Source: an uncultured Candidatus Melainabacteria bacterium (GTDB lineage Bacteria; Cyanobacteriota; Vampirovibrionia; Gastranaerophilales; Gastranaerophilaceae). From it: a stretch of 32,837 nt of DNA. Made by a program: the position numbers and the translations under genes. Under the pieces are notes generated by a model, which made no database searches, had not been told where the DNA came from, and saw only the letters and a list, made by a program, of their open reading frames with translations. Position 1 is the stretch's first letter. Each line of letters begins with the position of its first letter. Location of the stretch: contig CASLVD010000014.1 in the NCBI GenBank assembly GCA_949398305.1, positions 1 to 32,837 of the forward strand, written 5' to 3'. Shown in pieces: positions 1 to 32,837 of this stretch.

Positions 1-708
1 AGCTTAAATCTAGGCGCATTTCAGCTATCTCCTTTTAAATGTAACTTTCAAAAAGCCGCATTCACATTAGCAGAAACCCTAATAACCCTCGGCATCATCG
101 GTGTTGTTGCTGCGATGACGATTCCTAATCTTATTACAGAACATCAGAAAAGAGTTACTGTTACAAAATTACAAAAAGCAATTTCAGTTATAAATCAAGC
201 TTATAGATTATCTTATGAAGAAAATGGTGATGTTACAGCCGAAGAAGCAAAAGTTTTGGGAGCAGAACCTTATTTTAAAAAGTATTGGGAACCATATATA
301 AAAGTATTAACCTTATGTAAAACTCCTGAAATGTGCGGTTATAAATCTCAGTTACCTTTTTATAATATCACAGGCACATCAAATGGATCATATTTTATTC
401 ATCCTGGGCGTGTTAATTTTTTAACTATGGATGGTTTTTTATATGTTGTTGCAGTAAGCGGCGGGGTTGACAATAATTCTATGAGTTCAGTGTGGGTAGA
501 TATAAATGGCGGAACAGGACCAAACAAATTTGGACGGGATATATTTGTATTAGACAGAATACCTGATGGAAAAGGAGTTCAGCCTTATGGTTATAATTTT
601 GATAACAATAACCTGAGTAGATACTGCAGTTATATTTCAACAAATGCTTGTGCTGAGAAAATTAAACGTGCAGGCTGGAAAATTGACAAAAGTTATCCAT
701 GGAAATAG
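1..708 (+). CDS. Type IV pilin/pseudopilin-like protein, 5'-truncated by the window edge
   Basis: The reading frame is open from base 1, so the true start lies upstream. The first in-frame ATG (115) is inside the pilin helix and is not the start. Around bases 52-114 the frame reads KAAFTLAETLITLGIIGVV, a class III prepilin signal: a cut before the F, Glu five residues after the cut, then a hydrophobic helix. The part before the cut is at least 20 residues, longer than usual. The globular part carries VWVDINGG then GPNKFGRDIF, the signature shared by the pilins in this window, and ends with two Cys and GWKIDKSYPWK. Known role of the family: prepilin peptidase processes it and it assembles in a type IV pilus or type II secretion-like fibre in the envelope. 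Which fibre is unknown. No partner secretion genes are nearby. Confidence 0.85.
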   Translation, partial: SLNLGAFQLSPFKCNFQKAAFTLAETLITLGIIGVVAAMTIPNLITEHQKRVTVTKLQKAISVINQAYRLSYEENGDVTAEEAKVLGAEPYFKKYWEPYIKVLTLCKTPEMCGYKSQLPFYNITGTSNGSYFIHPGRVNFLTMDGFLYVVAVSGGVDNNSMSSVWVDINGGTGPNKFGRDIFVLDRIPDGKGVQPYGYNFDNNNLSRYCSYISTNACAEKIKRAGWKIDKSYPWK

Positions 709-731
709 TATAAAATTATTTTCCAGCCTGC
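670..731. repeat. 14-bp perfect inverted repeat spanning the end of the pilin gene
   Basis: GCAGGCTGGAAAAT at 670-683, inside the last codons of the pilin gene, is matched by its exact reverse complement at 718-731, just past the stop codon. The 34-base spacer holds the end of the gene. It could fold as a hairpin in the mRNA 3' end, or be a scar of an inverted duplication. There is no T-run, so it is not a classical intrinsic terminator. Confidence 0.7.
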
Positions 732-734
732 TAC

Positions 735-804
735 CTTGCGGAGCTGAGTTGTTGAGGTGATAATTATATTGTATGTAGCATAATACCCCGTCCGGTGAGG
801 ACTG
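735..804. repeat. Composite dispersed repeat (modules B, partial C, and A)
   Basis: Three pieces found elsewhere in the window lie here in order: CTTGCGGAGCTGAG (735-748), a partial copy of the TTGAGATGACTTGG module (from 752), and the hairpin module at 778-804, which contains GTCCGGTGAGGAC. Related copies are near 3918-3989, 4034-4065, 15294-15392, 18368-18397 and 32732-32820. Confidence 0.6.
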
Positions 805-835
805 GGAAATAGATAAAAGTTATCCATGGAAGTAA
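803..835 (+). pseudogene. Orphan C-terminal tail of a pilin-like gene
   Basis: These bases read WEIDKSYPWK and stop. This is nearly identical to the last ten residues of the pilin that ends at 708 (WKIDKSYPWK), and the DNA matches over about 30 bases. No start codon or body belongs to it, because the preceding DNA is the dispersed repeat. It is a remnant of a second pilin or a duplicated 3' end. Confidence 0.6.
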
Positions 836-855
836 TAATTGTCAAGTATTTTTAG

Positions 856-1023
856 TTAATAAGTTTATAAATGGATGAGTAAATGGGTTTATAAGTAGAT
901 AAGTTGATAAGTTCGTTACGGTTTTTATTACCCCTCTCCCTTGTCCTCTCCCACAAGGGGCGTGGGAACAGATATTTACCTCTGCTTCGCTGATGCTCGC
1001 AATGACGACTTTTTTGACAACTA
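856..1023. other. Non-coding stretch with low-complexity repeats and a small hairpin
   Basis: The span 709-1103 has no intact gene. Between 856 and 912 there are imperfect repeats of a TAAGT/GATAAGTT type. CCCTTGT (938-944) pairs with ACAAGGG (953-959). Beyond the repeats listed separately I see no gene here. Confidence 0.5.
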
Positions 1024-1063
1024 TTGAGATGACTTGGAAATAATTGTTAACAACCTTTACCCC
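1024..1063 (+). repeat. Dispersed repeat module C
   Basis: It begins TTGAGATGACTTGGAAATAA and ends TTTACCCC. Similar copies occur at 15294-15333 and 15349-15392 (same strand), and near 3918-3959 and 32769-32820 (opposite strand). It lies directly upstream of the TPR gene promoter. Confidence 0.65.
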
Positions 1064-1088
1064 TTTATCCCTTTAGCTCTCTTTATGC

Positions 1089-1094
1089 TATAAT
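1089..1094 (+). promoter_or_regulatory. -10 box of the TPR gene, close to its start
   Basis: TATAAT preceded by TG one base away (extended -10), nine bases before the ATG at 1104. A start of transcription about seven bases downstream would leave only a few untranslated bases. I see no Shine-Dalgarno sequence. Confidence 0.55.
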
Positions 1095-1103
1095 ATAACT
1101 GTT

Positions 1104-2873
1104 ATGGAAGATAAAGAAATTGATAAAATATATGAGCTTATAGAATCCGAGGAATTTGAATCTGCAAAAGAAATCATTGCAGGGATTATTGAAAAGGATT
1201 CTGAAGATATGGACGCGCGAAAACTTTTAGCGCTGTGTGAAGTTAACCTTGAAAATTACGATTTGGCAAGAGTTATACTCGAAGATGTTGTGAAATACAA
1301 ACAGGATGATGCTTTAGTTTGGTATTATCTGGGCTGTTGTTATGATAATTTGAATGACTTAATCGCAGCAAAACACGCTTATTTAAAAGTGTTGGAATTA
1401 AGACCTGAGTATATTGATGCTTATAAAAGTCTTGCAATAGTTTATATTAAATCCGAAAAATTTGATGAAGCAATTGAAACAGGGAAAAAAGCATTGGAAA
1501 TTTCGGGTGATGATTATTCAATATATTATATTCTCGGAACTGCAAGTATGGCAGGAAATTACTTTGAAAAAAGTGTTGAATATATTGAAAAAGCGATTGA
1601 ACTTAATCCTGAAAACCTTCAGTTATATAATAATTTGGGTACTTCTTATTTGACAATCGGGAATTTTGATAAAGCGATAGAAACTTATAATAAGGCATTG
1701 AAAATTGATGATACTGATTCACTAACTTATTTTAATATCGCATCGATTTTACAGATTCAGGAAAAACACAAGGAAGCTTGTGAATATTTTGCCAAAGCTC
1801 ACGAGCTTGATCCTAATGAAGACAGTTATATTGTAGCCTGGGCTTTGTCTGAAATAAAAGCAGGAATGTTCAGGGAATCTGTTGAACATTACAAATACCT
1901 TGCTTCATCTTATCCGCAAAAACCTACTTATAAGTTTAATTTAGCCTGCTGTTATCAGGTTTTGGGAGAGTTTGAAATTGCTATTTCTCTTTTGAAACAG
2001 CTTGTTATGATGAACCCTAAAAACGCAAATTATTTGAAAAAGCTTGCAAGTATTTATATGACAACGGGTCAGTTTGCTAATGCTAAAGAAATTTATGAAC
2101 GTATAATTAAGCAGGGCTCCGTTAATCCTCAAACGTATTATGAATTATCGATTTTATGCGTAAAAACAAATGATTTAGACAGAGCAGAACAGATTTTGAA
2201 AAAAGTCTGCGGGCTTAATCCGGATTTTGCACCGGCTCATAAAGATTTAGGTGTTATTTACCTGAACAAAAGGCTTTTTGATTATGCTAAAGATGAGTTT
2301 GAAAAAGCATACTCAATTGACCCGAATAATTATTCAATTGTTGTTGAGTATGCAAATTATCTTCATTCAACATCTGATTTCGAAGCGGCAGATAAATTGT
2401 ATCAAAAAGCGATCGAACTTCAACCGGAAAACCCTAATGCTTTAGCTTTCTCAGCACTTAATAAAACTCATTTGAAACAAATTGATGAAGCGAAAGCACA
2501 GATTGATAAAGTTATGTCAAAATGTTCTGATTCAGCATTTTTACTTTTTATTGCAGGCAGAATCTATCACCTTGCAGGGGATTTTGAAACCGCTAAAATG
2601 TATCTTGTAAAGGCTTATGAGCTTGAAAAAATGCCTGATGTCCAGAATCTTCTGGGCTTATGCTATTTTGAACTTGGTAACTATGATCAGGCAAAAGTTA
2701 TTTTTGAAAACATGCTTGAGAAAGCTCCGCTTAATGTTAATGTGCTGTTGAATCTTGCAAAATGTAATGAAAAACTTGGCAATAATGATGAAGCTTTAAA
2801 ACTTGCAGAAAAGGTCGCAGAAAACTTTGCGGAATGTGAAGAAGCGCAGGAACTTATCCGTAAATTGAGCTAA
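1104..2873 (+). CDS. Large tetratricopeptide-repeat protein
   Basis: 589 residues made almost wholly of TPR units of about 34 residues, for example YEKAIELNP-type and YNNLGTSYLTIGNFDKAIE patterns, from near residue 1 to the end. There is no signal peptide or membrane span, so it is probably a cytoplasmic scaffold for protein-protein contacts. No catalytic domain is visible. Its partner cannot be inferred from neighbours: the upstream gene is a pilin and the downstream one cobO, each apparently separately transcribed. The start fits the -10 box at 1089-1094 and there is no ribosome binding site. A strong terminator follows at 2968. Confidence 0.9.
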   Translation: MEDKEIDKIYELIESEEFESAKEIIAGIIEKDSEDMDARKLLALCEVNLENYDLARVILEDVVKYKQDDALVWYYLGCCYDNLNDLIAAKHAYLKVLELRPEYIDAYKSLAIVYIKSEKFDEAIETGKKALEISGDDYSIYYILGTASMAGNYFEKSVEYIEKAIELNPENLQLYNNLGTSYLTIGNFDKAIETYNKALKIDDTDSLTYFNIASILQIQEKHKEACEYFAKAHELDPNEDSYIVAWALSEIKAGMFRESVEHYKYLASSYPQKPTYKFNLACCYQVLGEFEIAISLLKQLVMMNPKNANYLKKLASIYMTTGQFANAKEIYERIIKQGSVNPQTYYELSILCVKTNDLDRAEQILKKVCGLNPDFAPAHKDLGVIYLNKRLFDYAKDEFEKAYSIDPNNYSIVVEYANYLHSTSDFEAADKLYQKAIELQPENPNALAFSALNKTHLKQIDEAKAQIDKVMSKCSDSAFLLFIAGRIYHLAGDFETAKMYLVKAYELEKMPDVQNLLGLCYFELGNYDQAKVIFENMLEKAPLNVNVLLNLAKCNEKLGNNDEALKLAEKVAENFAECEEAQELIRKLS

Positions 2874-2967
2874 CCCGTACTGCAAGACTTGTTTGGAGTT
2901 TTGCAAGTGTTTTGTAATCTAAATTAACAAAAATATTGTAAATTTTTTATAGAAATTCAAAATTGTC

Positions 2968-2999
2968 GAAAGGGTTATATCATAACCCTTTCAATTTTT
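2968..2999 (+). terminator. Rho-independent terminator after the TPR gene
   Basis: GAAAGGGTTAT (2968-2978) and ATAACCCTTTC (2982-2992) form a perfect 11-bp stem with a 3-base loop, followed by AATTTTTA. It lies in a 325-base gap. Between it and cobO I see only a -10-like TATACT at 3159-3164 and no B12-box-like riboswitch. Confidence 0.85.
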
Positions 3000-3198
3000 A
3001 CTTAAAAATAATTGTAAAGACTTTGGCATGCCAATAAAAAAAAGTTAGTCAAAACCAATAATTTATTCTATGATGGATATACAAATCGGGAATGAGATTA
3101 AAGGATAGTTTTTTCAATCTATTGAACGATTAAGATTTAGTCGAAAATAGTTTACAATTATACTAGGAAGCTAAGTGTATTTTGGAGGTTAGTAAAAA

Positions 3199-3732
3199 GT
3201 GTTAGAGCACGGATATATACAAATCTATACAGGAGATGGCAAGGGAAAAACAACAGCATCATTGGGCTTAGCTATGAGAGCGCTGGGTCATGACTGGAAG
3301 GTTTTAATTATTCAGTTTACTAAAGGGGACGGAGCTACAACATACGGAGAAATCGCTTCTTCAACACACTTTTCTAAAAATCTGGAAGTAGTTCAGTTTG
3401 GTATGGACAGGGTTTGTTACTCTCATAACGTTTGCCTTGACGATTACAAAGAGGCAAAACGCGGTTGGGAGTTTGCAAAACAAGCGATAAACTCAGGAAA
3501 ATATCAGCTTATTATTCTTGATGAGATTAATATTTGCACTGCAATGAATATGATTAAAGTCAGTGAAATAAAAGATACATTGTTGCATAAGCCTGAAAAC
3601 TTAGAAATAGTTTTGACAGGTCGTTATGCGCACCCTGAATTGGTTGCAATGGCACACCTTGTGACCGAGATGAAACCTGTGAAGCATTACTTTGATATGG
3701 GCGTAATGGCAAGACAGGGAATAGAGTACTAG
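3199..3732 (+). CDS. cobO: Cob(I)alamin adenosyltransferase, CobO/BtuR type
   Basis: It transfers the adenosyl group of ATP to cob(I)alamin to give adenosylcobalamin in the cytoplasm. The P-loop GDGKGKTT is at residues 12-19 and the Walker B-like LIILDEIN at 104-111, as in the CobA/CobO/BtuR family. At 177 residues it has nearly the family length and lacks the N-terminal extension of some members. The start is GTG, chosen because GGAGG lies at 3184-3188, ten bases upstream. No other cobalamin gene is in the window, so it may serve salvage of imported corrinoid. A perfect terminator follows at 3792. Confidence 0.92.
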   Translation: MLEHGYIQIYTGDGKGKTTASLGLAMRALGHDWKVLIIQFTKGDGATTYGEIASSTHFSKNLEVVQFGMDRVCYSHNVCLDDYKEAKRGWEFAKQAINSGKYQLIILDEINICTAMNMIKVSEIKDTLLHKPENLEIVLTGRYAHPELVAMAHLVTEMKPVKHYFDMGVMARQGIEY

Positions 3733-3791
3733 AATTAATGAGATAATTTTAGGTTAATGTGAATCCTTTTTTGTTTCAGAAATGAAATAAG

Positions 3792-3817
3792 CGGACAGCT
3801 TGCTGTCCGTTTTTTTT
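3792..3817 (+). terminator. Rho-independent terminator after cobO
   Basis: CGGACAG (3792-3798), loop CTTG, CTGTCCG (3803-3809), then eight T residues. Confidence 0.9.
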
Positions 3818-3818
3818 G

Positions 3819-3918
3819 CTGTCGAGCAGAGGCACGAGCGAGAGCGAGAGACGAACACGCATCGGCAAGACGTTGAGTCTTGACGTAAGTGTGAGCGTTG
3901 CCGTTTAATGCTCGACAG
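3819..3918. repeat. 100-bp segment bounded by 10-bp perfect inverted repeats, with an inner hairpin
   Basis: CTGTCGAGCA (3819-3828) is exactly complementary to TGCTCGACAG (3909-3918). Inside, CAAGAC-gttga-GTCTTG forms a second hairpin. The segment is richer in G+C than its surroundings and has no credible gene. It runs straight into repeat module C. It could be a structured RNA or a small palindromic mobile repeat. No target-site duplication is evident. Confidence 0.55.
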
Positions 3919-3989
3919 GGGGTAAATGTTGTTACGAACTGTTTCCATGTCATTTCAAAGGCTCAGCTCCGCAAGGTCCTCGGCCGGAC
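3918..3989 (-). repeat. Composite dispersed repeat (modules A, B, C on the minus strand)
   Basis: Read on the minus strand it holds the hairpin module (GTCC/GGAC arms at 3976-3979 and 3986-3989), the CTTGCGGAGCTGAG module (about 3961-3975), and a degenerate TTGAGATGACTTGGAAA module ending ATTTACCCCC (3918-3959). The order is A-B-C. Confidence 0.6.
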
Positions 3990-4033
3990 TGGGCGATATA
4001 TCTACTTGGTTATAACCTAAGGCAAGAGTTTGA

Positions 4034-4065
4034 GTTGAGCTCCGCAAGGGGGTGAACGTTGTTAC
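4034..4065 (-). repeat. Partial dispersed repeat (modules C and B, minus strand)
   Basis: On the minus strand it reads GTAACAACGTTCACCCCC followed by CTTGCGGAGCTCAA. This is the same C-then-B junction as at 15311-15345. Confidence 0.5.
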
Positions 4066-4089
4066 GAATGATTATCATAACGTGACGTC

Positions 4090-4158
4090 ATTCCGGACTC
4101 CGATCCGGAATCTATTACAAACCGACCAAACATTAGACTCCGGCTCAAAGGCCGGAGT
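4090..4158. repeat. Two palindromic intergenic hairpins of the CCGGA family
   Basis: ATTCCGGA/TCCGGAAT (4090-4111) and ACTCCGGC/GCCGGAGT (4137-4158) are each 8-bp perfect stems with 6-base loops. Relatives occur at 18334-18354 and 22354-22374. No T-run follows, so they are palindromic repeats rather than typical terminators. Confidence 0.7.
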
Positions 4159-4290
4159 GACGCAAAACGAAGTTATGATAATTATAGACTGCAAAGAATT
4201 TTTATAATAAGATGACTGTAGGGTAAGTACCTGCGCTCCCGCTGATACACACGATTATACAAAGAAATCGGTCAGAGAGGGGGTGATGAC

Positions 4291-4413
4291 ATGTTAATAT
4301 GGCTAGAATACTTTTTGTATGTCTTTGCAAAGGCATATAAAAAACAGTCCCAGTATTGGAACTACTGGAACTATTTTTCAAGTCTTAACATAGGGTACAA
4401 AGTCAAGTCCTAA
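4291..4413 (+). CDS. Small hydrophobic/aromatic protein, 40 aa, unrecognised
   Basis: ATG at 4291 follows a strong ribosome binding site (GAGAGGGGGTGATGAC, ending at the ATG). The product starts MLIWLEYFLYVFAKAY, a short hydrophobic stretch that could sit in a membrane, then a basic and aromatic tail with two YWNY-like units. A TATAAT lies at 4203-4208, leaving a leader of about 80 bases with a small hairpin. A weak TAGGG/CCCTA hairpin before T-rich DNA follows near 4431-4450. I do not recognise the family. Size and layout resemble small membrane peptides, including type I toxins, but no antisense RNA is demonstrable. Confidence 0.5.
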   Translation: MLIWLEYFLYVFAKAYKKQSQYWNYWNYFSSLNIGYKVKS

Positions 4414-4539
4414 GGAAGCCTATTTCTTTAGGGCTTGCCCCTATATGCTTATTATTTATTATTTTACACTGTTTGTCAAGTGTTTGTGTTTATAAATAAA
4501 ATTCTACGTTATTTTGTACGTAGTTTGGCGTGACGAAAT

Positions 4540-4725
4540 TTAATTTTTTCTTTGTGTATCTGTAAATATTGTACAATATATTCGACTCAAAATTATACCT
4601 AAATATTTTAATCCCGGTTTTATTGCAATAAGACTTAAACATTTTTCATTCTCACAGTAACTTTGCATAAGTTCTATTAAGCCGGATGTTAGCTCAAATA
4701 GTTTGTCTAATTTTTTATAATTCAT
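4540..4725 (-). CDS. Small hypothetical protein, 61 aa
   Basis: The ATG at 4725 is preceded on the minus strand by AAGGAGGG at good spacing, which decides the start over a longer frame. The product begins MNYKKLDKLFELTSGLIELM and has a second hydrophobic patch (LKYLGIILSRIYC), with three Cys in all. It appears helical. It is divergent from the MlaE-like gene, with a palindrome between them. No family is recognised, so a role in regulation would be a guess from position only. Confidence 0.6.
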   Translation of the reverse strand: MNYKKLDKLFELTSGLIELMQSYCENEKCLSLIAIKPGLKYLGIILSRIYCTIFTDTQRKN

Positions 4726-4777
4726 ATTACCCTCCTTTTTGTTATGAAAATAATATATCAATTTAATTAAAAAGGGT

Positions 4778-4791
4778 TTCTATATATAGAA
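4778..4791. promoter_or_regulatory. 14-bp palindrome between divergent genes
   Basis: TTCTATATATAGAA is a perfect palindrome, with near-symmetric GGT/ACC flanks. It lies seven bases upstream of the -35 box of the MlaE-like gene, so it could be an operator. Which protein would bind is unknown. Confidence 0.35.
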
Positions 4792-4797
4792 CCAAGC

Positions 4798-4826
4798 TTT
4801 ACACTGTTATTTATTTTTAGTATAAT
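4798..4826 (+). promoter_or_regulatory. Promoter of the MlaE-like gene, leaderless geometry
   Basis: TTTACA (4798-4803), 17-base spacer, TATAAT (4821-4826), then exactly six bases to the ATG at 4833. No Shine-Dalgarno sequence is present or possible. Transcription would start at or beside the ATG. Confidence 0.8.
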
Positions 4827-4832
4827 CTCGTT

Positions 4833-5645
4833 ATGGCAACAACGTTACAAAAATATCTTAAACAGTCAGCGACTTATAAAGTTTTTTCACAATTTTTGGT
4901 TGTGTTTGCTGACTTTTTGGATACTTTAGGTAAGATTGCGCAAATGGGTGTGCATGTCGTAAAAGCTATTTTTAAACGAGAAATTGACGGAAAAGAGCTT
5001 TTGGCGCAGTGTGACAGGTTTGGAGTAAGTTCATTACCTATTACGCTTTCAATTGTTGGGATGACATCGATTATTGTAGCTTCTCAGGTTGCGCATGAAA
5101 TGGTTAAACAAGGCGGTGGAAACTTCGTTGGAATGCTTATGACAATTCTTATCGTGCGTGAAGTCGGTGCAATTATGTCAGGGTTTGCAATAACATCTAT
5201 GATTGGCTCATCTTTAGCTTCTGAACTTGCAACAATGCGTGTAACTGAACAGGTTGATGCAATAGATGTTTTGGGTGTGGATTCTGTCAGTTATCTTTTT
5301 GTGCCGCGTGTGTTGTCAGGTATGATTATGATGCCGTTTGTGGTAATTTTGGCGTCTGTTGTCGGGGTTTTGTTAGGTGCAGTGACATCTGATATGTTTG
5401 CAGGACTTACTTATAGAGCATATTTTGACTCTGCGGGGCTTGGATTATATATGAAGGATTTAGGCGTATGTCTGCTTAAAGCCGCATCATTTGGCGCAAC
5501 AATTTCACTTATCAGCTGTACCTGCGGATTCTACGCATCAGGCGGCGCGAAAGGTGTCGGGCTTGCAACTACAAAAGCTGTTGTCTGGTCATTTATTGCA
5601 ATCGTTGTACTTGATATGGTGTTTGCGGTATTATTTTTCTTTTAA
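4833..5645 (+). CDS. mlaE: ABC transporter permease, MlaE/YrbE family
   Basis: 270 residues with several hydrophobic spans. It has the family core SIVGMTSIIVASQVAHEM, then VREVGAIMSGFAITSMIGSS and the ATMRVTEQVDAIDVLGVD loop that contacts the ATPase. Members sit in the inner membrane and move phospholipid or other hydrophobic molecules between inner and outer membranes with an MlaF-type ATPase and an MCE-domain (MlaD) partner. The ATPase follows 14 bases downstream. No MCE gene is in the window. The short N-terminal part before the first span (about 45 residues) is normal for the family. Promoter and start are unambiguous. Confidence 0.9.
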   Translation: MATTLQKYLKQSATYKVFSQFLVVFADFLDTLGKIAQMGVHVVKAIFKREIDGKELLAQCDRFGVSSLPITLSIVGMTSIIVASQVAHEMVKQGGGNFVGMLMTILIVREVGAIMSGFAITSMIGSSLASELATMRVTEQVDAIDVLGVDSVSYLFVPRVLSGMIMMPFVVILASVVGVLLGAVTSDMFAGLTYRAYFDSAGLGLYMKDLGVCLLKAASFGATISLISCTCGFYASGGAKGVGLATTKAVVWSFIAIVVLDMVFAVLFFF

Positions 5646-5659
5646 AAAAAGGTTAAATT

Positions 5660-6379
5660 ATGAGTATTGAAGTTAGAAATCTTATTAAAAAGTTTGATGA
5701 AAGAACAGTCATTAACGATATATCTTTTAAAGTAGCTGACGGAGAAGTCCTCGCAATTGTCGGGTTTTCCGGTTCAGGTAAAAGTACTGTCTTAAAACTT
5801 ATCTGCGGGCTTATACCATTTGACAGCGGCGAAATTTTAACCTCAGAAGGCGATATTGCAATGGTTTTCCAGTATTCAGCGTTGTTTGATTCGCTCACTG
5901 TTGCTGATAATATTTCGTTTGCGCTTCGTGAAAGAAAAGATTTAAGAAAAAAATACACAAAAGATGAAATAAAAAAAATAGTATCTCAAAAGCTTGAACT
6001 TGTGGGCTTAAAAGGGATAGAAAATAAGTTCCCGTCTGAACTTTCAGGCGGCATGCAAAAAAGGGTAAGTTTTGCCCGTGCAATTGTAACAAAACCAAAT
6101 ACGATATTATACGATGAACCGACTGCGGGGCTTGATCCAATGTCATCAACGTTGATTGAGGACTACATTGTAAGCTTAAAGCGTGAGATTAATGCGGCAT
6201 CTATTGTTGTAACACACCAGATGTCAACGATTACAAGAACTGCTGATCGTGTTATAATGTTGTACGATGGAAAAATTGTGTTTGAAGGAACACCAACTGA
6301 ACTTTTAAAACAGGATAATCCGTACACAAAACAATTTGTAACCGCCTCTCTTGAAGGACCTATGCAAATGCAGGGGTAA
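5660..6379 (+). CDS. mlaF: ABC transporter ATP-binding protein, MlaF-like
   Basis: 239 residues. Walker A GFSGSGKST at 35-43, Q-loop Gln71, signature LSGGM at 128-132, Walker B TILYDEP at 148-154, and switch His at 186. The signature and the permease partner just upstream point to the MlaF group rather than a nutrient importer. It would energise lipid transport from the cytoplasmic face. The weak ribosome binding site (AAAAAAGG before ATG 5660) and the 14-base gap indicate co-transcription with the permease. The ORF continues into an aminotransferase gene 87 bases further on. Confidence 0.9.
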   Translation: MSIEVRNLIKKFDERTVINDISFKVADGEVLAIVGFSGSGKSTVLKLICGLIPFDSGEILTSEGDIAMVFQYSALFDSLTVADNISFALRERKDLRKKYTKDEIKKIVSQKLELVGLKGIENKFPSELSGGMQKRVSFARAIVTKPNTILYDEPTAGLDPMSSTLIEDYIVSLKREINAASIVVTHQMSTITRTADRVIMLYDGKIVFEGTPTELLKQDNPYTKQFVTASLEGPMQMQG

Positions 6380-6466
6380 AATGGTGTGAAGTCTGAATTT
6401 GGCGGCGATGAGTCGGGCAAGTTATTAAAATTCAATCCGAAAACAGAAATAGTAAGGAAGAAAAAT

Positions 6467-7708
6467 ATGGAAAATTTATTTAATGATGAAGTAATGGCTT
6501 TAGATACATATATTATGGTTAAGTTGAAAGAAAAAACTGCGCAATTGGCAGATAGTCTGGCAAAGAAGAATCGCGCGCCAATTGCTCTTTCTATGGGAGC
6601 GCCGACTGCAAATCCGCCAGCTATGCTTATTGAAAAATTAAAAGAGTTTTTGACAGAAGATAATATTCACACATATTCTGTTACACGCGGAGAATTGTAT
6701 TTCAGACAGGCTGTCGCTGAGCGTATGAAAAACCGTTTCGGCGTAGAGCTTGATGTGAATAAAGAAGTTTTTTCTCTTTTGGGTTCAAAAGACGGGCTTG
6801 CGAATTTAATCAGATTCCTTATTAATCCAAAATCTGACGAGTTGGAAAAAGAAATTATCTTGATTCCGGATCCCGGGTATGCTTCTTACGGTCAAATGGT
6901 TCAGTGTTCAGGCGGTAAGGCTTTTCCTATACCTTTGACTGCCGAAAACAATTATATGCCTGATATGGAACAAGTTTTGGGTAATCTTGAAGCGGCAGGG
7001 TTGGATTCTAAAAAAGTTAAGGCTGTTATAATAAATTATCCGAACAATCCGCTCGGAGCTTCTGCAACAAAAGAATACGTTCAAAGTGTAATTGATTTTT
7101 GTAAAAGACATAATTATTTGTTAATTGCAGATGCTGCATATTGTGATTTATATTTTAATGAAGATGAAAAACCTTTCAGTGTTTTAGAACTTAAGGGTGC
7201 AAAAGATGTTGCAGTTGAACTTTTCAGTTTGTCTAAACCGTATGCAATTACCGGCTGGCGTTTAGGTTGGATGTGCGGTAATGCGGAGGTTATTTCACGT
7301 TTCGGTAAGGCAAAATCTACTATTGATAACGGTATTTTTAAAGCATTGCAGAAGGCTTGTGCATATATTATGAATTCTCCTGAAGGTGAAGATTATATTG
7401 CACAAGGAAATGCAGCTTACCGTCGTAAACAAGCAATTATGGTAAAAGGTTTAAAAGAACTCGGATGGGAAATTGATGATGCGAAGTTGCCTCACACAAC
7501 TTTTTATTTGTGGCTTCCGATTCCGAAAAAATATGATTCATCATTTAAATTCTGTGAAGATTTACTTGAAAAATCAGGTATAGTAGTTGTACCCGGTGAT
7601 GCTTTCGGTGAATATGGCAAAGGATTTTTCCGCATATCATATGTATGCAGTGATGAAAAATTGCAGGAAGTAATTGATAGAATGAAAGCTGACGGATTTA
7701 AGTATTAG
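6467..7708 (+). CDS. Class I/II PLP aminotransferase, LL-diaminopimelate aminotransferase-like
   Basis: 413 residues. It shows the fold-type I features NYPNNPLGA, an AYCDLYF stretch, SLSKPYAITGWRLGW (Lys is the likely PLP Schiff base) and FRISY near the end with the carboxylate-binding Arg. The N-terminal LGSKDGLANL resembles DapL, which transfers an amino group from Glu to tetrahydrodipicolinate in lysine/cell-wall synthesis. An aspartate or alanine aminotransferase is the main alternative. The frame is open further upstream to GTG 6386, but TAAGGAAG at 6453-6460 sits correctly before ATG 6467, so I choose that start. It may be co-transcribed with the transporter genes, although the functions do not obviously match. 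Confidence 0.82.
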   Translation: MENLFNDEVMALDTYIMVKLKEKTAQLADSLAKKNRAPIALSMGAPTANPPAMLIEKLKEFLTEDNIHTYSVTRGELYFRQAVAERMKNRFGVELDVNKEVFSLLGSKDGLANLIRFLINPKSDELEKEIILIPDPGYASYGQMVQCSGGKAFPIPLTAENNYMPDMEQVLGNLEAAGLDSKKVKAVIINYPNNPLGASATKEYVQSVIDFCKRHNYLLIADAAYCDLYFNEDEKPFSVLELKGAKDVAVELFSLSKPYAITGWRLGWMCGNAEVISRFGKAKSTIDNGIFKALQKACAYIMNSPEGEDYIAQGNAAYRRKQAIMVKGLKELGWEIDDAKLPHTTFYLWLPIPKKYDSSFKFCEDLLEKSGIVVVPGDAFGEYGKGFFRISYVCSDEKLQEVIDRMKADGFKY

Positions 7709-7712
7709 TGCC

Positions 7713-7733
7713 ACCCTGAACTCGATTCAGGGT
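7713..7733. repeat. Palindromic hairpin after the aminotransferase gene
   Basis: ACCCTGAA and TTCAGGGT form an 8-bp stem with a 5-base loop, between convergent genes. There is no T-run. It is one of several intergenic palindromes in the window. Confidence 0.6.
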
Positions 7734-7775
7734 CTATCAATATTTTGACTAAGTATAATTTTAAAATATTTACCC

Positions 7776-8021
7776 CTATACTTCTACAAATAATCGTCTG
7801 CCGACAATGTTTTGTTTGCCGTTGTAATATCCTGCGAAATAGCCGCCTTTTACAGGTTTGTTTTGAGCGTAAAATTGATTATAACGGTTTCCGTTATAGT
7901 TAACAAACGGATTGTTACTGTACGGATTGCTGTTGTTAGGCTGTGTAACAACAGGAGATGATACATTCACACGCGGTGATTGCTGAAAAACATTTGATAA
8001 TAAATTAACTAAACCTGCCAT
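7776..8021 (-). CDS. Asn/Tyr-rich hypothetical protein, 81 aa
   Basis: It starts MAGLVNLLSNVFQQSPRVNV and continues as an Asn-, Tyr- and Gly-rich low-complexity chain (for example NPYSNNPFVNYNGNRYNQ), ending VGRRLFVEV. There is no signal peptide and no known domain. On the minus strand TATAAT (8079-8084) and AGAAAGG about 12 bases before the ATG support expression. It is divergent from the PurD-like gene. The composition suggests a disordered protein. Function unknown. Confidence 0.6.
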   Translation of the reverse strand: MAGLVNLLSNVFQQSPRVNVSSPVVTQPNNSNPYSNNPFVNYNGNRYNQFYAQNKPVKGGYFAGYYNGKQNIVGRRLFVEV

Positions 8022-8141
8022 CTGACTATATACCTTTCTACTTGGTATTTATTTAATAAAATTTGTATCTTTGTCACGATTATAACATAATTTATTTGAA
8101 ATTCTTAAATTAACTTAACAAAAATCATACATTTTGTGTAG

Positions 8142-8147
8142 TATAAT
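8142..8147 (+). promoter_or_regulatory. -10 box of the PurD-like gene, leaderless geometry
   Basis: TATAAT followed by exactly six bases and ATG 8154. No clear -35 at 17 bases (TTAACA at 8115-8120 is 21 bases away). No ribosome binding site. Confidence 0.65.
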
Positions 8148-8153
8148 TATTTT

Positions 8154-9395
8154 ATGGAAAACAATAAGAAAAATATTTTAATTGTGGGTAAGGGTGCTGT
8201 CGTATCATCACTTGCACAAAAGTTAGTATCTCAAGGGGTATGTAAGGTTTTTGTTGCTCCGGGAAATGGTATTGAATCAAATAATTATACAAATGTAGAT
8301 TTACGTGAAGATGATTTAACAGGTCTTTTGAAGTTTGCTTTAGAAAACGAAATCTCATTAACTGTTCCGGTATCAGAATTAGCTTTAAAATCTGATATTG
8401 TGTCGTTTTTTATGTCTAACGGGCAGAGCATTTTTGGACCTGTAAAAGAAGCTTGTAATATAGCATTAAACAAGGCGGCAGGTAAAAAGTTTTTGTACAA
8501 AATTCATGCACAGACTTCTAAATTTGGGGTTTTTGATAAACAACAGATGGCAGAAGACTGGTTGAGAACGGCAAATTTCCCTGTTACAATTAAATGTTTT
8601 GAATCAAATAATATTGGTGATAGACTCGTTTGTCCAACGGTATCTCTTGCGGGTCAGTTTTTGGAAAATCTGTTCTCGAGAGGAGAAAGCGGAGTATTAC
8701 TTGAGGAATACGTATTCGGGCATAATTTTACGGTCTATTTTGTAACTGACGGCTATAGTTCTTTGCCGTTTGCGGTTGTCGGAAATTATAAGTTTTTAGA
8801 AGATGGAGACGGCGGAATTTTAACCAATGGCTCTGGGTGCTATGTACCGGATTATCGGGTTTCAGAGCTTGTTGTGCAAAGGGTTCAAAATGTTGTACGA
8901 AATGCGCTTGTTTCTTTGGATAAAAAAGGTGAACCGTATGTTGGAATTCTTGGTGTCGAATGTGTTATGACAGGTGAAGATAAATTCTATATCAATGAAT
9001 TTAAACCGTTTTTACAGGATTTTGATGCGGCATCTGTTTTGAATCTTCTTGATGAGAACCTAATTAAATTGTTTACAGCATGTATTGAAGGTTTGTTTTC
9101 AGATGAATACGAACAAATTAAGATAAATGATTTATCTTCTGTTGCGGCGGTTGTATCTTCCCGCAGCGGGGGTAAATATATTAGTGGGTTTGAGCTGGTT
9201 GATGATATTAAAAATTTCGGGTTTATAAATGTTAAAAAAGGCTTGGATGGTAAATATATTACAGGACAAAATGAGGTTTTTGTATTAACAAGAACTGCTT
9301 CAACGCTGACCAGAGCTCTTAATTATCTTTATGAAGACTTAGCACAAATAAGTTTTGACGGAATGAAATACAGGCATGATATTTGCAAGGGTTAA
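8154..9395 (+). CDS. PurD-like ATP-grasp protein with altered active-site motifs
   Basis: 413 residues laid out like glycinamide ribonucleotide synthetase: an N-terminal NILIVGKGAVVSSLAQKL nucleotide-fold start, KVFVAPGNG, ATP-grasp core with VLLEEYVFGHNFTVYFVTDG, DGDGG, GVECVMT and a C-terminal lobe. Key family motifs are changed. The GREHA after the first Gly-rich turn is missing, GPNTGGMGAY reads GGILTNGSGCY, and the metal-binding EFNxRFGDPE region reads EFKPFLQDFDAA. It is therefore either a diverged paralogue with another substrate or a reduced PurD. The start fits the -10 six bases upstream. nadD follows after three bases, so it is the first gene of an operon with nadD, yqeK and perhaps the HerA-like gene. 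Confidence 0.75.
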   Translation: MENNKKNILIVGKGAVVSSLAQKLVSQGVCKVFVAPGNGIESNNYTNVDLREDDLTGLLKFALENEISLTVPVSELALKSDIVSFFMSNGQSIFGPVKEACNIALNKAAGKKFLYKIHAQTSKFGVFDKQQMAEDWLRTANFPVTIKCFESNNIGDRLVCPTVSLAGQFLENLFSRGESGVLLEEYVFGHNFTVYFVTDGYSSLPFAVVGNYKFLEDGDGGILTNGSGCYVPDYRVSELVVQRVQNVVRNALVSLDKKGEPYVGILGVECVMTGEDKFYINEFKPFLQDFDAASVLNLLDENLIKLFTACIEGLFSDEYEQIKINDLSSVAAVVSSRSGGKYISGFELVDDIKNFGFINVKKGLDGKYITGQNEVFVLTRTASTLTRALNYLYEDLAQISFDGMKYRHDICKG

Positions 9396-9398
9396 GTT

Positions 9399-9980
9399 AT
9401 GGAATTATGTGTTTTTCAAGGTACGTTTAATCCTATTCATAATGCTCATTTGCGCGTTGCTGAGTATGTTTTAAATAAGTATAATTTTGATAAGCTTGTT
9501 TTTATACCAGCTGCAAATCCGCCTCATAAAGATTGTGATTTAAATTTTTCTTTGCACAGGCTGAAAATGGCAGAGCTTGCTGTGCGTACGAATCCGAAAT
9601 TTGCGGTTTCAGATATTGAATACCGCCGCGATGGAAAATCTTATACGTATTTAACGATAAAAGAGCTTTATAAGACTTATGGTAAAGTTAGTTTTATTAT
9701 TGGAACTGACGCGTTTAAAAAAATTGAAACTTGGTATGAAACTGATAAATTAAAAGAACTTGTAAAATTTATCGTCTTTATTAGGGAAGACAATTTTGAT
9801 ATTTCAAAGTATGATTATTTGAAAGATAAAGGTTATGATTTTGAATTTCAAACATTGCCATATCAAGATATTTCATCAACCGAATTAAGAGAAAAAATCA
9901 AAAATGGCGAAGATATTAAATCTCTTGTGCCGGCAGAAGTGGAGGAATACATTAAAGAAAATGGATTATATAAAGATTAG
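9399..9980 (+). CDS. nadD: Nicotinate-nucleotide adenylyltransferase
   Basis: It converts nicotinate mononucleotide and ATP to deamido-NAD in NAD synthesis. 193 residues. The nucleotidyltransferase motif QGTFNPIHNAHLRVAEY (HxxH at 14-17) is followed by FIPAANPPHK, a GTDAFKKIETWYE stretch and the C-terminal ISSTELREKI motif. All match NadD. It starts three bases after the PurD-like stop, with AAGGG just upstream, and overlaps yqeK by 20 bases. nadD-yqeK is a common bacterial pair. Confidence 0.95.
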   Translation: MELCVFQGTFNPIHNAHLRVAEYVLNKYNFDKLVFIPAANPPHKDCDLNFSLHRLKMAELAVRTNPKFAVSDIEYRRDGKSYTYLTIKELYKTYGKVSFIIGTDAFKKIETWYETDKLKELVKFIVFIREDNFDISKYDYLKDKGYDFEFQTLPYQDISSTELREKIKNGEDIKSLVPAEVEEYIKENGLYKD

Positions 9981-10548
9981 TACGGAAGATTTATTGGATT
10001 GGTTAAAAAAGAATTTATGTGAAGAACGTTATGAGCATTCTTTAGGAACTGCAGAATGTGCAAAAATGCTTGCCGAAAAATATAATCTTGATAGTGAAAA
10101 AGCTTATGTTGCAGGACTTTTACACGATTGTGCGAAATGTTTTTCTAATGAAAAACTTCTTGCAATTATAGATAAAAATCTTGATATTGAAGAAATTGAA
10201 AAAATGAATTGCAAAACTCTCCACGCACCTGTTAGTGCTTATATTGCAAAAACTGAATTCGGGGTGGACGATGAAGAAATTCTATCTTCAATAAGATGGC
10301 ATACGATTGGTAAAATCGGTATGTCTGATTTTGAAAAGATAATCTTTCTTGCAGACAAAATTGAAGCAAGAACAAGAGAAGAATCTTGTGCAGCTCCTAT
10401 AAGAACTTTACTTTTTGAAGATAATGGACTTCATAAGGCGCTTTTACAGTGTTATAAGCAAACTATCAAAAGTCTGGTTGACAGAGATTTAACAATTTGT
10501 CCTATGACAATTGATATTTATAACAGCCTTCAAGCTAAGGTTAAGTAA
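9961..10548 (+). CDS. yqeK: YqeK-family HD-domain hydrolase (diadenosine tetraphosphatase)
   Basis: 195 residues from ATG 9961. The HD domain has an early His (26), the HD pair in GLLHDCAKC (55-56), a later His in LHAPVSAYIA and D in LADKIEARTR. Known YqeK enzymes split Ap4A symmetrically. The frame is open upstream to GTG 9904 inside nadD, but the sequence before 9961 is unrelated to YqeK and GGAGG lies at 9941-9945, so I take the ATG, with a 20-base overlap. The rsfS gene that often follows in other bacteria is not here. Confidence 0.9.
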   Translation: MDYIKISTEDLLDWLKKNLCEERYEHSLGTAECAKMLAEKYNLDSEKAYVAGLLHDCAKCFSNEKLLAIIDKNLDIEEIEKMNCKTLHAPVSAYIAKTEFGVDDEEILSSIRWHTIGKIGMSDFEKIIFLADKIEARTREESCAAPIRTLLFEDNGLHKALLQCYKQTIKSLVDRDLTICPMTIDIYNSLQAKVK

Positions 10549-10581
10549 TTTAAAATATTACGAAATTTGGGATTTTCATGG

Positions 10582-10587
10582 TATAAT
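10582..10587 (+). promoter_or_regulatory. -10 box before the HerA-like gene
   Basis: TATAAT, 30 bases before ATG 10612, with GAGAGGG as ribosome binding site between them. This supports the ATG at 10612 over an upstream in-frame ATG at 10567 that would lie ahead of the promoter. The -35 is poor (TTACGA-like). Confidence 0.5.
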
Positions 10588-10611
10588 TTACCTAAAATAG
10601 AGAGGGCAAAG

Positions 10612-12669
10612 ATGAAGTTACTTGAGATTAAGAATAATTTGGTAAAGCTGTCATATGCAGACACTGAAATTCCTGTACTTGGAAGATTTATTGTTTTAGC
10701 AACTGATGAAAAATCTTACGTTGCCCAATTTGTTAATTTAAAATCAGATACAGTTAATAATTTTGCAATTGCTAAGTTATTGTTTACTTTTACACCGGAT
10801 GGCGTTGTTGATAATTATGACGGTTCAACACCGGCTGTAAGTTCTGAAATCTCATTTTTGCCTGCCGAAGAATTGTTAAATCTTTTGCCTGTTGAAACTC
10901 CTGTTAAAGTCGGTAATCTTTCACAGCAGGAAGATATGCTCTCTCTTGATATCTCTATGTTTGAAAGAAACCTTACTGTTTTTGTTGAAAAAGATATCAA
11001 TAAAACAACATTTATTTCAAACTGTATAAGACAGCTGTTCCAAATGAAGGAAAAATCTGTTGTTATTGATACTTGTAACCTTTTTGAAGATTATCCGAAA
11101 ATTGAATTTGCTAAAGATTTCAAATTGCCTTTGAATTCAAAAATGATTGATTTTATTTTTGAATATGAACTGGCAGAAGTTGATGCGGCTACAAAAGCTG
11201 TAATACAGGATATTTTTTATGCAGTTCAGCAATATATTAAAACTCTTGATTTTGAGTTTTTGCCGATTGATAATTTCGTAGATGTTGTTGCTAATCAGTA
11301 TAAAGAAATTCAAATGCCTGAATTAGCGCTTTTGAAAAATAAATTATTAAAATATCGTAATGCCAATGTTTTTGCAAATACAAAAGAAGAAGTTTTGGCG
11401 CTTAAAGAAAAATTGAATGAAAAAAATTGTTCAATTATTAATGTGAAAAATATTCACGAATCTTTGCAGAATGAAGTTATTTCATTTGTTCACTCAACCT
11501 TAGAATCTTTTGAAAAGTACATTTATTTATTTGTACCGTTAAATGATGAAAATTCAGATAAAAAATTATTAAAACAAATGGTAAATAATAACCACGTATT
11601 TACAACAATTCTTGCGAGTTCATCATATAAATACGCAAATGAACTAAAACAGCATGCCCAAAATATGTTTCTATTTGCCCCTCAAAGTTTGAATCATGAT
11701 TTTGCGGCATATAATACATTCCTCAATAAGTTAAATAACGATGAATGTATCGTATACGGAAAGTTAACTCAAGGAATTCCGTTTATTGTTGATATGGCAG
11801 ATTTAGACCTTGATTTAACCCGTGATGATGTGTTAGGTGACAGATATCAGTTTGTTCCTGTAGTTGAAAATGTTCAGCTTGTAAAAATAGATGATTACGG
11901 TAACCAAATTCCTATTGCTAATGTTCAGCCTGAAGAGTATGATGAAGAAATTCAAGCGCCTGCTGTTGAACCTGAACCTGTAGCGGATGAAACAATTTCA
12001 CAGATTCCTGAAATTGAACAGCCGGTAATTGATGTAGTTGAAGAACCAATTCAAAACTTCACGGAGGATTTACCTGTTGCAGCTCCTTTAAATATTGTTG
12101 AAAAATTACAGGAAGGTTTTGAACAGCCTGAAATGCCTGAACTAAAAGAACCGGCAGTATTACCGCCTGTAAACAATCTTTTAGCTGAAGAAGAAGATTT
12201 AGATGATATTCTACCTGCGCAGGATGATTTACAAATTAGTGAAGAATCTGAAATGCTTGATTTCTCAACTGAAGATATAACTGAAGAACCATTGGTTGAA
12301 GATTCTTTATCTGATGCGGCGTTAACAGAAGATGATTTAAATTTCATTGAAGACAACCAAATTGCTGAGCCTGATGATGTGTTTGATGGGATGGAAATAA
12401 ATGAACCTTTAATTGAACCGTCATATCAGGAAGAACCTTTCGCACCTGAACAAACTCCGGTTGTTCCTGTTTATCCTGCAGATGAAAATCCTGTAGATGA
12501 TAACGAAAGCGGATTTGAACAAGGTGACAGTGTTACCCACCCGAGATACGGCAGAGGAGTTGTTGAAAAAATTATAAAATACGGCAACAAAACACTTTGC
12601 TCAATTTCATTTGAAAATGTCGGCAGACGTCTTTTAGACCCGTCAATTTCAGAATTAACAAAAATATAA
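10612..12669 (+). CDS. HerA-like protein with degenerate P-loop, acidic linker and PcrA/UvrD-type Tudor tail
   Basis: 685 residues in three parts. Residues 1 to about 400 resemble HerA-type ATPases: a beta-rich N-terminus, the pattern KVGNLSQQEDMLSLDIS then the place where GxxGSGKS is expected, here VEKDINKTTF, and a Walker B-like SVVIDTCNLF. The glycines of the P-loop are gone, so ATP hydrolysis is doubtful. About 430-630 is a long linker very rich in Glu, Asp, Pro and Val. The last 50 residues (GDSVTHPRYGRGVVEKI, then LDPSISELTKI) match the C-terminal Tudor-like domain of PcrA/UvrD, which in PcrA binds RNA polymerase. The HerA resemblance is by pattern and less certain than the tail. It follows yqeK with its own TATAAT and ribosome binding site. 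A role linking DNA work to RNA polymerase is inference. Confidence 0.65.
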   Translation: MKLLEIKNNLVKLSYADTEIPVLGRFIVLATDEKSYVAQFVNLKSDTVNNFAIAKLLFTFTPDGVVDNYDGSTPAVSSEISFLPAEELLNLLPVETPVKVGNLSQQEDMLSLDISMFERNLTVFVEKDINKTTFISNCIRQLFQMKEKSVVIDTCNLFEDYPKIEFAKDFKLPLNSKMIDFIFEYELAEVDAATKAVIQDIFYAVQQYIKTLDFEFLPIDNFVDVVANQYKEIQMPELALLKNKLLKYRNANVFANTKEEVLALKEKLNEKNCSIINVKNIHESLQNEVISFVHSTLESFEKYIYLFVPLNDENSDKKLLKQMVNNNHVFTTILASSSYKYANELKQHAQNMFLFAPQSLNHDFAAYNTFLNKLNNDECIVYGKLTQGIPFIVDMADLDLDLTRDDVLGDRYQFVPVVENVQLVKIDDYGNQIPIANVQPEEYDEEIQAPAVEPEPVADETISQIPEIEQPVIDVVEEPIQNFTEDLPVAAPLNIVEKLQEGFEQPEMPELKEPAVLPPVNNLLAEEEDLDDILPAQDDLQISEESEMLDFSTEDITEEPLVEDSLSDAALTEDDLNFIEDNQIAEPDDVFDGMEINEPLIEPSYQEEPFAPEQTPVVPVYPADENPVDDNESGFEQGDSVTHPRYGRGVVEKIIKYGNKTLCSISFENVGRRLLDPSISELTKI

Positions 12670-12670
12670 T

Positions 12671-13024
12671 TTATTTGCGAAGTTTTGAAGCGCCTTTAAG
12701 ATAAACAAATTTTGGTGTAAAATCTTTGTCGCAGTTAACTACAACAAGTACTCTTAGACACATTTTTAGTGAATTCGGTACATTCAGTTCGTGGAAACAC
12801 ATCATTGCAACATCATTCCACCCTAATTTAGTACGAGGAAATTTTGCAGGAAAAGCTGCGTTTAAGTCTTTTGTTGTTGTAAATATTATGTGTGAAATAT
12901 CAAATGTATTTTTAAGCCCGTTTTGTTCAAATAATTCATTCAATAATTCAATTGTGGCTTCTTCTATAGCTTTTTCTGTGTTGGCTTCTACTGTGATTGC
13001 GCCTCTGATACCTTTTGTTGTCAT
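12671..13024 (-). CDS. aroH: Chorismate mutase, AroH type
   Basis: It converts chorismate to prephenate for Phe and Tyr. 117 residues beginning MTTKGIRGAITVEANT (Arg7 is the usual substrate-binding Arg), with FTTTKDLNAAFPA and LKMCLRVLVVVN near the end, all as in the trimeric AroH family. GGAG seven bases before ATG 13024 decides the start; a longer frame reaches back into the fmt gene. It is the last of a minus-strand def-fmt-aroH run. Its stop is one base from the end of the convergent HerA-like gene, with no obvious terminator between. Confidence 0.92.
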   Translation of the reverse strand: MTTKGIRGAITVEANTEKAIEEATIELLNELFEQNGLKNTFDISHIIFTTTKDLNAAFPAKFPRTKLGWNDVAMMCFHELNVPNSLKMCLRVLVVVNCDKDFTPKFVYLKGASKLRK

Positions 13025-13058
13025 ATTTTGCTCCATCACTTTTTGTATGTGACTTACC

Positions 13059-13973
13059 TTATCCCTTCTTGACTCCGTTGTACCAGTCTTTTGCAAGCAT
13101 TTCGCCTTTGCCTTCAGGTTTAATTTTGATAAGTCTTAATAATCCTTCACCGCAGCCCATATCAATACCTTCTTTAGAATGATTTGCAATAACTCCCGGG
13201 GCGGCAGTGCCGTCAATCGGTTTTGATTCAATAACTTTTATAATTTTGTTATTAAACATAAAATATGCACTAGGACATCGGCAAATTCCGCGAACTAAGT
13301 TATGGATTTGTGTATTTGTTTTTGTCCAGTCAATAAGACATTCTTCTTTTGTCAGTTTATTTGCCATACAAAGCCCGTCTTCACATTGCTTTTGAGGAGT
13401 TAAGCTTCCGGTTTTTAATCCGATAAGTGTGGTTTCAATCATTTTTGGTGATTTTTCAGCGATTTCATTCCATAGTTCTTCGCAATTCATTGTGTCAGAA
13501 ATCGGAATAACAAGTTTTTGACAGACATCTCCGCAGTCAAGTCCGAGTTCTGTAATCATTGTGCAGATTCCGGTTTCTTTATCACCATTAATTATTGCTC
13601 GCTGAATTGGGTTTGCGCCCCTGTATTTAGGCAATAATGAAGCGTGAAGATTTATTGTTTCGTATTTTGGAATATCAAGAACATCTTGCGATAAGATTTG
13701 TCCAAATGCAAAGGTTACGAAAAAATCAGGAGCAAGTTTTTTTAATTCTTCCTGAATTTCCGGTTCTTTTCTAATAGATTTTGGCTGAAAAACAGGGATA
13801 TTATGTTCCAGTGCGAATTTTTTTATTGGTGACATTTGAAGTTTATGTCCTCTGCCTGCCGGTTTGTCAGGCTGGGTAACTACAGCTTGAACTTCAATTG
13901 TGCTGCAGTTATGTAAGTATTCAAGTGATTTTAAACCAATATCAGGTGTTCCAAAAAATACAATTTTAATCAT
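13059..13973 (-). CDS. fmt: Methionyl-tRNA formyltransferase
   Basis: It formylates initiator Met-tRNA using 10-formyl-tetrahydrofolate. 304 residues. FFGTPDIGLKSLEYL at the start, and the catalytic set Asn108, His110 and Asp146 in NLHASLLPKYRGANP and GLDCGD. This is followed by the C-terminal tRNA-binding domain. It overlaps def by eight bases, the usual def-fmt pair, so translation is probably coupled. Confidence 0.96.
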   Translation of the reverse strand: MIKIVFFGTPDIGLKSLEYLHNCSTIEVQAVVTQPDKPAGRGHKLQMSPIKKFALEHNIPVFQPKSIRKEPEIQEELKKLAPDFFVTFAFGQILSQDVLDIPKYETINLHASLLPKYRGANPIQRAIINGDKETGICTMITELGLDCGDVCQKLVIPISDTMNCEELWNEIAEKSPKMIETTLIGLKTGSLTPQKQCEDGLCMANKLTKEECLIDWTKTNTQIHNLVRGICRCPSAYFMFNNKIIKVIESKPIDGTAAPGVIANHSKEGIDMGCGEGLLRLIKIKPEGKGEMLAKDWYNGVKKG

Positions 13974-14532
13974 TATTTGCTAATTCTTCCTCTAATTCTT
14001 TTTCTTCAATCAGTTTTTCGGGGTCAAGCGGCGGAAGACTGTATTTTTGAAGAACTGATTCGGCTTCAAACCTGTTCATACAGTGGTCGATAAATAAAAT
14101 TCCATCTAAGTGGTCGTATTCGTGCTGAATTGCACGTGCTAAAAGTGTTCCGTCTTTTGCTTCCATTACAAACGGTTTTCCGTGCTCGTTAAGAGCTTTT
14201 ATCATAACGTTTTTGTAGCGTTTAACGTCCGTATAAGCTTCAGGGAAACTCAAACAGCCTTCGTTACTTTTAACTGCACCGCTTTTTTTGATAATTTTCG
14301 GGTTAATGAAAACTATCGGATTTAAAGGTTCATTACCTGTTGCTACATCAATTACAAAAACTCTTACGTTTTCTCCTATTTGCGGAGCGGCAAGCCCGAC
14401 ACCGTTTTGTGCATACATTGTATCAAGTAAATCTCTTACTAAATCAGAGATTTTTTTTGAAACTTTATGAACTTCTTTTGATTTTTCTCTTAATGATGGT
14501 TCGCCGTAGTGTAAAACTTTTCTTATTGCCAT
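13966..14532 (-). CDS. def: Peptide deformylase
   Basis: It removes the N-formyl group from nascent proteins with a bound metal ion. 188 residues. All three motifs are intact: GVGLAAPQ (44-51), EGCLSFPE (91-98) and HEYDHLDG (137-144), giving the Cys and two His metal ligands and the catalytic Glu-equivalent region. It is first in the def-fmt-aroH run. AGGAAGG a few bases upstream of the ATG serves as ribosome binding site. Confidence 0.96.
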   Translation of the reverse strand: MAIRKVLHYGEPSLREKSKEVHKVSKKISDLVRDLLDTMYAQNGVGLAAPQIGENVRVFVIDVATGNEPLNPIVFINPKIIKKSGAVKSNEGCLSFPEAYTDVKRYKNVMIKALNEHGKPFVMEAKDGTLLARAIQHEYDHLDGILFIDHCMNRFEAESVLQKYSLPPLDPEKLIEEKELEEELANND

Positions 14533-14650
14533 AATTTAACCTTCCTAACTGTCTTATGTTAAATATTTTACTATAAATTCCCCCGGTTTGCAATTTGGAA
14601 ATTAGTTTATTTTTATAGCAAAATTTATATTTACGCGTGTTCTTATCAGT

Positions 14651-15232
14651 ATGATTGTACAAAATAATTCCAATAATTTGGCATTTAAGGCCCGATTTCT
14701 TCAAAATATTCCTGTTTTGAAGTATAATCATAAGACAAAAAATTATGATAAAGTGTTATCATCTTTTTTAGAGCTTGATCCTAAAAATATTAATGATGCA
14801 AAAGCTTTATCAGAGGTTGTAAATTATTGGGAAAATGATAAATATGCTTGTTGTATTTTAAATGGATTTGAATATTGTACAAAAAATCTTGATAAGTGTG
14901 AAAAATATAAGATTTTTGCTTTAACCTCTCAGAAAAACAATTATGACAAGTTGATTTCAGATGAGTTGTTGGGGCTTGTTCAAATGAATCTTGAAGATGG
15001 TCAAACGCATTATTTAAGCTATTTGCAGGTAAATCCGGCTTATATTGAACAATATAATATTTTTGGAAATCGAATGTATAAAGGCGTTGGAAGCGGTATA
15101 TTGAGTGCTCTTAAGAAAATTTATAACTCAATTTCTTTAAAAGCTTCAAGTTCCGGTTTAGATTCTTTTTATAAAAAAAATAATTTTGACCTGATTAGTA
15201 AGGATGATAAAAAATACCTCTGGGAAAAATAA
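14651..15232 (+). CDS. GNAT-like acetyltransferase, divergent
   Basis: 193 residues. The second half has the GNAT pattern: a beta strand with LSYLQVNPAYI, then a cofactor loop YKGVGSGILSALKKI (compare Q/R-x-x-G-x-G), and LDSFYKKNNFDLIS, the usual tail strand. The first half (NLAFKARFLQNIPVLKYN) is not recognisable. The substrate is unknown. There is no ribosome binding site, and TATATT at 14626-14631 would give a leader of about ten bases. It is divergent from def, and repeats follow. Confidence 0.55.
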   Translation: MIVQNNSNNLAFKARFLQNIPVLKYNHKTKNYDKVLSSFLELDPKNINDAKALSEVVNYWENDKYACCILNGFEYCTKNLDKCEKYKIFALTSQKNNYDKLISDELLGLVQMNLEDGQTHYLSYLQVNPAYIEQYNIFGNRMYKGVGSGILSALKKIYNSISLKASSSGLDSFYKKNNFDLISKDDKKYLWEK

Positions 15233-15260
15233 AATTGATAGGTTACATAAATATTATTAG

Positions 15261-15284
15261 ATTCTTCGGCTAAAGCCTCAGAAT
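15261..15284. repeat. Interrupted palindrome
   Basis: ATTCT-tc-GGCT then AGCC-tc-AGAAT around a two-base loop. One of the intergenic palindromes of the window. Confidence 0.5.
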
Positions 15285-15293
15285 AACGAAATT

Positions 15294-15392
15294 GTGATGA
15301 CTTGGAAATAACTTTGTAACTGTCATTTACCCCTGCGGAGCTGAACGGTTGAGATGACTTGGAAATAACTAGTAACTATTATTTACCCCCCC
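15294..15392 (+). repeat. Dispersed repeat array, modules C-B-C
   Basis: Module C (GATGACTTGGAAATAACT ... ATTTACCCC) at 15294-15333, module B (TGCGGAGCTGAA) at 15334-15345, and module C again at 15349-15392. This tandem copy best defines the unit: TTGAGATGACTTGGAAATAA, then GTAAC, then ATTTACCCC. Confidence 0.7.
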
Positions 15393-15458
15393 ACTGGTAA
15401 AGTTTTGAAAAACATGTTATAATAAGATGTGTTTATTAGCTTTATGGAGCAAGTTCAG

Positions 15459-15962
15459 TTGAAAAAATTTTTGGTTATTTTAGCACTGCTATTTGGTGTG
15501 TTTTTTAGTGTAAATACTGCAAACGCATTTGATAGAGAAAAGATTCAAATTATTTCGGAAATCGGTACGTTAGCTAATTCTGAAAAATACCTGCAGGCTC
15601 TGGATAAGTGTAAATCTGCTATGACAAGATATCCGGATGAGGCTGAACTTTATTACTGGAGTGCTGTGATTAAGACCCATATGAAAGATAACAAAGGTGC
15701 TTTAGTTGATTTTAATAAGGCAGTTGAGTTAAACCCGCAAGACAGTAATGTTTATGTAATGCGCGGGATTACAAAGAACGAACTCGGGGATGATAAAGGA
15801 GCTTTAGCTGATTTTGATCAAGCTATAAAACTTAATCCTAAAAACAGTTCAGCATATTCTATGCGCGCGTGTGTAAAAATCAGCACAGGTGACTTGCAAA
15901 GTGCAAATGATGATTTGGAAACCGCAAACAAATTGTTTGACGATACCCAAAAAGAAGAATAA
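15459..15962 (+). CDS. Secreted TPR protein
   Basis: 167 residues from a TTG start chosen because GGAG at 15446-15449 is nine bases upstream and because it gives a clean signal peptide, MKKFLVILALLFGVFF then NTANA before the cut. The in-frame GTG 15429 and ATG 15444 would add a polar extension ahead of the signal. Mature part: about three TPR units such as ALVDFNKAVELNPQDSNVYV. It probably acts in the periplasm. TATAAT at 15418-15423 is the likely -10. The next gene, 14 bases on, is a paralogue of similar size. Confidence 0.8.
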   Translation: MKKFLVILALLFGVFFSVNTANAFDREKIQIISEIGTLANSEKYLQALDKCKSAMTRYPDEAELYYWSAVIKTHMKDNKGALVDFNKAVELNPQDSNVYVMRGITKNELGDDKGALADFDQAIKLNPKNSSAYSMRACVKISTGDLQSANDDLETANKLFDDTQKEE

Positions 15963-15976
15963 AGAAAGGTAAAAAT

Positions 15977-16543
15977 ATGAAAAAGATTTTATTAACAGTA
16001 CTGTTTATTGGAATTTTGGGCATCGGTAATTGTGTCTGCGCAAAATCTCTTGAAGAGTATACTATAGAGATAACTGATTTAAATTATGCTCAAAAACATC
16101 AAGAAGCATTAAAACTTGCAAATATTGCAATAAGTGGTTATCCGAATTCTGCTGTATTATATTGTTTGCGCGGCGGAGTTTATGAAGATTTAAACAATAA
16201 AAAAGCGGCTTTAGCTGATTATGATAAGGCGATAAGTTTAGATCCAAAAAATGAGGATGCTTATTTTTATCGCGGTATGATTAAATTAGATTTAGGTTCA
16301 GCTCAGAGTGCTTATACTGATTTTACAACATGTTTAAGAGTAAATCCGAAAAACGGTTATTGCTATACAGGCAGAGGAACTGCAAGAATGGAACTTGGAG
16401 ATTTAAGCGGTTCTATGAAAGATATGGAATATGGTTTGCAGTTAATTGATGAAGACGCAAAACAGTCTGCAAAAGAATTAGATCAGCTTCTTAAAGAAAC
16501 AGATGAAATGATTGAAAAGGCTAAGCAAGAAACTGCTAAATAA
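15977..16543 (+). CDS. Secreted TPR protein, paralogue of the preceding gene
   Basis: 188 residues. Signal peptide MKKILLTVLFIGILGIGNC then VCA before the likely cut. The Cys context does not fit a lipobox well, so I do not call it a lipoprotein. TPR units follow (ALADYDKAISLDPKNEDAYF and others), then a Lys/Glu-rich helix to the end. AAAGGT lies ahead of the ATG. It likely formed by tandem duplication with the gene upstream and is in the same transcript. It ends two bases from the convergent queE stop. Confidence 0.85.
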   Translation: MKKILLTVLFIGILGIGNCVCAKSLEEYTIEITDLNYAQKHQEALKLANIAISGYPNSAVLYCLRGGVYEDLNNKKAALADYDKAISLDPKNEDAYFYRGMIKLDLGSAQSAYTDFTTCLRVNPKNGYCYTGRGTARMELGDLSGSMKDMEYGLQLIDEDAKQSAKELDQLLKETDEMIEKAKQETAK

Positions 16544-16544
16544 T

Positions 16545-17201
16545 TTATCTTACATCCAAAAACTTGTGAACCTGCGGGATTAATCGGACATTGTGATAAA
16601 TTGATGTGAATTTATCAAGAATTTTGTTACAAAATTCAGATGTTACGCACATTTTGTTATTAGTTCCCATTTTTGGCTGTAAGACAAGTTCAATACCAAA
16701 TTCCGAACCAATTTTACAGCAGATTTTTATCTGTTCATCTGTGATATTTTCATCGAAAACTATTTTTGCAAAAGTATCTACTCCCCGGCATTTTGCGAAA
16801 AATTCTCTGTGAATTTCCGGGTCAATTGCAAGCTTAATATCAGCTGAAATTATATCAATATAATCTTTTATGGTTTCAAGATTTTTTGGTAAAGTTGCAT
16901 TTGTTTCAAGATATATTTTTGTTTCTTCTTTAATAAGCGGTAAGAATTCTTTTAAAAATTCCGCATGTAATAGCGGTTCACCGCCGGTTAAAGAAACTGA
17001 GTGAAAACTTCTTAAATCATATTCTTTTGAAACTTTTTCGTAAAGTTCCTGCGCTGTATATTCTTTACCTTGCAAAAATTCTGTATCGCAGTATTCGCAT
17101 TTTAAATTACATCCGCAAAATCTTATGAATAATTGTTTGTAGCCTACAACCGGACCTTCTCCTTGAATGGAGGAAAATATTTCGTTAATCTTAGCTTTCA
17201 T
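16545..17201 (-). CDS. queE: 7-carboxy-7-deazaguanine synthase
   Basis: Radical SAM enzyme of the queuosine precursor pathway that contracts the ring of carboxytetrahydropterin. 218 residues. The early [12 protein letters not shown] is typical. The cluster motif Cys31-x3-Cys35-x2-Cys38 lies in [14 protein letters not shown], followed by SLTGGEPLL. It overlaps the upstream dnaJ-like gene by 11 bases and has only a weak ribosome binding site, so coupled translation is likely. No other queuosine gene is in the window. Confidence 0.93.
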
Positions 17202-18246
17202 TTATTAAATTCTTTCTCACATCATCTTTTGACAAATTTTTAAGCTTTTCATACAGCTTAATTTCATCATCTGATAAATCCTTAGAAAATTCAATACTTA
17301 CCGTAATAATTAAGTCACCGGTTTTACCGTTTTTTTTGATTCCCTGTCCTGCAATACGGAATTTTTGTCCTGAACAGGTGTTTTTCGGCAATTTTAGTTT
17401 TATTATTCCGTCAAATGTCGGGATTTTAATTTCTTCACCAAGTGCCGCTTCAAACGGTGTAATCGGGACATTATAATAAATGTTTTGTTTATCAAAGTGA
17501 ATTTTTGTTTTGGTTTCGATTTTTACATTAATATATAAATCACCGTTCAAACCGCCGTTTTTGCCGATTCCGCCTTCGTGTTTTAATCTTAATTTTGCGC
17601 CGTCTTTTATTCCTTTTGGTATTGTTACGGTGATTTTTTTGCGTTTTGAAACTTCGCCTGTACCGTGGCATTCTGTACATTTGCCGCCGTTGATAAATCT
17701 GTGTCCGTGACATTTCGGGCATGTTTGGGTTGTAAGAACATTAATTATACGTTTGCTACCTGTAATTACTTCTTCGGGGGTTATTGTGATATCGGTTGTA
17801 ATGTTTTGACCTTTTTGTGGCTTTTTATTATCTTTTGCACGTTTATTTTTTTTGAATTTTGCCCAAAGATACTTGAAAAAATTAAATGATTTATTTTTTT
17901 TAGCCGGTTTTTCAGTTTTTGGCGGCGGAGTTTGTTCTTGTTGTGTTGTTCTTGTATTTTTTGCAGTGTTTTTGTATTCTTCTTCGGCTTTTTGAGAAGA
18001 CGTTTTGGTCTTTTCAGGTTTGAAAATCCCGTTTAAGATGTTGTATTGTTCGCGGGTTTGCGGGTTGGAAAGTGTTTCGTAAGCCTGTGAGATTTTTTTA
18101 AATTTTTCTATTGCATCGGGTGATTTATTTATATCAGGATGGTATTTTCGTGCAAGTTTTCTGTATGCAGCCTTAATTTGTGCAGTTGAAGAATCCACAC
18201 TGACTTCTAAAATTTCATAAAAGTTTTCTAATTTATTAAACGCCAT
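17191..18246 (-). CDS. DnaJ-like co-chaperone with a half-size zinc finger
   Basis: 351 residues. J domain at about 5-70, with HPD in [10 protein letters not shown], followed by a charged Lys/Thr/Gln-rich linker. There is one zinc site built from only two C-x-x-C-x-G units (CPKCHG and CTECHG) where DnaJ has four, then the two C-terminal substrate-binding domains ([16 protein letters not shown] to the end). It should stimulate a DnaK ATPase and deliver clients. It lies between classical DnaJ and zinc-free CbpA in layout. TATAAT directly abuts the ATG and cannot be the -10 for this start; TATCAT further upstream is a possible one. Confidence 0.88.
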
Positions 18247-18333
18247 ATTATACGTTTAATGATAAACTACAAAATTTCAACATTAATTTGGGGTAAATAT
18301 AATGTATATTGTCATGCTGAACTTATTAAACAG

Positions 18334-18354
18334 ATTCCGGCTCGGGGCCGGAAT
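18334..18354. repeat. Palindromic hairpin of the CCGGA family
   Basis: ATTCCGGC and GCCGGAAT with a 5-base loop, followed by GACA as in the copy at 22354. Confidence 0.65.
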
Positions 18355-18367
18355 GACAATATCCGCT

Positions 18368-18397
18368 GCATGATGCCCCGTGCGGCCGAGCACCTAG
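18368..18397 (-). repeat. Hairpin repeat module A at a pilin stop codon
   Basis: Read on the minus strand it starts at the CTAG of the pilin stop and contains GTGC-TCGGCC-GCAC, then GGGGCATCATGC. The copy at 32732 has GTCC and GGAC in the same arms, so both sides of the stem changed together. Confidence 0.65.
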
Positions 18398-19014
18398 AAT
18401 TTGAGCGGGTAGTCGCCTTTGAATTCCCACTGATCGTTTTGGAGTAGACGGGTACAATATGATGTACTAGTATTTTTACATTTATCAATCATTTGAGCAC
18501 GGGTTGTTCCTGCATCTTTTATACCACTACCGTATGTACCAAAGAATACATCTTTGTTGCCAAACCAAGCTTCGCGATTACCATCTGTGAAACAGTATAA
18601 GAATCTGTGCCAGTCATATCCCTGGCGGTTAGGGCTTTTATCACCATTAACATCATAATTAACATCAAGACAGCCGCCGGTGTAGAATGTTAATAATCGA
18701 GAACCGTCTTTAAAATATACGATTTGTTTTGTTGTATCAACATATTGATGACCAAAATACGGGTCAATATTTTCCATATACCAGTCAAATCCGTTACCTT
18801 GAGTAGGAAGCTTCATATCTCTGAATGAACCTTTATCCATCTCCATATCAAGGATAGAGTTTTCCATTCTTGAGTAGAAGTTTTTAAGTTTTGCTGTATA
18901 TTCTTTTTTAACTCTTGAATAGTGGAGTGTCGGGATTGTCATTGCCGCAACAACACCTACAATAGTCATAGTTAGTAAAACTTCTGCCAAAGTGAATGCT
19001 AATATTTTACGCAT
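18394..19014 (-). CDS. Type IV pilin/pseudopilin-like protein
   Basis: 206 residues. A short leader MRKILA, then FTLAEVLLTMTIVGVVAAMT: class III prepilin signal with Ala rather than Gly before the cut. The family signature is present as YDVNGDKSPNRQGYDW, and the C-terminus has a Cys pair and ends DYPLKF. It would be cut by prepilin peptidase and packed into an envelope fibre. The upstream region has GAGG a little far from the ATG. Its stop codon is part of a dispersed hairpin repeat. It is one of three minus-strand pilins in 3 kb, split by cysK. Confidence 0.87.
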   Translation of the reverse strand: MRKILAFTLAEVLLTMTIVGVVAAMTIPTLHYSRVKKEYTAKLKNFYSRMENSILDMEMDKGSFRDMKLPTQGNGFDWYMENIDPYFGHQYVDTTKQIVYFKDGSRLLTFYTGGCLDVNYDVNGDKSPNRQGYDWHRFLYCFTDGNREAWFGNKDVFFGTYGSGIKDAGTTRAQMIDKCKNTSTSYCTRLLQNDQWEFKGDYPLKF

Positions 19015-19131
19015 AATATGTAATTATCCTCGCTTATTCTTTTCTTAATTATACCATTTTTTTATTATTACTTCAAGCTAATGTACAAAACAAAATATTT
19101 GATTTAGAATTTTTATAAAGGAGAGCGAATT

Positions 19132-20052
19132 ATGAGTAAAATTGCACGTGATTTGACAGAATTGGTTGGTAAAACACCTATGGTAAGATTGAATAGACTT
19201 AATTCAGGAGGTGCTGAGGTTTTGTTAAAACTTGAGTATTTTAATCCTGCCAATTCTGTGAAAGATCGTGCGGCTTTGCAGATGATAATTGATGCCGAAA
19301 ATGACGGCAGAATTGGTAAGAATACTGTAATTATAGAACCGACAAGCGGTAATACCGGTATCGGCTTAGCAATGGTTTGTGCAATTCGCGGGTATAAAAT
19401 TATTTTGACAATGCCGGAATCAATGAGCTTGGAACGCCGTCAGCTTTTGCAGGCTTATGGAGCAGAACTTGTTTTAACGCCTGCTGAGTATGGTATGAAA
19501 GGCGCTGTGGATAAAGCTTTAGAGCTTCATAGCCAAAATCCTGATTCGTTTATACCTTCTCAGTTTGATAACCCATCAAATCCTAAGGCTCATGTTTTGA
19601 CAACAGCAGAAGAGATTTGGGCAGATACAGAAGGCAAAATTGATATTTTTGTTGCAGGAGTAGGAACAGGCGGAACTGTTTGCGGAATTGCAAAAGGTTT
19701 GAAGACGAAAAACCATGATATTAAAATCATAGCAGTTGAACCATTTGAATCACAGGTGCTTGGCGGAAAAAGTGCAGGCGCGCACAAGATTCAGGGAATT
19801 GGAGCAAACTTTGTTCCTGAAAATTTTGATAAAACACTTGTTGATGAAGTTATGTCTGTGACAAGTAATGACGCAATCGAAATGACAAAACTTTTACCTC
19901 AAAGAGAAGGTATTTTATCCGGAATTTCCGGCGGTGCGAATGTTTTTGCGGCTGTTGAATTAGCTAAACGCACAGAAAATCAAGGAAAGACCATTGTTAC
20001 CATAATTCCTGATTGCGGTGATCATTATTTAAGCTGCGGTATTTTTGGTTAA
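19132..20052 (+). CDS. cysK: Cysteine synthase (O-acetylserine sulfhydrylase)
   Basis: It makes cysteine from O-acetylserine and sulfide using PLP. 306 residues. PLP Lys44 in NPANSVKDRAA, the substrate loop TSGNTG at 71-76, GVGTGGTVCG for phosphate binding, and GISGGAN near the end all match CysK. AAAGGAGAG lies eight bases before the ATG. Its last four bases overlap the end of the convergent pilin gene. No other sulfur genes are near. Confidence 0.95.
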   Translation: MSKIARDLTELVGKTPMVRLNRLNSGGAEVLLKLEYFNPANSVKDRAALQMIIDAENDGRIGKNTVIIEPTSGNTGIGLAMVCAIRGYKIILTMPESMSLERRQLLQAYGAELVLTPAEYGMKGAVDKALELHSQNPDSFIPSQFDNPSNPKAHVLTTAEEIWADTEGKIDIFVAGVGTGGTVCGIAKGLKTKNHDIKIIAVEPFESQVLGGKSAGAHKIQGIGANFVPENFDKTLVDEVMSVTSNDAIEMTKLLPQREGILSGISGGANVFAAVELAKRTENQGKTIVTIIPDCGDHYLSCGIFG

Positions 20053-20717
20053 TATGTAATTTTCCAGTTGTTGCGCTGAATATGTGCCAAACAAGCTGTT
20101 GCATAGGTATTTGTTTTACAGTATTCTAACATTTTTTCATCTGTTGTATTTTCGCTTGTAAGTCCGTTACAACTAGTTCCATATACAATTTTACCTTTTT
20201 TAGTTATACGAAAAGCAAAAAAGTCACGTCCTAAAATATTAGGTTTATCTTTACCGTTAACATCAACCCAGAATAATCCGTAACATTTATCACCGTCAGC
20301 CCATTCGTTTCCTAATTCACTTAATGAATAGTTAATAACAGCTCCGTTTTTTAACATTTTTGATGTCCCGCCCGGTCTGCCAATTGAATTTGTCATATCT
20401 GACAATTTTTTATAATTTGCCGGCCAGCAGTCATCTGCTTTTGTACAAGGATTCGCGATTGCCAGATTACTACCGGACAGAAGTTTTGTCGGATCCGAAA
20501 ACTGGGTATTGTCAAGAGTTTGGGTTTTATTATTCACAAGTTGTTCATCTGCAAGGTTTTGTACCATAAGAACGGTATTTTTTAATTGGGAAGATAAAAC
20601 CTTTCTGTTGATAGTGTCTAAAAGTGCCGGAATTGACAATGCCGCAACTGTACCGACAACTGCTAATGCAAGTAGTAACTCTGTTAAAGTAAAAGCTTTT
20701 TTATTTTTTAAAATCAT
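20049..20717 (-). CDS. Type IV pilin/pseudopilin-like protein
   Basis: 222 residues. Leader MILKNKKA, then FTLTELLLALAVVGTVAALS. The signature WVDVNGKDKPNILGRDFFAF and the C-terminal Cys pair with NNWKITY at the end match its paralogues. AAGGG lies before the ATG. It is ten bases downstream of another pilin gene on the same strand, so the two are probably co-transcribed, and its end overlaps cysK tail to tail. Confidence 0.88.
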   Translation of the reverse strand: MILKNKKAFTLTELLLALAVVGTVAALSIPALLDTINRKVLSSQLKNTVLMVQNLADEQLVNNKTQTLDNTQFSDPTKLLSGSNLAIANPCTKADDCWPANYKKLSDMTNSIGRPGGTSKMLKNGAVINYSLSELGNEWADGDKCYGLFWVDVNGKDKPNILGRDFFAFRITKKGKIVYGTSCNGLTSENTTDEKMLEYCKTNTYATACLAHIQRNNWKITY

Positions 20718-20727
20718 ATATTTTCCC

Positions 20728-21384
20728 TTATTTTTTCATATAATTGTGGTTGAATCCGGAGGCCTCCAGTAAGTAATAGCAAGCTAAATCGTCACCTTTG
20801 TTACATTCAGTTTTTAAAGTTTCAAATGAAGAATTATCTCTTTTTGCCCCTAAATCTCCCATATGTTGGTTATTGTCGAAATCATTTTCCCACCATAATA
20901 TAAGCGAAAATAAATCAACTCCAATTATATTTGGTTCTTTGATTCCGTTTATATCAATATTAATTAGTGTACGTTTATTATCTTCTTCAGTTACTAAATT
21001 TATACCAACCCCGTTTTTTAAAATAGCAGAAGCAGTTACATTACTTCCTATTGCTTTTTTAGTTCCGTTTAAAGATTTGTATTCATTATTATAAAATAGG
21101 GATTTAGTGTTATCTTCAATGTTTACAGCATCCATAGATTCAAGAAATTTTTTAGGACTTTTATAAATATTTGTATCTTGAATAGTTGTAGCTCTGGTTT
21201 TCATTATTTCGTTTTGAACCGCATCATTAATACTGGAAACGGTGCTTTGCAAAAGCGTAATAGAAGCTTTACTTGTGGTGTCTTTAATTAAGCCCGGTAA
21301 AACTAATACTCCTAACAACCCGACAACGCTCAAAGTTATAAGCATTTCAGATAGCGTGAAACCGTTCTTTTTTATCTTAATCAT
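20728..21384 (-). CDS. Type IV pilin/pseudopilin-like protein
   Basis: 218 residues from ATG 21384, preceded by GAGG at seven bases; an upstream in-frame TTG is less likely. Leader MIKIKKNG, then FTLSEMLITLSVVGLLGVLV, the only one here with the classical Gly before the cut. Signature NIDINGIKEPNIIGVDLFSL, and Cys pair before the end. It is the first of a two-gene pilin run with the gene ending at 20049. Confidence 0.88.
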   Translation of the reverse strand: MIKIKKNGFTLSEMLITLSVVGLLGVLVLPGLIKDTTSKASITLLQSTVSSINDAVQNEIMKTRATTIQDTNIYKSPKKFLESMDAVNIEDNTKSLFYNNEYKSLNGTKKAIGSNVTASAILKNGVGINLVTEEDNKRTLINIDINGIKEPNIIGVDLFSLILWWENDFDNNQHMGDLGAKRDNSSFETLKTECNKGDDLACYYLLEASGFNHNYMKK

Positions 21385-21445
21385 AACCAATCCTCATAAT
21401 AATATATACTTATTTTAACATTATTTTGCAAAAAGTTCAATCGCC

Positions 21446-21474
21446 TTGACTGAATATTTTGAGCAAGTTAAAAT
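21446..21474 (+). promoter_or_regulatory. Promoter of the NifU/IscU-like gene
   Basis: TTGACT (21446-21451), 17-base spacer, TAAAAT (21469-21474). The leader of about 25 bases contains the ribosome binding site AAGGGAG. Confidence 0.75.
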
Positions 21475-21505
21475 TTAAGTGTATATAAGGTGAAGGGAGT
21501 AGAAA

Positions 21506-22207
21506 ATGACTAATATACAAGTTTCACAAGAAATTCAAGAAAAATGCTGCGTAGCTCGCGGTGTAAAAGGAGTACCTGCTCCAATTCCTCAAGAAGGAGA
21601 ATGGACAAAGTGTAAAGAAATTAAAGACATTTCAGGTCTTACACACGGTTGCGGATGCTGTGCGCCTCAACAAGGTACTTGTAAATTAACTTTAAACGTT
21701 AAAAACGGTATTATCCAAGAAGCTTTGGTCGAAACCATCGGATGTTCAGGTATGACACATTCAGCTGCTATGGCAGGTGAAATCCTTCCTGGTAAAACAA
21801 TCCTTGAAGCACTTAATACTGACCTTGTTTGTGATGCTATTAACGTTGCAATGAGAGAATTGTTCTTACAAATCGTTTACGGCAGAACCCAATCAGCTTT
21901 CTCTGAAAACGGTTTACCGGTTGGTGCAGGACTTGAAGATTTAGGTAAAGGTCTTTGCTCTATGTGCGGTACAATCCACTCTACAGCTCAAAAAGGCGTA
22001 AGATATCTTTCTTTAACTGAAGGTTATATTCTTCAATTAGGTTTGGACAAAAATAACGAAGTTATCGGTTACAAGTTTGTTAACCTTGGTAAAGTTATGG
22101 ACGCAATCAAAAAAGGCGTTGACCCTAAAGAAGCTTATGAAAAGAATATCGGTACTTACGGCAGATTTGCAGATGCTGTAAAATATATCGACCCTCGTGA
22201 AGAGTAA
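21506..22207 (+). CDS. NifU/IscU-like iron-sulfur scaffold protein paired with GGGtGRT
   Basis: 233 residues. Cys-rich motifs THGCGCC, QGTCKL, IGCSGMTHS and LCSMCGT surround an IscU-like core (LNVKNGIIQEALVETIGC). Proteins of this type are annotated as Fe-S assembly scaffolds and are typically found next to a GGGtGRT gene, as here. An N-terminal Cys pair (EKCCVARG) is an extra. Codon use favours AAC, ATC, TTC and GGT over the surrounding genes, suggesting strong expression. It has a good promoter and ribosome binding site. Whether it builds clusters for the partner or carries its own cofactor is not known to me. Confidence 0.8.
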   Translation: MTNIQVSQEIQEKCCVARGVKGVPAPIPQEGEWTKCKEIKDISGLTHGCGCCAPQQGTCKLTLNVKNGIIQEALVETIGCSGMTHSAAMAGEILPGKTILEALNTDLVCDAINVAMRELFLQIVYGRTQSAFSENGLPVGAGLEDLGKGLCSMCGTIHSTAQKGVRYLSLTEGYILQLGLDKNNEVIGYKFVNLGKVMDAIKKGVDPKEAYEKNIGTYGRFADAVKYIDPREE

Positions 22208-22219
22208 GGGTGAAAATAT

Positions 22220-22315
22220 CAAAATTTTGTCATTCTGAACTGACTAGAAAATGGGTTGAGTATACGAAACCAGATTTTTTGTTCCTACTCGGTGATTCAG
22301 AATCTAAAAATTTTG
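22220..22315. repeat. Long-loop hairpin between the NifU-like and GGGtGRT genes
   Basis: CAAAATTTT and ATTCTGAA (22220-22239) pair with TTCAGAAT and AAAATTTTG (22296-22315), 9 plus 8 bp with a 3-base internal loop. There is no T-run. It may stabilise or process the message between the two genes. Confidence 0.55.
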
Positions 22316-22353
22316 GTAAAATATGTGGTTAGTATGATTAATGTCATTGATAG

Positions 22354-22374
22354 ATTCCGGATCAGGTCCGGAAT
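22354..22374. repeat. Palindromic hairpin of the CCGGA family
   Basis: ATTCCGGA and TCCGGAAT with a 5-base loop, 40 bases before the GGGtGRT ribosome binding site. Confidence 0.65.
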
Positions 22375-22416
22375 GACATAAAAATAGAACTTATTAAAAA
22401 ATAAAGGAAAATAATT

Positions 22417-23421
22417 ATGACAGTAAAATTTGAAGGACAAGATAGACGTGAAGCTACTCTAGCTAAAGTTTTACCGGAATACGGTTTCAAAAACTTAGAA
22501 GAAGCTCGCGATTTATGCTTATCAAAAGGAATTGATGTTGATGCGATTGTTAAAGGAATTCAACCTATCGCATTTGATAACGCTTCTTGGGCATATACTT
22601 TAGGTTGTGCTATTGCAATTAAAAAAGGCTTAACAGAAGCAGCTGATGTAGCAGAAGCTATTGGCTTAGGCTTACAGGCTTTTGCAGTACCTGGTTCTGT
22701 TGGTGACAGACGTCAGGTTGGTATCGGTCACGGTAACTTAGGTGCTATGCTTTTAAGAGAAGAAACAAAATGTTTCTGTTTCTTAGCAGGTCACGAATCT
22801 TTCGCAGCAGCTGAAGGTGCTATCGGTATTGCAAGAAACGCTAACAAAGTTAGAAAAGAACCTTTAAGAGTTATCTTGAACGGTTTAGGAAAAGATGCTG
22901 CTTATGTTATTGCAAGAATCAACGGTTTTACTGCTGTTGAAACTGAATACAACTTCAAAACAGGCGAACTTAAAATCGTTAAAGAAACTCCATTCTCAGA
23001 CGGTGAAAGAGCAAAAGTTAGATGCTACGGTGCTGATGATGTTTCAGAAGGTGTTGCTATTATGATGCAAGAAGGTGTAGATGTATCTATTACAGGTAAC
23101 TCAACTAACCCTACCCGTTTCCAACACCCTGTAGCAGGTACTTACAAAAAATGGTGTTTTGAAAACGGCAGAAAATACTTCTCAGTAGCATCAGGCGGCG
23201 GTACAGGAAGAACTCTTCACCCTGATAACGTTGCAGCAGGTCCTGCTTCATACGGTATGACTGATACTATGGGTAGAATGCACGGTGATGCACAATTTGC
23301 AGGTTCATCATCTGTTCCTGCTCACGTAGAAATGATGGGCGTTATCGGTATGGGTAACAACCCAATGGTAGGTGCAACTGTTGCATGTGCTGTTGCTGTT
23401 TCTCAAGCTATGAGCAAATAA
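22417..23421 (+). CDS. GGGtGRT protein family member
   Basis: 334 residues. The name-giving motif GGGTGRT is at 260-266 in ASGGGTGRTLHPDN. Other conserved-looking stretches are GDRRQVGIGHGNLG, LAGHESFAAAEGA and GMGNNPMVGATVACAVA. The family is uncharacterised as far as I know and typically accompanies the NifU/IscU-like gene found just upstream. There is no signal peptide, so it is cytoplasmic. The ribosome binding site AAAGGAAAA precedes the ATG. Codon choice is that of a highly expressed gene. The 209-base gap to the scaffold gene holds two hairpins and no clear promoter, so they may share a transcript. A terminator follows. Confidence 0.85.
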   Translation: MTVKFEGQDRREATLAKVLPEYGFKNLEEARDLCLSKGIDVDAIVKGIQPIAFDNASWAYTLGCAIAIKKGLTEAADVAEAIGLGLQAFAVPGSVGDRRQVGIGHGNLGAMLLREETKCFCFLAGHESFAAAEGAIGIARNANKVRKEPLRVILNGLGKDAAYVIARINGFTAVETEYNFKTGELKIVKETPFSDGERAKVRCYGADDVSEGVAIMMQEGVDVSITGNSTNPTRFQHPVAGTYKKWCFENGRKYFSVASGGGTGRTLHPDNVAAGPASYGMTDTMGRMHGDAQFAGSSSVPAHVEMMGVIGMGNNPMVGATVACAVAVSQAMSK

Positions 23422-23439
23422 GCATATTAAATTAAATAT

Positions 23440-23492
23440 AAAAAGTCGGTCTAAGGTTCTCAATTTGATTCAGAATAACAGGCCGACTTTTT
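23440..23492 (+). terminator. Intrinsic terminator after the GGGtGRT gene
   Basis: AAAAGTCGG and CCGACTTTT form a 9-10 bp stem with a long, partly structured loop, ending in a T-run (23488-23492). Confidence 0.75.
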
Positions 23493-23778
23493 ATTTGTTA
23501 AGTGAAAATTTAAGCTTTACATGCTTTATAAATACTAAGTATATACTCGGTTTATACACTTTATCACTAGTTACAGAATGTTAACAACATTAAAAACAAA
23601 AAGGCAATTTTTCAAAATAGAAAACGTTTATATATATGTAAGGGGAATGCAAAAGACATTCTAAAGAAAACGGGAAAAAGAAATTCTATTTTATATAAAT
23701 AGATGTTATATGTGAAAAGGATATAAGTAAAAAAGTTTTTTTATACTCTCTCTCTTAATATCCTCGTGTTTATTTAAT
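23493..23778 (+). other. Non-coding AT-rich stretch, possible structured transcript
   Basis: No credible ORF. Several local hairpins succeed each other: GAATG/CATTC near 23646, CTATTT/AAATAG near 23690, and AGGATAT/ATATCCT around 23720-23765, the last enclosing an A-run/T-run stem. They lead into the terminator at 23779. A weak TATATAT near 23630 could start an RNA of about 170 bases. I do not recognise it. Confidence 0.3.
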
Positions 23779-23805
23779 GTTGCCATAATCTGGCAACTTT
23801 TTTTT
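23779..23805 (+). terminator. Strong Rho-independent terminator with no gene in front
   Basis: GTTGCCA, loop TAATC, TGGCAAC, then eight T residues. It is nearly 370 bases after the GGGtGRT stop and beyond that gene's own terminator, so it probably ends a separate RNA. Confidence 0.85.
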
Positions 23806-23897
23806 GCTTAAAATATGGGATATATAGCGAAAATTATAATATAATAAATGTGTTTCATTTTAAAAATGTGCCACTAAAAATCAAAAAAGTCAAACAC

Positions 23898-23926
23898 TTG
23901 ACAAACAGGATTAAATCGTAAATAAT
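23898..23926 (+). promoter_or_regulatory. Consensus-like promoter in the non-coding region
   Basis: A perfect TTGACA (23898-23903), 17-base spacer, AATAAT (23921-23926). Transcription would begin near 23933. Confidence 0.65.
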
Positions 23927-23932
23927 ATAAAT

Positions 23933-24013
23933 ACAGGGTGGCGGTTTGTCAGACCAGCCAGATGCCTTGAGAGGTTAAACGGTTCTTATCTATTCAGGTA
24001 AGAGCCGTTTTTC
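23933..24013 (+). ncRNA. Candidate small RNA of about 80 nt
   Basis: It begins after the TTGACA/AATAAT promoter with GGGTGGCGGTTTGTCAGACC, is visibly richer in G+C than its surroundings, and ends in a hairpin: AAACGGTTCTTA (23977-23988) pairs with TAAGAGCCGTTT (23999-24010), followed by TTC. There is no ORF with a ribosome binding site. It does not match 4.5S, RNase P, tmRNA or riboswitch motifs that I know. The RNase HII gene downstream has its own promoter, so this is more likely a free RNA than a leader. Confidence 0.5.
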
Positions 24014-24215
24014 AGTATGATTAAAATCAATAAGATTAAAAATAAGCTTAAATTGAAGTTATCCATATCAGCCCCTTTCTAGTCGGGAAACCACCCCGAG
24101 GTTAAACAATAATGTTGTTAGACAGTTTCTGTTTCGAAAAGGCACCCTTTACCCATGCTATTATTCTATTATGAAAAATTCACATTGTCTATTTAATATA
24201 TTTTACTTTTTATGG
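24014..24215 (+). other. Non-coding stretch with further pairing potential
   Basis: It contains TCGGG-aaaccac-CCCGA (near 24083-24099), a GAGGTTAAAC that repeats the one at 23971-23980, and CACCCT near 24145 that could pair with AGGGTG at the start of the candidate RNA. If the inner hairpin is read through, a roughly 210-nt RNA closed by its ends is possible. No gene seen. Confidence 0.3.
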
Positions 24216-24221
24216 TAATAT
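24216..24221 (+). promoter_or_regulatory. -10 box of rnhB, leaderless geometry
   Basis: TAATAT preceded by TGG, followed by exactly six bases and ATG 24228. No ribosome binding site. The -35 is not clear. Confidence 0.5.
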
Positions 24222-24227
24222 CTTCAT

Positions 24228-24866
24228 ATGATAGAACTTTTTGATTTTGATAAAAATTACGGGGTAGTCGTAGGTACAGATGAAGCCGGACGGGGTCCTG
24301 CGGCAGGCGGGGGTTTTGCCGCGGCAGTTTATTTCCCTGAGGTTACAGATACGCTTATTGTCGATTTAGCAAGGCTTAATGATTCTAAGAAGCTTTCTGA
24401 AGTCGCAAGGGAAAAGCTTTACGGAGTTATTTTAACAAATTCTATTAATTCAGTTGTATGTGTTGACGTTGAAGAAATAGAAAAGATTAATATTTTAAAT
24501 GCTTCATTAAAGGCAATGAAATTGTCTTGTGAAAATGTTATCAAGGAAGCAGGATTAAAAGATTTTATCACGCTGGTTGACGGTAATAAATCTATTAAAA
24601 ATTATACTTATCCTCAAAAATTTATAATAAAAGGTGATGGTCAATCAGCATCAATTGCGGCGGCAAGTATAATGGCAAAAGTTACACGTGACAGGTATAT
24701 GAAGGAATTAGCGCAAGAGTTTCCGCAATATGGCTGGAATCGTAATGCAGGTTATTTAACATACGAACACATACGTGCAATTGATAAATATGGACTTACA
24801 AAATATCACAGGCCGTCTTTTTTGAGAAAACATTTTGAAAAACAAAAACAGCTGACTTTATTTTAA
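24228..24866 (+). CDS. rnhB: Ribonuclease HII
   Basis: It cuts RNA in RNA-DNA hybrids, including single ribonucleotides in DNA. 212 residues. Asp18 and Glu19 in GTDEAGRGP, the third acidic residue in LVDGNKSI, and SIAAASIMAKVTRDRYM with the last Asp are all present. A Gly/Ala-rich insertion (AAGGGFAAAV) replaces the usual AGPVVAAAV, a slight variation. It starts at an ATG six bases after TAATAT, so it is probably leaderless. It ends one base from the convergent membrane-protein gene. Confidence 0.93.
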   Translation: MIELFDFDKNYGVVVGTDEAGRGPAAGGGFAAAVYFPEVTDTLIVDLARLNDSKKLSEVAREKLYGVILTNSINSVVCVDVEEIEKINILNASLKAMKLSCENVIKEAGLKDFITLVDGNKSIKNYTYPQKFIIKGDGQSASIAAASIMAKVTRDRYMKELAQEFPQYGWNRNAGYLTYEHIRAIDKYGLTKYHRPSFLRKHFEKQKQLTLF

Positions 24867-24867
24867 T

Positions 24868-25671
24868 TTATTTGTAAACTTTATTACCGATTTTAACCTT
24901 TGTCACGTATATTATTTCGGCAGGTCCGCTGCCGCGTCCTTCTGTACCATTATCGGTTCGTGATAAACTAGTTTTATATTTTTGAGTAAAATTAAATCTG
25001 TCAGTATATTCTATATCAACAAGTTCTCCTTCAATCGTAACTTTATCCCACTTTTTAATTTTTAAAAATGCGGCCATAATGTTACGGTTTGCAGGGATGA
25101 TATGAGAATGTGACCAGTGGGATTTTTCGTAATCTTCTGTTATAGGAGGGGCGAAAGCTCTGTGGAAGGTTCTTATATAGCGATATCCTGATAAATTTGA
25201 TTTTTCATAAGAGCATTCGTAATAGTTGTCAAAGAATTGTTTATTCCCAAGCTTGCCCCAAGCTGTTCCGTAATCGTATAATATTGCCTGATTATAGAAA
25301 TTATTCATAAATCCTGAGCTGTGATTATAAGTGATTGTCAAGCCTGATATTTTGTATTTTGCCTGTGGAATAATAGTTGTTTTAGTTTTGTTTATTAAAG
25401 ATTTATATACAAAAGTTTTTTGAGCTTGTTCGTCTTTTGTGTAATTTATTTGAACCGGTTCTTCGATTGTAATAACCGGTTTAGATTCAAATTTGTATGG
25501 TATTGCCACACCGAATTTCAGCCAGTAACCTATCCAGCCTCTGAACAAAAATAACAAAATAAAATATATAATAATACATATTTTTTCGATATTATCTTCG
25601 TGTTTTAGGATATCACTGTGAAGTTTTGCATCGATTTGAGCAGTTGTTGATTCGTTAAAAATCTCATTCAT
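24868..25671 (-). CDS. Single-span membrane protein of unknown function
   Basis: 267 residues. One hydrophobic span, KICIIIYFILLFLFRGWIGY, at about residues 30-52. The rest is a soluble domain with YDYGTAWGKLGN, then HSHIIPANRNIM, and a late KKWDKVTIEGELVDIEY. It ends with a strand pattern TSLSRTDNGTEG then AEIIYVTKV. These resemble an uncharacterised membrane-anchored family I have seen annotated only as hypothetical. The soluble part is probably extracytoplasmic. On its own strand TAAAAT lies six bases before the ATG, matching the leaderless pattern. No ribosome binding site. Confidence 0.7.
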   Translation of the reverse strand: MNEIFNESTTAQIDAKLHSDILKHEDNIEKICIIIYFILLFLFRGWIGYWLKFGVAIPYKFESKPVITIEEPVQINYTKDEQAQKTFVYKSLINKTKTTIIPQAKYKISGLTITYNHSSGFMNNFYNQAILYDYGTAWGKLGNKQFFDNYYECSYEKSNLSGYRYIRTFHRAFAPPITEDYEKSHWSHSHIIPANRNIMAAFLKIKKWDKVTIEGELVDIEYTDRFNFTQKYKTSLSRTDNGTEGRGSGPAEIIYVTKVKIGNKVYK

Positions 25672-25824
25672 AAATCTATTTTACTCTATATTTGTCAAAA
25701 AAGTATACTTTACTGATATGAAAATTATATTAATATTTGTTAATAATTTTCAAGAATTTCTAAAGTTTTTGAATTTGTTTGCCGATAACATATTTGTAAT
25801 CAGAAGTCTAATGGAGTAATAATA

Positions 25825-25980
25825 ATGCTAAAGAAGATAACAACACCGGCAAATAACAGATGCGAATGTGTTGAATTAATATTAAGAGGAGCAAAGAAAC
25901 GCCGTACATTGGCGTATGCGAATGCGAATACGATAAATTCAGACGCAGGTATCAAGGCAAACCTGTCCGCAGTTAAGTAA
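25825..25980 (+). CDS. Small basic protein, 51 aa, unrecognised
   Basis: ATG 25825 follows GGAG (25812-25815) at nine bases. The product starts MLKKITTPANNRCECVELIL, has a basic RGAKKRR segment, then an Ala/Asn-rich tail (YANANTINSDAGIKANLSAV). It has no membrane span and two Cys. A clean terminator 37 bases after the stop supports a monocistronic gene. The 153-base AT-rich gap upstream is shared with the divergent membrane protein. Function not known. Confidence 0.5.
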   Translation: MLKKITTPANNRCECVELILRGAKKRRTLAYANANTINSDAGIKANLSAVK

Positions 25981-26017
25981 GAAAAAGATTGAATAAGAAA
26001 AGAGAGATATTAATAAA

Positions 26018-26040
26018 GCCGGCAATATAGCCGGCATTTT
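26018..26040. terminator. Terminator between the 51-aa gene and a convergent pilin gene
   Basis: GCCGGC, loop AATATA, GCCGGC, then ATTTTTATTTT on the plus strand. The T-run overlaps the pilin stop codon. It probably serves the plus strand best, with weaker bidirectional use. Confidence 0.75.
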
Positions 26041-26744
26041 TATTTTATGTACGGAATTTTGAATCCATTATTTTTTATAAATTCCATGCACCAATATCCT
26101 GTACCGCTTTTTTTACAGTCCTTGTTTACATCTTCTTTGCTTTTATTGTGTCCTGCGGGTATAAATTCTCCGCTTTCATTGTTAAAAACTATTATAAATA
26201 TGTCTTTTCCAAAGGTATTTGGTTTGTTACGTATTCCATTAACGTCAATATAAAATATAAGATTTAAATATTTACTGCTATTAACACCAAAAATACTGCT
26301 TGTATTTGTTCCATAAATGTCATTAATACATACAGTACTGCCGTTATTCATAGTAAATGATATTGAGCCCGGCCCGCAATTTGATGCGTTGAAACCTCTA
26401 TCAGTGATAGTTTTACCGTTTAATGCTTTTATATCTGAACTCCAGCAGCCAGGTTTATTGTAACAAGTTGATGCAACTTTCATATTAGTTAGAAAATGAT
26501 TTTCAAAAAGATTAATGATTTCTTCTCTGTTATCAGGGGTTGTCAGGTCTGCTATTGCTCCGTCTTCGTATGCTTTTCTTAGTACATTTTGCAAAATTGA
26601 ATAATCTTCTTTAAGCATTGCGCTATTTCTGTCGTTTGTAAGTTTAGTAATTAAATTTGGTATGGTAATTGCCGCAACAACACCAATGATGCCTAAAGTA
26701 ATTAGTGTCTCGGCAAGTGTAAAAGCATTATTCTGTCTCATCAT
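26040..26744 (-). CDS. Type IV pilin/pseudopilin-like protein
   Basis: 234 residues. Leader MMRQNNA, then FTLAETLITLGIIGVVAAIT, almost identical to the first pilin of the window. Signature FYIDVNGIRNKPNTFGKDIF, four Cys in the middle and end parts, and the ending NNGFKIPYIK. AAGGAAG sits close to two consecutive ATGs (26744 and 26741), either of which may be used. It stands alone between a convergent small gene and a divergent small regulator-like gene. Confidence 0.88.
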   Translation of the reverse strand: MMRQNNAFTLAETLITLGIIGVVAAITIPNLITKLTNDRNSAMLKEDYSILQNVLRKAYEDGAIADLTTPDNREEIINLFENHFLTNMKVASTCYNKPGCWSSDIKALNGKTITDRGFNASNCGPGSISFTMNNGSTVCINDIYGTNTSSIFGVNSSKYLNLIFYIDVNGIRNKPNTFGKDIFIIVFNNESGEFIPAGHNKSKEDVNKDCKKSGTGYWCMEFIKNNGFKIPYIK

Positions 26745-26833
26745 CTTCTTCCTTATATTATCAAATTATTATGCAATAAATGTTGTACTATAGTTTGATA
26801 ATATTCAAATTAGTTTGTTTTGTCAAGGGTTTG

Positions 26834-26839
26834 TATAAT
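26834..26839 (+). promoter_or_regulatory. -10 box of the 69-aa gene, leaderless geometry
   Basis: TATAAT, exactly six bases (GAAAAA), then ATG 26846. This decides the start against an upstream in-frame start at 26780, which would lie before the promoter. Confidence 0.65.
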
Positions 26840-26845
26840 GAAAAA

Positions 26846-27055
26846 ATGGAACTGCGAAATGAATTAAAAAGTTTAATAGCAAAAAATGGCTCTACTTTGA
26901 AAAAAGTGTGTGAAAAGTTAACTATAGATACCGGAAAAAGTTATATTGGAAATAATATTACTAATAAATTACGCAGAAAAACGATAAAATTTGAAGAAGT
27001 TCAAGAAATTTTGGATGTTTTAGGGTATCATATTGAGTTTATTCGCAATGATTAA
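26846..27055 (+). CDS. Small helical, regulator-like protein (HTH-like), 69 aa
   Basis: It starts MELRNELKSLIAKNGSTLKK. The pattern VCEKLTIDTGKSYIGNNITNKLRRKT then FEEVQEILDVLGYHIEFI resembles small Xre-like helix-turn-helix proteins in which a helix, an N-x-I-x-N-K-L recognition stretch and a final strand follow each other. The match is by pattern only. It has its own leaderless promoter. Its last 17 bases overlap the 3' end of the convergent rbgA gene. Confidence 0.55.
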   Translation: MELRNELKSLIAKNGSTLKKVCEKLTIDTGKSYIGNNITNKLRRKTIKFEEVQEILDVLGYHIEFIRND

Positions 27056-27902
27056 TTGTGTCTAAAATAAACTTGCCGATTTTTCCCTCTCTGAAATCTC
27101 TTAAGATATAAACAGAGGTTCTTTCTCTGTCTGTAGAACCGCCTGTTAAAAGCCAATTACGCTCTAGTGAAATATTATCAATATTTAATTCTTTATCTTC
27201 AGGAAGCTTATAGTATTCACGAAAAGCTTTAGCCTGACGTTCATCTAAGATATCTAAAAGTTCCTGAGCTACAATTTCATTTGAATAAGCGTTTTCAGAA
27301 ATCGCGTTAACAAAAGCCAATTTTCTTGCCTTAACCTGATCTTCCTGCTTCATAGGAATAATCCCCGGGGTGTCAAGAAGTTCTAATTGAGGGTTAATTC
27401 TAACCCATTGCTGCTGGCGGGTTACACCTGCTTTAGCACCGATTTTTGTTTTTGATGAACGTGTTAGTTTGTTTATTATGCTTGATTTTCCAACATTTGG
27501 CATGCCGACTACCATTACTCTTGCGGGACGGCGAAGCAAACCTTTTGCCATTATAGCCTGAATTCTAGGTTCAGCCATTTCAACGGCTTTATTTACGATA
27601 GATTTTAAATCTTTTGAGTTTTTAGCGTCAGTCGGAATTACAGGACAGCCGGTTTTTTCTTCTAAAAGTTTAATAAATTTAGCCAATTCTTGTTTATTGG
27701 TTAAATCAGCCTTATTAAGCAAAATTAAACGAGGCTTTTGACCTAAAAGCCTCGTTATATCTTCATAGCAACTTGATAGCGGTAATCTCGCATCAAGGAC
27801 TTCAATTACTGCATCCACAAGTGTTAGCTGTTCTTTCAGCTTTCTTTCAGCCTTAGCGATGTGGCCGGGATACCAGTGAATATGTGTCTTATCTTTTTTC
27901 AA
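27039..27902 (-). CDS. rbgA: Ribosome biogenesis GTPase A
   Basis: Circularly permuted GTPase (YlqF/RbgA) that helps late assembly of the 50S subunit. 287 residues. G4 motif NKAD at 63-66 precedes G1 GMPNVGKSS at 133-141, Thr161 (G2) and G3 DTPG at 177-180, the order that defines the permuted family. The N-terminal HWYPGHIAKA is typical. It overlaps rplS by 14 bases, and this rplS-rbgA pairing with a ribosomal protein of the 50S subunit is a sensible coupling. Confidence 0.95.
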   Translation of the reverse strand: MKKDKTHIHWYPGHIAKAERKLKEQLTLVDAVIEVLDARLPLSSCYEDITRLLGQKPRLILLNKADLTNKQELAKFIKLLEEKTGCPVIPTDAKNSKDLKSIVNKAVEMAEPRIQAIMAKGLLRRPARVMVVGMPNVGKSSIINKLTRSSKTKIGAKAGVTRQQQWVRINPQLELLDTPGIIPMKQEDQVKARKLAFVNAISENAYSNEIVAQELLDILDERQAKAFREYYKLPEDKELNIDNISLERNWLLTGGSTDRERTSVYILRDFREGKIGKFILDTINHCE

Positions 27903-28245
27903 TTTTTTCCTTAATACGAGTTGCTTTACCTGAACGTTCTCTCAAGTAGTATAATTTAGCGCGTTTAACATCACCGCGTCTTAAAACGTTAATTTTGTCG
28001 ATTCTTGGAGAGTTGATTAAGAATACTCTTTCTACACCAACACCTTGGAATACTTTTCTAACTGTGATAGTTTTGTTAAGACCTGAACCGTGCATTTTGA
28101 TGATTGTACCTTCAAAAGCCTGGATTCTTTCTTTGTTTCCTTCAACGATTTTAACAAAAACTTTTACTGTATCACCGGCATTAAGAGTTGGAAGCTCTTT
28201 GCCTAAATAACTTTTTTCTAATTCATCAATGATTGGGTTATTCAT
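27889..28245 (-). CDS. rplS: 50S ribosomal protein L19
   Basis: 118 residues with all L19 features: GDTVKVFVKIVEGNKERIQ, FEGTIIKMHGSG, TVRKVFQGVGVERVF, and a basic end with KLYYLRERSGKATRIKEK. AAAGGAAAG precedes the ATG. It is the first gene of the rplS-rbgA pair. Its leader is roughly 100 bases if TATAAT at 28357-28362 is the -10; I could not identify an autoregulatory structure in it. Confidence 0.97.
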   Translation of the reverse strand: MNNPIIDELEKSYLGKELPTLNAGDTVKVFVKIVEGNKERIQAFEGTIIKMHGSGLNKTITVRKVFQGVGVERVFLINSPRIDKINVLRRGDVKRAKLYYLRERSGKATRIKEKIEKR

Positions 28246-28356
28246 TTTTGCTTTCCTTTATATTTCTAATCTGTACTAAATTGTGTAATTCCTTAATCGA
28301 TGTTTCTTTTACTTTTCCACACAAAGCACACCGACGCACGTTCGTACTATAATCCT

Positions 28357-28362
28357 ATTATA
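28357..28362 (-). promoter_or_regulatory. Probable -10 box of rplS
   Basis: TATAAT on the minus strand, 111 bases before the ATG. A TTGCAA upstream is only 12 bases away, so the -35 is uncertain. Confidence 0.4.
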
Positions 28363-28384
28363 AAGAAACTTTTTTTGCAAGCAG

Positions 28385-28456
28385 GGGGCAAATGTATGTT
28401 ACCAAATGTAACCTAAAAATACACGATCTGTGGTGCCGGGGCAAATGTATGTTACC
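28385..28456 (+). repeat. Two perfect 19-bp direct repeats
   Basis: GGGGCAAATGTATGTTACC at 28385-28403 and again at 28438-28456. The second copy ends two bases before the -35 box of the small gene at 28493. Both resemble the GTAAC ... ATTTACCCC end of repeat module C, on the opposite strand. Confidence 0.75.
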
Positions 28457-28457
28457 A

Positions 28458-28486
28458 TTGTAATCTTTGAAAATTTATGATACACT
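28458..28486 (+). promoter_or_regulatory. Promoter ahead of the 49-aa gene and the poly-G pilin, leaderless geometry
   Basis: TTGTAA (28458-28463), 17-base spacer, TACACT (28481-28486), then exactly six bases to ATG 28493. It is likely to drive both the small gene and the pilin. Confidence 0.65.
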
Positions 28487-28492
28487 ACCCTC

Positions 28493-28642
28493 ATGGGACA
28501 GGATTACAAGAAACTTTTGAACAAGAAAAAGAAAAAATATTGCGATGTTAAAACAATGGGTATTAACATTGATAAAAATGAGTTTTATGAAATTATTTTG
28601 TCTAATTCAGCCCATCCGGAAAATTTAAAAGGTTCTAAATAA
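28493..28642 (+). CDS. Small basic protein, 49 aa, upstream of the poly-G pilin
   Basis: It starts MGQDYKKLLNKKKKKYCDVK and continues GINIDKNEFYEIILSNSAHP, ending NLKGSK. It is Lys-rich, with no membrane span, and I do not recognise it. Its ATG is six bases after the -10, so it should be translated from a leaderless mRNA. Its TAA stop overlaps the AAGGAG that serves the pilin ATG at 28654. That places it as a leader cistron that could couple translation into the pilin. Confidence 0.55.
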   Translation: MGQDYKKLLNKKKKKYCDVKTMGINIDKNEFYEIILSNSAHPENLKGSK

Positions 28643-28653
28643 GGAGAGAAATT

Positions 28654-29381
28654 ATGAAATTAGCTAACGAATTCGCAAAACGGGGGGGGGTAACTTTTAC
28701 AGCTTAGCGCGGAGCGCTTTTACATTGGCGGAAATATTAATTACCCTCGGTATAGTAGGTGTTGTTGCCGCACTTACAATTCCTGGTTTGATGACTGCTT
28801 ACAAAGCGCATCAATTACGTTCTCAGTTTTTAAAGTCGTATTCGACAATTCAGCAGGTATTTAGAAGAATGGAAGCTGATGATATTTCGTTGAGTAAGGA
28901 AAGTTGGGTCGGAAATCAGTTATATAAAACTTTTATGCAATATTTAAGCGGAGCGCATGATTGTAGGGCGGGCTATATAACTGGAAAAGTGCCGGTATGT
29001 TACAGCTATAAAAACGGGAATTACATAACACTTGATGGTAAGAAGAATATTACAAATTGGTATTTTGATGACGGTCAAATTTTATTACAAGACGGAACTT
29101 TACTTTTGTTTGAAAATCCAAGTTCAGAATACGGTGTTAATGTATGGGTATCCGTTGATTTAAACGGTTGGGGTAAACTGCCTAATAAGGCCGGATATGA
29201 TTTATTTACATTCTTTTTCAAAGATGGAGAATTGGTAACTATGGGGGACAAAGGTACAACATTTCCGGCAGATGCATATTGCCGCTTCGATAAAGCCGGT
29301 GTAAATAATGGTATGGGGTGTGCTTATAGAGCAAAAACTGAAACGGATTATTTTAAAAATCTGGTTAAGGAATTTAAATAG
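28654..29381 (+). CDS. Type IV pilin/pseudopilin-like protein, out of frame at a poly-G tract (possible phase-OFF)
   Basis: ATG 28654 has an excellent ribosome binding site (AAGGAGAG, 28641-28648), but its frame reads MKLANEFAKRGG and then stops at 28705. The pilin itself lies in another frame, SLARSAFTLAEILITLGI onward, open from just after a stop at 28665 to 29381. One extra G (ten instead of nine) or two fewer would join the two into a leader of about 22 residues plus the prepilin cut site. The body has DLNGWGKLPNKAGYDLFTFFF, the family signature, and ends NLVKEFK. A start at TTG 28725 would delete the F at the cut site and has no ribosome binding site. A homopolymer error in the assembly is the plain alternative. 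Confidence 0.75.
28682..28690 (+). repeat. G9 homopolymer near the pilin start
   Basis: Nine consecutive G residues after the tenth codon of the ATG 28654 frame. It is by far the longest G-run I see in this AT-rich window, and it is placed where slippage would switch the reading frame of the pilin. Confidence 0.85.
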
Positions 29382-29393
29382 TTAAAATCAGGC

Positions 29394-29423
29394 TAATGGC
29401 GCGCCGCGTGCGGCGCGCCATTA
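29394..29423. terminator. Perfect 14-bp GC-rich palindrome between convergent genes
   Basis: TAATGGCGCGCCGC, two-base loop GT, GCGGCGCGCCATTA. It separates the poly-G pilin (ends 29381) from pyk (ends 29428, minus strand). There is no long T-run on either side, so a bidirectional stop or an RNA-stabilising hairpin is more likely than a classical terminator. Confidence 0.6.
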
Positions 29424-29427
29424 ATAC

Positions 29428-30861
29428 CTATAAAATTTTATGTATTTTTAAAAAGTTTGTTGATTCCCCGGACATTAGATGTGGAATTGAACCTGTTATT
29501 ATTACAGTATCTTCTTTTCGCATTTTTAGTTCTGAGCGAAGGAAGATATTTAATAAATTCACGGCTTCTTTATCAAATTTTATTTCCTCGTTCGGAATTT
29601 TAACAGAATGTACGCTGCTATATAGCTGCAGGAATCTGCATACCTGAAAATCCGGACACAGTGCGTAAACCGGAACTGAGGGGTTACATTTTGAAATTAG
29701 TGCAGGTGTGTAACCTGTTGCAGTTAGCGCGATAATTCCTTTGATTTTTGGCATGCTTTTTAAAATATCCGAAATTGAAACGGCTATTGCGGTTGGAGTT
29801 GTATTATGTTTTTCCTGAATCTCTTTTGGAAAACAGTTTTTCGTAATAAATTTCGAATGATTGATATCATCTGCGATTTTTTTCATAATACTTACGGCTT
29901 CTATCGGATATTTACCTGTTGCGGTTTCACCGGAAAGCATGACAGCATCTGCTCCGTCAAGAATTGCGTTTGCGACATCAGAGGTTTCTGCTCGTGTCGG
30001 GATCGGATTATCAATCATGCTTTCAAGCATTTGGGTTGCAACAATTACGGGTTTTCTTGCAATGTTTGCTTTTTTAATAATCGTTTTTTGCGCAATAGGT
30101 ACTCGTTCTGTTTGAATTTCAATACCCAAATCTCCGCGGGCTACCATTATACCGTCTGATGCTTCAATAATTTCATCAATGTTATCAAGCGCTTGCGGTT
30201 TTTCGATTTTTGATATAATTCTCAGTTTTGAATTATTTTTGTTTAAGATATCGCGCAGTGTGACAATATCTTCTTTATTCCTAACAAAAGAAAGCCCGAG
30301 ATAATCTATATCGTTTTTCATTGCAAAATCAACAAACATTTTGTCACGTTCGGTTAATATATCAATACTTCCTGTGCAGCCCGGAATATTTAATCCTTTA
30401 CGAGGCTTTATTTCTCCTGTTGTTAAAACTTTTGCAAAAACAACATTATCTTCGACTTTTTGTACAGAAAGCTGGATTTTCCCATCATCTATAAGAATTT
30501 TTTCACCTTCTGTAACATCGTCTGCAATTCCTTTATAATCAACCGGAATTATTCCGTTTTCGTATTTACTGTTATGACGGAATTTAACAACCTCTCCTGC
30601 TGTTACAGAAATAGGTGAGTCTAATTGTCCTATTCTGATTTTTGGACCTTGCAAGTCCAAAAGTACAGGGATAATTGCGTTTTCTTCTTTTTCAATTTTT
30701 CTTATTATTTCTAAAGTTCTTGTATGAGTTTCAACTGTGTCATGGGATGAATTTATCCTGAACATTGTTACGCCTGCTTTATATAATTTACGAATCATTT
30801 TTTCGTTAAATGTCGCAGGACCTAATGTTGATACGATTTTGGTGGGTGTTAAATGTTTCAT
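29428..30861 (-). CDS. pyk: Pyruvate kinase
   Basis: The last step of glycolysis, phosphoenolpyruvate to pyruvate with ATP formation. 477 residues. TKIVSTLGPAT at the start, RINSSH (usual R-x-N-x-S-H), LDLQGPKIRIG, ISKIEKPQALDN, MVARGDLGIEI and MLSGETATGKYP all match. The C-terminal domain is present without the extra PEP-utiliser domain of some Gram-positive forms. It is divergent from the SLH protein gene. Minus-strand regulatory sites were not evident beyond a GGAGAA ahead of the ATG. Confidence 0.96.
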   Translation of the reverse strand: MKHLTPTKIVSTLGPATFNEKMIRKLYKAGVTMFRINSSHDTVETHTRTLEIIRKIEKEENAIIPVLLDLQGPKIRIGQLDSPISVTAGEVVKFRHNSKYENGIIPVDYKGIADDVTEGEKILIDDGKIQLSVQKVEDNVVFAKVLTTGEIKPRKGLNIPGCTGSIDILTERDKMFVDFAMKNDIDYLGLSFVRNKEDIVTLRDILNKNNSKLRIISKIEKPQALDNIDEIIEASDGIMVARGDLGIEIQTERVPIAQKTIIKKANIARKPVIVATQMLESMIDNPIPTRAETSDVANAILDGADAVMLSGETATGKYPIEAVSIMKKIADDINHSKFITKNCFPKEIQEKHNTTPTAIAVSISDILKSMPKIKGIIALTATGYTPALISKCNPSVPVYALCPDFQVCRFLQLYSSVHSVKIPNEEIKFDKEAVNLLNIFLRSELKMRKEDTVIITGSIPHLMSGESTNFLKIHKIL

Positions 30862-30901
30862 GTTTTCTCCTGATCTTTGGGGTAACGGGGCATGCCATTA
30901 C

Positions 30902-30930
30902 TTTACTTTTTTTTATTATTATATTATAAT
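30902..30930 (+). promoter_or_regulatory. Promoter of the SLH protein gene
   Basis: TTTACT (30902-30907), 17-base spacer, TATAAT (30925-30930), giving a leader of about 35 bases with GAGGAAG before the ATG. Confidence 0.7.
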
Positions 30931-30971
30931 CAAACTGGTTAAGTTTGTAAGAAAAAGATGAGGAAGTAGAA

Positions 30972-32246
30972 ATGAAAAAATTATTAGCAAGCTTATTGGT
31001 AGGCGGCTTTATTGCATTAAGCACTATGCCTGCATTCGCTTATCAAGGAATTGAAGATGTTGCTCAAAATTACTGGGCTCAAACTGAAATCGCAAGCGTT
31101 GTAAGTGATTCTGTTATGGCTTTAAATAACGGCAACTTCAATCCTGAAGGAAAAATTTCAAGAGTAGATTTTGTAAAAGCTTTATTAAAAGTTTTAGGCA
31201 ATGATGATTTAGAATTAAAATCTAAAGTTAGATTCTCAGATGTTGCTAAATCTTCAGATATATATGCTCCAATTGCAAGATCTCAACAATTAGGTTTAGT
31301 TTACGGATATCCGGATGGAACTTTCAAACCTGGCAGATCAGTTCTTAGAGATGAAGCTCAATCAGTTATCAGCCATATTACAATTGATGGTGATGTTGAT
31401 AATTCTATCGTTTCTAAATACTCAGATGCAGCTAAAGTTCCTGCATGGGCTAAAACTGTTTACGCTAAAACATTATCTTATGGTATTTACGTAAACCACC
31501 CGAACGAAAACGAATTAAGACCGACTGAAGAATTAACAAGAGCTGAAGCTGCTGTATTGTTATACAGATTAAGACAAAGATTAGACCTTGTTAAAGCTCA
31601 ATACAAACACGTTGAAGAAACTGTTTTAGCTACTGAAACTTTAACTATGGTTAAAAAAGCTCCAAGTCACGAAGTTTCTGTAACTAACTTAAGAAACATC
31701 ATTAAAGAAGGTAACGTTTTAGAAATCGAATTTAACGAAGCTTTCAAATCAAAATTACACGCAGCAGGTGATTGTGTAACTTTCACAAACCCTGAAGATA
31801 TTACAACTGATCAAGGTACAGTATTGTTCCCTGCAGGATCAACTTTCTACGGTTCAGTTTTAGATATTAAAGATCCACAATGGTTCAACAAAAATGCCAG
31901 AGTTTATGCTCAAATCAACAAAGTTGTTACTCCTTGCGGTAAAACAGTTGACTTAAATGCTAAACCGTTCTACAAAGACTATGCTTTAAAAGAAGGTCCT
32001 TGGATGACAGCAGGTAAAGTTGCATTATACACAGTTGGTGGTGCTGCTGTTGGTACCGGCGCAGGTGTTGGTTTCTCATTCATTCCTAACCCTGAAAAAG
32101 TTGGTACCGGTATCGCTATCGGTACTCCTGTTGGTGCTGGTGTTGGTTTAATTACAGGTCTAGTTACTCCTGGTTTGAACTACAGCGCTAAACAAGGCGA
32201 AGAAGTTAAAGTTATTTTACTTGAAGATGCAAGCATCGCTAAGTAA
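30972..32246 (+). CDS. Envelope protein with three SLH domains and a Gly-rich C-terminus
   Basis: 424 residues. Signal peptide MKKLLASLLVGGFIALS, cut after AFA at about 23. Three SLH repeats follow to about residue 195: the first near YQGIEDVAQNYWAQ, the second VRFSDVAKSSDIYAPIA with YPDGTFKPGRSVLRDEA, the third PAWAKTVYAKTLSYGI with LTRAEAAVLLYRL. SLH domains bind cell-wall polymers. The middle is a beta-type region with TLMV and EFNEAFKSKL stretches. The end is a hydrophobic Gly/Val-rich segment (GGAAVGTGAGVGF and GTPVGAGVGLITGLV) that could insert in a membrane. Codon use is that of a highly expressed gene. A link between peptidoglycan and outer membrane is a reasonable inference. Confidence 0.85.
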   Translation: MKKLLASLLVGGFIALSTMPAFAYQGIEDVAQNYWAQTEIASVVSDSVMALNNGNFNPEGKISRVDFVKALLKVLGNDDLELKSKVRFSDVAKSSDIYAPIARSQQLGLVYGYPDGTFKPGRSVLRDEAQSVISHITIDGDVDNSIVSKYSDAAKVPAWAKTVYAKTLSYGIYVNHPNENELRPTEELTRAEAAVLLYRLRQRLDLVKAQYKHVEETVLATETLTMVKKAPSHEVSVTNLRNIIKEGNVLEIEFNEAFKSKLHAAGDCVTFTNPEDITTDQGTVLFPAGSTFYGSVLDIKDPQWFNKNARVYAQINKVVTPCGKTVDLNAKPFYKDYALKEGPWMTAGKVALYTVGGAAVGTGAGVGFSFIPNPEKVGTGIAIGTPVGAGVGLITGLVTPGLNYSAKQGEEVKVILLEDASIAK

Positions 32247-32266
32247 GCTTTGATTTAAAATATTTT

Positions 32267-32306
32267 AAAGACCCGATTCTTATTAAGAATCGGGTCTTTA
32301 TTTATT
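32267..32306 (+). terminator. Strong intrinsic terminator after the SLH protein gene
   Basis: AAAGACCCGATTCTT (32267-32281), loop ATT, AAGAATCGGGTCTTT (32285-32299): a perfect 15-bp stem followed by ATTTATTT. Confidence 0.85.
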
Positions 32307-32441
32307 TAAAAAATTACCCAAATTATCCCCCGCTTTCGGGTATGTCCCTTCGACCGTTTGTATATGGGAATTCAGTTTAAAACTTTTAAAATGAAAATGT
32401 AACCGATGAATGTAACCCATTTAACAAATAGGAGAATTAGT

Positions 32442-32735
32442 ATGAAAAATTTATTAGCTTCAGTTGCATTGTTTGCATTTTTAACAATTCCGGCTCAAGG
32501 TGCTTTTGCCTGGACATATGACGGGATAGGAAGTTTGAATCCGTTTACTTTATTTGGTACAAGAACAGCTAAATGCGGATGTGAAAAACCAAAACTAACT
32601 AAATGTGAAAAACTTCACGGGGTTAAAATTAAAAAAGAAAGAGGTACAGCTTGCGGATGTGCAGCACCTGTTGAATATGTGAAAATCGTTCCGATGCAGG
32701 GAAATACCTGTACAAACTGCCAACGTGCCTTCTAG
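32442..32735 (+). CDS. Small secreted cysteine-rich protein
   Basis: 97 residues from ATG 32442, chosen because AGGAG lies upstream at good spacing and because it begins the signal peptide MKKLLA-type sequence MKNLLASVALFAFLTIPAQG, cut after AFA. An upstream in-frame ATG at 32406 would add a polar extension. The mature part has two C-G-C motifs (KCGCEKP and TACGCAAP), another Cys (TKCEK) and a final C-x-x-C (NTCTNCQRAF). The pattern could bind metal or form disulfides. It is not a family I recognise. Its stop codon lies in a dispersed hairpin repeat. Confidence 0.75.
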   Translation: MKNLLASVALFAFLTIPAQGAFAWTYDGIGSLNPFTLFGTRTAKCGCEKPKLTKCEKLHGVKIKKERGTACGCAAPVEYVKIVPMQGNTCTNCQRAF

Positions 32736-32820
32736 TCCTCGGCCGGACGGGGCATTATGCTGCCAGTGGTTTCCAAGTCATCTCAAGTATTGAATGACCT
32801 GACGTGGCAAGGGTAAATGT
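32732..32820 (-). repeat. Composite dispersed repeat (modules A and C) at the right edge
   Basis: Module A starts at the stop codon of the cysteine-rich gene: CTAG, then GTCC-TCGGCC-GGAC and GGGGCATTATGC (32732-32760). Module C follows on the minus strand: GTTTCCAAGTCATCTCAA (32769-32786), and GGGTAAATGT (32811-32820). It may continue beyond the window. Confidence 0.65.
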
Positions 32821-32837
32821 AGACTTCAACAATGTCC

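Follow-up and report, generated by a model that had tools for sequence, protein, structure and literature searches.

Homopolymer-based phase variation is best known in a few pathogens that carry tens of tracts. In Neisseria pilC, the classic example among pilus genes, the tract is a run of Gs near the start of the gene. According to Jonsson 1991, as cited in PMC5084427, this pilus gene is turned ON and OFF by frameshift. PilC is an assembly and adhesion protein with few copies, whereas the genes described here form a family of pilins. The nearest tested system is the G-tract pilus switch of Bifidobacterium breve UCC2003, for which replication slippage in the G-tracts of the pilus loci was measured by deep tagged sequencing and the productive tract length, a minority in culture, was enriched in mice (PMC9187656). 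Like the locus described here, bbr_0113 and bbr_1889 belong to a gut commensal and contain a pilus gene with a G-tract close to its 5' end (9–12 Gs in B. breve); the productive length is found in a minority of cells, and the second frame lacks a separate start (PMC9187656). B. breve differs in having sortase-dependent pili, only one or two loci per genome and a tract that controls an operon, whereas the genes in our study encode prepilin-type proteins, occur as dozens of stand-alone copies and have the tract in a leader that is predicted to be cleaved. Another parallel is vlhA of Mycoplasma gallisepticum, a surface-gene family with many paralogues, every one of which carries a repeat tract between conserved flanks; a single length is active, and most copies are off (PMC6258824). 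In vlhA, however, a promoter (GAA)n repeat acts on transcription, while here a G-run in the coding leader would act on the reading frame. The Campylobacter phasome is similar in its poly-G/C tracts of 7–11 in surface-related genes, with a mode of 9–10, but has a median of ~20 tracts per genome and an ON share near or above neutral (PMC6321876), compared with up to 176 runs of at least nine per genome in the family studied here and prepilins that are ~96% OFF. A limited literature search returned nothing linking Gastranaerophilales with phase variation and nothing relevant for cyanobacteria, which is not proof of novelty.

The window, i.e. the whole stretch of 32,837 nucleotides that was analysed, is contig C14 of a draft genome (G000, "own genome" in the following; 1.92 Mb, 109 contigs, 99% complete) of Candidatus Gastranaerophilales (Melainabacteria), gut-associated, non-photosynthetic relatives of cyanobacteria. 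The initial annotation had counted at least six pilin-like proteins in the window, and six were indeed located:

1–708, + strand: pilin-like, cut at the 5' end
18394–19014, − strand: pilin-like
20049–20717, − strand: pilin-like
20728–21390, − strand: pilin-like
26040–26744, − strand: pilin-like
28654–29381, + strand: pilin-like, the switch gene

The gene at 1–708 is a further member of the switched family, as the contig opens inside its leader (..SLNLGAFQLSPFKCNFQKAAFTLAE..), just 3' of the expected G-run, and this leader matches that of L143 and others. The own-genome contigs C6, C38, C60, C72, C97 and C20 also begin or end in poly-G leaders or at a G-run, so that the leader repeats probably broke the assembly.

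The features of the switch gene and its 5' neighbour are as follows:

28493–28642, + strand: small conserved open reading frame (MGQDYKKLLNKKKKKYCDV...) immediately 5' of the pilin gene, with a stop codon that touches the pilin Shine-Dalgarno sequence
28641–28647, + strand: Shine-Dalgarno sequence AAGGAGA; motif and spacing recur in most leader copies of the own genome
28654–28681, + strand: leader up to the tract, made up of ATG, 8 further codons and C (MKLANEFAK R); paralogues have the same distance from ATG to G-run
28682–28690, + strand: poly-G tract of nine Gs, the proposed switch; the frames join with 10 or 7 Gs
28691–28715, + strand: remainder of the leader, read as NFYSLARS in the pilin frame and presumed to be cut off by prepilin peptidase
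28705–28707, + strand: TAG closing the out-of-frame reading after 17 residues
28716–29381, + strand: body of the prepilin-type protein, reaching from AFTLAE to the stop codon, with a predicted long N-terminal helix followed by a beta-sheet domain

Direct reading bore out the initial description of a strong ribosome binding site, a start at ATG 28654–28656, nine Gs and an early stop. The frame of this ATG translates as MKLANEFAKRGGVTFTA and ends at the TAG, while the prepilin frame, beginning AFTLAE, is open for 229 codons 3' of the tract and runs to a stop at 29379–29381. The two frames meet only at G counts of 1 modulo 3 (7 or 10), in agreement with the earlier statement that ten or seven Gs would join the pilin frame to the ATG, and the prepilin frame so joined is intact. 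The gene is flanked by rplS/rbgA on one side and by pyruvate kinase on the other, and no sortase or pilus operon was seen next to it. The small upstream reading frame also adjoins rplS in the sister species G026 and in many relatives without the pilin.

The product has the hallmark of a prepilin, the motif [G/A]F-T-L-x-E before a hydrophobic helix (AFTLAEILITLGIVGVVAALTIPGL), whose residues F2, T3, L4, A5 and E6 are invariant in 26 relatives. In profile searches the protein itself had no Pfam match and a weak match to ComGE; its paralogues in the window pass the N_methyl and IV_pilin_GFxxxE profiles PF07963 and TIGR02532. The predicted structure (pLDDT 86.6) consists of a helix at residues 2–54 plus a sheet. 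A Foldseek search of the model against solved structures gave no match, and VIA-align returned weak rows only, including PAK pilin with a Z of 4.2 over 119 residues at an rmsd of 3.6. A prepilin peptidase gene is present in the genome (PF06750 at G000:C34, 124 bits).

Poly-G tracts of this kind are far too frequent in the own genome to be accidental runs: 31 runs of at least nine Gs preceded by a non-G base were found in addition to contig-end runs (two of 12 Gs, one of 11), against 0.5–1.5 expected for runs of at least nine Gs in 1.92 Mb on both strands under a Markov model of the window (GC 34.6%). About 27 of them lie 28 nt after an ATG, or are cut remains of such copies, with a prepilin frame downstream. 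These copies share one type of Shine-Dalgarno sequence and leader, with a consensus of roughly MKNLTKLEKRGG-NCLKLNLSAFQLSPKKAFTLAEVLITLG. A few own-genome tracts are located in other genes, namely those for a cytidylyltransferase, an acyltransferase, a LysM-like protein and large repeat proteins. Candidate switches outside pilins were seen at L129 tract 1 (own genome, C2) and at L259 and L269 (G006), where tracts at the 3' end of a gene would fuse it to the next frame at another length or where tracts lie close to a large surface protein's signal peptide.

Across the order, at least one run of at least nine Gs was found in 235 of 286 genomes. Genera g18–g22 often have 30–176 such runs per genome, g33 and g34 have mostly none, and the other families of the order have few. 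In other genera, prepilin genes occur with G- or C-runs in unrelated leaders, which implies that prepilins with a tract in the leader either spread or arose repeatedly. G105 has very long or clustered G-runs at contig ends (C82:8065–8143, C66, C88), and runs of 14, 23, 40 and 52 occur in the stretches of G105 analysed; they are likely sequencing artefacts that inflate the count of this genome. Many switched prepilins, among them the G026 orthologue and L133, L139, L140, L155 and L156, have interspersed repeats of the type GTCATTCCGGA..., read as KSNVILNLIQDLLSNRFRLGGRND..., inserted in frame between the tract and the AFTLAE motif. In L143, L157, L179 and L194, a partial second prepilin motif with repeat (FTLAEGATHVA...) precedes the true one, as if an element had inserted into the motif and thereby doubled it. 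Complements of the Shine-Dalgarno sequence (TCTCCTT, CTCTCC, GCTCCT) occur 10–40 nt 3' of the tract in many leaders of G000, G006, G034 and G193. A hairpin formed by them was considered as a conserved regulator and set aside, since the excess over shuffled sequences is modest.

Where a tract follows a start with a Shine-Dalgarno sequence and leads into a prepilin frame, the DNA shows which length modulo 3 would join the two, and each such gene was scored as ON or OFF. In each of the sampled species, nearly all members of the family proved to be OFF, a result that the initial annotation had not foreseen. The 137 prepilin tracts scored come from 10 genomes, a pooled set and a metagenome contig; 132 of them are OFF and 5 are ON: 3 ON (each with 10 Gs) and 17 OFF in the own genome, 0 and 41 in G006, 1 and 23 in G105, 0 and 13 in G193, with the smaller samples alike. 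A looser count in seven genomes gave 111 OFF and 6 ON. If genes are treated as independent, the deviation from the one third ON expected at random has P ~2e-17; paralogues, however, do not fulfil this assumption. Giving one vote to each genome-length-frame class leaves 3 of 33 ON (P = 0.001), and giving one to each source leaves 12 of 12 mostly OFF (P = 0.008). An alternative start with Shine-Dalgarno sequence in the pilin frame is absent in 105 of the 111 OFF genes and present in 6. By contrast, of 34 tracts lying within non-pilin genes of these genomes, 20 keep the frame and 14 break it (Fisher 4e-11 versus prepilins), with the caveat that selection probably maintains the frame at mid-gene tracts. 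The comparison rests on such tracts inside genes, because 5'-proximal tracts in non-pilin genes (2 ON and 8 OFF, three of the latter being degenerate prepilins) are too few. The ON length is avoided whatever its value in a given gene or species. In G006, 10 Gs occur in 0 of 30 genes that need 10 but in 8 of 13 of the others (P = 9e-6).

Tract lengths vary from 8 to 12 across species, with a mode of 8 in G022, 9 in the own genome, 10 in G193 and 11 in both G006 and G105. The comparison with related genomes that had been suggested at the outset thus revealed variable lengths and not a tract fixed in frame. Within the own genome, the near-identical leaders L141, L149, L152 and L160 have 10, 9, 8 and 9 Gs while their flanks differ at 3–7 of 90 bases, and the closest leader pairs differ in length in 4 of 5 cases. 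The closest paralogue pairs in G006 differ in none of 6 cases, all having exactly 11 Gs, which looks more stable than a fast switch; slippage rates may differ among species. Same-species copies with another tract length were not found, as the collections hold one genome per species, and the one relevant IMG/VR match (L380) proved to be a different prepilin from another source. Loss of mismatch repair was rejected as the driver of the tracts, since tract-rich genomes have MutS and MutL (in G157, MutL was not found). In the tract-free genomes of g33/g34 (G127, G129, G134, G146, G163, G185, G195, G221, G223 and G263) no MutL over the cut-off and a divergent MutS were seen.

Beside rplS in the sister species G026 lies a syntenic orthologue with a GTG start and eight Gs, which needs nine and is likewise out of frame. 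At the other rplS loci examined, no pilin was present within the flanking DNA compared. The bodies of the two proteins are 61% identical, with dN 0.32, dS 1.92 and dN/dS ~0.17, and the pilin body is, on this comparison of coding sequences, under purifying selection. The prepilin body is also open in more than 100 relatives. Selection can preserve a gene only if it is expressed now and then, and the one visible route to expression is to join the frames.

We therefore regard the locus as a probable site of translational phase variation, a contingency locus at which slipped-strand mispairing acts in the leader that prepilin peptidase would remove; the locus would be one of a large prepilin family that is OFF by default, with few members ON at any time. 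The ON/OFF switch proposed in the initial annotation draws support, at the level of DNA, from the recurrence of tract, strong start and intact, constrained body in dozens of paralogues and in a syntenic orthologue with differing lengths, and from the bias towards OFF. Slipped-strand mispairing would alter the G-run by one; the start would be strong in both states, and the prepilin would be made only at a length of 1 modulo 3 and presumably lost in the OFF state. The glycines encoded by the G-run would sit in the leader 5' of the prepilin-peptidase cleavage site, and as they precede the site expected from the motif, the mature protein should be alike at different ON lengths. Each locus could appear OFF in the consensus if no more than a minority of cells in the living population have that pilin ON. 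The ~27 prepilin genes of the own genome, and dozens in relatives, may then constitute a library from which a cell displays a single pilin or a few at once; the consensus ON counts of 3 of ~20 in the own genome and 0 of ~40 in G006 fit such a few-active-of-many arrangement. Some observations do not sit easily with phase variation. Unbiased slippage would leave 2/3 of the genes OFF, far less than the 96% observed, so that an extra selective step must be assumed; intact MutS and MutL should lower the slippage rate; and the closest G006 paralogues all have 11 Gs.

The near-total OFF state of the family leaves some room for programmed frameshifting. In this main rival explanation, the out-of-frame tract is stable, and slips of the transcript or the ribosome give constant low expression of all pilins. 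Nearly all copies are out of frame with intact bodies in all sampled species, as such leaky decoding predicts, and a single offset prevails in G006 (32:11) and G105 (22:1). Of all OFF genes, however, 76 have an offset of +1 and 56 an offset of −1, and both signs occur within genomes, a mixture for which a ribosomal shift in one direction offers no explanation. In E. coli and Buchnera, transcriptional slippage affects A/T runs but not G/C runs (PMC5574713). Since near-identical leaders of the own genome also differ in length and three of its genes are in frame, we consider recoding unlikely.

Still less probable is the use of OFF copies as silent donors that recombine via the common leader into an expressed copy. 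Silent pilin copies recombine in this way in Neisseria, from pilS into the expressed pilE. The leaders studied here are alike within a genome and unlike between species, as if homogenised, and contigs break in the leader, a long repeat; both would be expected of donor cassettes. Yet each copy retains its own Shine-Dalgarno sequence and start, which donors do not need, and the copy in the sister species is a true syntenic orthologue with separate divergence.

A homopolymer error, with the gene in reality simply in frame, had been named initially as the main alternative. The gene comes from a single metagenome-assembled genome, and for B. breve the length of the G-tract in the deposited sequence did not match the length that was most frequent in reality (PMC9187656). 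Against this stands that the OFF state follows the frame and not the length: the G006 genes that need frames 0, 1 and 2 differ in tract length and are all out of frame, 20 of the 34 tracts inside other genes of the surveyed genomes keep the frame, and the pattern recurs in about ten genomes. A fault of sequencing or assembly cannot know the frame, which makes it a very improbable cause. That the gene is dying, with a fixed frameshift and a body heading to decay, is hardly credible: it is OFF in both species that have it at this locus, but 229 codons are open, dN/dS is 0.17 against an orthologue that is 39% different, and more than 100 relatives are equally intact.

That phase variation extends to the entire family of these uncultured gut cyanobacterial relatives is a fair possibility: dozens of pilins would be OFF by default through G- or C-runs in cleaved leaders, one or a few would be shown per cell, and selection would hold the ON length in the minority at each locus. 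Such pilins may serve in adhesion or help the cells to evade phage or host immunity. Homopolymer phase variation here appears to occur in uncultured gut bacteria not known as pathogens, and in the sampled genomes much of it is aimed at one protein family. This suggests a reason why annotation pipelines may call such genes truncated or pseudogenes. It also raises the question of what keeps most pilins off, be it phage, immunity or the cost or incompatibility of mixed pili. If the family-wide reading is true, a commensal would possess a pilin library on the scale of antigenic variation.
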